DNA of 64,000 nucleotides from Betaproteobacteria bacterium (GTDB taxonomy: Bacteria > Pseudomonadota > Gammaproteobacteria > Burkholderiales > Rhodocyclaceae). Made by a program: the position numbers and the translations under genes. The first letter of the stretch is position 1, and each line of letters opens with the position of its first letter. Of this stretch, positions 1 to 64,000 are shown piece after piece. The stretch is taken from the NCBI GenBank assembly GCA_009777245.1, contig WRMF01000003.1:1-64000 (forward strand), in the 5' to 3' direction. The notes under the pieces were generated by a model. It did not search any database, had not been told where the DNA came from, and saw only the letters and a list, made by a program, of their open reading frames with translations.

Positions 1-248
<248 letters not shown>

Positions 249-391
249 GGCCGTCTTACATCTCCCGCTTGCGGTTGCGCCGCGAGATCTAAAGCCGCAA
301 GCGGGAACATGCGTATGCTTGCCGGAAATTTGCCGGATATGACAGGACAGATTGACCAGACATCATCGCAGAGGCGGGTTAAAATGCAGGG

Positions 392-1315
392 ATGCTGACC
401 CGCTGCCCGTACTGCCAGACAGTCTTTCGCGCTTCTCGTGAGCAACTCGCCGCCCATTACGGGCAGGTTCGTTGCGGCATTTGTCGTCATCCTTTCGATG
501 CGGCAGCGCATCTGGTGAAAGAGGGCGAAGATATTTTCCTGTTCTCATGGAATGAAGGCGAGACGCAATCAGAACTGCCGAACATAACGCCGGAGAAAAC
601 ACCGAACACGGATGCCGTCGCAACCATAAAACCCAATTTCCCGAAAGAGGATCCGGCTGCCGTATTACCCCTGCTGGATCCTATTGACGAACTTCTCGCG
701 TCCCAGGAAAAACCGTACTCGCTGCGAAAAACACACGCGCAAAATACAGCGGATGAAATTCGTCAGCACGGTCTGGAAAGCGGTCTGTCAGCCGCGCGTC
801 AAATGCGGGAACCGCCCGATAATTGGAGCAAAGCTCCGCTTGCTGGCGACATGCCTTCACACACGCTCTGGCCTTTCGTTCTGACAGCCGTTATTTTTGC
901 CTTTCTGCTCGTTGTCCAGGTGATATTGCACTTCAGAAGCGAAATAAACTATAACTCGCCTGTCTTTGCCGATATCTTTCGGGCGTTGGACATAGACATA
1001 CCCTCCCCCCGCGAACCCGAATATCTGTCCATTGAAGGCTCTGAGCTGCAAACACTGGGGGAGCCGGACATCTTCAAACTGTACGCCACAATCCGCAACA
1101 AGGCGCATTACCCGCTGGCCTGGCCGTATCTGGAACTCACCCTGACCGACGCGTACAATACCGTGCTCGTACGCAAGGCATTCCAGCCGAGCGAATATCT
1201 TACGCGCGAGCAGGCAAGCGAGCCGTTCGCGCCCGGCGAGGTCTCAATCCGGCTTGATCTTGGCGCGCGCGCAATCGCTCCGACCGGCTACAATCTTTAC
1301 CTCTTTTATCCATAG
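392..1315 (+). CDS. Zinc-ribbon / DUF3426 family protein
   Basis: N-terminal MLTRCPYCQTVFRASREQLAAHYGQVRCGICRHPFD (MJ0042-type zinc ribbon), one TM segment, DUF3426-like C-terminal part. Confidence 0.85.
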   Translation: MLTRCPYCQTVFRASREQLAAHYGQVRCGICRHPFDAAAHLVKEGEDIFLFSWNEGETQSELPNITPEKTPNTDAVATIKPNFPKEDPAAVLPLLDPIDELLASQEKPYSLRKTHAQNTADEIRQHGLESGLSAARQMREPPDNWSKAPLAGDMPSHTLWPFVLTAVIFAFLLVVQVILHFRSEINYNSPVFADIFRALDIDIPSPREPEYLSIEGSELQTLGEPDIFKLYATIRNKAHYPLAWPYLELTLTDAYNTVLVRKAFQPSEYLTREQASEPFAPGEVSIRLDLGARAIAPTGYNLYLFYP

Positions 1316-1326
1316 GATTTGCCGCC

Positions 1327-2283
1327 ATGTCCGCTCCATTTTCCGGCAATAACGCCGCGCTGATCTCCGGTTCGCTGGCCTACGACAGCATCATGGTTTT
1401 TCCGGGACGCTTCAAGGATCATATCCTGCCTGAGCAAATTCATATCCTGAATGTCGCCTTTCAGGTTCCGGAAATGCGGCGCGAATTCGGCGGCTGCGCG
1501 GGCAATATCGCCTATAACCTCAATCTTCTGGGCGGCTCGCCCCGCATCATGGCGACGGTAGGCGACGACTCCGCGTCCTACCGCGCCCGTCTGGAACAAC
1601 TCGGCATTCCGCTCGACAAGGTGCGGCAGGTAGAGGGAACCTTGACCGCGCAAGCGTTCATCACGACCGATCTTGACGACAATCAGATAACTGCCTTTCA
1701 CCCCGGCGCGATGAACTTTTCGCACCTGAACCGTATTGCACCGGGCGATGCTGTGCTCGGTATCATATCTCCCGACGGACGGGAAGGTATGCTGCAACAT
1801 GCCCGCGATTTTGTCGCAGCAAAAATCCCCTTCATCTTCGATCCGGGCCAGGGCTTGCCGATGTTCTCCGGCGAAGAACTGCTCGCCTTTCTCGACATGG
1901 CGGATTATGCCTGTTTCAATGATTACGAAGCGCGTCTTACCAGCGAGCGCATCGGGCTTGCCATCGAGCATCTGGCCGAGCGGGTCAAGGCGCTTATTAT
2001 CACCCTGGGCGGCGAGGGCGCAAAGATATGGACGGACGGCGAATGCCTGTCCATTCCCGCTGTTCGCGCCGAGGCTCTGGCTGACCCTACCGGCTGCGGC
2101 GACGCGCACCGAGCCGGATTACTATATGGCCTCATCTCAGGTTTCGACTGGCAAAAGACAGGCTGTCTTGCGTCCCTCATGGGCGCGATTAAAATAGCCA
2201 GCCACGGCTCGCAAAACCACGCGCCCACGCAGGAATTCATCAACTCGCGCTTTAAGCGCGAATTCGGCGAGAATCTCTGGTAG
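1327..2283 (+). CDS. PfkB family carbohydrate/adenosine kinase
   Basis: GGCAGNIAYNLNLLGG and DPTGCGDAHRAGLLYGL motifs. Confidence 0.9.
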   Translation: MSAPFSGNNAALISGSLAYDSIMVFPGRFKDHILPEQIHILNVAFQVPEMRREFGGCAGNIAYNLNLLGGSPRIMATVGDDSASYRARLEQLGIPLDKVRQVEGTLTAQAFITTDLDDNQITAFHPGAMNFSHLNRIAPGDAVLGIISPDGREGMLQHARDFVAAKIPFIFDPGQGLPMFSGEELLAFLDMADYACFNDYEARLTSERIGLAIEHLAERVKALIITLGGEGAKIWTDGECLSIPAVRAEALADPTGCGDAHRAGLLYGLISGFDWQKTGCLASLMGAIKIASHGSQNHAPTQEFINSRFKREFGENLW

Positions 2284-2310
2284 ACTCGCTGGTTTTCTTT
2301 CACAACGAAT

Positions 2311-2958
2311 ATGCTCATGCCTTACTCGCAACGCGGTTTCACCCTGATCGAAATTGCCCTTGTGCTCGTTATCATCGGCCTGCTTTTGGGCGGTATGCTG
2401 AAAGGTCAGGAACTGATCGTCCAGGCCAGAATCAAAAACATCATCAGCGACATGAACAGCATTTCGGTAGCCGCATACACCTATCAAGACCGTTACCGCG
2501 CCTTGCCCGGCGATGAGCGCGACGTTTCCCGCCGCTGGAGCAATGAAACGGGCGGCAATGGCGATGGCGTCATCTGCGGCGCGTACAACGGCGGCGGAAC
2601 AGGCGGCGTCGCCTGTAACTCCGCTACTGAATCCGTCCTTGTCTGGCGGCATCTGCGCCAGGCCGGACTGCTTACCGGCTCAGTCGAGGGCGGCATTCCG
2701 CAGAATGCCGCAGGCGGCCTGATCGGCATCCAGAACGGAGCGTTTGGCCTGGCCGGACATGTTGTCTGCGTCAGCAACCTGCCCGCGAAAATCGCCGCCG
2801 CGATTGACTCCCAGCTTGATGACGGCTTACCGCAAAGCGGCAGCGTGCGCGCGATACGGCAAGGCGCGCCCAATCCTGCCGCCGAAGCCGGACTCCCCGT
2901 TGATACCGGATATCTGGACGACGGCGGACAAACATATCTGCTTTGCAAAACGCTATGA
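2311..2958 (+). CDS. Prepilin-type N-terminal cleavage/methylation domain protein (pseudopilin-like)
   Basis: Short leader then QRG|FTLIEIALVLVIIGLLLGG; class III signal. Confidence 0.85.
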   Translation: MLMPYSQRGFTLIEIALVLVIIGLLLGGMLKGQELIVQARIKNIISDMNSISVAAYTYQDRYRALPGDERDVSRRWSNETGGNGDGVICGAYNGGGTGGVACNSATESVLVWRHLRQAGLLTGSVEGGIPQNAAGGLIGIQNGAFGLAGHVVCVSNLPAKIAAAIDSQLDDGLPQSGSVRAIRQGAPNPAAEAGLPVDTGYLDDGGQTYLLCKTL

Positions 2959-2971
2959 CAGGAAGGCTTTC

Positions 2972-3859
2972 ATGACCTTGCAGCAACTAAAAGAGAGACT
3001 GATAGCCTACGAAGAGTTGATGCGGTTGAACATGGTCGGGGGGCTGCTCTTGCTCTGGCCGCAGATGTGGGCGCTGTGGCTGGCATCCAAAGGCAGCCCT
3101 GACCCTGTTTGGATAGCGATTTTCGCAATCGGCGCGATCCTTATGCATTCGGCGGGATGTATCGCCAATGACTATGCCGACAGGAAATTCGACATCCGTG
3201 TGGCGCGCACAAAATCGCGTCCGCTGGTTTCAGGCACGGTCAGCGTACCGGAAGCCTTCATCCTGATGGCTCTCTGCTGCCTCGTCTGTTTTTTGCTGAT
3301 CTTGCCGCGCTTGACCCCGCTTTTCATGGCATTTACCGCCATTGCGCTTGTTGTTGCCTTTTCCTATCCTTTCGCCAAACGTTTTTTCCCGTTGCCGCAA
3401 GTCTGGCTTGGATTTGCCTTTGGCCTTGGCATTCCGATGGCCTGGGTTGCGGAAACGGGGCAAACCTCGATGGAGACCTGGATACTCGTCGTCGCCAACA
3501 TTTTTTGGGTGCTTGCCTACGATACCGAATATGCGATGACCGACCGTCCCGACGACCTGAAGATCGGCATTCATACTTCCGCGATTACCTTTGGCCGCCA
3601 TGACGTGCTGGCTGTCATGTGCAGCTACGGCATATCCTTTGCGCTCATCGCCTGGGTGGGTCTTGACGCGGGACTGGGCGCGGTTTTTCTCGCTTCGCTT
3701 ATCATTGCCTTCCTCTTTGCCGGACATCACTATACCCTTATCCGCAATCGGGAAAGCGAAGGCTGCATGAAGGCGTTTTCCCAGAACAACTGGGTAGGCA
3801 TGACCATTTTTGCCGGAATCGCCCTCGATTATCTGCTGCAAGGGCATATGCTGTTTTAG
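2972..3859 (+). CDS. ubiA: 4-hydroxybenzoate octaprenyltransferase
   Basis: NDYADRKFDIRVARTKSRPLVSG and YDTEYAMTDRPDDLKIGIHTSAITFG motifs; start set at ATG 2972. Confidence 0.95.
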   Translation: MTLQQLKERLIAYEELMRLNMVGGLLLLWPQMWALWLASKGSPDPVWIAIFAIGAILMHSAGCIANDYADRKFDIRVARTKSRPLVSGTVSVPEAFILMALCCLVCFLLILPRLTPLFMAFTAIALVVAFSYPFAKRFFPLPQVWLGFAFGLGIPMAWVAETGQTSMETWILVVANIFWVLAYDTEYAMTDRPDDLKIGIHTSAITFGRHDVLAVMCSYGISFALIAWVGLDAGLGAVFLASLIIAFLFAGHHYTLIRNRESEGCMKAFSQNNWVGMTIFAGIALDYLLQGHMLF

Positions 3860-4051
3860 AGCGGTTTTGGCGGATACATTTTATAGCGATTTCCGCAAAT
3901 AACGTTACTATCAGAGGGGGATAACCACACCGCTGTAGGGGTTAAAAATTTTTAACCCCTTCGCTGCAAGCGAGAGAGAGGCGGGGGGAGAGAGCTTGTC
4001 GCACTGTGATTGTTGCCAGACTAGGGAAAAGTGTACGCGCTTAAAACCGAT
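3860..4051 (+). repeat. Composite MITE-like repeat (family R2) copy A with 24-bp palindrome
   Basis: AGAGCGGTTTTGGCGGATACATTTT ... AGGGGTTAAAAATTTTTAACCCCT (3937-3960) ... AAAAGTGTACGCGCTTAAAACCGAT; ends are imperfect inverted repeats. Confidence 0.7.
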
Positions 4052-4130
4052 CCATTATGACGACCGGACAACTTGCGTGCCACAAAACCGGACAGATTGA
4101 AAATCGGCGACGCGCGATAACAAAAATATC

Positions 4131-4160
4131 TTGGCAACGCCTCGCATAGTGGTATACAAT
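4131..4160 (+). promoter_or_regulatory. Putative sigma-70 promoter of speDE
   Basis: TTGGCA (4131-4136), 18-bp spacer, TACAAT (4155-4160). Confidence 0.55.
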
Positions 4161-4224
4161 TTGAAGTTCCGCTGTTTCGCGGGTTTTTTTCTTGCTTTTC
4201 CTTTTTTTATGGGGGGAAAAACAT

Positions 4225-4590
4225 ATGGATGGTGTCCATCTGTTAGGCGAGTGGTATGACTGTGATGTCCACACGCCGGAATTCAACCACGCTGAGGCAT
4301 TGCGCGAAGTTTGCCTGAAAGCTGTCGAAGATTCCGGGCTTACCACTGTCGGAGAACGTTTCTACCAATTTGAACCGCACGGCGTCACCGGCGCGGTGAT
4401 TCTGGCCGAGTCGCACCTGGCAATCCACACTTGGCCGGAATCGGGTTTTGTCACCATTGACGTGTATGTCTGCAACTACACCGCCGACAACACCGACAAG
4501 GCACAAAAACTCTACGACATAATCAGGACTGTCTTCAAACCGGCTCACGCGAATTTCCAGAAGATACTGCGAGGCGGTAAAAATGAATGA
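4225..4590 (+). CDS. speD: S-adenosylmethionine decarboxylase proenzyme
   Basis: ILAESHLAIHTWPESGFVTIDVYVCN contains the conserved ESHLAIHTWPE processing site. Confidence 0.96.
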   Translation: MDGVHLLGEWYDCDVHTPEFNHAEALREVCLKAVEDSGLTTVGERFYQFEPHGVTGAVILAESHLAIHTWPESGFVTIDVYVCNYTADNTDKAQKLYDIIRTVFKPAHANFQKILRGGKNE

Positions 4591-5455
4591 GCCGTCTCCC
4601 CCGGACGAAAGTACCCTGACGGAATTTCTGACGCCTGATTGGGGTTTTTGCATCCGTTCGTCCAAAAAACACGAAGAATTCCACTCCGGTCTGCAAGAAG
4701 TCGAGGTGCACGATTCACAATCGTTCGGAACCCTGTTCCGCCTTGACGGTCATTTCATGACATCGGAAAAGGACGAGTTTTTCTATCACGAAAATCTCGT
4801 CCATATGGCGGCAATTACGCATGATCTGCCTCGCCGCGCGCTTATCGTTGGCGGCGGCGACGGCGGCACGGCTGAAGAACTGTTCAAGCATCCGAGCGTC
4901 GAACATATAACCCTGGTGGAAATTGACCAGGCGGTCGTCAATATCGCCCAACGCTACCTGAAGCGTGTGCACCACGGCAGTCTTGACGATCCGCGCCTGA
5001 CGCTGAAAATCGAGGATGGCTTTGCATATGTTCAAGCCAACGCCGATCCGTTTGATTTGATCGTGCTTGACTTGACCGACCCTGGCGGCCCGTCGACGCA
5101 GCTTTACACCCTGGAATTTTATCGCGCCTGCGCCGCCCGTCTGGGCGATAACGGCATCATGACGCTGCACATCGCCAGTCCGCTTGCCAACCCGATGCGG
5201 ATCACCGAAACATTGCGGCTGCTCGCGGAAGCATTCAACAACGTCGTGCCTTACCTTATATCGGTGCCGCTATACGGCGGGCTGTGGGTGATGGCGTTCT
5301 GCTCGCAGCGAGCCGACCCGCGCAAACTGACTGCCGAAGCAGTCGAATCAAGGCTAGGAGAGCGCGGCATCCGCGATCTCCAGTACTACAACGGCGCAAT
5401 GCACGGCGCGGCTCTGGCCTTGCCGAATTTCATCCGCACGATATTGCCGCAGTAA
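4583..5455 (+). CDS. speE: Polyamine aminopropyltransferase (spermidine synthase)
   Basis: ALIVGGGDGGTAEELFKHPSVEHITLVEID and DLIVLDLTDPGGPSTQLYTLEFY; overlaps speD. Confidence 0.95.
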   Translation: MNEPSPPDESTLTEFLTPDWGFCIRSSKKHEEFHSGLQEVEVHDSQSFGTLFRLDGHFMTSEKDEFFYHENLVHMAAITHDLPRRALIVGGGDGGTAEELFKHPSVEHITLVEIDQAVVNIAQRYLKRVHHGSLDDPRLTLKIEDGFAYVQANADPFDLIVLDLTDPGGPSTQLYTLEFYRACAARLGDNGIMTLHIASPLANPMRITETLRLLAEAFNNVVPYLISVPLYGGLWVMAFCSQRADPRKLTAEAVESRLGERGIRDLQYYNGAMHGAALALPNFIRTILPQ

Positions 5456-5544
5456 GCTAATTTGTAGTGGATGAAGGAATCCTGACCGGAAGGCAGGGGG
5501 AAGGGGCGCCGCTTTTCTGCGCCGAACGCGCAAACTTGCCAGGA

Positions 5545-5581
5545 TTGAGTCACCTAGCCATGAATGGCTAGGATTGCGCTT
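5545..5581 (-). repeat. Short hairpin repeat (family R1), ends GTGACTCAA
   Basis: Reverse complement AAGCGCAATCCTAGCCATTCATGGCTAGGTGACTCAA; matches 5' part of copy at 9682; contains ptsI stop codon. Confidence 0.65.
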
Positions 5582-7340
5582 GACGCGAGTTCAATTTTGC
5601 CACCGCCTCTTCAACCTTGCCCGTTTCGCCCCGCTTGATGATGCGGCGGGCGAGGGGAGCTATCTCGCCGACATCCGCCTGAATTATGCGGCTTTTGATC
5701 TCCATGATCTGTGAAGAATGCATGGAAAAATCCTTTAGCCCCATACCCAAAAGCAGCCTGGTAAATTTCGGGTCGCCTGCCATTTCGCCGCAGACCGAAA
5801 CAGGGACGCCCGCTTTCTCGCCGCTGGTCAAAACATGCGCGATGAGTGTAAGCACAGCCGGGTGAAGGGAATCATATAAATCGGCAACTTCTTCATCGCT
5901 GCGATCAACGGCAAGGGTATACTGGATCAGGTCGTTGGTTCCGATGGAAAGGAAGGAAAGCCGTTTCAGGAACGTTTGGACGATCAATGCCGCGCCCGGC
6001 ACTTCAATCATGCCGCCAACCTCGATGTCATGATTGAAAGGGATGTTTTCTCCCGACAAACTGGCCTTGGCTTGTGCGAGTGCGCTTAAGGAAGCGTCTA
6101 TCTGGCGCGCGTGCGACAGCATCGGGAACAAAATTTTTACCTTGCCATAGTGCGAGGCGCGCAAAATGGCGCGCAACTGCGTATGAAACATTTTAGGCTC
6201 GACGAGCGACAAACGGATGGCGCGTCGCCCCAAGGCCGGATTGGTCGGGGTGCGCTGGAGATCCAGCATTTTATCCCCGCCCAAATCAAAGGTTCGGATA
6301 ACGGCAGGACGCCCGTCCAGAGCCTTGGCTACTGTCCGATAGGCTTCAAACTGCTCGTCTTCCGAAGGCAGATCGCCTCGCCCCAGAAAAAGAAATTCCG
6401 TGCGATAAAGGCCAATGCCTGAAGCGCCGGACTCCAGCACGGCGTCCATGTCGGAAGGCATCTCGATGTTGGCGAGCAGATTGATTCGGATACCGTCAAG
6501 CGTTTGGGAAAGGGTTGATTTCAGCCGTTTCAGCTTGCTGCGTTCCAGCTCCAGCAGTTCCTTCCTGATCCTGTACTCATCAAGCACCTGCTCATCCGGA
6601 TCAACAATCAAAACCCCGCGCTGGCCGTCCACAATCAGCCATTCGCCGTCCCGAATCATCGCCCGCGCGCTTACCAGTCCGACAATGGCCGGAATAGCCA
6701 TACTGCGCGCCAGAATGGCGGTATGTGAGGTTGCGCCGCCTACATCAGTGACAAAAGAGGCAAAATGATGCTTCTTCAAGTTGATCGCGTCGGTCGGCGA
6801 AAGATCGTGCGCGACGACAATACGGTTTGCCTCATCAGACAGCCCGCCTTTCGCTTTGGCAGATTTGCCCAGCAACTCCTGAACCACACGCTCGACGACT
6901 TGCATGACATCATATTTGCGCTCCCTTAGATACGGGTCGCCGACCTGCTCAAATTGCTCAACCAGTTGCTCCATGCGTTGCACAAGCGCCCATTCCGCAT
7001 TGCAAAGACGTTCCCGGATAATTTGCTTCGTAGCGTCCACCAGTTCCGGGTCGGCAAGAAAAAGCATGTGCAAATCAATGAAAGCTATCAATTCACCGGG
7101 TGCGACGGCGGAAGACTTGTTCTGCGCGCGCATATTCAGCAGTTCTTTCCGCACGGTATTCAAAGCGCGATCCAGACGTACGATTTCTCGCTCCGCCTGC
7201 CGCGCAGTCAATGTCAAGCGCGCCACATCAAGAGTGGCATGCGACATAAGCAGCGCGCGTCCGATGGCAATGCCGCCGGAGACGCCCAAACCGTGCATGG
7301 TAAAGCTCACGCCGCTACTCCTCGCCAAAACGGTTTTCAA
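5568..7340 (-). CDS. ptsI: Phosphoenolpyruvate-protein phosphotransferase (PTS enzyme I)
   Basis: GGATSHTAILARSMAIPAIVG, FLSIGTNDLIQYTLAVDR. Confidence 0.96.
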   Translation of the reverse strand: MKTVLARSSGVSFTMHGLGVSGGIAIGRALLMSHATLDVARLTLTARQAEREIVRLDRALNTVRKELLNMRAQNKSSAVAPGELIAFIDLHMLFLADPELVDATKQIIRERLCNAEWALVQRMEQLVEQFEQVGDPYLRERKYDVMQVVERVVQELLGKSAKAKGGLSDEANRIVVAHDLSPTDAINLKKHHFASFVTDVGGATSHTAILARSMAIPAIVGLVSARAMIRDGEWLIVDGQRGVLIVDPDEQVLDEYRIRKELLELERSKLKRLKSTLSQTLDGIRINLLANIEMPSDMDAVLESGASGIGLYRTEFLFLGRGDLPSEDEQFEAYRTVAKALDGRPAVIRTFDLGGDKMLDLQRTPTNPALGRRAIRLSLVEPKMFHTQLRAILRASHYGKVKILFPMLSHARQIDASLSALAQAKASLSGENIPFNHDIEVGGMIEVPGAALIVQTFLKRLSFLSIGTNDLIQYTLAVDRSDEEVADLYDSLHPAVLTLIAHVLTSGEKAGVPVSVCGEMAGDPKFTRLLLGMGLKDFSMHSSQIMEIKSRIIQADVGEIAPLARRIIKRGETGKVEEAVAKLNSRQAQS

Positions 7341-7581
7341 TCAGATCGACAATCGCGTTCATCGCCGCTTCTTCATCGCTCCCTGATGTTTCCAGAATCA
7401 GGCGTTTACCCTGTCCAGCAGCCAGCATCATCACACCCATGATGCTTTTTGCGTTGACCCTGCGTCCGCTACGTTCCAGCCAGATTTCGCAGGCAAACTT
7501 GCCGGCCAGTTGCGCGAGCTGCGCCGAAGGGCGGGCATGCAGCCCCAGTTTATTGAGAATCTCGACTTCCCGCTGCATCAA
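7315..7581 (-). CDS. ptsH: HPr family phosphocarrier protein
   Basis: NKLGLHARPSAQLAQLAGKF with His site; overlaps ptsI. Confidence 0.95.
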   Translation of the reverse strand: MMQREVEILNKLGLHARPSAQLAQLAGKFACEIWLERSGRRVNAKSIMGVMMLAAGQGKRLILETSGSDEEAAMNAIVDLIENRFGEE

Positions 7582-7979
7582 ACATCCTCCTGCATATTGA
7601 GCGCACCTATGCGCGCGCCGGAAAGAGCCTTGGCAATCATGGTTTCCATTCCTGCTTCGCGGTAGTTCAACGCGCGCAGGAGCATGGGCAGGTTGACGCC
7701 GGCAACGCCTTCCACCCGCCCCGATTCCAGCAATTTGTCGGCTATGTTCGCAGCAGTCGAGCCGTAGATATCCGTCATGACAAGCACTCCCTCGCCGTCG
7801 TCGACCTCAGCCAGCATGTTGCGTGCCGATGTGAGCACAGCCGTCGGATCCTCGCCTGCCGTCACCTCCAACTGTTTCAGGAGCGGCGGGCTTGTGTTTA
7901 GGATATGGCGCGCGCTTTGTAAAAGCGATTCGCCTAAGGTGCCGTGCGTGATAAGCATGATACCGATCATTTTATTCAT
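7578..7979 (-). CDS. PTS system IIA component, mannose/fructose family
   Basis: MIGIMLITHGTLGESLLQSA; VLVMTDIYGSTAANIA. Confidence 0.9.
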   Translation of the reverse strand: MNKMIGIMLITHGTLGESLLQSARHILNTSPPLLKQLEVTAGEDPTAVLTSARNMLAEVDDGEGVLVMTDIYGSTAANIADKLLESGRVEGVAGVNLPMLLRALNYREAGMETMIAKALSGARIGALNMQEDV

Positions 7980-8028
7980 CCAAATGTAAGCGCCCCATTT
8001 TAACCGAATATCAGGTCATTCGCCTCAA

Positions 8029-8110
8029 AACAGAAGTCAGAAGTCAGGGATCAGGAGTCAGAAATCAGGCAAACCATCTGTACTCTGATACCTGTCCACT
8101 GACATCTACC
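8029..8110. repeat. Degenerate TCAGGGATCAGGAGTCAG repeat cluster
   Basis: cagaagtcagaagtcagggatcaggagtcagaaatcagg followed by an inverted counterpart (tacctcctgatccctaatccc); similar block at 20664. Confidence 0.6.
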
Positions 8111-8119
8111 TCCTGATCC

Positions 8120-9640
8120 CTAATCCCGCTCCTGTATCAGAATATACCACTTGGGGCGACGCCAGCTTGCGCGGAAACTTTGCAAATCTCCCTCTATTGC
8201 TCGTCCGGCGCGGACATTGCCGTCGAAGAACGCCACCAGATCGAGATTCTGCGCGGGTGTCTGCCAGTTTTCATCGAAGTGCCGCGCGATGTTGTTGGCG
8301 GTGAGCACCGGACGACCGACTACAACGCTCAACGGCCAGTCCAAGCCCTGCCTGTCTTGTTCCGGGCGGTATGACTTGTACACCAATTCCGTGCAGACTA
8401 TCTGCCCGTCGGTGCGAAAATCAAAATCAAAATCGTAGGGGCGACCAAAATAATCAAAAGATTTCAGCACAGCCCTGGCAATTTCCAGACGCGATAGGCG
8501 CGGGCGCAATACCGCCACGGAATCCGCCGCTGCCGAGTATTCGAGCGAGGTAAAAACAACGCCCTTACCAATTGCCTCAATGATTCGGGGCGTCGCGCCC
8601 ACCTCGTCCGGCTGCTGGCTCAAACGATAAACATGCGGGTGGCGCGTTTGCAGCAATGTCTCAAAGCTGCCGTCGTCAATTCCCTCTGTTTGTAGCCAAT
8701 CACGAATTTCCGTGGCGTCGAAATACGCGCTTCGTTCCTTTGCGTCGCCGATATAGAGCGCCGCATGCGGCCAAAACCCGGGCAGACCGATGTTTGAGAG
8801 ATACCATTCCCGCCGCTGAAGCAGAATGTCGCCAGGACGCAACTTTGTATGCAGCGCGGCGATCTGTTCGGCGGACATCAGAAAGTTCTCGCCGCTTGCC
8901 ACCCGTGTTTGCCCCATCCATTCGGAAATGCCTTTCTGGATCGGAAAGACCAGTCTTGAACTGCCGTCCTGAACAATCTGACCGGCGTTACGCAGCGTGT
9001 TCAGAAGGCCGTGCGCCCGGCCCGCCCGCCAGAGATAACGCTCGTCTTCCCGAATGGCCTTGGCAAGCGGCGTTGCGCCGCCTTGCTTTGCGGAGGCGGA
9101 GGCGGAATAAATGGCGGACAGCGACGCAAACTCGGTCGCTATCGCCACATGCAGGAAGCGGTATTTGAAATCGGCGTAACTCTGCTCTGGCAGGCCGATT
9201 TCAGTAACTGGTTCGTTGAGGGCGATACGCACTGTCGGGTCGGCGTCAGTCAGCCGGATGAATTCAAGCGCGTAGCGATAGCGGGTCAGGAACGCAGCGT
9301 AGCGCGCGGCGAAATTCTCGGCTTCGCGCCTGTTTTCCCGCTCGCTCAGCCGCCGCCAGGAAGCGTCGAGCATTATTTGGTAATCGAGAAAACGGCTCCA
9401 GAGATCGCGTATTTCCTGGGTCTCGGCGGATGCAAGAACCCGCTTTGACGGCGGGCGCGACGGAAAAAGATCAGGCCGGGCAGCCATGTAGGCGACGATA
9501 TTTGCCAATCCCTCACGCGCTTTCAGGATTGCCGCTATTTCGCCTTCGTTTCTCAGGACTTCATCATCCAGAGGCGCGGCATGCGCCGAAGCTGGAATCA
9601 AAAAACAGAGGAATAGAAAAACTGCCGGAAATATACGCAC
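8120..9640 (-). CDS. YiiX/YebB-like (NlpC/P60 superfamily) putative cysteine hydrolase, secreted
   Basis: Signal peptide; LRPGDILLQRREWYLSNIGLPGFWPHAALYIGD and VCTELVYKSYRP motifs. Confidence 0.75.
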   Translation of the reverse strand: MRIFPAVFLFLCFLIPASAHAAPLDDEVLRNEGEIAAILKAREGLANIVAYMAARPDLFPSRPPSKRVLASAETQEIRDLWSRFLDYQIMLDASWRRLSERENRREAENFAARYAAFLTRYRYALEFIRLTDADPTVRIALNEPVTEIGLPEQSYADFKYRFLHVAIATEFASLSAIYSASASAKQGGATPLAKAIREDERYLWRAGRAHGLLNTLRNAGQIVQDGSSRLVFPIQKGISEWMGQTRVASGENFLMSAEQIAALHTKLRPGDILLQRREWYLSNIGLPGFWPHAALYIGDAKERSAYFDATEIRDWLQTEGIDDGSFETLLQTRHPHVYRLSQQPDEVGATPRIIEAIGKGVVFTSLEYSAAADSVAVLRPRLSRLEIARAVLKSFDYFGRPYDFDFDFRTDGQIVCTELVYKSYRPEQDRQGLDWPLSVVVGRPVLTANNIARHFDENWQTPAQNLDLVAFFDGNVRAGRAIEGDLQSFRASWRRPKWYILIQERD

Positions 9641-9681
9641 CCCTTCATCTCCATTGACTCAGGACAAGTTGAACACTTGTT

Positions 9682-9794
9682 AAGCGCAATCCCTGCCATT
9701 CATGGCGAGGTGAGCAAGACAGTTGTTTTGTGGAGCATTGAGGCTCTCTAACCTGTGTCGAGGAATCCCCGGCCTTCAGGGCGGGGTGACTCAA
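9682..9794 (+). repeat. R1 repeat copy 1, IS200/IS605 right-end-like hairpin, ends TCAA
   Basis: TTGTGGAGCATTGAGGCTCTCTAACCTGTGTCGAGGAATCCCCGGCCTTCAGGGCGGGGTGACTCAA; aligns to copies at 15008 and 33625. Confidence 0.8.
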
Positions 9795-9963
9795 GACAGG
9801 CTGGTTGCGTTGTGTCCAGACGGCCTTTGATATAACCAAGTCATGCCGTGTCCAGACTGATCGCCATAAACGGATAAGCATCAACGGCATAAGCGGAATG
9901 CCCGGAGTCAAGCGCGGGAACGTATGGCGAAAAAATGCCTCGCATGGCAAATGCTTTTGGCGC

Positions 9964-11805
9964 TCACGGTTTCTTGTGTTCGCCTTCCGCGTCGGCGTTG
10001 TCGCTTAGTGTCTCGAACAGCGCCGCTTGCAAGCGGGCGTGTATTTTTCGGAATCGGTCGCGCAACAGCCAGCCCAGGAAAAAGACAATGGCAAACATCA
10101 GGCCAAGTTGACCGACCGTCGGCAGGATGCCGAGACTCATGATAACAATCAGAAACAGAAAACCGATAATCGCTACCAGCGGAATCACTTCGGCAATGAC
10201 GCGGCGCACAGGTTCGGCATAACGACCGGCAAAGGTCGGAGATACGCCAAACTCCGCCAGTACCATGCTCAATGCCTTCAATTTGCCGTAAGCGGCAAGC
10301 AGGAACGGCAATGACAGCAAAACCAGCAGTACCCAAATTGTCAACCTTCCCCCATCTTCCGACACTCCCCAGTCCGCAAGCGATGCGATGATATCCGGGG
10401 CATAATAGCGAGCGGTCATGAAAGCGCCCGTCACAAACGCCAGATTGACTATCACCTGCAACACGATCCTGCGGATAATCGCCACCTGCAGGGCGCGATC
10501 CCCCTGCGGCTGGATACTTTGCAGCCAGTCGGAATAAAGCTGGCCGATGTAGACGACGCGCGCGGGCATTGATTCCGTCGCTTTGCGGCTCAAAGGGTCA
10601 GCCAGCTTGATTAGATACGGCGTCACAAGCGAAGTGACCGCAGCTACTGCCACGGCGATCGGGTAGAGAAATGCGTCGGTTACTCCCAGCGACTGGCCGA
10701 GCATCGCAATAATGAATGAAAACTCGCCGATCTGCGACAGACCCATGCCGACGCGCATTGCGGTGCGTCCGCCATAGCCAGCGATCAAAACGACGGAGCC
10801 GGCGGCGAAGAACTTGCCGAACACGACGGCCAGAACAATCAACACAACAGGCCAAGCGTATTCAAACAGGAGAGCCGGCTCGAACAGCAGCCCTATACTA
10901 ACGAAGAATATGGCGCTGAACATATTGCGAACCGGCTCAATTAATCGCGCTATCGTGGGAATTTGGCGCGATTCCGCCATGATTGCCCCGATCACAAATG
11001 CGCCAAGGGCTACGCTGTATTCGAGCTTTAGCACAATAAGACAAAAGCCGAAGCAAAGTCCGAGCACCGTGACCAGCATCATTTCGTCGCTCTTGTAGCG
11101 CGCGACATAATTCAGGAGCCTAGGGACGATGATGATTCCCAGCACCATTGCCACAGTCAGAAACAGCATCAGTTTGCCCAGAATGGCGAGCACTGCGAGA
11201 ACGCCGACTCCGGCAGCGCCAGCTTCTCCGGCCGCTCCGACTGCCGCAGCGGCGCCGACCCCGGCAGCGCCTACTTCGACGGTAAGCGCAATGGATGTCA
11301 ACAACACCATCATGCCGATGGCCAGCATATCGTCGAAGATCACAATGCCGAAGACCAGTTGCGCGAAGCGTTCATGCTTCAGCTTCAAATCGTTGATCAC
11401 TTTGATGATGATGGTGGAGGAGGTCACCGACAGCATGGCTCCCAGGAAAATGCCGTTCATTGATCCCCATCCGAAATACATCGCTATTGAATAGCCTAAC
11501 GTCATCATAACCATGATTTCGGCCAATACCGCGAAAAATGCCGTCCAACCGACGCTGGCCAGCTTTTTCAGGTTGAATTCCAGTCCCAGCGCAAACAGCA
11601 AAAGGATGACGCCAAGCGAAGCCATGGTATCAATCGTATCTTTATCATTGATCATTTCGAAGGGCGGCGTATGAGGGCCGATAAACACCCCGGCCAGAAT
11701 GTAGCCAAGCACGACCGGCTGTTTGAAGCGATGAAACAGGAGGGTAACAAAACCCGCGACCAACATTACAATGGCCAAGTCATGGACAAAGTCGGAGCCG
11801 TGCAT
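9964..11805 (-). CDS. Cation:proton antiporter, CPA2 family (Kef/YbaL-like, no RCK/TrkA-N domain visible)
   Basis: LGYILAGVFIGPHTPPF, GLEFNLKKL, IVIFDDMLAIGMMV; ends without a Rossmann domain. Confidence 0.88.
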   Translation of the reverse strand: MHGSDFVHDLAIVMLVAGFVTLLFHRFKQPVVLGYILAGVFIGPHTPPFEMINDKDTIDTMASLGVILLLFALGLEFNLKKLASVGWTAFFAVLAEIMVMMTLGYSIAMYFGWGSMNGIFLGAMLSVTSSTIIIKVINDLKLKHERFAQLVFGIVIFDDMLAIGMMVLLTSIALTVEVGAAGVGAAAAVGAAGEAGAAGVGVLAVLAILGKLMLFLTVAMVLGIIIVPRLLNYVARYKSDEMMLVTVLGLCFGFCLIVLKLEYSVALGAFVIGAIMAESRQIPTIARLIEPVRNMFSAIFFVSIGLLFEPALLFEYAWPVVLIVLAVVFGKFFAAGSVVLIAGYGGRTAMRVGMGLSQIGEFSFIIAMLGQSLGVTDAFLYPIAVAVAAVTSLVTPYLIKLADPLSRKATESMPARVVYIGQLYSDWLQSIQPQGDRALQVAIIRRIVLQVIVNLAFVTGAFMTARYYAPDIIASLADWGVSEDGGRLTIWVLLVLLSLPFLLAAYGKLKALSMVLAEFGVSPTFAGRYAEPVRRVIAEVIPLVAIIGFLFLIVIMSLGILPTVGQLGLMFAIVFFLGWLLRDRFRKIHARLQAALFETLSDNADAEGEHKKP

Positions 11806-11912
11806 GAATGGTTTCCTCGGTAAATCAAAGATTTGAAAGGTGAGAGTATATTATAAAAATGTATTCTTACGGATTTCTGAAAATGCGTTTTGACCGCTGT
11901 AGGCATGACCTT

Positions 11913-12160
11913 GGAGCGGTTTCGATTCAAGCGCGTACACTTTTTCTCCAAGGTAAAACAGTCACGGCGCGGCAAGCCCTCTCCCCCTGTCCATCTCCCG
12001 CTAGCGGCGTAGTGGTTAAAAATTTTTAACCACTACAGCGACGTGGTTATAGTAGCTCTCATAGATAAAGGGACATCGAATTTGCATAGACTTCTTTTTG
12101 TTGCTAAACAAATGCCCTTTTATTTGTACGAATTACTATAGTTTTACGATGAAACGCCAT
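11913..12160 (-). repeat. Composite MITE-like repeat (family R2) copy B with 28-bp palindrome; distal boundary approximate
   Basis: AGCGGTTTCGATTCAAGCGCGTACACTTTTT at one end; GTAGTGGTTAAAAATTTTTAACCACTAC at 12009-12036; reverse complement aligns to 3860-4051. Confidence 0.7.
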
Positions 12161-12188
12161 GCTGATAGCAAAGCGGAAAAATGGCCGC

Positions 12189-12219
12189 AAAAAAACCCCG
12201 GCGGACAACCGGGGTTTTT
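12189..12219 (-). terminator. Rho-independent terminator downstream of pnp
   Basis: CCCCGG...CCGGGG stem with T/A runs either side immediately after the pnp stop. Confidence 0.85.
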
Positions 12220-12236
12220 GCGTGTTCCGACAATGT

Positions 12237-14348
12237 TTACACCTGCGGCGGTTGCGGCGGGGCGGCTGCGTCAAGCAAAACTTTCATCGAGAGCTTGACC
12301 CTGCCGCGATCATCAACTTCCAAAACCTTGACCCGCACGACCTGCCCTTCCTGCAAGTAATCATCCACCCGATTGACCCGCTCATGGGCAATCTGCGAGA
12401 TGTGCAGAAGACCGTCCTTGCCCGGCAAAAGATTGACGAACGCGCCAAAGTCCATGATCTTCAGCACCTTGCCCTCGTAAATTTTGCCGATTTCCACTTC
12501 CGCCGTGATCACGTCAATGCGCGCGCGCGCGGCAGCAGCGGCCTCCTCGCTGGAAGACGCAATGGTTATCGTGCCGTCATCGGAAATGTCTATCATGGCT
12601 CCGGTTTCTTCCGTCAAGGCGCGAATTACCGAACCGCCCTTGCCGATGACATCACGGATTTTTTCCGGGTTGATCTTGAAGGTGTAAAGACGCGGCGCAT
12701 AGGCGGACATTTCCACATGCCCTGCCATGGAGCCTTCCATCAAACCAAGAATGTGCATCCGCGCCTCGTTGGCCTGCGCCAGCGCGATTTTCATGATCTC
12801 TACGGTAATCCCCTGAATCTTGATGTCCATCTGCAATGCGGTGATGCCGTCCCTGGTTCCCGCCACTTTGAAGTCCATGTCGCCCAAATGATCCTCGTCG
12901 CCCAGAATGTCGGTCAGGACGGCAAAACGGTTGCCATCCTTGATCAAGCCCATCGCAATCCCGGCGACATGCGATTTCAGCGGCGCGCCCGCGTCCATCA
13001 GCGCCAATGAGCCGCCGCAAACGGAAGCCATCGAGGAAGAGCCGTTCGACTCGGTAATTTCGGAGACAAGCCGCATGGTATAGGAAAAATCTTCTGGCCT
13101 TGGCAACACGGCAAGCAATGCGCGTTTTGCCAGCCTCCCATGCCCGATCTCCCGCCTCTTGGGGGAACCAATCCTCCCGCATTCGCCGGTTGCGAAGGGC
13201 GGCATGTTGTAATGCAGCATGAAGCGATCTCGGTACTCGCCCGCGAGCGCGTCAATTATCTGCTCGTCGCGGCTGGTTCCCAGGGTTGCGATAACGAGCG
13301 CCTGGGTTTCGCCCCGGGTAAACAGAGCGGAGCCGTGAGTGCGCGGCAACACGCCATGCCGAATGGAAATGGGGCGCACGGTGCGGGTATCGCGTCCGTC
13401 AATGCGCGGCGCGCCGGACAAAACGCGCCCCCGCACAATAGCAGCTTCGAGATTGAAGAAAAGCTCGGAGACGACGCCTTCTTCCGCTCCGCTCTCGCCC
13501 CCGCAAAGCGCGGCGATTGCCTCTGCGCGGATGTCCCTGACTTTCTGGACGCGATCCTGTTTGGAAATGATCGCGTATGCTTCCTCCAGTTTGGCCTTGA
13601 ATCCGTTTTCCAGCCGGGCGACCAGGTCTTCGTCGCGGGATGGAGGCTGCCAGTCCCATTCCGGCTTGCCGGCTTCTTCCACCAGTTCGTGAATGGCGTT
13701 GATTGCGGCGCGCATTTGTTCATGCCCGAACGCTATCGCGCCCAGCATAACTTCTTCGGACAGCTCAAACGCTGCGGACTCCACCATCAGCACTGCGGAT
13801 TCCGTCCCCGCGACAACGAGGTCAAGCCGACTCGCCTTTAATTGAGAGGCGGTGGGAGAAAGCACGTACTGCCCGTCAATGTAGGCGACTTTTGCCGCGC
13901 CGATAGGGCCGTCGAAAGGCACGCCGGAAATGGAAAGCGCGGCGGAAGCGCCGATCATCGCGGGAACATCCGGGTCAATTTCCGGATCAAGGGAGAGCAC
14001 GGTTGCCACTATCTGCACTTCGTTGTAGAAGCCTTCGGGGAAGAGCGGGCGAATCGGACGGTCAATCAGACGGGAAGTCAGAATTTCCTTTTCGGAAGGA
14101 CGGCCTTCCCGCTTGAAAAAGCCGCCGGGAATGCGCCCTGCTGCATAGAATTTTTCCTGATAGTCAACGGTAAGCGGGAAGAAGTCCTGCCCGTCCCTGG
14201 TTTCTTTTGCAGCCACGACAGTAACGAGAACTACCGTTTCTCCTATCCTGACCACGACCGCGCCCGTGGCCTGCCGGGCGATTTCGCCTGTTTCCAGCGT
14301 CACTTGATGCGCGCCGTAGGTGAATGTTTTTTTCACGACATTGAACAT
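12237..14348 (-). CDS. pnp: Polyribonucleotide nucleotidyltransferase
   Basis: RNase PH repeats, [25 protein letters not shown] and C-terminal S1 domain. Confidence 0.98.
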
Positions 14349-14409
14349 GATTTTCCTTTCTTGCTTCGACTTTGACGATTAAAACCGCGCGCTACGGCGA
14401 CAAGTGAAC

Positions 14410-14439
14410 GAAACGGCCTGCCGTTCGGCAGACCGTTTC
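14410..14439 (-). promoter_or_regulatory. rpsO-pnp intergenic hairpin (possible RNA processing site or attenuator)
   Basis: GAAACGGcCTGCCGttCGGCAGaCCGTTTC stem-loop between rpsO and pnp. Confidence 0.6.
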
Positions 14440-14495
14440 AGCTTGACGCATGTTCGCAGGGAAGGGGGGCGCTACCCCGATCTTCATGGCTTGCC

Positions 14496-14765
14496 TTACT
14501 TACGCAGACCAAGCCGCTTGATCAGAATGCGATATGAATCCAGATTCCTGCCCTTCAGATAGTCCAGCAGTTTTCGCCGCTGACTTACCATGCGGAGCAG
14601 ACCGCGCCGGGAATGATGGTCTTTTTTGTGCTCCTTGAAGTGTCCGGTCAGATCGTTGATCCGCTCGGTCAGGAGCGCGATTTGCACTTCGGGAGAGCCC
14701 GTGTCGCCTCTGGCGCGTTGAAATTCGGAGACGACTTTCGCCTTTTGTTCGGTACTGACAGCCAT
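14496..14765 (-). CDS. rpsO: 30S ribosomal protein S15
   Basis: [52 protein letters not shown]. Confidence 0.99.
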
Positions 14766-15007
14766 TTCAAACTCTCTTTCAAAAAAACGGCGCAGCCCCG
14801 GTTTGATAGAGCCGCGTCAAGATAAACAGGCCGGAAACCGTATTCCGACCAAATAGCAAAACATTATACCATAGCATGTAGAAGAATCGGCGGCATTTGA
14901 TTAAAACAGCCTCGATCTTTCCTCCCTGTCGCTCGTGGCGAAGCCAAAGGGGCGGAGTTTGCAGGCAGCGCATGATTTTTAATTGCGGGAATGACCACGT
15001 GTCTCGA

Positions 15008-15116
15008 AGAAGCCTCGAAATGAATGGCGGGGTGAGCGAGACAGTTGTTTTGTGGAGCATTGAGGCTCCCATAATCTGTGGCGAGGAAGCCACAACCTTC
15101 AGGTTGGGGTGACTCA
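15008..15116 (+). repeat. R1 repeat copy 2
   Basis: GAGCGAGACAGTTGTTTTGTGGAGCATTGAGGCTC...CCACAACCTTCAGGTTGGGGTGACTCAC. Confidence 0.78.
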
Positions 15117-15151
15117 CTATACAGGCATGTAAAAAATATTTTCTTTCCTTG

Positions 15152-15190
15152 TTGACTTTTCATAACGATATAACTATACTTATCGTTATG
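15152..15190 (+). promoter_or_regulatory. arsR promoter overlapped by 10-10-10 inverted-repeat operator
   Basis: TTGACT-N17-TATACT; CATAACGATA-N10-TATCGTTATG (15161-15190) includes the ATG start. Confidence 0.8.
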
Positions 15191-15496
15191 AAATCTATCG
15201 GCGCTTCCATCCCTTCCGAATGGCGTCCAATGGCGCGGGTGTTCACCGCCCTGGGCGATGAGCATCGCCAGCGCATTCTGCTTTTGTTCGACAAGGACGA
15301 ACGTCTGAACGTAGGCCAGATTGCCGCCGCCTCGACGCTCGCCCGCTCCACGGTATCGCATCACCTCAAGGTTCTGCGCGCGGCGGAAGTGCTAAGCTCG
15401 GAAAAAATCGGCAAGGAAGTCTGGTTCTGGATCAACCGGCGCTGGCTGGAAGAGGCGCTCGGCAACGTGCTCGACTACGTGCGGCAAAATTGCTGA
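15188..15496 (+). CDS. ArsR/SmtB family winged-helix regulator
   Basis: RVFTALGDEHRQRILLLF, STLARSTVSHHLKVLRAAEVL. Confidence 0.9.
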   Translation: MKSIGASIPSEWRPMARVFTALGDEHRQRILLLFDKDERLNVGQIAAASTLARSTVSHHLKVLRAAEVLSSEKIGKEVWFWINRRWLEEALGNVLDYVRQNC

Positions 15497-15586
15497 ACAC
15501 AGATCAAGCGCAAACCCGCCATTAGCGGCAGAGTTACAACAGTTCGTAACCCCTGCAATTTTTTTTGACAAAACATATCGAAACTC

Positions 15587-17785
15587 ATGAACATGACAAA
15601 CTCAAACCATCTGAAGAGCGCGCTCATTGCGATCCTTCGCGTTTTCTTGCGCGGCTTGGTGCGATTGCTCTTTCGCGTGCAGGTAAAGGGTATGGACAGG
15701 GCGCTGGCGGCAGGAAGCGGGCAAAATTCGCGCCTTCTGATCATCGCCAACCACGAGTCCTTTCTTGACGGCATTCTGCTGGGTCTGTTTCTGCCGGTCA
15801 AAAGGCCGGTGTTCATCGTCCATGCCGAATACGTAAAACGTCCGTTATGGCGCTTCGGTCTTGATCTGATAGCCGATTATCTCGCCATCTCGCCTAGCAA
15901 CCCGATGGCGATAAAGCAGGTCGTCCGGCTTGTCGAATCAGGACGCCCAGTCGTGATTTTCCCGGAAGGGCGAATCACCCTGACCGGTGCGTTGATGAAA
16001 GTCTATGAGGGCCCCGCCTTCGTGGCGGTGAAAACCGACGCAACCTTGTTGCCGGTGCGTCTGGACGGGTTAAGCCGCAGCTATTTTTCAAAAATGACCC
16101 ACTGGCCGCGCAAATTTTTCCCACGCATAACCTTGACGGTATTATCGCCCACAACGCTACCGATGCCGGAAGCGCCCAACGCCAGGATGCGTCGCCGTAA
16201 ATCTGGCGAGGCGTTGCGCCGCTTGATGCAGGAAATGGCGCTGGCGCGTCCGTCCCAACGTACCCTGTATGGCGCGTTGTGCGATGTGTCCAGGCTTCAT
16301 GGCCGCAGACGCCGCATATTGGAAGACATCAAGCGGGTGGAATACACCTATCATGATCTGCTGAAAATGTCCCTTGCTCTGGGGCGGCTGGCCGGACGGA
16401 TTACCAGGCCAGGCGAGCGAGTGGGATTGCTCCTGCCCAACATAACGCCTGCTCTCGGCCTTTTCTTCGGTCTTACCGCATTCGGGAGAGTTCCGGCGAT
16501 GTTGAACTACACGGCGGGCGTCGACGGAATGCAGGCCGCCTGCGACGCAGCCGAAATTCACGTTTTGATCACATCCCGCGCTTTCGTCGAGCAGGCAAAG
16601 CTCGCCGATAAACTTGCCGCTTTGGAGAGGCTGGAATCCATCGTCTATCTTGAAGACCTGCGCGAAAAGATGACCTTGCTTGACAAGCTCTGGCTGATCT
16701 GCTGGGCGTTATGGTTTCCGCATCGAGTGGAAGTCAGGGCAAGCCCCGAAGACCCGGCGGTGGCACTCTTTACCTCCGGCTCGGAAGGCAGACCCAAGGG
16801 AGTGATACTCTCACACCGCGCCATCCTCGCCAATATCGCGCAAATCCGCGCAATCATTGACATCACTCACGATGACAAGATATTGAATGTCCTTCCGATT
16901 TTCCACTCCTTCGGCCTTACCGCCGGGACTTTGTTGCCGCTCCTGACCGGCGCAAGCGTTTTTCTGTATCCTTCGCCGCTGCATTATCGGGTAATTCCCG
17001 AACTGGCCTATGACCGCGCCTGCACTGTGATATTCGGAACCGGCACTTTTCTCGGCAATTACGCGCGCTTTGCCCACCCTTACGATTTTTATCGTATGCG
17101 CTATGCCGTATCCGGCGCGGAAAAACTCTCGGCGACAGTGCGCGAGCAATGGTTCGAGAAATTCGGCATCCGCATTCTGGAAGGATATGGCGCGACCGAG
17201 ACCGCGCCGGTAATCGCGGTAAATACTCCTATGGCCTATCGCAGCGGAAGCGTCGGCCAATTCCTGCCCGGTATTGAATATCGCCTGCAAGCCGTGCCCG
17301 GCATCGAGCGCGGCGGACTGCTGCATGTGCGCGGCCCCAACGTGATGAGCGGCTATCTGAAGGCGGACAAGCCGGGATTGCTTGAAACGCCCGCTTCAAG
17401 CGAGGGGGAGGACTGGTACGAGACCGGCGACATCGTGGAAGTCGACAGCGACGGATTCGTGCACATCATCGGGAGGCTGAAACGCTTTGCCAAGGTGGCC
17501 GGCGAGATGGTGGCTCTTGAAACAGTGGAAAAACTTGCGCTGGCAGTCTCTCCCGACATGCTTCATGCCGCCTCCAGCCAGCCCGATATAGCCAAGGGCG
17601 AGGCGCTTGTGCTCTTTACCACCGATGAAAATATCAACCGCGCAGACCTGCAAAGAGCGGCGCAACAACTTGGCGTCTCCGAACTTGCCATTCCGAAGAA
17701 GATCGTGCGTGTGGGTGCGCTGCCGCTTTTGGGGACGGGCAAAACCGATTACGTCGCCTTGCAGCGCATGGCGGAAAAGGCATGA
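15587..17785 (+). CDS. aas: Bifunctional acyl-ACP synthetase / 2-acyl-GPE acyltransferase
   Basis: PlsC domain with NHESFLD (HX4D) fused to an AMP-binding domain (ALFTSGSEGRPKGVILSH). Confidence 0.92.
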   Translation: MNMTNSNHLKSALIAILRVFLRGLVRLLFRVQVKGMDRALAAGSGQNSRLLIIANHESFLDGILLGLFLPVKRPVFIVHAEYVKRPLWRFGLDLIADYLAISPSNPMAIKQVVRLVESGRPVVIFPEGRITLTGALMKVYEGPAFVAVKTDATLLPVRLDGLSRSYFSKMTHWPRKFFPRITLTVLSPTTLPMPEAPNARMRRRKSGEALRRLMQEMALARPSQRTLYGALCDVSRLHGRRRRILEDIKRVEYTYHDLLKMSLALGRLAGRITRPGERVGLLLPNITPALGLFFGLTAFGRVPAMLNYTAGVDGMQAACDAAEIHVLITSRAFVEQAKLADKLAALERLESIVYLEDLREKMTLLDKLWLICWALWFPHRVEVRASPEDPAVALFTSGSEGRPKGVILSHRAILANIAQIRAIIDITHDDKILNVLPIFHSFGLTAGTLLPLLTGASVFLYPSPLHYRVIPELAYDRACTVIFGTGTFLGNYARFAHPYDFYRMRYAVSGAEKLSATVREQWFEKFGIRILEGYGATETAPVIAVNTPMAYRSGSVGQFLPGIEYRLQAVPGIERGGLLHVRGPNVMSGYLKADKPGLLETPASSEGEDWYETGDIVEVDSDGFVHIIGRLKRFAKVAGEMVALETVEKLALAVSPDMLHAASSQPDIAKGEALVLFTTDENINRADLQRAAQQLGVSELAIPKKIVRVGALPLLGTGKTDYVALQRMAEKA

Positions 17786-19008
17786 ACAAGAACCGACGCC
17801 GCTTCATAAAGGCTGCGTTCCTGGCGACAGCCGGAGCCGTGGTTGGAGTGTATGTCCATACGAGAAGCCCCTTTCTGGTCAACTCCTGCCTTGACCCTGC
17901 CGCCCTGGAGCAAAGTCCGTGGCTGGCAAAGGTCTGGCAGGGACTTGACCCCAAAGAAGTATGGGATTGCCATGTGCATCTGGCGGGAATCGGCGACAGC
18001 GACCACGGGCTTTATGTCGGGCACAAGCTCAAACGCCTGTGGCATCCGATTCTCTACAGTCAACGCCTGTTGTACATAAACGCGGGTTGCGTCTCTGCCA
18101 AACCCGGAACCGTTGATGAGAATTACACGCGCCGACTTCTGGCGCTTACCAGAAACATGCCTGCCGGATTCAAGGCGATGCTTTTCGCCTTCGACTGGTA
18201 TCACGATGATAACGGGCAGCCGGTTCCAGAATTGAGCACGTTTTACGTGCCCGATAGTTTCGCCCGGCAGACGGCAAAAGAACATCCAGATGTATTTGAA
18301 TGGGCGGCCTCGATACATCCCTACCGACCTGACGCGGTAGACCGGCTGGAAGCCGCCGTGTCTGAAGGGGCGCGAGCGATAAAATGGCTGCCTGCGGCGC
18401 AGAACATTGATCCGGCCTCATCGCGCTGCGACGCCTTTTTTGCCGCGCTCGCCCGCCTTGAACTTCCCTTGATAACTCATTGCGGGGCGGAAAAGGCGGC
18501 GCAGAGCGCCAGCCTGGTGTTGTTCGGCAATCCCCTGCGCCTGCGTCGGGCGTTGGATGCCGGCGTCAAGGTTGTAGTGGCACATTGCGCGAGCAGCGGT
18601 CATGACGAAGACTTCGACAAGCCGGGAACCCGGCAAGAGAGCTTTGACCTTTTCGCCCGCCTGATGGATCGCCCGGAATGGAAGGAAAACCTGTTTGGCG
18701 ACATTTCGGCCATAGTGTTGGCTAATCGCAAGCCCGAAACTATTAAAACCCTGTTGACGAGAGAGGACTGGCACGGACGGCTGTTGAACGGCTCTGATTA
18801 TCCGTTGCCTGGCATCATTCCGGCGATTTCCCTGTCCCGGCTGGCGCGGCATGGCTTGCTGCCGAAAGAGGCGGTGGATGAACTGCGGACACTGCGCCAA
18901 TACAATGCCATCTATTTCGATTTTGCGCTCAAACGCTTGCTCTCCTGGCAGGGAAAATCCTTTCCGGCTCGGGTGTTTGAAACCCGCGCATTTTTTGGGA
19001 CGAGCTAA
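17782..19008 (+). CDS. Amidohydrolase-superfamily (TIM-barrel) protein with Tat-type signal
   Basis: NRRRFIKAAFLATAGAVVG; VWDCHVHLAG, THCGAEKAAQ, VVAHCASSGHDEDF, LLNGSDYPLP metal-site-like motifs. Confidence 0.82.
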   Translation: MNKNRRRFIKAAFLATAGAVVGVYVHTRSPFLVNSCLDPAALEQSPWLAKVWQGLDPKEVWDCHVHLAGIGDSDHGLYVGHKLKRLWHPILYSQRLLYINAGCVSAKPGTVDENYTRRLLALTRNMPAGFKAMLFAFDWYHDDNGQPVPELSTFYVPDSFARQTAKEHPDVFEWAASIHPYRPDAVDRLEAAVSEGARAIKWLPAAQNIDPASSRCDAFFAALARLELPLITHCGAEKAAQSASLVLFGNPLRLRRALDAGVKVVVAHCASSGHDEDFDKPGTRQESFDLFARLMDRPEWKENLFGDISAIVLANRKPETIKTLLTREDWHGRLLNGSDYPLPGIIPAISLSRLARHGLLPKEAVDELRTLRQYNAIYFDFALKRLLSWQGKSFPARVFETRAFFGTS

Positions 19009-19074
19009 AATGGATAATTCAGGCACAGTTGTTTCTGTAAATAACGCGACTTTCAGGACAGGCGTTTTGCTCCA

Positions 19075-19275
19075 CTCTCCCGCTTGCGGGACAGATAGCA
19101 ATTGGGGCAGGGGAAGAAACTGCCTTTCTCCCCTCTCCCATTTGTGGGAGAGAGGGCGGGGGAGAGGGCGAGGGAATTGCAGATTCAGGAAGCATCCATT
19201 TCAACCTGACTCGCCGCCCTCTCTCCTCCTTTGGCTGCGCCGCGAATGGTCACCCTCTTCCGCAAGCGGGAACGA
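19075..19275. repeat. CTCTCCC palindromic repeat cluster (family R3)
   Basis: CCCCTCTCCCATTTGTGGGAGAGAGG etc.; ~100 bp of the reverse complement aligns to 47570-47670. Confidence 0.75.
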
Positions 19276-19318
19276 AAGAACTTTGTCATATACAGCCGCT
19301 TTTACAGGAGCAATATAA

Positions 19319-20680
19319 ATGAACGATGACATCAAGCACGCAGGCAATGAGGACAGCCAGCATTCCCAGTTCACGCTCCTGCGGGAACGTCGTTTCTGTC
19401 CGCTTTTTATCACCCAGTTTTTGGGCGCGTTCAACGACAATGCTTACAAAAACGCCTTGTTGGTGCTGCTGGTCTTCGGAACGGTCGCATGGACGGAAAT
19501 GAAGCCGGAAGTGCTCGCTAATCTCGCTGCCGGTCTTTTCATTCTGCCGTTTTTCCTGTTCTCCGCCACCGCCGGACAATTCGCGGACAAATATGACAAG
19601 GCCTGGCTTGCGCGTCGGGTCAAGGCGCTTGAAATTATCATTATCGCACTTGCGGCTCTTGGCTTCTGGCTGCACAGCCTGCCGGTTCTTCTGGCCGCGC
19701 TTTTTCTCCTTGGGCTGCAATCCACCCTATTCGGGCCTGTGAAATACGCGATTCTGCCGCAGCACTTACGAGCCAATGAACTCGTGGGCGGCAACGCGCT
19801 TGTGGAAGCGGGAACTTTCGTCGCCATTCTGTTCGGCACGCTCGCAGGCGGGCTGCTCGCCGGAATGGATAACGGCATTATCTGGATTGTCGTTGTCTGC
19901 TTTATCGTGGCGATCACAGGATTTCTTGCGAGTTGCCGGATTCCCGCCGCGCCCGCGCCCGCGCCGGATTTGAAAATTTCGCTCAATCCCTTTGCCGAAG
20001 CCTTGCGCTGTATTGGTCTCGCGCGTCGGAAACGCAGCGTTTTTCAGTCAGTCCTTGGTATTTCATGGTTCTGGGCTTATGGCATACTGGTGTTGACCCA
20101 GCTTCCCGCATATACCAATATAGTTTTGGGTGGAGATGAAAAATTGCTGACGGCATTGCTTGCGGTGTTTTCGGTAGGCATCGGCGCGGGGTCGTTAATC
20201 TGCGAGAAGCTGACCCGCAGGCGCGGCAAGGTCGTGGAGCCGGGATTGGTTCCGATAGGGGCGCTTGGCATGACGATTTTCGGGCTTGATCTGGCGCTTG
20301 GCGCTCCTGCCAACGCTTCCGGCGAGTTGCAGCCTTTATCTGAAATGCTGCTTCAGGGAAGCGCCTGGCGCGTTTTTATTGATCTCCTGCTTCTGGGCGG
20401 CTTTGGAGGGCTTTATTGCGTGCCGCTTTACGCGCTCGTGCAACAACGCAGCAAGGCCGAATATCGCGCAAGGGTCATAGCCGCAAACAACATCCTTAAT
20501 TCGCTTTTCATGGTCTTGATTTCAGTCGCCGCCAGCGTGTTTTTGGGTTGGGGGTTCAGCATCCCGATGCTCTTTTTGTGCGTCGCCTTGCTGCACGGCG
20601 TAGTCACGATCTACATCTTCAGCGTCGTGCCGGAATTTTTAATCCGCGCAATGGTGTGGCTGGGGGTCAGGGATCAGTAA
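19319..20680 (+). CDS. lplT: MFS transporter, lysophospholipid transporter LplT-like
   Basis: FLGAFNDNAYKNALLVLLVF, LFGPVKYAILPQHL; same cluster as aas. Confidence 0.85.
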   Translation: MNDDIKHAGNEDSQHSQFTLLRERRFCPLFITQFLGAFNDNAYKNALLVLLVFGTVAWTEMKPEVLANLAAGLFILPFFLFSATAGQFADKYDKAWLARRVKALEIIIIALAALGFWLHSLPVLLAALFLLGLQSTLFGPVKYAILPQHLRANELVGGNALVEAGTFVAILFGTLAGGLLAGMDNGIIWIVVVCFIVAITGFLASCRIPAAPAPAPDLKISLNPFAEALRCIGLARRKRSVFQSVLGISWFWAYGILVLTQLPAYTNIVLGGDEKLLTALLAVFSVGIGAGSLICEKLTRRRGKVVEPGLVPIGALGMTIFGLDLALGAPANASGELQPLSEMLLQGSAWRVFIDLLLLGGFGGLYCVPLYALVQQRSKAEYRARVIAANNILNSLFMVLISVAASVFLGWGFSIPMLFLCVALLHGVVTIYIFSVVPEFLIRAMVWLGVRDQ

Positions 20681-20752
20681 TCAGCGGACAGGGATCAAAA
20701 AACCCTCCTGTGTCATCCTGCGCGAAGTCGCAGGATTTGTATTCTGGCATTT

Positions 20753-20880
20753 GGTTGGGGTTCGCGCGATGCGCTCATCCCAACCTACGCGCTGTTCCAA
20801 AAATTGCGGAAATGACCATATGCCCTCTCGTATTTCAGCAAGCTCGGTAGGTTGGGGTGAGCGGTACGCGAACCCCAACA
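20753..20880. repeat. Inverted pair of GTAGGTTGGGGTGAGCG...CGAACCCCAACA repeats
   Basis: GGTTGGGGTTCGCGCGATGCGCTCATCCCAACCTAC at 20753-20788 and inverse copy at 20846-20880. Confidence 0.75.
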
Positions 20881-21118
20881 TTGAAGCTGCCGCAAACGCC
20901 TTTGAAATCGTGCTAACTTCCAGGGCGCTCTTCATTTCAGCTTGACGACATCGCCTCTCAGTCGCCTCTCGCACTGGCGTGTGCAGGTGTTATACTTCAC
21001 AAATCGTGCACCGAATCGGCGTTGTGCCTGATTTTGCGCTCAAGCAGGCGGCTCCGCCATATGCGGGCTGCTTACCTTTTACGTTAGCCAGCTCTGGCGC
21101 TGGCCAAGGAGAAGAAAA

Positions 21119-21355
21119 ATGACCAAAGAAGTATATATGCATTTGCAGCACAGCGAATCCGTGGTGGCGCAAATGGCCGCGACTGTTTTTGCCGGTCTGA
21201 TTCAGGGACAGAAAGTGAACCCCGCTGATGAAGAGGAGCTGGTGGAACGATCCATATCCATTGCCATCAAGCTCGCGAACCGGGCGGAGCAGCTCATCAA
21301 AAGCGATGAAGAGTGGATAAAAAAAGACACCGGCTTAGCTTTCCTCGGAGGATAA
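21119..21355 (+). CDS. Hypothetical 78-aa protein
   Basis: ATG preceded by AAGGAGAAGAAAA (strong SD); MTKEVYMHLQHSESVVAQMAATVFAGLIQG. Confidence 0.65.
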   Translation: MTKEVYMHLQHSESVVAQMAATVFAGLIQGQKVNPADEEELVERSISIAIKLANRAEQLIKSDEEWIKKDTGLAFLGG

Positions 21356-21362
21356 CCAGTCA

Positions 21363-21390
21363 TTGAGCCACCCCGTTCTTTGGGACGGGG
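21363..21390 (-). repeat. Short hairpin repeat (R1-like), ends GTGGCTCAA
   Basis: Reverse complement CCCCGTCCCAAAGAACGGGGTGGCTCAA. Confidence 0.55.
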
Positions 21391-21402
21391 GGGCATCAAG
21401 AA

Positions 21403-22152
21403 TCACTCCAGCCAGATCAAACTTGCCATGCGGCCTGTCGCTCCGTCGCGGCGGTAGGAAAAGAAGCGTTCAGGCTCAGAGAAGGCGCAGTATTCACCGC
21501 CGAAGATACGGGTCGCGCCGACGGCATTCAAGCGTTGGCGGGCAAGGGCGTATAGGTCGGCATGATATTTTCCCTGCGTTGCTGCGGGAAAAAATGCGCC
21601 AGCAGCATCTGGACTTGCCGCAAGAAAGGCGGTTCTAACCTCGTCTCCAACTTCAAAGGCATTTGCTCCAATGGCAGGGCCTAGCCAGACAAGGATATTC
21701 GCGGGATCAGTCCGCATGGCATTCAGAGTGTTTTCCAGCACGCCCGCCGCCAGTCCGCGCCATCCGGCATGAGCGGCGGCAACGACGCTGCCTGCCTGAT
21801 CGCAGAACAAAACCGGCAGGCAGTCGGCTGTCATGATGGTGCAAACCTGCCCGGGCACACGACAAATAGCGGCATCCGCGCGCGGCGGGCGGGAAAAATG
21901 TTCGCCGGAAATGACAATAGCCTCGGCGCTGTGGACTTGCTCCAGCCAAACAGGCTCATTGGGCAGATGCGCGACAAGCCTTGTCCGGTTTTCTTGCACG
22001 GACATCGGATCGTCGCCTGTGTGCAGACCCAGATTGAAATTCGCGTAAGGCGCGTTACTGACCCCGCCGTTTCTGGTGGTTTGCAACGCCTTGACAGACG
22101 CCGGAGCAGGCCAGTCCGGCAAAAGGAACGCGGGCGGCGTTTTATCGCTCAT
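21403..22152 (-). CDS. pgeF: Peptidoglycan editing factor PgeF / YfiH laccase-domain protein
   Basis: TADCLPVLFCDQAGSVVAAAHAGWRGLAAGV. Confidence 0.93.
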   Translation of the reverse strand: MSDKTPPAFLLPDWPAPASVKALQTTRNGGVSNAPYANFNLGLHTGDDPMSVQENRTRLVAHLPNEPVWLEQVHSAEAIVISGEHFSRPPRADAAICRVPGQVCTIMTADCLPVLFCDQAGSVVAAAHAGWRGLAAGVLENTLNAMRTDPANILVWLGPAIGANAFEVGDEVRTAFLAASPDAAGAFFPAATQGKYHADLYALARQRLNAVGATRIFGGEYCAFSEPERFFSYRRDGATGRMASLIWLE

Positions 22153-23104
22153 CGCGCATTGCCTCTAATTCAAGCAGCAAATTTGTCATATCGTCCGGCA
22201 GGGCGGATTCAAAACAGAGAATTTCGCCCGTGACCGGATGCTGCAAAGTCAGGCGGCTGGCATGGAGCGCCTGCCGGGGAAAAGTCGGCAGATTGGGGCG
22301 CGCCCGCCCATAGACGGTATCGCCCAGCAAGGGGTGTCCGATATGCGCCAGATGCGTCCTTATCTGGTGGGTGCGCCCGGTTTCCAGACGACAAAGCAGC
22401 AGAGTCGCGCCGGAAAAACGGCGCTCAACCCGGTAATGGGTAATGGCAGGCTTGCCGCGTCCGGTGACTGCCATTTTGGTGCGGCAGGCAGGATGTCGGC
22501 CTATGGGAGCCTCAATATGCGCATTGCGCCGCACTTCGCCCATCGCCACGGCAAGGTATTCGCGCTTGACGCTATGTTCCTGCAATTGACGGATGAGATG
22601 GGTTTGCGCCGTCAATGTGCGGGCGACAACCAAAAGTCCGCTGGTGTCCTTGTCCAGACGGTGCACAATTCCGGCGCGCGGGATGTGGACGAGCGCCGGA
22701 TCGTAGTGCAGCAGGGCATTCAGCATGGTTCCGCGCCAATTACCGCTGCCGGGGTGGACTACCAGTCCGGCAGGTTTGTTGATAATCAACAAGTTTGAGT
22801 CCTGATAGCGAATATCAAGCCGGATCGCTTCCGGTTCCGCAGGCAAGTCCCGCGCTTCCAGGCGGGGGCAAAGCAAAAGCGTTTCGCCGCCTTTTAACTT
22901 GCGGCGGGTTTCCGTGACCGGCTCATCATCAATCGAAAGAAACCCGGCCTTGATCCATTCCTGCAAACGGCTGCGGGAATAACGCGGAAACAAACGGGCG
23001 AGCGCCTGATCAAGCCGCATACCCGCAAATTCTGGCGGACATTCGGCCTCTATCGGCGTCTCACCTGGGCTATAATTGTCGGGATATTCTTCTTGAGGTT
23101 CCAT
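22142..23104 (-). CDS. rluD: 23S rRNA pseudouridine synthase RluD
   Basis: S4-like domain; GIVHRLDKDTSGLLVVARTL. Confidence 0.95.
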   Translation of the reverse strand: MEPQEEYPDNYSPGETPIEAECPPEFAGMRLDQALARLFPRYSRSRLQEWIKAGFLSIDDEPVTETRRKLKGGETLLLCPRLEARDLPAEPEAIRLDIRYQDSNLLIINKPAGLVVHPGSGNWRGTMLNALLHYDPALVHIPRAGIVHRLDKDTSGLLVVARTLTAQTHLIRQLQEHSVKREYLAVAMGEVRRNAHIEAPIGRHPACRTKMAVTGRGKPAITHYRVERRFSGATLLLCRLETGRTHQIRTHLAHIGHPLLGDTVYGRARPNLPTFPRQALHASRLTLQHPVTGEILCFESALPDDMTNLLLELEAMRDER

Positions 23105-23920
23105 ATGTGGAGTTTAACGCGAAAGATGATGCTGGCGCGGTTTGCGCTTGTCGTCTTGCCGATCCTGTGTCTTTCCGCCTGTGGCCTATTGCCGGAGGAG
23201 ATTGACCGGACTGCCGACTGGTCGGCGGCTCGCCTTTATACCGAGGCCAAGTCTGCCTTCAATGACGGCAACTGGGAAGAGGCGTTAAAGTTTTACCGGC
23301 GGTTGGAATCCCGCTTTCCTTACGGGCGTTACGCGCAGCAGGCGCAGATGGAAGCCGCCTACGCAAACTGGAAGGACGGCAATACCGCCGCCGCGCTGGC
23401 GGATTGCGACCGCTTCATCAGATTGCATCCCAATCATCCCCATCTGGATTACATGTATTACCTTAAAGGTTTGATAACCTTCAATGACGACCTGGGTTAT
23501 ATGGGGTATTTCAGCAGCCAGGATCAAAGCGAGCGCGACCCCAAGGCGGCGCGGGAATCTTTCGATACCTTCAAGGAACTGATAGCCCGCTTTCCCGACA
23601 GCAAATACGCAGCGGACGCGGAAGTGCGGCTCAATTATCTGGTCAATGCCCTGGCTTCGTATGAAGTGCATGTGGCGCGCTACTATTTCAAGCGCGAAGC
23701 CTATCTGGCCGCCGTCAACCGAAGCCAGTACGTGTTGAAAAATTATCCCAGTACTCCGGCGCAGGAAGAAGCAGTCTTCATCATGATGAAGGCTTATGAA
23801 AAACTGGGCATGGAAGATTTGCGCGTCGGCGCGGAGCGAATCATGCAACTCAATTACCCTGATAGCCGTCTTTATGTCGAAGGCATGGAGCGGAAAAAAG
23901 CATGGTGGGAATTATTCTGA
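23105..23920 (+). CDS. bamD: Outer membrane assembly lipoprotein BamD
   Basis: Lipobox LSAC; TPR-like repeats with RFPYGRYAQQAQMEAAYANWK. Confidence 0.95.
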   Translation: MWSLTRKMMLARFALVVLPILCLSACGLLPEEIDRTADWSAARLYTEAKSAFNDGNWEEALKFYRRLESRFPYGRYAQQAQMEAAYANWKDGNTAAALADCDRFIRLHPNHPHLDYMYYLKGLITFNDDLGYMGYFSSQDQSERDPKAARESFDTFKELIARFPDSKYAADAEVRLNYLVNALASYEVHVARYYFKREAYLAAVNRSQYVLKNYPSTPAQEEAVFIMMKAYEKLGMEDLRVGAERIMQLNYPDSRLYVEGMERKKAWWELF

Positions 23921-23938
23921 TGTGTCGCTTGGCTGAAT

Positions 23939-25705
23939 ATGCTTGATTCCCTGACGAATGATCCTCGCGTCGTTTTGACCGATCTTTTGCGTCGCGCATT
24001 GGCGAATGTCGCGCCGGAGGCGGATATTCCGGTCATGCTGGAGAGGCCGCGTGTCGCCGCGCACGGCGATTTTGCGACCAACATTGCCATGCAGTTGGCA
24101 AAACAGATGAAGAAAAATCCAAAAGAACTGGCGGAGAGGTTGGTGGCGGAGTTGCCCGCTTCAGGATTGGTGCAAAAGGTGGAGATAGCCGGAGGATTCA
24201 TCAATTTCACCATAGCCCCGCTTGCCAAGGCAGGCGTGGTTCTGAAGGTTCTTGAGGCAGGCGATGATTACGGGCGCTCGGCTCAGGGCGGCGGTCGCAA
24301 GGTACTGCTGGAATTTGTCTCCGCCAATCCGACCGGGCCGCTCCATGTCGGGCATGGGCGCGGCGCGGCCTATGGCGCGTCAATCGCCGACTTGCTTGCC
24401 TTTGCCGGTTGGGACGTGACAAGCGAGTATTACGTCAATGACGCCGGACGGCAAACCGACATCCTTGCCTTGTCAACCTGGCTTCGTTATCTGGGGCTGC
24501 GAGGGATTGCCGCAGATTTGCCGCCCAACGCCTATCAGGGCGATTATGTTGGCAAAATGGCGGCAAGTCTGGCGGAGAATGAAGGAGATCGCTATCTTCG
24601 CGCCGCTCTCGAAGTGATGGAAGGCGTGCCGGCATTGCCCGCGCCGGAGCGCGAGGATGATGCCGCCAAGCATGAACGGGAAGCGCATCTGGATGCGTTG
24701 ATTGCAAACGGGAAAAAACTGCTGGGCGAAGACTGGCAGGCCGTGCATGACTTCGTATTGGCCGAGCAACTCGCGGACGGACGGAGCGATCTGGAAGAAT
24801 TCGGGGCGCGCTTCGACATCTGGTTTTCCGAAAAGGCGTTATTCGATACGGGGCTGGTGGCGCGTTCCGTGGCGCTTCTGGAAGAAGCGGGGCATATTTA
24901 TCTTCAGGACGGCGCAAAATGGTTTCGTTCTTCAGCCTTCGGCGATGAAAAAGACCGGGTGGCGCAGCGCGAAAACGGGCTATATACCTACTTCGCTTCC
25001 GATATCGCCTATCACCTGAACAAATACGAGCGCGGATTTGATCGGATGATCAACATCTGGGGCGCGGATCATCACGGCTACATTCCGCGTGTCAAGGGGG
25101 CGCTCCGCGCTCTGAATCTGGACGCGGACAGGCTTGATGTGGTTCTGGTGCAATTCGCGTCGCTTTATCGCGGCAAAGAGAAAGTTTCCATGTCGACCCG
25201 CTCCGGCGAATTTGTCACTCTGCGCGAATTAAGGAATGAAGTCGGCAATGACGCCTGTCGGTTCTTCTATGTGTCGAGGAAGGCCGATCAGCATCTGGAT
25301 TTTGATCTGGAACTGGCCAAAAGCCAAAGTAACGACAATCCCGTTTACTATATCCAGTACGCCCATGCCCGCATTGCTTCCGTATTTCGGGAGTGGGGTC
25401 TTGATCCCGCCGTCCTGAAGTCGGCTGATCTGGCCTCTTTTTCCGAGCGCGAATTGGCTCTGGCTTCGGAAATTTCGCGCTTCCCGGAAGTGATCGAGGC
25501 CGCTGCGGAAGACTTGTCGCCGCATCAGGTGGCGTTTTATCTCAAGGATTTGGCAACCTGCTTTCATGCCTGGTATAATGCCGATAGGATACTGGTTGAG
25601 GACGAGCCTGCGAAAAACAGGCGGCTTGCGCTGGCGGCTGCCACGCGGCAGGTAATCAGAAACGGGATGAACATTCTGGGCGTTTCCTGCCCGGACAGCA
25701 TGTAA
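23939..25705 (+). CDS. argS: Arginyl-tRNA synthetase
   Basis: ANPTGPLHVGHGRGAAYGASIADLL, WGADHHGYIPRVKGAL. Confidence 0.97.
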   Translation: MLDSLTNDPRVVLTDLLRRALANVAPEADIPVMLERPRVAAHGDFATNIAMQLAKQMKKNPKELAERLVAELPASGLVQKVEIAGGFINFTIAPLAKAGVVLKVLEAGDDYGRSAQGGGRKVLLEFVSANPTGPLHVGHGRGAAYGASIADLLAFAGWDVTSEYYVNDAGRQTDILALSTWLRYLGLRGIAADLPPNAYQGDYVGKMAASLAENEGDRYLRAALEVMEGVPALPAPEREDDAAKHEREAHLDALIANGKKLLGEDWQAVHDFVLAEQLADGRSDLEEFGARFDIWFSEKALFDTGLVARSVALLEEAGHIYLQDGAKWFRSSAFGDEKDRVAQRENGLYTYFASDIAYHLNKYERGFDRMINIWGADHHGYIPRVKGALRALNLDADRLDVVLVQFASLYRGKEKVSMSTRSGEFVTLRELRNEVGNDACRFFYVSRKADQHLDFDLELAKSQSNDNPVYYIQYAHARIASVFREWGLDPAVLKSADLASFSERELALASEISRFPEVIEAAAEDLSPHQVAFYLKDLATCFHAWYNADRILVEDEPAKNRRLALAAATRQVIRNGMNILGVSCPDSM

Positions 25706-25709
25706 GGAA

Positions 25710-26219
25710 ATGAAAATGCGAAACAAGGAACAAGGCGGGATGCTGATCGGAATTTTCATCGGCCTGGTGTTTGGAGTGGCGATTGCTGCAGCCGTGATTT
25801 GGTACGTCAACAAGATACCGATACCCTTTGTCGAAAGGGAGTCGGCTGCGCGCGCCAGTACAAGCGATGTGCCCATGAATTTGCCCGGAAAGCCGGGGGA
25901 CGCCGCGTCTGACGCCGCGAATAAAACCGCCGCGCCGCCTGCCGGAGTCGCCAATGCGTTACCGGAAGTTACATCTGCCGCGCCGGAAAAAAGGCATTAT
26001 CTGCAAGCAGGCTCCTTCTCCAATCCGATAGAGGCGGACAACCTGAGAGCCACTTTGGCGATGCAGGGAATAGAAGCCAATGTGCGGCAAGTGATCCTGC
26101 AGAACAAAACCTATTACCGGCTGATGCTGGGGCCTTATGAAAAAAAGGCGGACGCCGACCAATCGAGCGCCAGACTGGCTCTGTTGGGCATCGAAACCTT
26201 ACTTGTCAATCAGGAGTAA
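25710..26219 (+). CDS. SPOR domain-containing protein
   Basis: N-terminal TM; YLQAGSFSNPIEADNLRATLAMQGIEANVR...YYRLMLGPYEKKADAD. Confidence 0.88.
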   Translation: MKMRNKEQGGMLIGIFIGLVFGVAIAAAVIWYVNKIPIPFVERESAARASTSDVPMNLPGKPGDAASDAANKTAAPPAGVANALPEVTSAAPEKRHYLQAGSFSNPIEADNLRATLAMQGIEANVRQVILQNKTYYRLMLGPYEKKADADQSSARLALLGIETLLVNQE

Positions 26220-26223
26220 ATTC

Positions 26224-26853
26224 ATGACAAACATGCTTTCTTTTCGCAACCTGTTCGTTGGCGCAATTTTGCTGCTGTGTCTGTCCATTGCCCCGGCTCA
26301 CGCGGCAGACGGCGTGAAGGTTGAGCGGTTATCTCGCGCCTTTCCCAAGGCGCATCCGGAAAAAATCGAGGTGATCAAGTTCTTTTCCTACGCCTGCGGA
26401 GGTTGCAACAGTTTTAATCCGGTCTTCACGAAGTGGGCGAAATCCCAGCCTGCCGATGTATCTTTTCGTCGCGTCCCGGTTGCCTGGGATAGCCGCCAAT
26501 GGAGCAATCTTTCCCGTCTTTACTACACGCTGGAGGCGTTGGGCGAATTAGAACGCCTGGATAGAGCCGTTTTTGACGCATGGCACAAGGAGCGCAGAAA
26601 TGACCTTGTCACGGAAAAGGGCGCGGCGCGCTGGTATGTGAGCAAAGGCGGCAATGAACAGAAATTCCTGGCGGCATACAAGTCTTTCGGAGTGGCGAGC
26701 AAGGTGAGCCAGGCCGAGAATCTGGCGAATGGCATGGGAATTGACAGCGTGCCGACATTGGTTGTCGAAGGGCAGTACAGGATACAGGGGGGCGACTTTG
26801 GCGCAGTATTGAGAGCAGCCGATGAATTGATTGAGCGCGCGCGAAAGCGATGA
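26224..26853 (+). CDS. dsbA: Thiol:disulfide interchange protein DsbA-like, CGGC active site
   Basis: Signal peptide; FFSYACGGCNSFNPVFTKWAK; cis-Pro GIDSVPTLVVEGQY. Confidence 0.9.
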   Translation: MTNMLSFRNLFVGAILLLCLSIAPAHAADGVKVERLSRAFPKAHPEKIEVIKFFSYACGGCNSFNPVFTKWAKSQPADVSFRRVPVAWDSRQWSNLSRLYYTLEALGELERLDRAVFDAWHKERRNDLVTEKGAARWYVSKGGNEQKFLAAYKSFGVASKVSQAENLANGMGIDSVPTLVVEGQYRIQGGDFGAVLRAADELIERARKR

Positions 26854-26891
26854 TTTCGCGCAAGCGAAAAAAGTAGTTCCGCGCAAGCGCA

Positions 26892-28031
26892 ATGGTCACA
26901 CTGGCTTTTGTCCTCTACAAATACTTCCCTTTCGGCGGGTTGCAGCGCGATTTTTTGCGAATCGCGTTAGCCTGCCAGCATAGAGGCGCGGATATTCGCG
27001 TCTACACTCTGTCTTGGCAGGGCGATTTGCCCGCAGGGTTTGATCTTCGCATTCCGCCGTCCGCTTTTCGCGCGCTTGCCAACCATAGTCGTTATGAAAA
27101 ATTTAATGCCTGGCTTGCCGCCGATCTCGCGGATGATCCGGTATCCAGAGTGATCGGCTTCAACAAAATGCCGGGACTGGATGTTTATTACGCTGCCGAC
27201 CCTTGCTATGCGGAAAAGGCGAAGACTTCCCGCAGCCCTTTATATCGTTTTCTTCCCCGTTACCGGCATTTTGCGGCGACGGAGCAGGTAGTGTTCGCGC
27301 CGGAAGCCAGGACGCGGATTCTGATGATTTCCGCGCTCCAGAAGCCTTTTTTCCAGCGGCATTACGGAACGCCAGAGGCTCGTTTTCACTTGCTGCCGCC
27401 GGGGATTGAGCATGATCGGCGGCGTCCCGATGCAGCAGAGGCCGCTCTCATTCGCGCTGATTTTCGCAGTGAATTTGGCATTTCGCCGGACGATTTAGTG
27501 TTGCTGCAAATCGGTTCCGGCTTCAAGACCAAGGGCTTGGATCGCGCCTTGAAAGCCGTCAAGGCATTGCCTTTTGCCCTGCAAAGCCGAGTTCGCCTGA
27601 TTGCCATCGGACAGGACGCGCCCGCGCCGTTCCTGCGATTGGGAAAAAAACTGGGGCTGTCCGAGCAATTTTCCATTCTCGCCGGACGCGACGACATACC
27701 CCGATTCCTGCTCGGCGCGGATTTGCTCATTCATCCGGCGTACCATGAAAATACCGGTACTGTGCTTCTGGAAGCGTTGCTTGCCGGTTTGCCGGTGCTT
27801 ACGACCTCTGTTTGCGGCTATGCTCATTACATTACAGATGCCGGAGCGGGAAGGGTATTGCCGGAGCCGTTTCTTCAGGCGAACCTGAATCGCGCTCTGG
27901 AAGAATTGTTGACTGACCCGGATGAGCGGCGTCAAGCTATGGAAAATGCTCTGGTTTACGCGCAAACGGCGGATTTGCACGCCTTGCCGGAAGTTGCGGC
28001 GGACTTGATTCTGGATGGGTTATGCGACTGA
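26892..28031 (+). CDS. waaG: Glycosyltransferase family 4, LPS core glucosyltransferase WaaG-like
   Basis: KYFPFGGLQRDFLRIA; LIHPAYHENTGTVLLEALLAGLPVL. Confidence 0.9.
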   Translation: MVTLAFVLYKYFPFGGLQRDFLRIALACQHRGADIRVYTLSWQGDLPAGFDLRIPPSAFRALANHSRYEKFNAWLAADLADDPVSRVIGFNKMPGLDVYYAADPCYAEKAKTSRSPLYRFLPRYRHFAATEQVVFAPEARTRILMISALQKPFFQRHYGTPEARFHLLPPGIEHDRRRPDAAEAALIRADFRSEFGISPDDLVLLQIGSGFKTKGLDRALKAVKALPFALQSRVRLIAIGQDAPAPFLRLGKKLGLSEQFSILAGRDDIPRFLLGADLLIHPAYHENTGTVLLEALLAGLPVLTTSVCGYAHYITDAGAGRVLPEPFLQANLNRALEELLTDPDERRQAMENALVYAQTADLHALPEVAADLILDGLCD

Positions 28032-28843
28032 CGCTTCTTGAACCCTTCCGAACGCTTTGGGCGGGAAAAGACGCTTTTGCCGAAGTGGAAAGGCTTTCCG
28101 GCAAGGTATACCGCGTCATGCCGGGCAGACGCACCTTGCGAGTGGAAATTGCGGGCGAAGGATATTTTGTCAAGATACATCACGGAGCTGGCTGGCGCGA
28201 GATTTTCAATAATCTTGTCCGGGGGCGTTTGCCAGTGCTGGGAGCTGGGCAGGAATGGCAAGCCCTGACGCGACTGGCGGAAGCAAATGTTCCGAGCATG
28301 ACGGCGATAGCTTTCGGCGAGCAGGGCTGGAATCCGGCAAGGCGGCGCTCATTCATCATTACACGGGAAATCGCGCCTGCCGTCGACCTGGAAGCATATA
28401 CCCTGAATTGGCGCGAATCGCCGCCTGCATCTACCGAAAAACGCGCCTTGATTGCCGAAGTAGCCCGCATGACGCGCCAAATGCACCTGACCGGTGTCAA
28501 CCATCGGGACTGCTATATTTGCCATTTTTTGTGGCAGAGAACGACTGCGCCATCCGGTTTTGCGGAAAAGATTGTCCCCAGGCTTTTTTTGATTGACCTG
28601 CATCGCGCTCAGGTTCGTGCCGCAGTGCCGCGCCGCTGGCGGGACAAGGATCTGGCAGCGCTTTATTTTTCCGCGCTGGAAATCGGTCTCACCCGCCTTG
28701 ATCGCTTTTACTTTCTGCGAATATATTTTGCCAAACCGCTGGCCGATATTTTTCGTCAGGAAGCGACATTGCTGGCCTGGCTGGAACGGGAGGCTCTGCG
28801 CCTGAAAACGCGGTTTCAGAAGAAATTCGGCGGGCAGTTATGA
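28022..28843 (+). CDS. waaP: LPS core heptose(I) kinase
   Basis: GKVYRVMPGRRTLRVEIAGEGYFVKIHHGAGW; GVNHRDCYICHFL. Confidence 0.9.
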   Translation: MRLTLLEPFRTLWAGKDAFAEVERLSGKVYRVMPGRRTLRVEIAGEGYFVKIHHGAGWREIFNNLVRGRLPVLGAGQEWQALTRLAEANVPSMTAIAFGEQGWNPARRRSFIITREIAPAVDLEAYTLNWRESPPASTEKRALIAEVARMTRQMHLTGVNHRDCYICHFLWQRTTAPSGFAEKIVPRLFLIDLHRAQVRAAVPRRWRDKDLAALYFSALEIGLTRLDRFYFLRIYFAKPLADIFRQEATLLAWLEREALRLKTRFQKKFGGQL

Positions 28844-28884
28844 AACCTATAGTTCGTTTCAATAAAGCGGCTATCAGAGATAGT

Positions 28885-28938
28885 GCCTTGCTCCCCTCTC
28901 CCATTTATGGGAGAGGGGGTGGGGGAGAGGGTATGCGT
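28885..28938. repeat. CTCTCCC palindromic repeat (R3)
   Basis: CCCCTCTCCCATTTATGGGAGAGGGGGTGGGGGAGAGGG. Confidence 0.75.
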
Positions 28939-29023
28939 TTGCGTTATTTCGGGCATTATCTCTTTAATTTTCATCCTCCTGTCAGTCGCTTTATTCAAGG
29001 GGGTGACCATATGAGATTTTGCC

Positions 29024-29809
29024 ATGAGTGTAGCCATGCGTGACTTTTTTGCCGATCGCGCCGTGCTTGCCGATGCCGGACTGGATAATTTCGCGGCGCT
29101 GTGGAATCTGTCCCTGGAGGCGGTGGATGAACCCAATGTAGATCGCGGCGGCTGGAGTTCTGTCTGTCGCCTGGAGCTGCCGGGCGGCGCTTATTACTTG
29201 AAGCGACAGGTCAATCACCTTACCCGGAGCTTTTATCGTCCCTTGGGCGAGCCTACCTTTGCCCGTGAATTCAGGAATAGTATGCGCTGCAAGGAGCGGG
29301 GCATTCCTGCCGTGGAAACGATTTTTTATGGCGAGCGGCGCGGGCAGAATAAGGAGGGCGTGCGCGAATGGCGAGCTATTCTGTTAACTCGCGCGCTTGA
29401 CGCAAGCGAGGGCTGGCAGAGTCTGGAAGACTGGATGTCTGATTGGGAGGAGTTACCGGAGGCTTTGCGCCATGACATTCTTGCGTCATGTGGCGGATTG
29501 GCGCGTGCACTACATGGCGCGGGACTTATATCCAACTGCTTTTACCCTCGGCATGTGTTTATATGCGCGAAGCCGGATGGTTTTGCGGCGCGCTTGATTG
29601 ACCTTGAGAAAATGCGAGGCATCTGTTTTCCTGACCGGGATCGAATCAAGGACATGGAGCAATTCGTGCGTCACGCGCCGGTTTTATCCGAAGCCGAGAT
29701 CAGATTTCTGCTGGGTATTTATTTGGAAACCTCGCCGGAAGACGCAAAAACGACGAGCCTGCGGGAGAAGCTGCACACACGCCGGAGGAAGAAGGAAAGG
29801 TGGCTATGA
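29024..29809 (+). CDS. Lipopolysaccharide kinase InaA family protein
   Basis: YYLKRQVNHLTRSFYRPLGEPTFAREF; NCFYPRHVFICA; RLIDLEKMR. Confidence 0.85.
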   Translation: MSVAMRDFFADRAVLADAGLDNFAALWNLSLEAVDEPNVDRGGWSSVCRLELPGGAYYLKRQVNHLTRSFYRPLGEPTFAREFRNSMRCKERGIPAVETIFYGERRGQNKEGVREWRAILLTRALDASEGWQSLEDWMSDWEELPEALRHDILASCGGLARALHGAGLISNCFYPRHVFICAKPDGFAARLIDLEKMRGICFPDRDRIKDMEQFVRHAPVLSEAEIRFLLGIYLETSPEDAKTTSLREKLHTRRRKKERWL

Positions 29810-30660
29810 GGCGTTTGTGCTGTCTGCTGCTCAGTCTCTTTTCCGTATTCGCATGGGCAGACGCGGAAAAGACCGCATGGTGCGAGCAACTGGACAGGCG
29901 CTTGAAAAGCGTCGAGGCGGCGTTTTGTCGCTCCTTGCCCTTTGTGGCGGGAGCCGAGCGTTCTCATGAAGGTCGTCCTCTTTTTTTGCTTGACCGTCCC
30001 CCTTCGCTTGACGAGGCGGAGGAAAAAAACGGGAAAGCCGCGCCGGGGGCGCGAATCTTCATGATCGGCGGGGTGCATGGCGACGAATTGACTTCGATCT
30101 CCATCGTGTTTCGCTGGCTGCCGTGGCTTGCCGACGCCGAAGCTAAACGGCATCATTGGCAGATAATCCCGCTTGCCAATCCTGACGGTCTTTTTGCGCG
30201 ACCATCAAGGCGCACCAACGGGAAAGGTGTGGATATAAACCGCAATTTTCCGACGCCGGACTGGGAGCGGGACGCGATAGCTTACTGGCAGAGGCGCACA
30301 GGCAAAGACCCGCGCCGCTATCCGGGAGACGAATCGTTGTCGGAGCCGGAAACCCGCTGGCTGACGGAGGCCATTCAGGCGTTCCAGCCGGACATCATCG
30401 TGTCAATACATGCGCCCTACGGCATTCTTGACTACGACGGGCCGCGCCAAAAGCCTCTTCGTTTCGGCAGTCTCACCTTGAACCAGTTGGGGGTATACCC
30501 CGGCTCCCTGGGGAATTTTGGCGGCATTCACAAGAATATACCCGTCGTCACCCTGGAGCTTGCCCATGCTACCGTAATGCCAACAAGAGCTGAGCAGCGG
30601 CGGATATGGACAGACATGCTCGCCTGGATCGCGCGCCACATCGAGGCGAAGGAAAAGTGA
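29806..30660 (+). CDS. M14 family zinc carboxypeptidase (MpaA-like), secreted
   Basis: GGVHGDELTSISI, GVDINRNFPTPDW, VSIHAPYGILDYDGP, VVTLELAHATV. Confidence 0.88.
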   Translation: MRRLCCLLLSLFSVFAWADAEKTAWCEQLDRRLKSVEAAFCRSLPFVAGAERSHEGRPLFLLDRPPSLDEAEEKNGKAAPGARIFMIGGVHGDELTSISIVFRWLPWLADAEAKRHHWQIIPLANPDGLFARPSRRTNGKGVDINRNFPTPDWERDAIAYWQRRTGKDPRRYPGDESLSEPETRWLTEAIQAFQPDIIVSIHAPYGILDYDGPRQKPLRFGSLTLNQLGVYPGSLGNFGGIHKNIPVVTLELAHATVMPTRAEQRRIWTDMLAWIARHIEAKEK

Positions 30661-30743
30661 ACCGACCCGGCATGACCGAAGGATTGACCTGAGAGCTTGA
30701 TGATGAATTAACGACGGCGTACAGATTGGTCAAGCCTACTTTT

Positions 30744-30823
30744 ATAGTGGTTTTGATTTAAGCGTAAGCGTATACACTTTTTTCCAGGCGTAAAGCCGAT
30801 GCGGTTAGCCCTCTCCCGCAAGT
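30744..30823 (-). repeat. Partial R2 element
   Basis: TATAGTGGTTTTGATTTAAGCGTAAGCGTATACACTTTTTTCC followed by GCCCTCTCCCGCAAG. Confidence 0.6.
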
Positions 30824-30825
30824 GG

Positions 30826-30966
30826 TGTATAGACTCGACACATGGGTAACACTTTTGCTGTTATCTACGAAGCGAGGAAACGGTCATGCCTTGGAGGGAA
30901 CAAACAGTATTTGAACAAAGTAAAAAGTTTGTCATATTGGCCGTTACAAATAAAGCAATATCAGCC
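30826..30966 (+). mobile_element. IS481-like transposase 5' remnant (left end plus transposase N-terminus)
   Basis: TIR-like TGTATAGACTCGACACATGGGTAACA; then MPWREQTVFEQSKKFVILAVTNKAIS, resembling the N-terminus of IS481-family transposases; truncated. Confidence 0.65.
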
Positions 30967-31269
30967 GGATTTCAGGAAGTCTGGCAATTCCGGCTCTCTA
31001 TCAGCGAGGTCGGGGAAAAAAGCGTCAATCGCGGCAGGGGAAGTATCGCCTGCAAGCACGCTCTCCAATGCGTCAAGCGCGGAATTGATGGCTGCGGCGC
31101 GATCATCATCCAGCGACTCCCGCGCGACATCGGCAAAGGCAAGCGCCCACGCCCCCTTTGGCTGAAAGCCGATAAGCCGCATATCCAGCATGAATTCGCC
31201 GCCTCTGCCACGACAGAGGGCAAAACATTCGCCCGGCTCAATTACCTGCATGGGAATGCCGATGCACAT
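30961..31269 (-). CDS. hypC: HypC/HupF family hydrogenase maturation chaperone
   Basis: MCIGIPMQVIEPGECFALCRGRGGEFMLDMRLIG (MCIGIP signature). Confidence 0.88.
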   Translation of the reverse strand: MCIGIPMQVIEPGECFALCRGRGGEFMLDMRLIGFQPKGAWALAFADVARESLDDDRAAAINSALDALESVLAGDTSPAAIDAFFPDLADREPELPDFLKSG

Positions 31270-31907
31270 CAATCTTCTCCCTGCTCGCAAAGAAGGTTTA
31301 CGAACCGCGCATCTCCCTCGCGCCAGGCAAGTGACCGAGCCGGGCGTCCAGCTTCATAGGCGGTCATGGACAGCGGGTCTGCGGGATTTTCCCCGATCAC
31401 TTCCTCGCCCGGCGCGCCCCATTGGGCAAGCCAGCGAAGGGCGCATTCTATCGCCTCCGGCACTTTTTCCCGCACAACAGCGGACAGGCTGCCGCCAAAG
31501 TCTTCCAGATTTTCCGGTTGCACACCGACCAAAACCAGTTTTTCCGGAAATTTTCCCGTAAGCTCCGCAGCGGAAAGGACTTCCTGAAAGCCGGTCTGAT
31601 GCAGGCTCATCTTTTTCACCCCCATGAAACGCGGCACTTCATCGCCTGTAATTTCCCGCAGCGTGCCCGGCGGGTCTCCGTAATCCACCGCGTCAAACAC
31701 CAGGAGAGCATCCGCTTCCTGTACCTGGGGCAACAGGTAAAGCCCCTGGGTTCCGCCGTCAAGCAAGGTGACGTTTTTCGGAAATCGCCGGTTCATGATC
31801 AATGCCTCAACGCAACGCACGCCAAAACCCTCGTCGGCCCAAAGCAGGTTGCCGATGCCGAGAACGAGGATGCGAGGAGTACGGGATGCGCCCGGAAAAG
31901 ATGTCAT
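31269..31907 (-). CDS. hupD: NiFe-hydrogenase maturation protease HupD/HyaD
   Basis: ILVLGIGNLLWADEGFGVRCVE; LVFDAVDYGDPPGTL; MSLHQTGFQEVL; VLVGVQPENLEDFGGSLS. Confidence 0.93.
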   Translation of the reverse strand: MTSFPGASRTPRILVLGIGNLLWADEGFGVRCVEALIMNRRFPKNVTLLDGGTQGLYLLPQVQEADALLVFDAVDYGDPPGTLREITGDEVPRFMGVKKMSLHQTGFQEVLSAAELTGKFPEKLVLVGVQPENLEDFGGSLSAVVREKVPEAIECALRWLAQWGAPGEEVIGENPADPLSMTAYEAGRPARSLAWREGDARFVNLLCEQGED

Positions 31908-31954
31908 GGCAGAGTAGTTTAATGGATTGGCAGGAAGTCGCATAGAATAAGGGG

Positions 31955-32482
31955 ATGAACACAAACATGAATCTTCATCTTGTTGGCCTTATGGGGTCGG
32001 GTAAAACGACCGTGGGGCGCCAATTGGCAAAACTCATGGATCGCGTCTTTCTGGACGCCGACCATGAAATTGAAGCCCGAACCGGAGTCCGCATCCCGAT
32101 CATTTTCGAGATTGAGGGCGAGTCTGGATTTCGCCGTCGGGAGGCGCAAGTCATTGACGAACTGACGGGACGGCAGGGAATTGTCCTCGCAACCGGCGGC
32201 GGCGCGATACTGGACGCAAATAATCGCAACCTGTTGCGGCAACGGGGCTGGGTGGTCTATCTGGACGCGCATCCTCTGCTTCTTCGGGAACGCACCCGAT
32301 TTGACCGTAACCGTCCCCTCCTGCAAGTGGAAAATCCGCTTGAATGCCTGGAGCGTCTTTACGCCGAGCGCGATCCCATTTATCGTGAAGTCGCGCATTG
32401 TGTCGTTGATTGCAACACAATGCAGCTACATAATCTTGTCCAGTCACTTTTAAGGGAGTTTGCCAGGGTATGCGAACACTGA
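31955..32482 (+). CDS. aroK: Shikimate kinase
   Basis: [43 protein letters not shown]. Confidence 0.95.
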
Positions 32483-33570
32483 ACGTAAACTTGGCCGAGC
32501 GCGGCTATCCCATCCATATCGGATGCCAAATCATGCAAGACTCCAGGCTCTTTGCCCCCTATCTTGCCGGACAATCGGTAGCGGTCGTGACGAATGAAAC
32601 GGTAGCGCCCCTTTATCTCTCCACTCTGTGCGACACGCTGGCAGAGCTTAGGATACGACCGCTGAAAATCATCCTGCCCGACGGCGAAAGCCACAAAAAC
32701 TGGCAAACCCTGCAAAGTATCTTTGACGCGCTCCTTGCCGGACGCTACGAGCGTAACAGCACCCTGATAGCCTTGGGCGGCGGAGTTATCGGCGACATGG
32801 GCGGCTTTGCCGCCGCCTGTTATCAGCGGGGAATGCCTTTTATCCAGATTCCCACTACCTTGCTGGCGCAGGTGGATTCTTCGGTTGGCGGCAAGACCGC
32901 GATAAATCATCCGCTCGGCAAAAACATGATTGGCGCGTTTTACCAGCCCGGTATGGTGCTTGCCGACACCAACACGCTTGCCACCTTGCCAGAGCGCGAG
33001 TTATCCGCCGGACTTGCCGAAGTCATCAAATACGGCTTGATTAGAGACATCCGTTTTCTTGACTGGCTGGAAAAACATCTTCCCGATCTGCAACTGCGTA
33101 ACGAAGCCGTGCTGGAAGAAGCTATCTGGCAATCCTGTCGGCACAAGGCGGAAATCGTCGCTGCCGACGAGCGCGAGACCGGCGAGCGGGCGCTCTTGAA
33201 TCTCGGTCATACTTTCGGACACGCCATCGAGACCGGGCTGGGTTATGGCGTCTGGCTGCATGGAGAGGCCGTTGCTGTGGGCACGGTCATGGCGGCGCGT
33301 CTTTCGCGCATGTTGGGCTTCCTGTCGGAAGATGATGTTCTGCGTGTGAAGAATTTGTTTGTCGCTGCTGGTCTTCCGGTCCGTGGGCCTGGCAGGGGAC
33401 GGAAAATGCCTGCCGATCGCTATCTGTCGTTGATGCGACACGATAAAAAGACGCTTGCCGGCAAATTGCGGCTTGTGCTTTTGAAGCGTTTGGGAGAAGC
33501 CTTTGTTCACGCGGACCCGGACGAAGAGATGATAATGGAGGCCATTCGGATTTGCTGCGAGCCTGGATAA
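32470..33570 (+). CDS. aroB: 3-dehydroquinate synthase
   Basis: [44 protein letters not shown]. Confidence 0.97.
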
Positions 33571-33624
33571 TTCTTGTGCATAATCAGCGCAAGGAGACCT
33601 CGAATAGTTCGCGTTCTAAATTGA

Positions 33625-33742
33625 ACATGCGTCGAGCGCAACCCTCGAAATGAATGGCGAGGCGAGCGAGATTGTTTTTGGAGCATTGAGGCTCTCTAAC
33701 CTGTGTCGAGGAATCCTCGGCCTTCAGGCCGGGGTGGCTCAA
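33625..33742 (+). repeat. R1 repeat copy 3, ends TCAA
   Basis: TTTTTGGAGCATTGAGGCTCTCTAACCTGTGTCGAGGAATCCTCGGCCTTCAGGCCGGGGTGGCTCAA. Confidence 0.8.
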
Positions 33743-33861
33743 CACAACCATAACTAGAGCGGCTTCGATTTAAGCGGATACATTCATTGTGGATTCCAGC
33801 TTCCCGCCTTCGCGGGGACAGGCATGCTGGAATGACATCTGGGCAAGCGGGAGAGGTGCGT

Positions 33862-33978
33862 GTAGGGGCGAACCTGCGTGTTCGCCCTTTGGGCAGACAC
33901 ATAGGTCTGCCCCTACGGCGGTGATGCGTCCGTTGTGCGGAAACGGGCGACCGGGGACGGTCGCCCCTACGGCGGCGA
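33862..33978 (+). repeat. GTAGGGGCGAACC / GTCTGCCCCTAC hairpin repeats, copy 1
   Basis: GTAGGGGCGAACCTGCGTGTTCGCCCTTTGGGCAGACACATAGGTCTGCCCCTACGGCG, followed by a GGGCGACC...GGTCGCCCCTAC unit. Confidence 0.85.
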
Positions 33979-34209
33979 TGGTTTTCCTGATCCCTGTATT
34001 CTGTTTGTGCATCGCATCATTTTCCGCCGCATTTTTGGGGCAATATGTTGTTTTTTATGACTCTATTATGAAAATTCCCGCAATGCCCCCCGAAATTGAT
34101 TAACCGTCCTTGCCATGCGCTATACAATCGCTCCGATGCTATCAAGCATTCTACCCGTTTGGCTTAGGCCTTGCGGTTCTGGAACAAACCCTTTCAGAAA
34201 GGTTCAAAC

Positions 34210-35310
34210 ATGCAAAAGAAATTGATCGCGATCGCCGTCGCCGCTCTGGCTTCCGGCGCAGTATTCGCCCAGTCCCAAGTCACCGTCTATGGTACTGTTG
34301 ACGTGGGTGTCGCCCATCGCAGCAGCGGCAAGACGTATCATATTGATGGGACAAGCTCCTCCGTTAAATCCACGAACGCCGTCAACGCCAGCCAGGCCGC
34401 TCCTTCCATCATCGGTTTCACCGGCGTGGAAGACTTGGGCAACGGCAACAAGGCTCTCTTCGTGCTGGAAGCCGGTTTCAGGGCTGACGACGGCGACACG
34501 ATGGGGCCGTTCTTCAACGAGCAGGCTTTCCTGGGCTTGACCGGCGGTTGGGGAACCGCTATTGCCGGTCGTCTGCAAGCTCCGCGCTGGGGCTTCCTGA
34601 CCGCGTTGGATCCGTTCGCCGACGGCACGGTAGGCCGCTACAGCAACGTCTATAACGACCAGACCTCCACAAATGTAGGTCGGGTCAACAATGCTGTCGC
34701 TTACGTGTCTCCTTCCTTCGGCGGTTTCAACGTGACCGCTGCCTACGCGACCAATGCTGGTCTGATTACAGAACAGGAAGCAATTGGGAACGACGGAGAC
34801 CTCGTGACCTACACCCTGTTCCCACGCTACACCAATGGGCCTCTGGATGTCGGCTTGGTCTATCAGGATGTCAGGATGAAGCGGGCTACCGAAAACAAGC
34901 AACGCCAGTGGACTCTTGGCGCTGCCTATGACTTCGGCGCAGTCAAGCTCTCCGCCGCCTATGACGATTTCAGGGGCAAGGAAGCCCTGGAACTTTTGAA
35001 TGATAAGAAAGTGCGTTCCTGGATGCTTGGTCTTTCCGCTCCGTTCGGCAAGAACGTCGTCAAGTTCTCCTACAACGAGAACAAGGCGAAAGATGCCGGC
35101 AAGGCTCGCCAGTTTGCTCTGGGGTATGACTACAACCTCTCCAAGCGCACCAACTTCTACGCCGCTTATGCCCAAATCTCAAACAAGAAGGGGCAACGGT
35201 TTACGGGAGTCTCGGATGTCTACAATGACGCTACTTTTGCTGACCCGCAAACTGACCTTGGCGGTTCATACCGCAGGGGCTTCCAGCTCGGCATCAAGCA
35301 CACATTCTGA
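34210..35310 (+). CDS. Gram-negative porin (betaproteobacterial general porin type)
   Basis: Signal MQKKLIAIAVAALASGAVFAQSQVTVYGTVDVGVAH; C-terminal GFQLGIKHTF. Confidence 0.93.
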   Translation: MQKKLIAIAVAALASGAVFAQSQVTVYGTVDVGVAHRSSGKTYHIDGTSSSVKSTNAVNASQAAPSIIGFTGVEDLGNGNKALFVLEAGFRADDGDTMGPFFNEQAFLGLTGGWGTAIAGRLQAPRWGFLTALDPFADGTVGRYSNVYNDQTSTNVGRVNNAVAYVSPSFGGFNVTAAYATNAGLITEQEAIGNDGDLVTYTLFPRYTNGPLDVGLVYQDVRMKRATENKQRQWTLGAAYDFGAVKLSAAYDDFRGKEALELLNDKKVRSWMLGLSAPFGKNVVKFSYNENKAKDAGKARQFALGYDYNLSKRTNFYAAYAQISNKKGQRFTGVSDVYNDATFADPQTDLGGSYRRGFQLGIKHTF

Positions 35311-35368
35311 TCGTTCTTTCCGGGATCGTCCTTGACCGACGATTTCGGGAAAAGTTTTTCGATCTCCA

Positions 35369-35410
35369 CCGGGGTGTTCGGTTCTCCAAAGACCGACACC
35401 CCGGTTTTTT
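35369..35410 (+). terminator. Rho-independent terminator after porin
   Basis: CCGGGGTGTTCGGT...GACCGACACCCCGGTTTTTT. Confidence 0.9.
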
Positions 35411-35500
35411 GTAGGCTTTCCGGGAGCGCCGCGCACTAGCGCGGCACTTTCAGCCGGACTGGTGCTTGGCGCTCCCGACGCCGCCCAACGCCGCGTTACG

Positions 35501-35557
35501 CCGTAGGGGCAGACCTATGTGTCTGCCCACAGGGCGAACGCGCAGGTTCGCCCCTAC
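35501..35557 (-). repeat. GTAGGGGCGAACC / GTCTGCCCCTAC hairpin repeat, inverted copy
   Basis: Reverse complement matches 33862-33920 with about 2 mismatches in 59 nt (the match continues to ~35499). Confidence 0.88.
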
Positions 35558-35819
35558 AACGCCACTTTCCCGCTTGCGGGCTTGCAAACCCCCGCTCTTG
35601 CGGGTACCCACTTTGGCTTCGCCGCGAGTCAAAAGGAGGCTTTCAAATCGCCAGCTTTTCCATCCAGAGAGTGTTGTATTAAAGCCGATTCGCATGAAAA
35701 AAATTATTCCGGACAGTACTGCGTCTATGCGGGAATGACAGACAAATTATCGCCTGTGCATGAATAATCAGGTCGCATACGCCGGAATCCAGAATGTATT
35801 AACTTAAACAGAACCCGCT

Positions 35820-36566
35820 CTAATCCGGCAAGCGTGAGGCCGCCATGCGCCCCTGGATGATAATGGTCTTTCTTGCCAGGGCGTTCGAGTTCGGGTTTTT
35901 GTCGTAATAGCGAGGATTGGGAACCATTGCCGCAAGGCGGGCGGCCTGCCAGGAAGAGAGACTCACGGCGTTGGTACGGTAATAATGTTGGGCGGCGGCT
36001 TCCGCGCCAAAAACGCCGTTGCCCCATTCGATCACGTTCAAATAAACTTCCAGAATGCGCTCCTTGTCCCAGAAGGTTTCAAGCATCAGGGTGACAATGG
36101 CTTCCTCGCCCTTACGCAGCATCGAGCGTTGCGGACTCAAAAAAAGATTCTTCGCCAGTTGTTGCGAAATGGTGGAACCGCCCGCGACAAAGCGGCCTTT
36201 TTGCGCGTTCTTTTCCATTGCAATCTGGATACCCTTCCAGTCGAATCCATAATGGGCGGCAAAGTGCGCGTCCTCGGCGGCAATGACCGCCCGCTTCAGA
36301 TGGGGGGAGATTTGCTCATAAGGAACCCAATGATAGGACAACTCCGCATCCGGCTTTGTTTTACGCAGTTCAGCCAGACGAATCTGCATGAAACGTGTTT
36401 CAACAGGCGGCATCCACTTCCACCACATGATCCAGCCGAAAAACCAGAGCTGAATCAAAAAAAACACGATAACAGCCAAACTGACGCACCATTTAACGGC
36501 TCGAAGAAAACGGATGAGCTTATGCGATTTGACCGTGGCTTTGGGCGCGATACCCGGGCGGCTCAT
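35820..36566 (-). CDS. mtgA: Monofunctional biosynthetic peptidoglycan transglycosylase
   Basis: [44 protein letters not shown]. Confidence 0.95.
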
Positions 36567-37369
36567 ACTTGATTTTCCAACAGCATTTTCTGCCGCAAAA
36601 GGTCGGTGCGCGGGCGTTTGCCGCGCCAGAAGAAAAAGGCTTCGGCAGCCTGCTCGATCAGCATCCCCAGGCCATGCGCGCGCATTCCTGCTCCAGCCGC
36701 GCGCGCCTGGGCGAGAAAAGGCGTATCCCCATACATCATGTCGTAGGCAAGAGAGCCGGGGGCGAATATGCCTGTGGGCAGGGGCAGGGCTTCCCCTGCC
36801 AGACTGGCAGAAGTCGCGTTGATTATCAGATCAAAGCTGCCGCCAAGATCGGCGAATCCCATGCCTTTTACGCCCTGGAACATTTCCGCCAGAGAGACGG
36901 CGCGACTGGCGCCGCGGTTGGCAATGACAAGACAGAGAGGTTGGCGCGCGAGCAAGGCGGGGAGCGCCCCTCGCGCCGCGCCGCCCGCGCCCAGAAGCAG
37001 TACACGTCGGCCTGCGACGGGAAAAGCAAGATTCTGCTCAATGTCGGCAAGCAACCCGGCGCCATCGGTATTGTCGCCCAGAAGACGCCCCGCTTCCGCT
37101 TTCAGGGTATTGACCGCTCCGGCCTTGCGGGCGCGAGGGGTGAGTTCGTCCGCCAGACTGAACGCTTCTTCCTTGAAGGGAACGGTGATATTGCACCCTT
37201 TTCCCCCGATAGCGAAAAATTGGCGCGCGGCTTTGGAAAAGCCGTCAAGCGGGGCAAGGCGGGCTTCATAACGCAAGTCCTCGCCCGTCTCCGACGCAAA
37301 GGCGGTATGGATATACGGGCTTTTTGAATGGGCGATGGGATTGCCGAAGACGGCGTACAGGTCGGTCAT
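36563..37369 (-). CDS. aroE: Shikimate dehydrogenase
   Basis: [37 protein letters not shown]. Confidence 0.95.
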
Positions 37370-37384
37370 ACGGGAAAAGTAAAT

Positions 37385-38266
37385 TCAACGGCTCTCGATG
37401 CGATTTCCCTGAACGAAAGACCAGGTTCTGGTGATGACAAGCTGGTCAACATCGCGGGAAACATTGGGCGGGAAAGGGGCGTAAGGCGCTGCGGTCATCA
37501 CGATGCGCCTTGCGGCATCATTCAGGACGACATGCGGGGATGGCTTTTCAATGGTGATTTCCACGACCTGACCGTTCCGGTCAATAATCACGGTGAGCAG
37601 CAGCGAGCCGTAGATTTTGCCGCGCGCTGCTTCCGGGTAGTTGAGAGTTCCCCATCGTTCGACCTTTTGCGCCCATTCGTCAATGTATCTCGCAAAGGGG
37701 TACTCCAGCGCGCGCGTGCCGCTGAAAGCCTTGCGCGGACGCTTGTTGTAGGCTTCGATCTCTCTTGCTATCTCGCCTTCCAGCCGTTTCATGTCCATGT
37801 AGGATTCATATGCGTCAAAACCATGCGACGGAGAAATATTTTCGCTTCGCTTCTGCTCCCTGTTTTGCAGGATGCTATTGGCGCTATGATTTGCCGTCAG
37901 CAGTTCGTTCTGTTTCCTTTCCGGAGTTTCGATCTGCCGCCGTAAATCAACCATCTGATCGCCCGGCCTGTCAATGATCGGCGGTAGCGGCGAGCCAGTG
38001 CGGCGATTCTGGTCTATATTGCCGCCGCCGTCCAGATTGACCTGGGCCAAGGCTTGCGGGTCTCGCGGCGCGGTTTTTGATTGCGTGTTGACCAGGATGA
38101 CTTCCAGCCCCCTGTCCCGAACCCGTTTGTTTTTTGACGGCTCGCCGATTGTCGTTCCCAGGGCGACGCCGTGCATGACAACGGAGACGGCGAGCGCAAC
38201 TCCGAAAGTATGCAGATTGGTATATTCCACACAGTCAGTCAGCAGGCGGCGGAGCGAGGCGAGCAT
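37385..38266 (-). CDS. TonB family C-terminal domain protein
   Basis: N-terminal TM; YPEAARGKIYGSLLLTVIIDRNGQVVEITIEKPS. Confidence 0.85.
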   Translation of the reverse strand: MLASLRRLLTDCVEYTNLHTFGVALAVSVVMHGVALGTTIGEPSKNKRVRDRGLEVILVNTQSKTAPRDPQALAQVNLDGGGNIDQNRRTGSPLPPIIDRPGDQMVDLRRQIETPERKQNELLTANHSANSILQNREQKRSENISPSHGFDAYESYMDMKRLEGEIAREIEAYNKRPRKAFSGTRALEYPFARYIDEWAQKVERWGTLNYPEAARGKIYGSLLLTVIIDRNGQVVEITIEKPSPHVVLNDAARRIVMTAAPYAPFPPNVSRDVDQLVITRTWSFVQGNRIESR

Positions 38267-38269
38267 GGC

Positions 38270-40208
38270 TTAATTCTCCGCGAACATGTCGTCTGCCTCA
38301 GACACTTCCGCCGCAACATCTTCTTGCTCCAGACGCTTCAGGACATGACAACGAACTTCCAGACCGAGAAAATCAATGGATTCGATCCGCGCAAGCAGCC
38401 GCTGCCCCGGCGAGCAATCGCCCATACCCGTTACCCGGGTAAACAAGGGCAAATTTTCAAAGCGGGCAAGGTCGTCGCGGCGCAGGACAAGTGTGCACTC
38501 AAGGATGTTTTCCTGTTCGAGCCAGCGTAAGCACCAGTAACGCTCGATACGACGCTGAAAATCCCCATAGGCGGCATAAGTCGCGTCAAAGTCGCGCATG
38601 GCCGCGAACAATTCGGCGGAACGAGGGGGAAAAGGCGGCGGCATATCGCGCAGCAAAGCAATCAGTTGCCATTGATTGACGAGATCGGAATAACGGCGCA
38701 AGGGCGAAGTCATCCAGGCGTAATGCGCCACACCCAATCCTTCGTGCGGTTGCGGCACGGTGGTCATCCTGGCCTTGCCGCCGGCCTGCGCCCGGTAAAA
38801 GCAATAGATTCCGCGCTGGGCAAGAAGTCCGCTCCAGGTGGTGTTGGCAATGATCATCAGTTCCGACACCAGTTTGTCCAGCGGATTGCCGCGCAGGCGC
38901 GGCGAGATGTCTACCCGGCAATTTTCCGGTGCGGCGAGATCGCCGTGGATTGTGAAAATGTAATCCAGTCCGCTCTGCGCGGCGGGCTTGCCGCGCCCTG
39001 CCTCGGCAGCTTCGGCAAAACGTAGCAGCAAGGTCAGCTCGTCCCGAAAAGGTTGTTGCGGCAATTCTCCCGCCGCCAGTGTTTCCGCGTTGAACCACGG
39101 CTCGATCTCGTGGTGGCGAAGGTTGGCGACGATGTGAATCCGCTCTATGGAAGAAATGGCGTCGGTAATTTCCAATGCCTCATTGACCGTCAGATAGAGG
39201 GAAATAGCCGGACAATGTTTTCTGCCTTCCAGAGTGCAGGCGTTGACCGCCACATCGGGCAGCATGGTGATTTTCGCGCCGGGGATGTAGACGGTGGAAA
39301 GACGCGCGCGCGCAATGGCGTCAAGCGCGCCGCCCTTATGGATAGCCAGACCCGGCGCGGCGATATGAATGCCGATCCGCCAGCAGCCGCCTGCAATGGG
39401 CGTAACGGAGAAGGCATCGTCAACCTCGGTAGTGGAGGCGTCATCAATGGAGAAGGCGGTAGCGTCCGCCAAGGGCAGATCATCCGGCAGGGAGAGGGGC
39501 GACAAGGCATGGGGCGGCAGGGGAGGAAAGTCCGTGCCTTTCGGAAACTGCTCAAGCAGAAAACGACGCAGGTGCGCCTCATAAGGCGAAGATAGCGCCC
39601 CGACTTTCAGGAGCAATTCGGGAATATCGCAGGATATGCGGGCGGCGGCGGCTTCAAACGCCTTGATTTCCGGGCGATTGCGGTCTGGTTTGCCGAGCAG
39701 GGAATCCACCCAGGGCAGGAGAGCCTCAGGCAGATTGCCTTCTGTTAATTCGGCAGCCCAGGCTTCAATGCTCTCTGCCTGTTGACGCTTTTTTTCAACA
39801 GCGGCCAGAGCGGCACGGAGAATGTCGGCAGGAGCCTTGCGGAAAAGCCCCTTGCCCTTGCGGTGGAAGTAAACAGGCGCGCCATGAAGGGCGAGCAGCA
39901 TGGATGCCGCTTCCGGCGCAGCGGGCGCATGCCCGTAGTATTCGCATGCCAGATCATGAAAAGAAAATTCTTCTTCACCTGCGATCTCCCAAAGAAACGC
40001 AACATCAATTTTTTCGGCAAGCGACCCTGATTCGGTCAAAAGGGCAACAGGCAGAGGCGAAGCGAATCGCAACAATGCCTGCGCCGATTTGATCTTGCAA
40101 CGCTTCCCGGAGGGCATTTCCACCTGGATGGACGTTTCATTGTCCGCCAGAATGCTGCCCGTCCTGAAGCTGCCGCTTTCCTCAAACAGAACATGGGTTA
40201 AGGTCATT
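38270..40208 (-). CDS. RNB-domain ribonuclease (RNase II family)
   Basis: AFSIDDASTTEVDDAFSV; YAWMTSPLRRYSDLVNQWQLIALL. Confidence 0.9.
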
Positions 40209-40238
40209 CTGAAATTATAAACCTGTAATGCGCCGGAA

Positions 40239-41057
40239 TCATTGAATCCACTCCACGCCCATCCATGCGGACAGGAGCACGACGCCGCCAAACGCGATTC
40301 GATACCAGGCAAAACCGATGAAAGTGTGGTTGGAAATGAAGTAGAGCAAGGCTCTTACCGCAATCAGGCCGAAGATGAAAGAAGTGACGAAGCCTGTTGC
40401 AAAGAACGGAAAATCGTCCATGCTTAACTGGCTCCAGCTTTGCGCCAGTTCGTACAATGTGGCGGCGAAGATGGTCGGAATTGCCAGATAGAAGGAAAAT
40501 TCGGTGGCTGCCTTGCGGTTCAATCCGAACAGCATTCCGCCCATGATGGTTGCTCCGGAGCGGGAGACCCCCGGCCACATGGCGACGCATTGGGCGCAAC
40601 CTACCTTCAGCGCGTCCTTCCAGCCCATGTCGTCAATCTGGTTGATTTTTACCGCCCTGGGGCGGCGCTCGATATACATAATCAGCAAGCCGCCCGCAAT
40701 CAGGGCGAAAGCGACCGTATAGGCGTTGAACAAATAGGCTTTAATGGCGCCATGCACCAATACGCCGGTGATGGCGGCGGGCAGAAAAGCCACGATCAAG
40801 AGCTTGGCGAAATGCCGCTCTTTCGGGGAATGGATAATCCCTGTCATGACTCTGGCAAGGCGGGCGCGATAATGCCAGCATACCGCCAGAATCGAACCAA
40901 GTTGGATGACGATATTGAAGGTTATGTTCTGATCGTTGTCATAGCCTAGCAAGCTGTTCGTGATGATCAGATGCCCGGTAGAAGATACCGGCAAAAACTC
41001 GGTCAGTCCCTGGACAATGCCGAGGATAAGCGCCTTGTAGAGCAGAAAAATATCCAT
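40239..41057 (-). CDS. uppP: Undecaprenyl-diphosphatase
   Basis: GIVQGLTEFLPVSSTGHLII; MWPGVSRSGATIMGGMLFG. Confidence 0.96.
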   Translation of the reverse strand: MDIFLLYKALILGIVQGLTEFLPVSSTGHLIITNSLLGYDNDQNITFNIVIQLGSILAVCWHYRARLARVMTGIIHSPKERHFAKLLIVAFLPAAITGVLVHGAIKAYLFNAYTVAFALIAGGLLIMYIERRPRAVKINQIDDMGWKDALKVGCAQCVAMWPGVSRSGATIMGGMLFGLNRKAATEFSFYLAIPTIFAATLYELAQSWSQLSMDDFPFFATGFVTSFIFGLIAVRALLYFISNHTFIGFAWYRIAFGGVVLLSAWMGVEWIQ

Positions 41058-41314
41058 GATGAGTTTTCTGTGCGCGAAATGGCGCAAAAGGAAGAAATTG
41101 TAAAGGAAAATCAGCGTTATGGCGGAGCCTGCGGATAATTCGCCGGGCAGAGCGTTTAGGATAACGCAAGCCGCAGGTCTGTCTCAATGTCGGCGGCATG
41201 TTCGCCGCAGCGACGCGGGCAATTCTTTTCCCCGACCCCCTGCCCCCTTCCCCCTTCCATGTCCATGTTTTTGCGGCTATCATAGTCGCCTCTGTCCCAT
41301 TTGACGACCCACTC

Positions 41315-43156
41315 ATGAACAAGACATCCAGTCAGCAATCCGCAAGCCGCGCCCAGGCCAAAGCGCATCGGGAAACCGAAACCAAGACCGAACACCGGCT
41401 GAAATTGGAAGAAGTCCTGGCCATGATGGTCAAGGACAAACTGGTCACTCAAAATGACGCCGATGACCTTCGGCTTGCCAGACGGAGCGCGCGGGAAATA
41501 CATCCGCTTGTCCAGATTGCCGATCAGAAATGGCGGCATCCTGAGCCGCCGCATAAAATCCTGCATCTTGAGATGCTGACCGAATGGCTGGCGGAGCGGA
41601 GCGGCATTCCCTACCGGCACATTGACCCCTTGAAGATAGACTTTACCGGCGTCGCCACCGTTGTTTCCAGCACTTATGCGGCGCGATTCTCCATACTGCC
41701 CATCGAGATCAACGCGCAGGAAGTCACCATCGCCACTTCCGAGCCTTTTCTGCGCGAGTGGGAGCCGGAACTGGCGCATGTCCTGCAACGAAAAATCCAC
41801 AGGGTATTTGCCAATCCGCTTGATGTCACCCGCTTTCTGGCGGAATTCTTCAAGCTCGCCGAATCGGTCAAACGCGCCTCGAAAAGCGATCAGCAGCAGC
41901 AAAGCGGACTTGCCAATTTCGAGCAGATTGTTGAATTGGGGCGCAGCAATCAACAACTGGATGCCAACGACCAAAGCATCGTGCATATCGTTGATTGGCT
42001 CTGGCAATACGCTTTTGACCAACGCGCCTCCGATATCCACATCGAACCCCGGCGGGGAATAGGCATCATCCGTTTTCGCATTGACGGCGTATTGCATCAG
42101 GTCTATCAGATTCCCGCTTCGGTCACGGCGGCAATGACCAGCCGGATCAAGCTCCTGGGGCGTATGGATGTGATCGAAAAACGCCGCCCCCAGGATGGCC
42201 GGATAAAAACCCTTATGCCCAACGGCGACGAGGTGGAGCTGCGCCTATCAACCCTGCCCACAGCCTTTGGCGAAAAACTGGTCATGCGGATTTTCGACCC
42301 GGAAGTGCTGGTGCGCGATTTCTCCCAACTGGGATTTTCCCGCGAAGACATTGCCCGCTGGAATACAATGACCGCGCGTCCCAACGGCATCATTTTGGTG
42401 ACCGGCCCTACCGGCTCCGGCAAGACGACGACCCTCTATTCCACCCTGAAGCAGTTGGCAACCCCGGAAGTCAATGTCTGCACTCTGGAAGACCCAATCG
42501 AAATGGTTGAGCCTTCCTTCAACCAGATGCAGGTGCAGCACGGCATTGACATGAGTTTTGCCGAAGGCGTGCGCGCCCTGATGCGGCAAGACCCTGACAT
42601 CATCATGGTCGGCGAAATTCGCGATCTGGAAACCGCTGAAATGGCTATTCAGGCATCGCTCACCGGACACCTTGTCTTATCCACCCTGCACACCAACGAC
42701 GCGCCCTCCGCCATTACCCGCCTGCAAGACCTTGGGGTTCCCGGCTATCTAATCAGCGCCACCCTGCTCGGCATCCTCGCGCAACGGTTGTTACGCACCC
42801 TGTGTCCGCTCTGCAAAAAGCGGGTTCCTATGGACGATACCATGCGCGAAATCTGGCAGAACCTCGTCGCTCCCTGGAAAGGGCGGGAGCCTGAACACTT
42901 GTATATCCCCGAAGGCTGCCTGGAATGCAGGATGACCGGCTTTTCCGGGCGGATCGGCGTCTATGAGCTGCTTGTTATGAGTCCCGGAATCAAGAAGCAT
43001 ATTTCCCATACAACCGACATCACGGCGCTTCGCGCCGAAGCCTTCCGGGAAGGTATGCGCGCCCTTCGCATTTCCGGCGCCCAAAAGATTGCCGCAGGCT
43101 TGACCTCAATGGAAGCGGTTGTCCGGGTCGCTCCGCTTTCTGATACCGATCAATAG
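41315..43156 (+). CDS. GspE/PulE/PilB-type secretion ATPase
   Basis: LVTGPTGSGKTTTLYSTLKQL; Walker B DPDIIMVGEIRDLETAE; CPLC...CLEC zinc motif. Confidence 0.93.
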   Translation: MNKTSSQQSASRAQAKAHRETETKTEHRLKLEEVLAMMVKDKLVTQNDADDLRLARRSAREIHPLVQIADQKWRHPEPPHKILHLEMLTEWLAERSGIPYRHIDPLKIDFTGVATVVSSTYAARFSILPIEINAQEVTIATSEPFLREWEPELAHVLQRKIHRVFANPLDVTRFLAEFFKLAESVKRASKSDQQQQSGLANFEQIVELGRSNQQLDANDQSIVHIVDWLWQYAFDQRASDIHIEPRRGIGIIRFRIDGVLHQVYQIPASVTAAMTSRIKLLGRMDVIEKRRPQDGRIKTLMPNGDEVELRLSTLPTAFGEKLVMRIFDPEVLVRDFSQLGFSREDIARWNTMTARPNGIILVTGPTGSGKTTTLYSTLKQLATPEVNVCTLEDPIEMVEPSFNQMQVQHGIDMSFAEGVRALMRQDPDIIMVGEIRDLETAEMAIQASLTGHLVLSTLHTNDAPSAITRLQDLGVPGYLISATLLGILAQRLLRTLCPLCKKRVPMDDTMREIWQNLVAPWKGREPEHLYIPEGCLECRMTGFSGRIGVYELLVMSPGIKKHISHTTDITALRAEAFREGMRALRISGAQKIAAGLTSMEAVVRVAPLSDTDQ

Positions 43157-43355
43157 CCGGTTTTCCTGACGTTCTTCCTTGACGGAAGGTCTGGTCGACG
43201 AATGAACGGCGGCGGCTCGGAATTCTCTGCGGGAGCGGCTGATTCAATTTCCGGGAGCGCAGGGCAGGTGTTGAAATTCAGGCTGCGCAGCTGCTGGCTT
43301 ATATAGTTATTCCTTTGAATAAAGATTCGGTTTGAGAATGTACATTTTTTACGCA

Positions 43356-44177
43356 CTAACTCTGACAGGCAGGGCAATAAAAACTGGCGCGTCCGGCAAG
43401 CGGTGCGCGAAGAATCTCCGTCCCGCAATTTACGCAAGGCAGGCCCTCGCGCCCGTATACCGCGCATTGCAACTGGAAGCTGCCTGCGCCGCCGTCGCTA
43501 TGCACATAGTCGCGCAGGCTGCTACCGCCCGCCGCAATGGCTTCATTTAAGGTCACGCCGATAGCGTTCGCCAGCGCGGCAAGCTCTTCCTCCTTGACCT
43601 TCCTCGCTTCCCTGAACGGGGAAATTCCGGCTTTGTAAAGGCTCTCCGCTGCGTAGATGTTGCCTACGCCTACCAGAAAATTAGCGTTCATGATGAGCGA
43701 CTTGATCGGCGTTTTTCGCCCGGCGGCTAGACGAATCAACCATTCCGGCGTAAATTCCGGCGACAACGGCTCCATGCCGAGCTTTGCGAGCAACGGATGC
43801 TTTATTGGGTCATCGCCCGCTTGCCATGCGATAAGCCCAAAACGGCGCGGATCGCGAAAGCGCAAAATCACCCCCGGAAATACAAAGTCCACATGATCAT
43901 GCCGTAAAGGTTCCGGAAAAGGGGAAAGCACAAGACGCAGACTCCCCGACATGCCAAGATGCAGAATCAGCCAGCCTTTTGCTTTTGGCCAGTGAAAGAG
44001 CATATATTTACCGCATCGGCGTATTTCCGACAATTCCAGTCCGCCAAGGCGATCATCAAGGTTCGGCGGAAACGGCAGACGGAGACCTTCGCGGCGCGCG
44101 ACGAACGAGATCAGCCGCTGCCCGACCAAAGGCAGTAGTCCCAGGCGGCTTACTTCGACTTCAGGCAATTCAGGCAT
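43356..44177 (-). CDS. mutM: Formamidopyrimidine-DNA glycosylase
   Basis: MPELPEVEVSRLGL; C-terminal zinc finger CVNCGTEI...FYCPACQ. Confidence 0.96.
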   Translation of the reverse strand: MPELPEVEVSRLGLLPLVGQRLISFVARREGLRLPFPPNLDDRLGGLELSEIRRCGKYMLFHWPKAKGWLILHLGMSGSLRLVLSPFPEPLRHDHVDFVFPGVILRFRDPRRFGLIAWQAGDDPIKHPLLAKLGMEPLSPEFTPEWLIRLAAGRKTPIKSLIMNANFLVGVGNIYAAESLYKAGISPFREARKVKEEELAALANAIGVTLNEAIAAGGSSLRDYVHSDGGAGSFQLQCAVYGREGLPCVNCGTEILRAPLAGRASFYCPACQS

Positions 44178-44272
44178 GGTTTTTTTGAGAGTCGCAATGT
44201 TTGTGCAGCTATTTCTTGTCAATCCCGAAGTCAACGATTATCCTTCTAGGTTCGTTTTGTTTGGGACTACCC

Positions 44273-45529
44273 ATGAATCCTACTACGGTACAGATAGTCA
44301 GCGCAGCAATTTTCGCAATTGCTATCCTGCATACTTTTGCCGCCAGTTTTGTCGAACGTTTGGCGCATGTATTTCCTTCCCACGCCAAATTATGGCATCT
44401 GCTTTCCGAAGTGGAAGCGGTGTTCGGCTTCTGGGCAATTGTGCTGGTCGTCTTTCTGGTGATCCACAGCGGCCACAAGGAAGCAGCGGCCTATCTTGAC
44501 CACCGCGATTATACGGAACCGATGTTCGTATTCGCCATCATGGTTGTCGCCGCCTCAAGGCCGGTCATTCAGTTTGCCGCCGCGATTGTAGAGGTTGTAT
44601 CCAGAGTTATTCCCCTGTCACGCCCGGTCGCGGTCTATTTCACCATCATGACGATTGTGCCGCTTCTGGGTTCCTTCATCACCGAGCCTGCCGCCATGAC
44701 CCTTGCTGCATTGATGTTGAAAGAGCTTTACTACAGCAAAGGGATTTCTTCCCGCCTGATGTACGCCACGATAGGAGTCTTGTTCGTCAGCGTCTCCATC
44801 GGCGGAACCCTTACCAACTTTGCCGCCCCGCCAGTGCTGATGGTGGCGAAAACATGGGATTGGAGCAGTTGGTACATGCTCACTCACTTCGGCTGGCGAA
44901 GCGCATTGGCGGTCTTTATCAACGCGATTATCGTCACCTTCTTGTTCAGGAAGGAGTTACGGCAGATTTCTCTGCCTGAGAAGGAAGCCAGGGATAGCGT
45001 ACCTGCAACTATGGTTGCCATTCATCTTTTCCTGCTTTTTGTCGTTGTATTTTTCGCCCACCATCCGCCGGTATTTATCGGCGCTTTCCTGTTCTTCATG
45101 GGTTTGGCGACCGCCTATCCGCAGTATCAGGAACGCCTGATGCTGCGGGAAGGGTTGATGGTTGCCTTCTTTCTTGCCGGACTGGTCACGCTGGGCGGAC
45201 AACAGATTTGGTGGCTGCAAAACCTGCTGACCAAAATGGACGCGACCAGCATCTACTATGGCGCGACTGCCCTGACTGCCGTTACCGACAATGCCGCCCT
45301 GACTTATCTGGGTTCGTTGGTTGAAGGTCTGACAGAGGATTTCAAGTATGCGCTTGTCGCTGGCGCGGTGACGGGCGGCGGTTTGACCGTGATTGCCAAC
45401 GCCCCGAATCCGGCGGGAATGTCCATCTTGCGCGGCGATTTCAAGGGCAGTTCGGTAAGCCCGCTCTGGCTTTTCCTGGCCGCCTTGCCGCCAACTCTGG
45501 TGACCATTGTCGCTTTCAGATTTTTGTGA
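44273..45529 (+). CDS. Putative Na+/H+ antiporter-type membrane protein
   Basis: Multi-TM; FITEPAAMTLAALML, GGTLTNFAAPPVLMVAKTWDW, TDNAALTYLGSL. Confidence 0.78.
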   Translation: MNPTTVQIVSAAIFAIAILHTFAASFVERLAHVFPSHAKLWHLLSEVEAVFGFWAIVLVVFLVIHSGHKEAAAYLDHRDYTEPMFVFAIMVVAASRPVIQFAAAIVEVVSRVIPLSRPVAVYFTIMTIVPLLGSFITEPAAMTLAALMLKELYYSKGISSRLMYATIGVLFVSVSIGGTLTNFAAPPVLMVAKTWDWSSWYMLTHFGWRSALAVFINAIIVTFLFRKELRQISLPEKEARDSVPATMVAIHLFLLFVVVFFAHHPPVFIGAFLFFMGLATAYPQYQERLMLREGLMVAFFLAGLVTLGGQQIWWLQNLLTKMDATSIYYGATALTAVTDNAALTYLGSLVEGLTEDFKYALVAGAVTGGGLTVIANAPNPAGMSILRGDFKGSSVSPLWLFLAALPPTLVTIVAFRFL

Positions 45530-45620
45530 CCAATTTTGTAAAAAAGGCTCAAGTTTTGCCCAAAACAGCCGATAAGAATAGAATCAGGCTGATTTTATGT
45601 AGCAAGACAGGAGAAACGAT

Positions 45621-45818
45621 ATGAACGTAGGCAATATCAGCGCCTTGACCGCCGAGCAGACTTCACAGGCAGTAGGTCTTGCGGTATTCAAGAGTGCCTT
45701 GAAGATTCAGGAGCAGGCGGCCATGCAGCTTTTGGAGGCTATTCCCAGCCCGACATCTGCCCAGACTGTCGCCAGCAATCCGCCCCATTTGGGACAGGCT
45801 GTTGATGTCCGGGTGTAG
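45621..45818 (+). CDS. Putative motility protein (YjfB-like)
   Basis: 65 aa; AVFKSALKIQEQAAMQLLEAIP. Confidence 0.7.
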   Translation: MNVGNISALTAEQTSQAVGLAVFKSALKIQEQAAMQLLEAIPSPTSAQTVASNPPHLGQAVDVRV

Positions 45819-45839
45819 TCCGCGCGATAAATCCTTACC

Positions 45840-45867
45840 AAAACGGGACGCGAAAGCGTCCCGTTTT
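45840..45867 (+). terminator. Rho-independent terminator, GAAA tetraloop
   Basis: AAAACGGGACGC-GAAA-GCGTCCCGTTTT. Confidence 0.9.
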
Positions 45868-45960
45868 GCCGTTTGCAGAACCGCAGTCCGGTTGAACTTT
45901 GAGCAATGGGGCTGACCCCGACGAGCTTCGCCGCCCTCTATTTTTATAGTAATTTCCGCT

Positions 45961-47355
45961 CTAGTTATTCCGGGCGCTGGCTTTGGCCAGAGAGATCGGC
46001 TCCAGAACGCCGACCGTCAAGGCATCATCCTCAAACCACTTCCGCGCGGCGGCGCGGATGTCATCCGCGCTCACCTCTTCCAGTCTCTTGATTATGGCTC
46101 CTATCGCCTGATGCGAAAATCCCAATACCTCCATCGAGCCGATTTCCATCGCCTGCCCAAACACCGAATCCCGCGCATAAACCCGACCGGCAATCAACTG
46201 CGCCTTGGCGCGTTTCAGTTCATCCTCGGAAACGCCATGTTCCGCAATATCGGCTATTTCCTCGCGCATGGCTTGTTCCAACGCTTCCGGCGTGTATCCG
46301 GGCAACGGGCTTCCATAAAAATAAAAGAGCGCGGGGCCGCGCCCCAAATTGTCATAGGAGGCGCCGACATTGGCGGCGATCTTTCGCTCCCGCACAAGGC
46401 GCTGTGGCAGCCGCGCGGCGGCATGACCATCCAGAATGGCGGCAAGCATATCAAGAGCGTAAGGGTCAACCGGCTCGCCATCACCTATTCGCTCTATTTT
46501 GGGCGTTTTCCAGGCCATGAGAAGCAAGGGCAATTCAGCAGGCCCCTTGACGACCAGCCGCCGGATGCCTCTTTGCGTCGGCTCGGCCTGCATCCGGCGA
46601 ACCGGCAATTTTTGCACCTTCATGCTTCCGTAATGTCGCTCGGCAAGACGGAATACCGCTTCATGCTCAACATCGCCGCTCACAACCAGAATCGCGTTGT
46701 TCGGCGCATACCAGGTCGTATGCCATGCTTTCGCGTCGTCGTAGGTCATGTGCATGAGATCGTCCATCCAGCCGATCACCGGACGGCGGTAAGGGTGCGT
46801 CTGAAAGGCTACCGCGTTGGTCTGCTCGAACAGCAACGCCTGCGGATTATCATCCGTTCGCATCCTCCGCTCTTCCATGACAACCTTGATCTCCTGCGCG
46901 AATTCTTCCGGCGCGACGCTCAAATGCCCCATCCGGTCGGATTCCAGCGCCATCATTTCGCCCAGTTTTTCCTTGGGTATTTGCTGAAAATAGGCGGTGT
47001 AATCCCGGCTGGTAAAGGCATTGTCCCGCCCGCCGGCAGCGGCGACAAGGCGGCTGAATTCGCCCGCGCCGATTTTTGGAGTCCCCTTGAACATCATGTG
47101 CTCAAGTGTGTGCGCCAGACCGGAAGAACCGTCAATCTCATCCACACTGCCGATCCGATACCAGACCATTTGTGTCGCCACAGGAGCGCGGCGGTCTTCC
47201 TTGACCACGACCTTGAGACCATTTGCCAGCGTCCTCTCAAAAACATTGTCGTTTTCCGAATACGCGGGAGAAGCCGCAAGCAACAGCGCCGCAACGAAAA
47301 TATTACGCGCAAATAAAATCCGACTAAAAAACGAATTAAAGCGTGAATGTGTCAT
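45961..47355 (-). CDS. M16 family (pitrilysin-like) zinc protease, secreted
   Basis: Signal peptide; HTLEHMMFKGT (HxxEH). Confidence 0.93.
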   Translation of the reverse strand: MTHSRFNSFFSRILFARNIFVAALLLAASPAYSENDNVFERTLANGLKVVVKEDRRAPVATQMVWYRIGSVDEIDGSSGLAHTLEHMMFKGTPKIGAGEFSRLVAAAGGRDNAFTSRDYTAYFQQIPKEKLGEMMALESDRMGHLSVAPEEFAQEIKVVMEERRMRTDDNPQALLFEQTNAVAFQTHPYRRPVIGWMDDLMHMTYDDAKAWHTTWYAPNNAILVVSGDVEHEAVFRLAERHYGSMKVQKLPVRRMQAEPTQRGIRRLVVKGPAELPLLLMAWKTPKIERIGDGEPVDPYALDMLAAILDGHAAARLPQRLVRERKIAANVGASYDNLGRGPALFYFYGSPLPGYTPEALEQAMREEIADIAEHGVSEDELKRAKAQLIAGRVYARDSVFGQAMEIGSMEVLGFSHQAIGAIIKRLEEVSADDIRAAARKWFEDDALTVGVLEPISLAKASARNN

Positions 47356-47509
47356 GGGGAATGCGCCTTTCTGATAGATTTTGCAAGTCTTCCCAGTATA
47401 GTAAAGACAAGGGCTGCAAGACAAGCCGCCCAGCTGGTAAAAGACATCCTTTCGTTTATAGCGCTTTCCTTGAATAAAGCGACGGTCAAGTGATGTGCGG
47501 GAGAGGCAA

Positions 47510-47850
47510 AATACCCGCATCCCCTCTCCCGCTTGCGGGAGAGGGTGGCCGTAGGCCGGGAGAGGGCCGCAGGTCAGATTGAAATTGACGCTTCCTGATT
47601 ATCAATCCACTTGCCCTCTCCCCCGGCCCCTCTCCCATAAATGGGAGAGGGGAGCAAAGCGCGTTCCTCTCTCCTGCGCCTTCTATCACTCGTCATTCCC
47701 GCCTTCGCGGGAATGACGAGTTATTTGGGTCTGTATAAAAAAGCGGCTACGTCGGATAGCCAGCGTAGGCTACCAGCAAAACAGGCCGCGTACTCCCCCC
47801 GACCCCTCTCCCACTCGCGGCGCAGCCACAAGCGGGAGAGGGGAGAAAAT
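47510..47850. repeat. Cluster of CTCTCCC palindromic repeats plus a 15-bp-stem hairpin ACTCGTCATTCCCGC-CTTC-GCGGGAATGACGAGT (47688-47721)
   Basis: Three palindromic units (47519, 47630, 47810) and a perfect hairpin between M16 protease and ftsY. Confidence 0.8.
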
Positions 47851-48001
47851 CCCCGCGCCGCCTGCCAATTTTCTCTATCCCGCTCGCCAATTTTGATGCC
47901 TATCCGTTTGAACCGCGACCCATGTGAGCGTTCGTTGTTTGGTATAGCCAGCGCATGTATAATTCCCGTCGCTTTCCATTTGCAATCATCCGACAACCCT
48001 C

Positions 48002-48961
48002 ATGTTCAGCTTCCTGAAGAAAAAAGACGAAAATGCGCCGGAAAAAAGCGAGCCGCGTAGCTGGCGCGAACGCCTGTTCGACGGTCTGGCTCGCACCAGA
48101 GCGCAATTGGGCGGACAGATGCAGACGTTATTCTCTCGCGGCAAGGTGGATGACGAACTGCTGGAAGAACTGGAAAGCCTGCTCCTCGCCGCCGATGTCG
48201 GGATTGAAGCCACAGGAAGCCTGCTCTTGGCCCTGAAGGAACGCGCAAAAAAAGAAAAGCCGGAAGACGCAAAAGCCATTCAGAACGCGCTTGCCCAGGC
48301 TCTCTTTGAACTCATCCGTCCGTTGGAAGCGCCGCTTGAAACAGACACAAGCAAGCCATTCATCATCATGATCGCAGGGGTCAATGGCGCGGGCAAAACC
48401 ACTTCCATCGGCAAACTCGCCAAGTATTTCCAGAATCAGGGAAAAAGCGTCCTGCTTGCGGCAGGCGACACATTCCGCGCCGCAGCCCGCGAACAGCTTG
48501 TCGCCTGGGGCGAACGCAATAACGTCACGGTAATCTCGCAGGATAGTGGCGATCCGGCAGCGGTCATTTTCGACGCCATTCACGCCGCTCGCGCCCGAAA
48601 TGTGGACATCGTGCTCGCGGACACCGCCGGACGGCTGCCCACTCAGCTTAATCTTATGGAAGAAATCGCCAAGATTCGCCGGGTCATCCAGAAAGCGGAT
48701 CCGACCGGCCCGCATGAAGTTCTACTGGTGCTGGACGCCAATATCGGACAAAATACGCTTGCCCAGGTCAAGGCTTTCGACCAGGCAATCGCGGTTTCCG
48801 GCCTCGTCCTTACCAAACTGGACGGAACCGCCAAGGGCGGCGTAATCGCCGCCATCGCCCGTCAATGCCCCAAGCCTATCCGTTTCATAGGCGTGGGCGA
48901 AGGAATTGACGATTTGCGCCCCTTTGTCGCGCAGGAATTTGCGGAAGCATTGTTCACATGA
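48002..48961 (+). CDS. ftsY: Signal recognition particle receptor FtsY
   Basis: GVNGAGKTTSIGKLAKYF, ADTAGRLPTQLNLMEEI, TKLDGTAKGG. Confidence 0.96.
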   Translation: MFSFLKKKDENAPEKSEPRSWRERLFDGLARTRAQLGGQMQTLFSRGKVDDELLEELESLLLAADVGIEATGSLLLALKERAKKEKPEDAKAIQNALAQALFELIRPLEAPLETDTSKPFIIMIAGVNGAGKTTSIGKLAKYFQNQGKSVLLAAGDTFRAAAREQLVAWGERNNVTVISQDSGDPAAVIFDAIHAARARNVDIVLADTAGRLPTQLNLMEEIAKIRRVIQKADPTGPHEVLLVLDANIGQNTLAQVKAFDQAIAVSGLVLTKLDGTAKGGVIAAIARQCPKPIRFIGVGEGIDDLRPFVAQEFAEALFT

Positions 48962-49611
48962 TTGTCGGCAGCCACCTTGTCAAACGCTATTTCGGCGGCT
49001 TTGAAGCCATAAGGGATGTCAGCTTTGAAATCGAAGCAGGCAAAATGGCGCTGATCGGCGGTCATTCGGGCGCGGGCAAAACGACGCTCCTTAAACTCAT
49101 GGGCGCGATTGAGCGCCCCACTTCCGGCAGTCTGGTCGTAGGCGGGCAAAATCTGATGGCCATTCGGAACAGCGCCCTGCCCTTTCTGCGCCGCAACCTT
49201 GGCCTGGTCTTTCAGGATCAAAAGCTGCTTTTTGACCGCCCCGCCCTGGAAAACGTGCTCCTGCCGCTGGAAATCATCGGACTTTCCCCGCGTGAAGCGC
49301 AACGCCGCGCCCGAGCCGCGCTTGACAAGGTTGGACTGCTCGCCCGCGAAAAAGCATATCCTATCGCCTTGTCCGGCGGAGAGCAGCAACGGCTGGCCAT
49401 TGCCCGCGCCGTGGTCAATCGTCCTTCCGTCCTGCTCGTCGACGAGCCTACCGCCAACCTCGATGAAGGTTCCGCCAAACAGGTGCTTGATCTTTTCGCC
49501 GCCTTCAATCAGGTGGGCGTAACCGTCATTATCGCAACTCACGCGCCCCGCGAAATTCCGGGACACGATCTTCAGCTCCTGACCCTTGACCACGGTCAGC
49601 TTGCGCCATGA
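48958..49611 (+). CDS. ftsE: Cell division ATP-binding protein FtsE
   Basis: GHSGAGKTTLLKLMGAIERP, LSGGEQQRLAIARAVV; between ftsY and ftsX. Confidence 0.96.
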   Translation: MIVGSHLVKRYFGGFEAIRDVSFEIEAGKMALIGGHSGAGKTTLLKLMGAIERPTSGSLVVGGQNLMAIRNSALPFLRRNLGLVFQDQKLLFDRPALENVLLPLEIIGLSPREAQRRARAALDKVGLLAREKAYPIALSGGEQQRLAIARAVVNRPSVLLVDEPTANLDEGSAKQVLDLFAAFNQVGVTVIIATHAPREIPGHDLQLLTLDHGQLAP

Positions 49612-50507
49612 ATGCCTGGTTCAGACAACATTATGCGGCTTTTTCCCGCGCCATCCGGCGGCTTGCCGCCGCGCCCCTCAACACCTTGCTGTCATTGCTC
49701 GTCATAGGCATAGCCATGACGCTGCCCGCCGCCGGTTACGTCTTTCTTGACAACATCCGCGCCCTGGGCGCGAACCATACCGTCATTCAGCAAGTCAGCC
49801 TGTTCATGGAGACCGGCGCTTCCGGCAAAGCTGTCGCGGCAGTAAGACAGCGGGTTGATGAACGCCTGCCCGGACAATGGCGTTTTGTTCCCCGCGACGA
49901 CGCGCTGCGACAACTGAAAAATACCGAAGGTATGGCGGAAATCATAGCGGCCTTACCGAAAAACCCGCTGCCTGACGCTTTTGTTCTGGAACCCATTGAC
50001 GCCGACCCGGAAAATCTGGAAAGCCTGCGCGCCGAATTCGCTGATTTTCCCGGCGTTGCCCATGTACAGCTTGATTCCGCCTGGATCAAGCGTTTCAACA
50101 GTTTTTTGCGCCTTGGCATGCAAGCGGTCAATTTGCTTGCGCTGGTGTTTGCCGTCGGTCTTGTCGCGGTCACATTCAACACGATCCGCCTGCAAGTTCT
50201 GGGGCAGGCCGATGAAATCGAGGTTGCCCGCCTGATTGGGGCGACGGACGCCTTCATCCGCCGTCCCTTTTATTATTCCGGTATTTTGCAGGGGGCGCTT
50301 GGCGGCCTGGCCGCCGTATTCCTGCTGCTTTCCGGCATTGCTGTTTTGAATCCTTCCGTCACCCAGCTTGCCGCGCTCTACGGCAGCGATTTTGCCCTGC
50401 ATCCTCCGGGCTTTGCCTATGCCGCCCTCCTCGTCGCTCTCGGCGCGTTTCTAGGCTGGCTTGGCGCGCAGCTTTCCGTCAGCCTCGCCCTGCGGCATAT
50501 GAAGTAG
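49608..50507 (+). CDS. ftsX: Cell division permease-like protein FtsX
   Basis: FtsX ECD and TM pattern; VARLIGATDAFIRRPFYYSGILQGALGG. Confidence 0.95.
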   Translation: MNAWFRQHYAAFSRAIRRLAAAPLNTLLSLLVIGIAMTLPAAGYVFLDNIRALGANHTVIQQVSLFMETGASGKAVAAVRQRVDERLPGQWRFVPRDDALRQLKNTEGMAEIIAALPKNPLPDAFVLEPIDADPENLESLRAEFADFPGVAHVQLDSAWIKRFNSFLRLGMQAVNLLALVFAVGLVAVTFNTIRLQVLGQADEIEVARLIGATDAFIRRPFYYSGILQGALGGLAAVFLLLSGIAVLNPSVTQLAALYGSDFALHPPGFAYAALLVALGAFLGWLGAQLSVSLALRHMK

Positions 50508-50583
50508 GTAGAATCCCCGCGCTCGAAGGTATCGGTACGTCCATCCGCCGCCGCAAGACAGGGCGGACAGGGCGAGCCGCTCT

Positions 50584-51669
50584 TCAGGAAATTTCCAGCA
50601 TTCTGTCCAGTGACAGCTTCGCTTCCCTGGCCTCCTGCGCTGGCACGACAATCTGGTTTACCGTATTTTGCGCGACGAGATTTTCCAGCGCCCAGGCCAG
50701 ATGCTGCGGATCAATCCGCTGCATGGTTGAGCACATGCAAACGATGTCGGACATGAACTCCACGACCTTGCCATCCGGCGCGACCTCTCTTGCCAGGCGT
50801 TCGACCAGATTCAATTCCGTGCCTACCTGCCAATGCCCGGGCGCTTTTGCTTCCTTGATTGTCCTGACGATATATTCCGTGGAACCGACTTCATCGGCGG
50901 CGGAGCATACTTCAAAGTCGCATTCAGGGTGAGCGATGACCCGCCCTTGCGGGTGGCGGGCGCGGAATGCGTCAATGTGCCGCTTCTGGAACATCTGGTG
51001 CACCGCGCAATGTCCTTTCCAGAGCAGAATTTTCGCCCGCCGGATTTCATCCTCGGACAACCCGCCCAACGGCAAATCCGGATCCCAAACCCGCATTTCG
51101 GCAAGCGGAATGCCAAGTTTATGGCCTGTCCAGCGTCCAAGATGCTGATCGGGGAAAAAGAGTATTTTCGGGCGTTTTGCAAAAGCCCAATTTATAACGG
51201 CCTGGGCATTGCCGGATGTGCAGACGATGCCGCCATGCCGCCCGCAAAATGCCTTCAAGTCCGCCGCTGAATTGATGTAAGTGACCGGAGTATAAGTTTC
51301 GTCCACCGGAGAGACGCTTGCCAGCTCGCGCCAGGAACGCTCAACCTTGGCAAGGTTGGCCATATCCGCCATTGAGCATCCCGCAGCAAGGTCGGGCAGG
51401 ATAACCCGCTGTTCCGGTCGGGAAAGGATGTCCGCCACTTCCGCCATGAAGTGCACGCCGCAAAAGACGATGTGGGTCGCATCCGTTTGCGCGGCCAGTC
51501 TCGCAAGTTTCAGGGAATCGCCGGTCAAGTCCGCGTGTTGGTAAATATCGCGCCGCTGGTAGTGATGGCAAAGTAACGTCGCTCCCTTGCCCAGTTTTTG
51601 TCGGGCAGTACGTATTATCGCCTCGCATTCGGCATCGGACAAGGCGTTGTACGCCGCAAAATCGCTCAT
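50584..51669 (-). CDS. nadA: Quinolinate synthase A
   Basis: LCHHYQRRDIYQHADLTGDSLKLARLA; HPECDFEVCSAADEVGSTEYI; Cys ligands. Confidence 0.96.
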   Translation of the reverse strand: MSDFAAYNALSDAECEAIIRTARQKLGKGATLLCHHYQRRDIYQHADLTGDSLKLARLAAQTDATHIVFCGVHFMAEVADILSRPEQRVILPDLAAGCSMADMANLAKVERSWRELASVSPVDETYTPVTYINSAADLKAFCGRHGGIVCTSGNAQAVINWAFAKRPKILFFPDQHLGRWTGHKLGIPLAEMRVWDPDLPLGGLSEDEIRRAKILLWKGHCAVHQMFQKRHIDAFRARHPQGRVIAHPECDFEVCSAADEVGSTEYIVRTIKEAKAPGHWQVGTELNLVERLAREVAPDGKVVEFMSDIVCMCSTMQRIDPQHLAWALENLVAQNTVNQIVVPAQEAREAKLSLDRMLEIS

Positions 51670-51800
51670 GACTCCGTCCCCAGAGCAGCTATAACACAGG
51701 GGAAATTCATGCCTGTGCGTTTTGACGCATAACACGGTAAAATGTCTAACATTCCCATATTTCAAGTCGTTGTTGAAAGAAAGGGACAAGTATAAGTCGT

Positions 51801-51932
51801 ATGGACGAGCCTTTGCGTGATTCTTTACCCAATCCGGTAAATACAGGGTATGATTCACCATATTTACGCGGTCAAGTCGTCGGACTTCCCCGTAAAACCC
51901 TGTCTCCTGCAACTACGGAAACAAAGCCATGA
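51801..51932 (+). CDS. Putative 43-aa small ORF overlapping (ATGA) the downstream gene
   Basis: Manual translation MDEPLRDSLPNPVNTGYDSPYLRGQVVGLPRKTLSPATTETKP*; AGGGACAAG upstream. Confidence 0.4.
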   Translation: MDEPLRDSLPNPVNTGYDSPYLRGQVVGLPRKTLSPATTETKP

Positions 51933-52795
51933 AGTTGTTTGGTCAATTGACGAATTTGGTCGGTCTGGGCAAGAAAGAAGCATCCGCAGAGGATGAGGAA
52001 CGGGAACGCTTGCTTGCACTTGCCATTGAGCTGACTGATCGGCGGATTGCCAAGGTGGGCTCCTTCCAGGAAACCTTGTGGCCTGCCATCCAGTTTGCGC
52101 GCATTTATTTCGCCGAAGTGCTAAGAAGCATCCCCGGCCCTTTTGCGCTGGACGACCAAAGGTTGCCTTTGGATGTGTTTTTTCCGAATCCGGACGACTT
52201 GACTGCTTGTCTGGGGCGCTCCATTGACGTAAAAAATGAGTTGCCCCACCACATAAACCGGCAGCGACAGCGTGTTTTCGCCCTGCTTGGTATGCGTTTG
52301 CGCACAGGGCAGGATGGGAAAATGCAGCTGGCGGATCATACGATCAGGAGCTTGCGCCGGACGCCGGAATCTGTGCGTAGCGCCTTGCTGAAGGTTGCCT
52401 TTGAGAGCCTTTTGCAAGGTTTTGCCAACCAGAACCTGCACCATGAAAAAAAGCAGGAGCAGTTGCGTTCCCAGCAGGAAATGCTCAAAAAGTCTGTCGG
52501 CGCCCACTCCCGCCTGCCTACGGAGACTGATGATCTTGAGCCTGATTTACCCAAGTCGGCGATTGATCCGAAAATACTGCTTTACGAACTTGTTGAAGAC
52601 CTGCACAATCCCGCCGCTCGCCTGCGTCTTGAGTATGACAATGCTCATATCGTGACCGGAAAGGAGCTTCGCCTGCCGCTGTTGATAACCCAGGACAGGC
52701 GTCAGTGGCTGATCGGCATTGTCGAGTTTCCGGTTTCCATGGCGCAAAAGGCTCTTGAGAAAGAAACCCACAATCACCGTTTTATCCTGATCTGA
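51929..52795 (+). CDS. Hypothetical protein, 288 aa
   Basis: Long ORF, MKLFGQLTNLVGLGKKEASAEDEERERLLALAIELTDRRIAKVGSFQETLW; no family recognised. Confidence 0.75.
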   Translation: MKLFGQLTNLVGLGKKEASAEDEERERLLALAIELTDRRIAKVGSFQETLWPAIQFARIYFAEVLRSIPGPFALDDQRLPLDVFFPNPDDLTACLGRSIDVKNELPHHINRQRQRVFALLGMRLRTGQDGKMQLADHTIRSLRRTPESVRSALLKVAFESLLQGFANQNLHHEKKQEQLRSQQEMLKKSVGAHSRLPTETDDLEPDLPKSAIDPKILLYELVEDLHNPAARLRLEYDNAHIVTGKELRLPLLITQDRRQWLIGIVEFPVSMAQKALEKETHNHRFILI

Positions 52796-52810
52796 CGCAG
52801 CCCGCCTCAT

Positions 52811-53149
52811 TCACTCTATCTCGATTTCCTTTACTCGCATCTCCATCCCCATTGTCGGCTGCACCTGCCCGCTGCCGCAGCGCGGACATAAATCTCCAAG
52901 CCTTGCCAACAAAACCGCCTCGCCGCAAGGCAAACACCAGCCCTGCCCCGGAATCTCCTGAATTTCAAGCGCGGCATCCTTTGTTACAGAACGCCTTGCC
53001 GCCTCAAAACAAAAACGCAACGCCTCTATCTCGACATTCGCAAGCGCGCCTATCTCCAGAACCACGGTTTTCACCATGCCGACATTCTCCCGCCGCGCCG
53101 TCTCCTCTACAAGAGATAACACGCTTTCAGCCAATGACATTTCGTGCAT
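52811..53149 (-). CDS. hypA: Hydrogenase nickel incorporation protein HypA
   Basis: MHEMSLAESVLSLVEETARRE; CLPCGEAV...CPRCGSGQ zinc site. Confidence 0.94.
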   Translation of the reverse strand: MHEMSLAESVLSLVEETARRENVGMVKTVVLEIGALANVEIEALRFCFEAARRSVTKDAALEIQEIPGQGWCLPCGEAVLLARLGDLCPRCGSGQVQPTMGMEMRVKEIEIE

Positions 53150-53156
53150 GACTCCC

Positions 53157-53966
53157 TCAACTTTCCCAGACAATTTCCCAGGGTACGCAAGGGTCAAGCG
53201 ACAATACGGCGCGTTCCAGAGCCGTTTTCGCTTCCTCCAGATTCAGCGGCGAACAGTTGGCAATCCTTGCGGCAAGCTGGCGGCTATCCGCGAACTTTCG
53301 ATCCGTCGGAGCATGGATGGCATAAGAAATAATTTTCCCGTCTCCGCGCAGCATAACTTCATGTTGTAGCCAACCGCGCGCGGTAAGAATTACGCTTCGT
53401 CCGCGGTCGGGCGCAAAAGTCGTCGAAAAAAACGGATAAAAACGCTTCTCCCGCCAAGCGTGGACAATATCCGTCGCCCCGTCCAGCAAGGCGGAAGGGG
53501 CGGACGGCAAGATGTCTTCAAGAAGAATGAGCGCCTGCCTTGCCGTCTGCAAGACCTGAAGGCAGGGAGTTGGTGTGCGCTCCAAACAATCCTGCTGATA
53601 GAGACTGGCGCGCCAGGTAGCAAACGTCTGTCTTGCCATATCAATTTTGGCTGCGGAACAATTCAATACACGCGGCCAGTCCAGACAAAGCCGCCAAAGC
53701 CGCTCATGCAGCATCTCAACCCAGAGTCTGTCCGTTGCGAGGTTGCCCGGCGGTTCCTCTCCCTTCGCCCGCGCCAGCGCGGCGGCGGCGGCGGCGGTCT
53801 GCGCCTCGCGGCACAAACTGTAAAGAGTGGGAATGGCAGCCAATGCTTCCCTCTCCCCCATGCCGATCAACAGGCGCGTCAAGGGCGGGCGGGAAAGTCT
53901 TGTCTCCCGTAACAAAATCCGCCCGTCGGCAAAAGCGGCGCGGATGAAAAGCTCCCCGCCGCTCAT
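53157..53966 (-). CDS. hupK: Hydrogenase expression/formation protein HupK/HoxV-like
   Basis: Position in hupH-hybE-hupK-hypA operon; RGWLQHEVMLRGDGKIISYAIHAPTD...FADS (HupL-like C-terminal pattern). Confidence 0.72.
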   Translation of the reverse strand: MSGGELFIRAAFADGRILLRETRLSRPPLTRLLIGMGEREALAAIPTLYSLCREAQTAAAAAALARAKGEEPPGNLATDRLWVEMLHERLWRLCLDWPRVLNCSAAKIDMARQTFATWRASLYQQDCLERTPTPCLQVLQTARQALILLEDILPSAPSALLDGATDIVHAWREKRFYPFFSTTFAPDRGRSVILTARGWLQHEVMLRGDGKIISYAIHAPTDRKFADSRQLAARIANCSPLNLEEAKTALERAVLSLDPCVPWEIVWES

Positions 53967-54421
53967 CTATTTTTCCCCAAGAATCCGCCTGTCGGCGTGT
54001 CTTCCCGCAACAATGCCGCCAGCGTGGCAAAGGCCGTTTGCCGCGCCAGCGTCTGATCCGGAAAGTCCAGAGGCAAGGGAAAAAGCGAACAGAGATGATA
54101 AATACCCAGACCCTCCGCAAAAGCGACAATAAATTCATACTCGCCGGAAGGAAAACGCCAGAGGCATTTCCCGCCGGGCGGAATATCCGGCCAGGTGGCA
54201 TCGCCGTCAGCGGCTGGCAACAGCATGAGATTCATCGCCCAGGGCGTAATCAATACGCCAACCCAAAAAGCCGCGCCATCAACAGGGGCATAACGCCTGA
54301 ACGCCACCGCCTCAACGGCAAGCAAAGAATTGGCAAGCGGAAAATCCGCCATGCCGCTTTTGGCAACCTCGCCAAACACCCGCTCAATGACCACCGCCGG
54401 ATTGTCCGACCAGGGCGTCAT
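53963..54421 (-). CDS. hybE: NiFe-hydrogenase assembly chaperone HybE/HupJ
   Basis: FWVGVLITPWAMNLMLLP; WRFPSGEYEFIVAF; 4-nt overlaps with both neighbours. Confidence 0.88.
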   Translation of the reverse strand: MTPWSDNPAVVIERVFGEVAKSGMADFPLANSLLAVEAVAFRRYAPVDGAAFWVGVLITPWAMNLMLLPAADGDATWPDIPPGGKCLWRFPSGEYEFIVAFAEGLGIYHLCSLFPLPLDFPDQTLARQTAFATLAALLREDTPTGGFLGKNR

Positions 54422-55209
54422 GCCGTCTCCGTATCTTGCAGGCCGGAGAGATACTCTTCAAGGCGAATCAGGGTATCGGCATAATCCTCGCGGGCGGCAA
54501 GCGCGGCTTCCGGCATGGTCGTCACTTCCAAGGTATTCAAAATCAGCTTGTCCGCGCTATTGAAATACTGAACCCACCAGACAGAGGCAAGGCTGGTGCT
54601 GGTAATCCGGCAATTACCGTAACCACGCGACAAAATGGAAACCTCTTGATGTCCCAGCCAACCGTACAGCGTCGCAAAATCCGCTTCCGTCATCGGCAGC
54701 AGGGTGAGATTGATGATATGCGCCGCATCATCAGGACGCCGGTTTTTCGCCCGCATTGCAATTTCCCGCGTCAGCGCCGGAGCGTTCATCACTCCTTCCG
54801 GAAAAACTGGTTCAGGCAATTCCGACTGTCCGTTTTCCCGCATTATCCGCTCCAGTATCGGCGGAATAGCGCCCGCCTGCAAAAAATCCTCATGAATGCT
54901 CTCATCCGAGGCATCCACCGCCAGTACCCGCCAAAGACCGGGGAACGCGGTTTCCTGTACCCGAAAGCGTAAAGGCGAACTCATCGTATAGGCGCTCACT
55001 TCGCCAAAACCCAGCAAATCGCCGACCAGGGCGCGTTCTTCCGGCGACCAGACGCGCAAATCTTCCACAATGCCGACAGCCTCAATAAAATCCGTCGCCG
55101 CCATGCGAAGACGTAAATCGCCCAGGCGTCGCCCGACAGATTCAAGCGTCGCTCGCTCCGCCGATTCAGGCACGCGAGGCGCGGTAAACACCGTCATGTC
55201 ATGCAGCAT
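54418..55209 (-). CDS. hupH: Hydrogenase expression/formation protein HupH/HoxQ
   Basis: LLGFGEVSAYT...VQETAFPGLWRV; VSILSRGYGNCRITSTSLASVWWVQYFNSADKLILNTLEV. Confidence 0.92.
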   Translation of the reverse strand: MLHDMTVFTAPRVPESAERATLESVGRRLGDLRLRMAATDFIEAVGIVEDLRVWSPEERALVGDLLGFGEVSAYTMSSPLRFRVQETAFPGLWRVLAVDASDESIHEDFLQAGAIPPILERIMRENGQSELPEPVFPEGVMNAPALTREIAMRAKNRRPDDAAHIINLTLLPMTEADFATLYGWLGHQEVSILSRGYGNCRITSTSLASVWWVQYFNSADKLILNTLEVTTMPEAALAAREDYADTLIRLEEYLSGLQDTETA

Positions 55210-55282
55210 GGCTGTAGCCCTTTCGGTTCAAATGGATATGTTTTACATGCCCTATCCCTGCCTTTGATTGCGCCGTGAGCGA

Positions 55283-55425
55283 CCACATTCTCCCATAAAT
55301 GGGAGAGGGAACAAGGATGAACGAGGGGTTCTCCCCTCTCCCACTTGTGGGAGAGGAGCCGGTGAAGAGGGTTGATCACATCGGTTTTCAGCTTGGCGCA
55401 AAAGTGTACGCGCTTAAACCGATTG
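55283..55425. repeat. R3 palindromes plus partial R2 element (+ orientation)
   Basis: CTCTCCCACTTGTGGGAGAGG...AAAAGTGTACGCGCTTAAACCGAT. Confidence 0.7.
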
Positions 55426-55524
55426 CATCGAGTCAGGCATGGCTCGGTCAGACACGATCGAAACAGGAAAGGCGCGGGACATAGCTGCAAAAGCGCCGGG
55501 CGCTCCTGACAAGCAAACGCCGAA

Positions 55525-55899
55525 TTATTCCGCAGCCGCGCTTTTGCGAACCAGTTTTTCCTTGATACGCGCGGATTTGCCGGAACGCTCGCGCAAGTAG
55601 TAGAGCTTGGCGCGGCGCACATCGCCGCGACGCTTGACTTCAACGGAAGCCAGGAGCGGGGAATAAGTCTGAAAAGTCCGCTCCACGCCTTCGCCGGAGG
55701 AAATTTTGCGCACGATAAAGGAAGAATTAAGCCCCCGGTTACGCTTGGCGATAACCACGCCCTCATAGGCTTGCAGACGCTCGCGGTTGCCTTCCTTGAC
55801 TCTTACCTGCACCACCACCGTGTCGCCCGGTGAAAATTCCGGCAGGGTCTTGCCAAGACGGGCAATTTCTTCCTTTTCCAGTTGTTCAATCAGATTCAT
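55525..55899 (-). CDS. rplS: 50S ribosomal protein L19
   Basis: [46 protein letters not shown]. Confidence 0.98.
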
Positions 55900-55917
55900 G
55901 TGAGTTTCCTTGTTGAA

Positions 55918-56748
55918 TTAATGCTCACCGCATTGCTCCTGGCTTTCTTCCGCAAGGATTTCCGCCATGAGTTGCGTCTCTTCCGCGCTTAATGCGCGGT
56001 CACGCAGGATATCCGGCCTGCGCTTCCGGGTTCGCGCCAGCGACATTTTCAACCGCCAGCGCCGAATTTTGCCATGATCGCCGGAAAGTAAAACTTCCGG
56101 CGTCTTCTTGCCCTGAAAAATCTCAGGGCGCGTGTAATGGGGGCAATCAAGCAGACCCGCGACGAAAGAATCTTCCGTCACCGAGGCAGTATCGCCAAGC
56201 GCCCCGGGAAGCTGACGGATCAGCGCGTCCATCAACGCCATCGCAACCAGCTCGCCGCCGGAGAGGACGAAATCTCCCAGGGAAATTTCCTCATCCACCG
56301 CGAGTTCAATCAGGCGCTCATCCACGCCCTCATAACGCCCGCAAAGGAGAACAAGCCCCTGTCCGGTAGACAATTCACCGACAAGCGCCATTACCTTGGC
56401 GTGGTCAAGCATCCGGCCTTGGGGCGAGAGATAAATCACCCGGCTTTTCGCCGCGCCCGCATTGAGAAGGCTGTTTGTGCCTGCCTCAATCGCGCGCATC
56501 AGCGGCTCTGCTTGCATGACCATGCCCGGCCCGCCGCCATAAGGACGGTCATCCACCGAACGCGAAGGATTGTCGGCGAAATCCCTCGGATTCCAGCAGG
56601 ACAACGACCACAATCCGGCTTCCAGCGCCTTTCTGGAAATGCCCGCGTCAGTCAACGCCGCGAACATTTCCGGAAAGATGGTGATTGCGGCAAACCGCGC
56701 CACCTTGTTCTCCGCCGCCTTGTTCATCACTCCCAATCCGCCGACCAA
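55918..56748 (-). CDS. trmD: tRNA (guanine-N1)-methyltransferase
   Basis: IFPEMFAALTDAGISRKALEAGLW; VDDRPYGGGPGMVM; LCGRYEGVDERLIE. Confidence 0.97.
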   Translation of the reverse strand: MVGGLGVMNKAAENKVARFAAITIFPEMFAALTDAGISRKALEAGLWSLSCWNPRDFADNPSRSVDDRPYGGGPGMVMQAEPLMRAIEAGTNSLLNAGAAKSRVIYLSPQGRMLDHAKVMALVGELSTGQGLVLLCGRYEGVDERLIELAVDEEISLGDFVLSGGELVAMALMDALIRQLPGALGDTASVTEDSFVAGLLDCPHYTRPEIFQGKKTPEVLLSGDHGKIRRWRLKMSLARTRKRRPDILRDRALSAEETQLMAEILAEESQEQCGEH

Positions 56749-57230
56749 TCGACCCGGATCAAGCGTCCTTCCAAATCAACCTCGCGCGCGATGGCCTCAA
56801 CAAAAGGAAGAAGACGCTTGCGTCCGTCCGCATCCTCCACCCTGAGCACATCATGCGCGCCGGTTGCCATGAGACCGACCACCACTCCAAGCGATTCCTC
56901 TGTCAGGGTCTCTACCCTTAGCCCCAACAGATCCGCCCAGTAAAATTCGCCTTTCTGTGTCGCAGGCAAACTCTCGCGTGGCGCGCCTATCAGAAAACCG
57001 CTCAAGTTTTCCGCCGCGTTACGGTCATCCGCTCCCGCAAAATGCGCGACCAGTTTATCACCGCGCGCCTCAAGCGAGAGAAGCTCATAAGGCCGCCAGA
57101 CGCTGTTTTCATCCGCCGCCAGATGCCAGAATTTTATCTGCCGCCAGGCAAAAGGATCGTCGCCAAAGGGCTGGATTCGCACCCATCCTTTGACGCCGTA
57201 AGGCTCGCCAACCCGCCCCAGAATAATCAC
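56727..57230 (-). CDS. rimM: Ribosome maturation factor RimM
   Basis: GRVGEPYGVKGWVRIQPF; operon position. Confidence 0.95.
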   Translation of the reverse strand: MIILGRVGEPYGVKGWVRIQPFGDDPFAWRQIKFWHLAADENSVWRPYELLSLEARGDKLVAHFAGADDRNAAENLSGFLIGAPRESLPATQKGEFYWADLLGLRVETLTEESLGVVVGLMATGAHDVLRVEDADGRKRLLPFVEAIAREVDLEGRLIRVDWSADWE

Positions 57231-57280
57231 GGCGCGCTTCCAAAGCCGCAGGATGCGAGGTCAGACAAGCCCGAAAAAAA

Positions 57281-57544
57281 CTAGGAGGCTTGTTTGGAAA
57301 ACTGTTTTACCAGACGGGCGGCAGTCAGGGATAGCTGCGCTCCGTTCTGCTTCCAGTAGTCCAGCCGGTCAAGGGCGATCCTTAGCCCAAGCCCGTTTGT
57401 CTTTTCCTGCTCGGAAGCCATCGGGTTATAAAAGCCGATCCGCTCGACAAAACGACCGTCGCGGCGGTTGCGGGAATCAGCGACAACAAGGTTGTAGAAG
57501 GGGCGCGATTTAGCGCCGCTTCGGGCAAGACGAATAACGACCAT
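57281..57544 (-). CDS. rpsP: 30S ribosomal protein S16
   Basis: [41 protein letters not shown]. Confidence 0.98.
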
Positions 57545-57609
57545 AATCCAGATCCGCTTGAAAAATCGAAAAGGGCAAAATTATAAAGGAATTTCGGAAA
57601 AATGTGAAC

Positions 57610-57638
57610 TTGCCATTCATTCTGTTCGTAGTTATACT
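57610..57638 (+). promoter_or_regulatory. Putative sigma-70 promoter of rpsU
   Basis: TTGCCA-N17-TATACT. Confidence 0.65.
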
Positions 57639-57728
57639 ACAAGTTTTTCTGTCGCGCGCCTTGGATAGTTGCGCGATGAACCAAAAATTTGCCGGAGGCC
57701 ATGCCCCGCACGGAAGGAGGTGATTTTA

Positions 57729-57941
57729 ATGCCAAGCATTCGCGTCAAGGAAAACGAGCCGTTTGAGGTGGCGATCCGCCGTTTCAAGCGCACAGTCGAA
57801 AAAACAGGTCTGTTGACCGAGCTTCGCGCCCGCGAGTTTTACGAAAAACCGACATCTGAACGCAAGCGCAAGGCAGCCGCAGCAGTCAAGCGGCATCACA
57901 AGCGCATCCGTAGCATGACCCTGCAACCCAAGCAATACTGA
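57729..57941 (+). CDS. rpsU: 30S ribosomal protein S21
   Basis: [48 protein letters not shown]; strong SD GGAAGGAGGTGA. Confidence 0.98.
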
Positions 57942-57960
57942 TTGCTTGCGCGAATTTTGC

Positions 57961-57990
57961 GGAAGCCGTCGCTTTGGCGTCGGCTTTTTT
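57961..57990 (+). terminator. Terminator-like hairpin after rpsU
   Basis: AAGCCGTCGC-TTTG-GCGTCGGCTTTTTT. Confidence 0.75.
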
Positions 57991-58165
57991 ATGGCCGTTC
58001 CCGTCGTTAAAAACCCTCGCACTGCCTACGAACCCCCGCCCTTGCGGGTGCCCCCTTTCAAAAGGGGGCTTGGCGACGAAGCCAAAAGGATTATTATTAC
58101 TATATTTGCTGTCAGGACGACACAAGTCTTAAAAGAAACAACTCCATGCAAGCCAAGGAAACAGC

Positions 58166-59923
58166 ATGATCCCGGAATCATTCATTCAGGATTTGCTCAC
58201 GCGAATTGACATAGTAGACCTGATTGACCGCCATGTGCGCCTGAAAAAAGCTGGCGCGAACTACATGGCTTGTTGTCCGTTCCACAGCGAAAAAACGCCA
58301 TCCTTCACCGTCAGCCCGACCAAGCAGTTTTACCATTGCTTCGGCTGCGGCGCGCACGGTACTGCCATTGGCTTCCTGATGGAATATCAGGGACTTGGTT
58401 TTGTGGAAGCGATACAGGAGATGGCAAGCTCAATCGGCGTGGCAGTGCCGGATGAACGGCGGGATGGCGATAGCGAAAAACGGGAAACCTTGCGCGATTT
58501 GCTGGAAGTCATGGGACGCGCCAGGGATTTTTACAAGGAATCGCTGAAAAAAAGCGAAAAAGCCATAAATTACCTGAAAGAGCGGGGGTTAAGCGGCGAG
58601 ACCGCCGCGCGTTTTGGCATCGGCTACGCGCCCGAAGGCTGGAATAGCCTTAAAGCCGTCTTCCCGGACAATTACGACAGCCAGGAATTAATCGCCGCCG
58701 GACTGGTTCTGGAAAACGAGGAAGGGCGGCGTTATGACCGCTTCCGCGACCGGATAATCTTTCCGATCATAAATGCCAAGGGAGCGACCATCGGCTTTGG
58801 CGGACGGGTAATTGAACAGGGCGAGCCGAAATATCTCAATTCCCCGGAAACTTCGCTATTTGAAAAAGGGCGCGAATTGTTTGGCTTGCCGCAGGCGCGT
58901 CAGACGCTGCGGGCGGAAAACCGCGCTATCGTGGTGGAAGGATATATGGATGTGGCAGCCCTTGCCGAGCGCGGCATCGGCAACGCGCTGGCAACCCTTG
59001 GCACGGCGACTACGCGGGAGCACACGCAAAAACTGTTCCGACAGGTTGATTCCGTTGTTTTCTGTTTCGACGGCGATATGGCGGGGCGGAAAGCCGCCTG
59101 GCGCGCGCTGGAAAACGCGCTGGATTCCCTGACCGAAATCAAGAGCGTCAGTTTTGTTTTTCTGCCCGACGGGGAAGACCCGGACAGCTTCACGCGCAAA
59201 CGTGGCAAGGCCGCATTTGAGAAGCTGATCCGGGAAGCCATGCCGCTTTCTTCCTTTCTGATTAATGAACTTAAAAAACAGTGCGATCTTGATAGCGCGG
59301 AAGGACGCGCCCGGTTGATTGCCGAGGCCAAGCCCCTGCTCCTTCGCCTATCCGCGCCCCTCTTGCGTTTGCAGCTTGTAAAACGGCTGGCGGAAGAGGG
59401 CGGCTTCTCCCAGACGGAAGTAGAACGGCTATCCGGCATTAAAGGTTACGCGCCGAGCGCGCCGCCGGAACCACCCAAACGCGCTGCTCCTTCGCTTCCG
59501 CGAACCCTGGCGCGTCTGGCGCTCCAGCGGCCTCTACTGGTTTCCCGCATTCCGCTGGAGCTTCTTCCGCCATCAAAGGAGCGAGCCATTCTCGAAGCCA
59601 TTATTGAAAATCTGCCTCGTCTTCCGTCCGTGCCAAATTACGCGCAGTTGCGGGAACAACTGCGCGGACATTCGCTGGAAGCGGAATGTGACGCACTGGC
59701 AGGCGAGTGGATTCATTTACAACTTGCGGAAGACAAAATCGAGCAAGAATTTCTCGATGCGCTCACGCGCCTGGAAGAGGGCAAACGCCGGACAAAATTT
59801 GCCGACTTGCAGAAAAAGGCCAGCCAGTTCGGGCTTACCGGACTTACAACCGAGGAAAAGGAGCGCTACAGCCAGCTTCTCTTGGAAAAAACCGGCGCAA
59901 ATCCACTCAAGCAACCAGGCTGA
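58166..59923 (+). CDS. dnaG: DNA primase
   Basis: CPFHSEKTPSFTVSPTKQFYHCFGCG zinc motif; VEGYMDVAAL Toprim. Confidence 0.97.
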   Translation: MIPESFIQDLLTRIDIVDLIDRHVRLKKAGANYMACCPFHSEKTPSFTVSPTKQFYHCFGCGAHGTAIGFLMEYQGLGFVEAIQEMASSIGVAVPDERRDGDSEKRETLRDLLEVMGRARDFYKESLKKSEKAINYLKERGLSGETAARFGIGYAPEGWNSLKAVFPDNYDSQELIAAGLVLENEEGRRYDRFRDRIIFPIINAKGATIGFGGRVIEQGEPKYLNSPETSLFEKGRELFGLPQARQTLRAENRAIVVEGYMDVAALAERGIGNALATLGTATTREHTQKLFRQVDSVVFCFDGDMAGRKAAWRALENALDSLTEIKSVSFVFLPDGEDPDSFTRKRGKAAFEKLIREAMPLSSFLINELKKQCDLDSAEGRARLIAEAKPLLLRLSAPLLRLQLVKRLAEEGGFSQTEVERLSGIKGYAPSAPPEPPKRAAPSLPRTLARLALQRPLLVSRIPLELLPPSKERAILEAIIENLPRLPSVPNYAQLREQLRGHSLEAECDALAGEWIHLQLAEDKIEQEFLDALTRLEEGKRRTKFADLQKKASQFGLTGLTTEEKERYSQLLLEKTGANPLKQPG

Positions 59924-60011
59924 TGTCAGGCAACGAAGAACATAATTTTAGAAAAAATCCAAATTTGTGCTATAATTAACAGTTTTCGCTTTTAGTGGAA
60001 GATGGACTGTC

Positions 60012-62402
60012 ATGGCTCAAGAGAAATCTAGGGGAACTACGAAAAAAATTCCCGCCTCCCAAGCATCAGCCGAAAAAAATGTCCCTGATATACATGAAAC
60101 TGTCACGGATAACATGACTACCCCCGAAAAACAAGCGGACGATAACCCCGCCGACAGCGCCGAAGTTGTGTCCGTCATTAATGACAACAGCAAGACAGGC
60201 GCTAAAGCCGCAAAGTCAGCCAAAGTATCGAAGACCGTCGCAGAGGAAACCGCCAATCCCGAAGCAGGGGAAGCTGCTCCTGAAAAAGCGGTAAAGGCGA
60301 AAAAATCCGCAAAAAAAGAGAAGTCCGCTGCCTGCGAAGCCGCCAAGCCCGAAGCAGGGGAAGCCGCTCCTGAAAAAGCGGTAAAGGCGAAAAAATCCGG
60401 CAAGAAAGTCAAGGACGCATTGCCTAAAGCAAAGAAAAAAAGAAGCGATACTGCGAAAGGCAAAAACGGCAAGCTCACGAGCTTTATCGTAGCGGGCGAG
60501 GCCGAGCCGGTCATGGATGCCGAGACCAAGATGAACCGCCTGAAGTCGCTAATCAGGCTGGGGAAAGAGCGCGGCTACCTTATTCAGGCCGAAATCAACG
60601 ACCACCTGCCGGATAACATCGTTGACGCCGAGCAGTTAAGTAGCATTCACGCCCACTTCAACAGCCTGAACATCAAGGTTTTCGACGACCATCCGGCTGC
60701 CGAAGACCTGTTGATGACAGATCCTTCCGCTGCCACCATTGACGAAGAAGAAGCCGAAGAAGAGGCCGAGCAAACGCTATTCACCGTGGATGCGGAATTC
60801 GGGCGCACTACCGACCCGGTACGGATGTACATGCGCGAAATGGGTTCCGTTGATCTCCTCACCCGCGAAGGCGAAATCGAAATTGCCAAGCGCATAGAAG
60901 AAGGCTTGAAGCACATGGTGCAGGCCATTTCCGCCTGCCCAACCACAATCGCCGAAATTCTGGAAATGATAGCCAAGGTCGAGTCGGATGAAATCCGCAT
61001 TGATGAGCTGGTGGATGATCTGGTAGACCCCAATGTTCAGGTCGGCGAGGCGGCGGAAGCCCTGCCCGAAGAATCCGAGGCCGAAGCGGAAGAAGACGAG
61101 GCCGCGACGGAAGATGAAGAAACCAATGAGGAAAGCGCGGAAACCAATGCCGCCGCTACTCTGGCTCAAATGAAGGCCGACGCGCTCGCGCACTTTTCCG
61201 ACATTCGCGCCGATTATGAAAAGATGATCAAGGTTCTGCAAAAGAGAGGATCGCAGGACAAAACCTATATCCAGTTGCAGCAGCAAATCACAGACAAGCT
61301 CCTCTATGTCCGATTCACATCCCGCGTAATCGAGCGGCTCTGTAACAGCGTTCGCGCCGTGGTCGACTCGGTGCGGGAATCCGAGAGAACTATTCAGCAC
61401 ATTTGCGTAAACAGGGTGCGGATGCCCCGCGAACACTTCATCAATACTTTTCGGCAACATGAAACCGACCTTGACTGGGTGGAGCGCGAAATTGCCGCCG
61501 CGCCCAAAGGAAGCAAGAGCTATGCCGCCATTCTGGAACGTAATGCTCCCAACATCCGCGAAGAGCAGCAAAAGTTAATCAATACGCAAGACAGGCTGGG
61601 GCTTTCCCTGCAAGAGCTAAAGGACATCCACCGGCAAATGAGCAACGGCGAAACCCTTGCTCGCTGCGCCAAGAAAGAAATGGCCGAAGCCAATCTGCGG
61701 CTGGTGATCTCCATCGCCAAAAAATATACCAATCGGGGCTTGCAGTTTCTCGATCTGATTCAGGAAGGAAACATCGGCCTCATGAAAGCCGTTGATAAAT
61801 TTGAATACCGGCGCGGCTACAAATTTTCCACCTACGCAACCTGGTGGATTCGACAGGCGATTACCCGCTCGATTGCCGATCAAGCGCGCACGATTCGCAT
61901 TCCCGTGCACATGATCGAAACCATCAACAAGATGAACCGCATCAACCGGCAGATTCTCCAGGAAACCGGGCAGATGCCTGATCCCGCCACCCTTGCCATA
62001 CGGATGGAAATGCCGGAAGACAAGGTACGCAAGATCATGAAAATCTCCAAAGAGCCGATTTCCATGGAAACTCCGATCGGCGACGATGATGATTCCCATC
62101 TTGGCGATTTCATCGAGGATCAGACTACCCTGTCGCCGTCGGAGGCCATACTGCAAGCGGACTTGCATGAAGTCGTCGCGGAAATTCTCGATACCTTGAC
62201 TCAGCGCGAAGCCAAGGTTTTGCGGCTGCGTTTCGGCATTGAAATGAGCACCGATCACACGCTGGAAGAAGTCGGCAAGCAATTCGACGTGACTCGTGAG
62301 CGCATTCGTCAGATTGAGGCCAAGGCTTTGCGAAAGCTCCGCCATCCTTCCCGTTCCGACAAATTGCGCGCATTTGTGGAGAATTACTGGAGTACCCGGT
62401 AA
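60012..62402 (+). CDS. rpoD: RNA polymerase sigma factor RpoD (sigma-70)
   Basis: [54 protein letters not shown]; region 4 HTH; K/A-rich N-terminal extension. Confidence 0.98.
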
Positions 62403-62429
62403 TATATGCGTTTTCGCAATTGAAGCGTA

Positions 62430-62502
62430 GGGCCTGTAGCTTAGCGGTTAAAGCAGCGGACTCATAATCCGTTGACCGTGGGTTCGAATCCCACTGGGCC
62501 CA
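62430..62502 (+). tRNA. tRNA with CAU anticodon, tRNA-Ile2(CAU) or elongator tRNA-Met; CCA not encoded
   Basis: Cloverleaf by eye: acceptor GGGCCTG/TGGGCCC, D stem GCTT/AAGC, anticodon loop CTCATAA, T arm GTGGGTTCGAATCCCAC. Confidence 0.9.
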
Positions 62503-62527
62503 CTCCGATAGCTCAAAGAGGAAAACG

Positions 62528-63568
62528 ATGTTTCATACCAAAAGCGACATTCGCGACAGACTCATTGATGTCGGCGTTAGCGATGCCAATGCCGTTCTTC
62601 TCGCGCAGCAGGCCAAACCTGCCGTTTGGCTGGAAACGAGCACAGTCAAGAACGAAGCGGAAATTGCCATCGGGGCTACCAAACTGGGCGGGCTTCCCGA
62701 TCTGCCCGCAGGCGTGGCATGGCCGATGCGACCGATTTATCCTGACGCCGAGGCGCGCACCAAGTTTATCCGCGCTGATGCGGCTGATCCGGACAGGGCA
62801 TGGCGTTGGGCTACGCCTGAACAGCGCGAGGAATTTCGTCAGGACACGTTGACACGCATCCAGAAAATCGAGAGCGCGCAGCCATTGTCCTTCATCGCCC
62901 AAATCAATCTGGCCGAAATGTGGGCGGCGGGATCGCTGGATCCGGATATACCTCGGCAAGGCGTGCTATCCATTTTTTATGATTTCGCAGGGGAGCCTTC
63001 CGGGTTCGATCCGCAAGATCGCGTTGGCTTTGCCATACTATTCCACGATGCAGGGGCGCTGACACGGAGCGTCGAGCCTGGTGAATTACGCAACGATTTT
63101 TATGCCCGCTATCGTCTTTCGCCTTTGGCTTGCGGCGCCCATGCCTGCATGACGCCTCTGCCGCACGTTGAAGCCGAGTATGAACGCATGGGATTGCCTG
63201 AGGAAGTCATGAACATGCTTGATGGCTGGTGGGACGAGGACGACTTCCTGTATTCCTCGCAAGAAGACGAAGACTGGAAATGCCATCGCATCGGCGGCTG
63301 GCCTACGCCCGTGCAAGACGGTATGCAGACCCAATGCGCGCTGGTACATGCCGGTCATCATTGCGGCGCTGGAGAGTCCTACAAAGATCCGGTGCTTGCC
63401 TCAATCCGCGCCACCGCCACAGATTGGCTGCTGCTGGCTCAAATCGGCGCTGACGAGAAAGGCAATATGAACTGGGGCGATAACGGTCAGATTTACGTCT
63501 GGATTCGCCGTGACGACCTCAAAGCCCGACGCTTTGAAAACGCCTGGCTGATTCTACAATCATACTAG
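62528..63568 (+). CDS. DUF1963 (YwqG-like) domain protein
   Basis: IGATKLGGLPDLPAGVAWP; LSFIAQINLAEM; GVLSIFYDF; ADEKGNMNWGDNGQIYVWIRRDDLKARRFE. Confidence 0.85.
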   Translation: MFHTKSDIRDRLIDVGVSDANAVLLAQQAKPAVWLETSTVKNEAEIAIGATKLGGLPDLPAGVAWPMRPIYPDAEARTKFIRADAADPDRAWRWATPEQREEFRQDTLTRIQKIESAQPLSFIAQINLAEMWAAGSLDPDIPRQGVLSIFYDFAGEPSGFDPQDRVGFAILFHDAGALTRSVEPGELRNDFYARYRLSPLACGAHACMTPLPHVEAEYERMGLPEEVMNMLDGWWDEDDFLYSSQEDEDWKCHRIGGWPTPVQDGMQTQCALVHAGHHCGAGESYKDPVLASIRATATDWLLLAQIGADEKGNMNWGDNGQIYVWIRRDDLKARRFENAWLILQSY

Positions 63569-63691
63569 AGCGGTAACAGCCTACGCAGGGTTGGATTAAG
63601 CGTAGCGTAATCCCCGAGTTTTGGATTGATGCTTGAAACTGGTATGAAACGAAGTTCCATCCAAACCCACGGGTTGCTGCGCTGGGGTTCG

Positions 63692-64000
63692 CTATGCCTT
63701 TTCCCGCTCAATTACCACGGCGACCCGTTTGGCTTCCCGGATCACGCCCGGTTTGGCGACGGAAACGCGCACCTTGAGGGCTGAAAATTCTTCCAGAATC
63801 AGGTCGGCCACAAAGCCCGCCAGCGCCTCCAGCAAGGCAAAATGGCGATCGGACAACGCTTCGCGCAGACGAACAATCAGTTGCGCATATTCAATGGTAT
63901 CGCTTATGTCGTCGCTTCTGGCGGCGGCGCTTGAAATACCGACCTCAAGATTCAGCGACACCCGCTGCGGAAATGCAATTTCTCTGGGGTAAATGCCAAC
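63692..64000 (-). CDS. folB: Dihydroneopterin aldolase, runs off window end (5' truncated)
   Basis: Frame open to window edge: VGIYPREIAFPQRVSLNLEVGISSAAARSDDISDTIEYAQLIVRLREALSDRHFALLEALAGFVADLILEEF. Confidence 0.9.
   Translation of the reverse strand, partial: VGIYPREIAFPQRVSLNLEVGISSAAARSDDISDTIEYAQLIVRLREALSDRHFALLEALAGFVADLILEEFSALKVRVSVAKPGVIREAKRVAVVIEREKA

Follow-up and report, generated by a model that had tools for sequence, protein, structure and literature searches.

Three hairpin-bearing repeats lie dispersed over a 64,000-nucleotide stretch of a Rhodocyclaceae genome (contig WRMF01000003.1; this whole stretch is called the window below), and they raise the question of whether they are remnants of transposons, loci that give rise to guide-like RNAs, or mobile units in their own right. 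A preliminary description of the window had likened them to the right ends of IS200/IS605 elements and had seen no tnpA or tnpB gene near them, a point that was confirmed. The existence of the three repeats is well beyond chance, as they are recognized in the window with E values of 1e-34, 2.2e-32, and 6.8e-32 by a covariance model, R1, built from 46 copies.

Architecture and distribution of the element

The copies in the window occupy positions 9669-9794, 14991-15117, and 33621-33742, and each is ~121-127 bp long. The extents of ~110 bp initially assigned to them corresponded to real copies but fell short of these starts, as they overlooked a left end that consists of TTGA(A/C)..GCAAT/GAAG followed by a hairpin, CCTCGCC..GGCGAGG, in the copy alignment. 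Rather than the stripped right ends that had been proposed, each copy is thus a complete element, in which an internal hairpin lies between a left and a right end. Including the target tetranucleotide, the unit measures 118-128 bp, typically ~125 bp, which is too short for transposase coding. From 5' to 3', TTGA(A/C) is followed by ~13 nt, a left guide, the left hairpin, ~22 nt, the internal hairpin GGAGCC..GGCTCC, ~16 nt, a right guide (GAAT or GAAG), the right hairpin, TGAC, and TCA(A/C). Homology stops sharply after TCAA or TCAC, and the ends of the element are not inverted repeats of each other; a subterminal hairpin is found near each of them in the copy and cross-genus alignments.

In the first copy (9669-9794, forward strand, including the flanking target tetranucleotide; 144 bits with R1; alignment A1), which belongs to what is called code A below, the left cleavage or target site (CL), TGAA, lies at 9670-9673 on the host side of the left end and pairs with the left guide (GL), CAAT, at 9687-9690, 5' of the left-end hairpin (9691-9710). 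The internal hairpin, GAGC-ATTGAG-GCTC, is at 9733-9746, a position that it holds in nearly all copies. The right guide (GR), GAAT, at 9763-9766, pairs with the right cleavage site (CR), TCAA, at 9791-9794, where homology ends in all copies, and the right-end hairpin, CCCCGGCC-TTCA-GGGCGGGG, stands between the two (9767-9786). According to the code table, the second copy (14991-15117, forward strand; 132.9 bits with R1) is of code B, with CL TGAC, GL GAAG, GR GAAG, and CR TCAC, and the third (33621-33742, forward strand; 134.9 bits with R1) is of code A, with CL TGAA, GL CAAC, GR GAAT, and CR TCAA, its GL being a mutated CAAT.

In the cross-genus alignment A3, the left hairpin is paired in 96% of cells and the right one in 94%, with double changes at three and five pairs, respectively. 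Across genera, the left- and right-end helices together show changes on both sides in 36 cells, compared with 9.5 ± 2.4 in shuffles. The early suggestion that the right-end stems differ in a compensatory manner was borne out by this larger alignment, and the covariation, on whose significance the original reading had been made to depend, survives in it. The internal hairpin is compensated as well, because stem variants of it were found across genera (GGAGCC/GGCTCC, GGCGCC/GGCGCC, GGGGCC/GGCCCC, GGCACC/GGTGCC, and AGAGCC/GGCTCT). An outer left stem, GTC..GAC, extended by GC/GC, encloses the left guide; between its parts, G-A/A-G oppositions are present in A copies, and T-A and C-G in several B copies. 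The internal hairpin may possibly have a parallel in IS608, where a second hairpin of the left end contributes in a minor way to transposase binding (PMC5934647). The left hairpin occurs with two loops, CGCCATTYATGGCG and CGAAATGAATGGCG, which look as if the loop had been inverted between the two arms of the stem; both are found among code A and code B copies (e.g., L012:987-1112 vs. L017:987-1112), and the window copies at 33621-33742 and 14991-15117 likewise exemplify these variants.

The window also harbors a 50-bp single-hairpin derivative on the reverse strand (5545-5594; 37 bits with the covariance model), in which the left end and its hairpin are kept and joined at GGTGA to the right tail TGACTCAA, apparently by deletion, to judge from its sequence. 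A hairpin described earlier at 5545-5581 was correctly related to the repeat, but it is part of this complete derivative and its extent was too short. Four more 50-bp single-hairpin forms are found in Emb289P4bin67 (WQZF01), where their sequences indicate that they apparently arose by deletion between shared AATCCC motifs. Among the PATEs of Haloquadratum, core deletion yields 52-bp terminal-only forms, which the 50-bp forms resemble and which reflect the same kind of deletion (PMC3119063). Another short hairpin that had been counted as a member, at 21363-21390, does end in GTGGCTCAA, but it has no left end and carries GATG instead of GAAT before the hairpin; it was left out of the family, as R1 gave no match to it even at E ≤ 5.

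A blastn search with the first copy revealed at least 40 copies in the 2.15-Mb source genome, with E values down to 1.2e-23, and the covariance model raised this number to at least 57, with 55 in genome G018. Full-length elements were detected with the model in 35 of 399 genomes of the host family, belonging to 15 genera; the carriers often have at least eight copies, and single copies were found in three one-contig genomes. In GTDB contigs, 79 stretches match the exact left-end pattern, nearly all of them in Betaproteobacteria MAGs, with labels including Azoarcus and Zoogloeaceae. From their isolate names, we take the Rhodocyclales/Betaproteobacteria MAG relatives to be of termite-gut origin. 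One match to the left-end pattern in Hyphomicrobiales was discarded, as the remainder of the element is missing there. The element was not found in viral contigs, plasmids, or phages.

Guide and cleavage codes

In IS608, the left end combines CL TTAC with GL AAAG and the right end CR TCAA with GR GAAT, and bases 1 and 2 of the guide pair with bases 2 and 1 of the site (PMC5934647). As in the IS608 rule, each terminal hairpin of the present element has at its 5' foot a guide tetranucleotide that pairs with a cleavage tetranucleotide. Two codes are found. In code A, the left site TGAA goes with the guide CAAT, and the right guide GAAT with the site TCAA; in code B, the left site TGAC goes with CAAG or GAAG, and the right guide GAAG with TCAC. 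Among the 57 source-genome copies listed, the right end reads GAAT-TCAA in 31 and GAAG-TCAC in 14, and the other 12 have an altered site, a guide missed by the pattern, or a mismatch (GAAT-TCAC once, GAAA-TCAC once). The combination of CR TCAA with GR GAAT is identical to that of IS608, and the left guide-target pairing obeys the same position rule (PMC5934647). In contrast to IS608 and ISDra2, the element has TGAA or TGAC as CL rather than TTAC/TTGAT, possesses the second code TCAC/GAAG, and is devoid of tnpA and tnpB.

At position 4, the left site and guide (columns 6 and 23 of the 46-copy alignment) form A-T (AU) in 31 copies and C-G in 13, with one unpaired and one gap, and the right guide and site (columns 102 and 131) form T-A (UA) in 33, G-C in 12, and T-G (UG) in one, these counts being of sequences and not of evolutionary events. 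For IS608, pairing at the fourth position (C-G or A-T) follows from its sequences and the established structures. The guide-site covariation score was attained in none of 500 shuffles, and sliding the partner abolished the signal. The position-4 pair is kept across several genera, in 27 of 27 left ends and 26 of 27 right ends (27 sequences). Because the structure of R1 did not include that pair, the pairing was not imposed by model selection. The covariation between codes A and B may stem from few evolutionary events.

One copy, C8:76350, is a hybrid that joins a B left end (TGAC/GAAG) to an A right end (GAAT/TCAA), both of which are self-consistent; therefore, each end keeps its own code. Most B copies of the source genome have GAAG rather than CAAG as GL, the first base of which is unpaired with position 2 of CL (nine unpaired), with the loss of one of the three predicted left guide-site pairs. 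The A and B copies of one genome share internal variants, namely ATTGAG loops in the source genome (G000) and CCGAAGG in G018; these sequences suggest exchange between the two sub-families within each genome.

Mobility and insertion sites

Comparison of the flanks showed them to be unrelated among copies and revealed no duplicated target. When ten joined flanks were searched in relatives, a junction-crossing match was obtained at one locus, fabI; a blast search of joined flanks against the retrieved loci produced only repeat-driven matches. The corresponding source-genome copy (G000:C2:44943-45067; L028) is located in the 5' leader of fabI, between the TATAAT -10 box and the ribosome-binding site. 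The relatives have a short fabI leader without the element, diverged to the point that the exact pre-insertion bases are unreadable. This copy is probably transcribed and may affect the expression of fabI. As for the time of transposition, near-identical copies point to recent activity in both the source genome and Emb289P4bin67: identity amounts to 98.4-99.2% among three B copies (contigs C16, C18, and C24) and to at least 98% in 14 of the 325 copy pairs of Emb289P4bin67.

In 12 of 54 copies, an upstream ORF of at least 150 codons ends with the TGA of CL as its stop codon, a situation found at 2.5-2.9% of the TGA(A/C) sites of the window. We read this as tolerance of insertions directly behind stop codons, and the excess may come from selection against damaging insertions alone, i.e., from the survival of harmless ones. 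The second window copy (14991-15117) is directly upstream of an ORF judged ArsR-like by eye. Leading- or lagging-strand orientation, assigned by GC skew, came to 18 of 37 copies, with a skew too weak to be informative.

The reading of the repeat as a PATE-like element turned out to be the best of those first put forward, and the order GAAT-hairpin-TCAA assigns its right end to the IS200/IS605 type; we consider it very likely that the element is a non-autonomous IS200/IS605-type transposable element (PATE). The top strand would be folded as single-stranded DNA by a Y1-type (HUH) transposase acting in trans, which would bind both hairpins, and the guide-cleavage pairing would direct the cuts to the 3' side of TGAA or TGAC at the left end and of TCAA or TCAC at the right end. 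The single-strand circle would then be joined 3' of another TGAA or TGAC, picked by the left guide. Since this target holds TGA, insertion behind a stop codon would leave the gene intact, and many surviving copies are indeed located there. By now, the transposase seems to have been lost, to have escaped detection or to be borrowed in most carriers.

The missing transposase and alternative readings

A search of the source genome for the Y1_Tnp domain (PF01797) gave no match at E ≤ 0.001, and the sole match at E ≤ 10 (11 bits, E 0.57) is to a RAYT-like ORF of 166 aa (L224), ~0.7 kb downstream of which lies a copy of the element. This ORF carries GTAGGGGCG repeats (L224 1342-1430 and 1598), which are apparently translated. 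At E ≤ 0.01, Y1_Tnp is absent from 13 of 22 other carriers, including G157 (99% complete), G223, G261, and G156 (100%); G157 and G223, at 99-100% completeness, have at least eight copies each and no detected Y1 transposase. For comparison, the domain is present in 35 of 61 relatives at E ≤ 0.001. Emb289P4bin67, with its recent copies, yielded nothing beyond a RAYT-like protein (186 aa) and a single match below the threshold.

No autonomous parent with the ends of the element was found by a left-end pattern scan of GTDB, among ORFs downstream of left ends devoid of a right end, or by a covariance-model scan of 52 loci, mostly Y1-transposase neighborhoods; similarly, searches of the source genome, relatives, plasmids, and phages revealed no autonomous IS200/IS605 relative that has these ends. 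The preliminary description had staked its reading on an IS605-type element sharing these ends, and on this point the outcome goes partly against it, as no Y1-transposase locus of the relatives carries both of them. The IS605 elements of G015, G010, G016, G013, and G005 were dismissed as parents, since they end in ...GGGGGAGGATGTCAA, where the spacer before the cleavage site differs. The partner may have been lost after each burst or have diverged beyond the reach of PF01797; alternatively, its role may be taken in trans by a RAYT or by a visiting transposase. It is conceivable, if doubtful, that the mobilizer is not a recognizable IS200/IS605 TnpA but a divergent HUH protein or a co-opted RAYT that nevertheless uses an IS608-style guide-site code, and that the family switched between the TGAA/TCAA and TGAC/TCAC codes, including one end at a time.

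That the repeat is of the REP/BIME type and owes its spread to a RAYT (TnpA_REP) instead of a classical IS200/IS605 TnpA is unlikely, even though its hairpins are high-copy and mostly intergenic, RAYT-like ORFs occur in G018, in Emb289P4bin67 and near a source-genome copy (L224), they are the only Y1 proteins found in several carriers, and divergent RAYTs are poorly recognized by PF01797, as the E value of 0.57 in the source genome illustrates. REP/BIME sequences with RAYTs are likewise dispersed intergenic hairpins with a tetranucleotide at the hairpin foot, but REPs are single palindromes of 20-40 bp tagged GTAG or CGTC (PMC3733652, PMC2817692). In contrast, the hairpin feet of the present element have no GTAG, GGAG, or CGTC tag and read GAAT, GAAG, or CAAT, and its two distinct ends show guide-site pairing of the IS608 kind. 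GTAG palindromes are found in these genomes as well, including beside a RAYT, and they form a separate family. In addition, the ends of the element do not flank the RAYT genes tested, the exception being the one copy ~0.7 kb away in G000. Palindromic repeats of the REP type, tagged GTAGGGGCG, are also present beside the third window copy (33860-33985).

A family of structured regulatory RNAs or terminators, kept for the benefit of the host and spread by ordinary duplication, is very unlikely. The compensated hairpins at three places would fit a structured RNA, as would the copy ahead of the fabI start codon and the many copies directly behind genes, but the copies have no common flanks, they start and end with fixed tetranucleotides, and their cleavage and guide pairs covary; the orthologous fabI leader of the relatives is without the element, and its presence is patchy (35 of 399 genomes). 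Finally, orphan ωRNA-like loci, whose transcripts would act in trans as a TnpB scaffold guided by the DNA following TCAA, are hardly credible despite the conserved internal structure and a right end that looks like the tnpB 3' ends of the genus (GAATCCCCCGCCTTTAGGCGGGGGAGGATGTCAA), since the likeness by inspection stops at the right hairpin, Rfam gives no match for the element, no TnpB domain was found in the source genome or in G018, and the presence of both transposon ends makes the sequence after TCAA plain host DNA at the insertion site.

As a PATE, the element shares with those of Haloquadratum walsbyi the absence of terminal inverted repeats, palindromes near both ends, non-coding shortness, high copy number, core-deleted derivatives of ~50 bp, the role of target for other small repeats, and mobility in genomes where intact tnpA genes are few or lacking (PMC3119063). 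In one Haloquadratum strain, the PATEs are likewise without an intact partner (PMC3119063), and we treat an autonomous partner as usual for such elements rather than as part of the published definition of PATEs. Unlike those PATEs, the present element keeps one ~125-bp design across 15 genera of a bacterial family and is distinguished by its additional internal hairpin, its two codes for cleavage and guide, and a hybrid copy. A PATE-like sequence of Halanaerobium hydrogeniformans also combines IS605 ends with the absence of tnpA, but it is a single copy of 271 nt that keeps a piece of tnpB (PMC7290912), whereas no coding remnant was detected here. As far as can be told, the family is new and its kind already known; what is unusual is the occurrence of two codes and an end-swapped hybrid, and persistence across a bacterial family, without an identifiable transposase. 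With two codes and a hybrid in one genome, the copies represent a natural experiment in programmable single-strand transposition, a counterpart of what was engineered in the laboratory by retargeting IS608. The question raised by Haloquadratum, of multiplication in genomes without an intact partner transposase, becomes sharper with this family, and carriers such as G157 and G223 make it testable.

Two other repeats were noticed in the course of this analysis. Immediately ahead of the right guide, many copies of Emb289P4bin67 contain a nested palindrome, GTAGGGGCGGGTTTCAAACCCGCCCCTAC (L154, L158, L189, L206, and other WQZF01 loci), a small repeat thus having been the target of another. The genus also has a second high-copy element, which looks unrelated; with a AAGAAATTAGCGACAG hairpin ... 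GGTCGAAACCCCGGCCTTCAGGCCGGGGTTTCAA, it is found in G013, G002, G014, G015, and G010 (L048, L049, L051, L054, L121), and it also has two hairpins, CCTTCAGG, around a structured middle.
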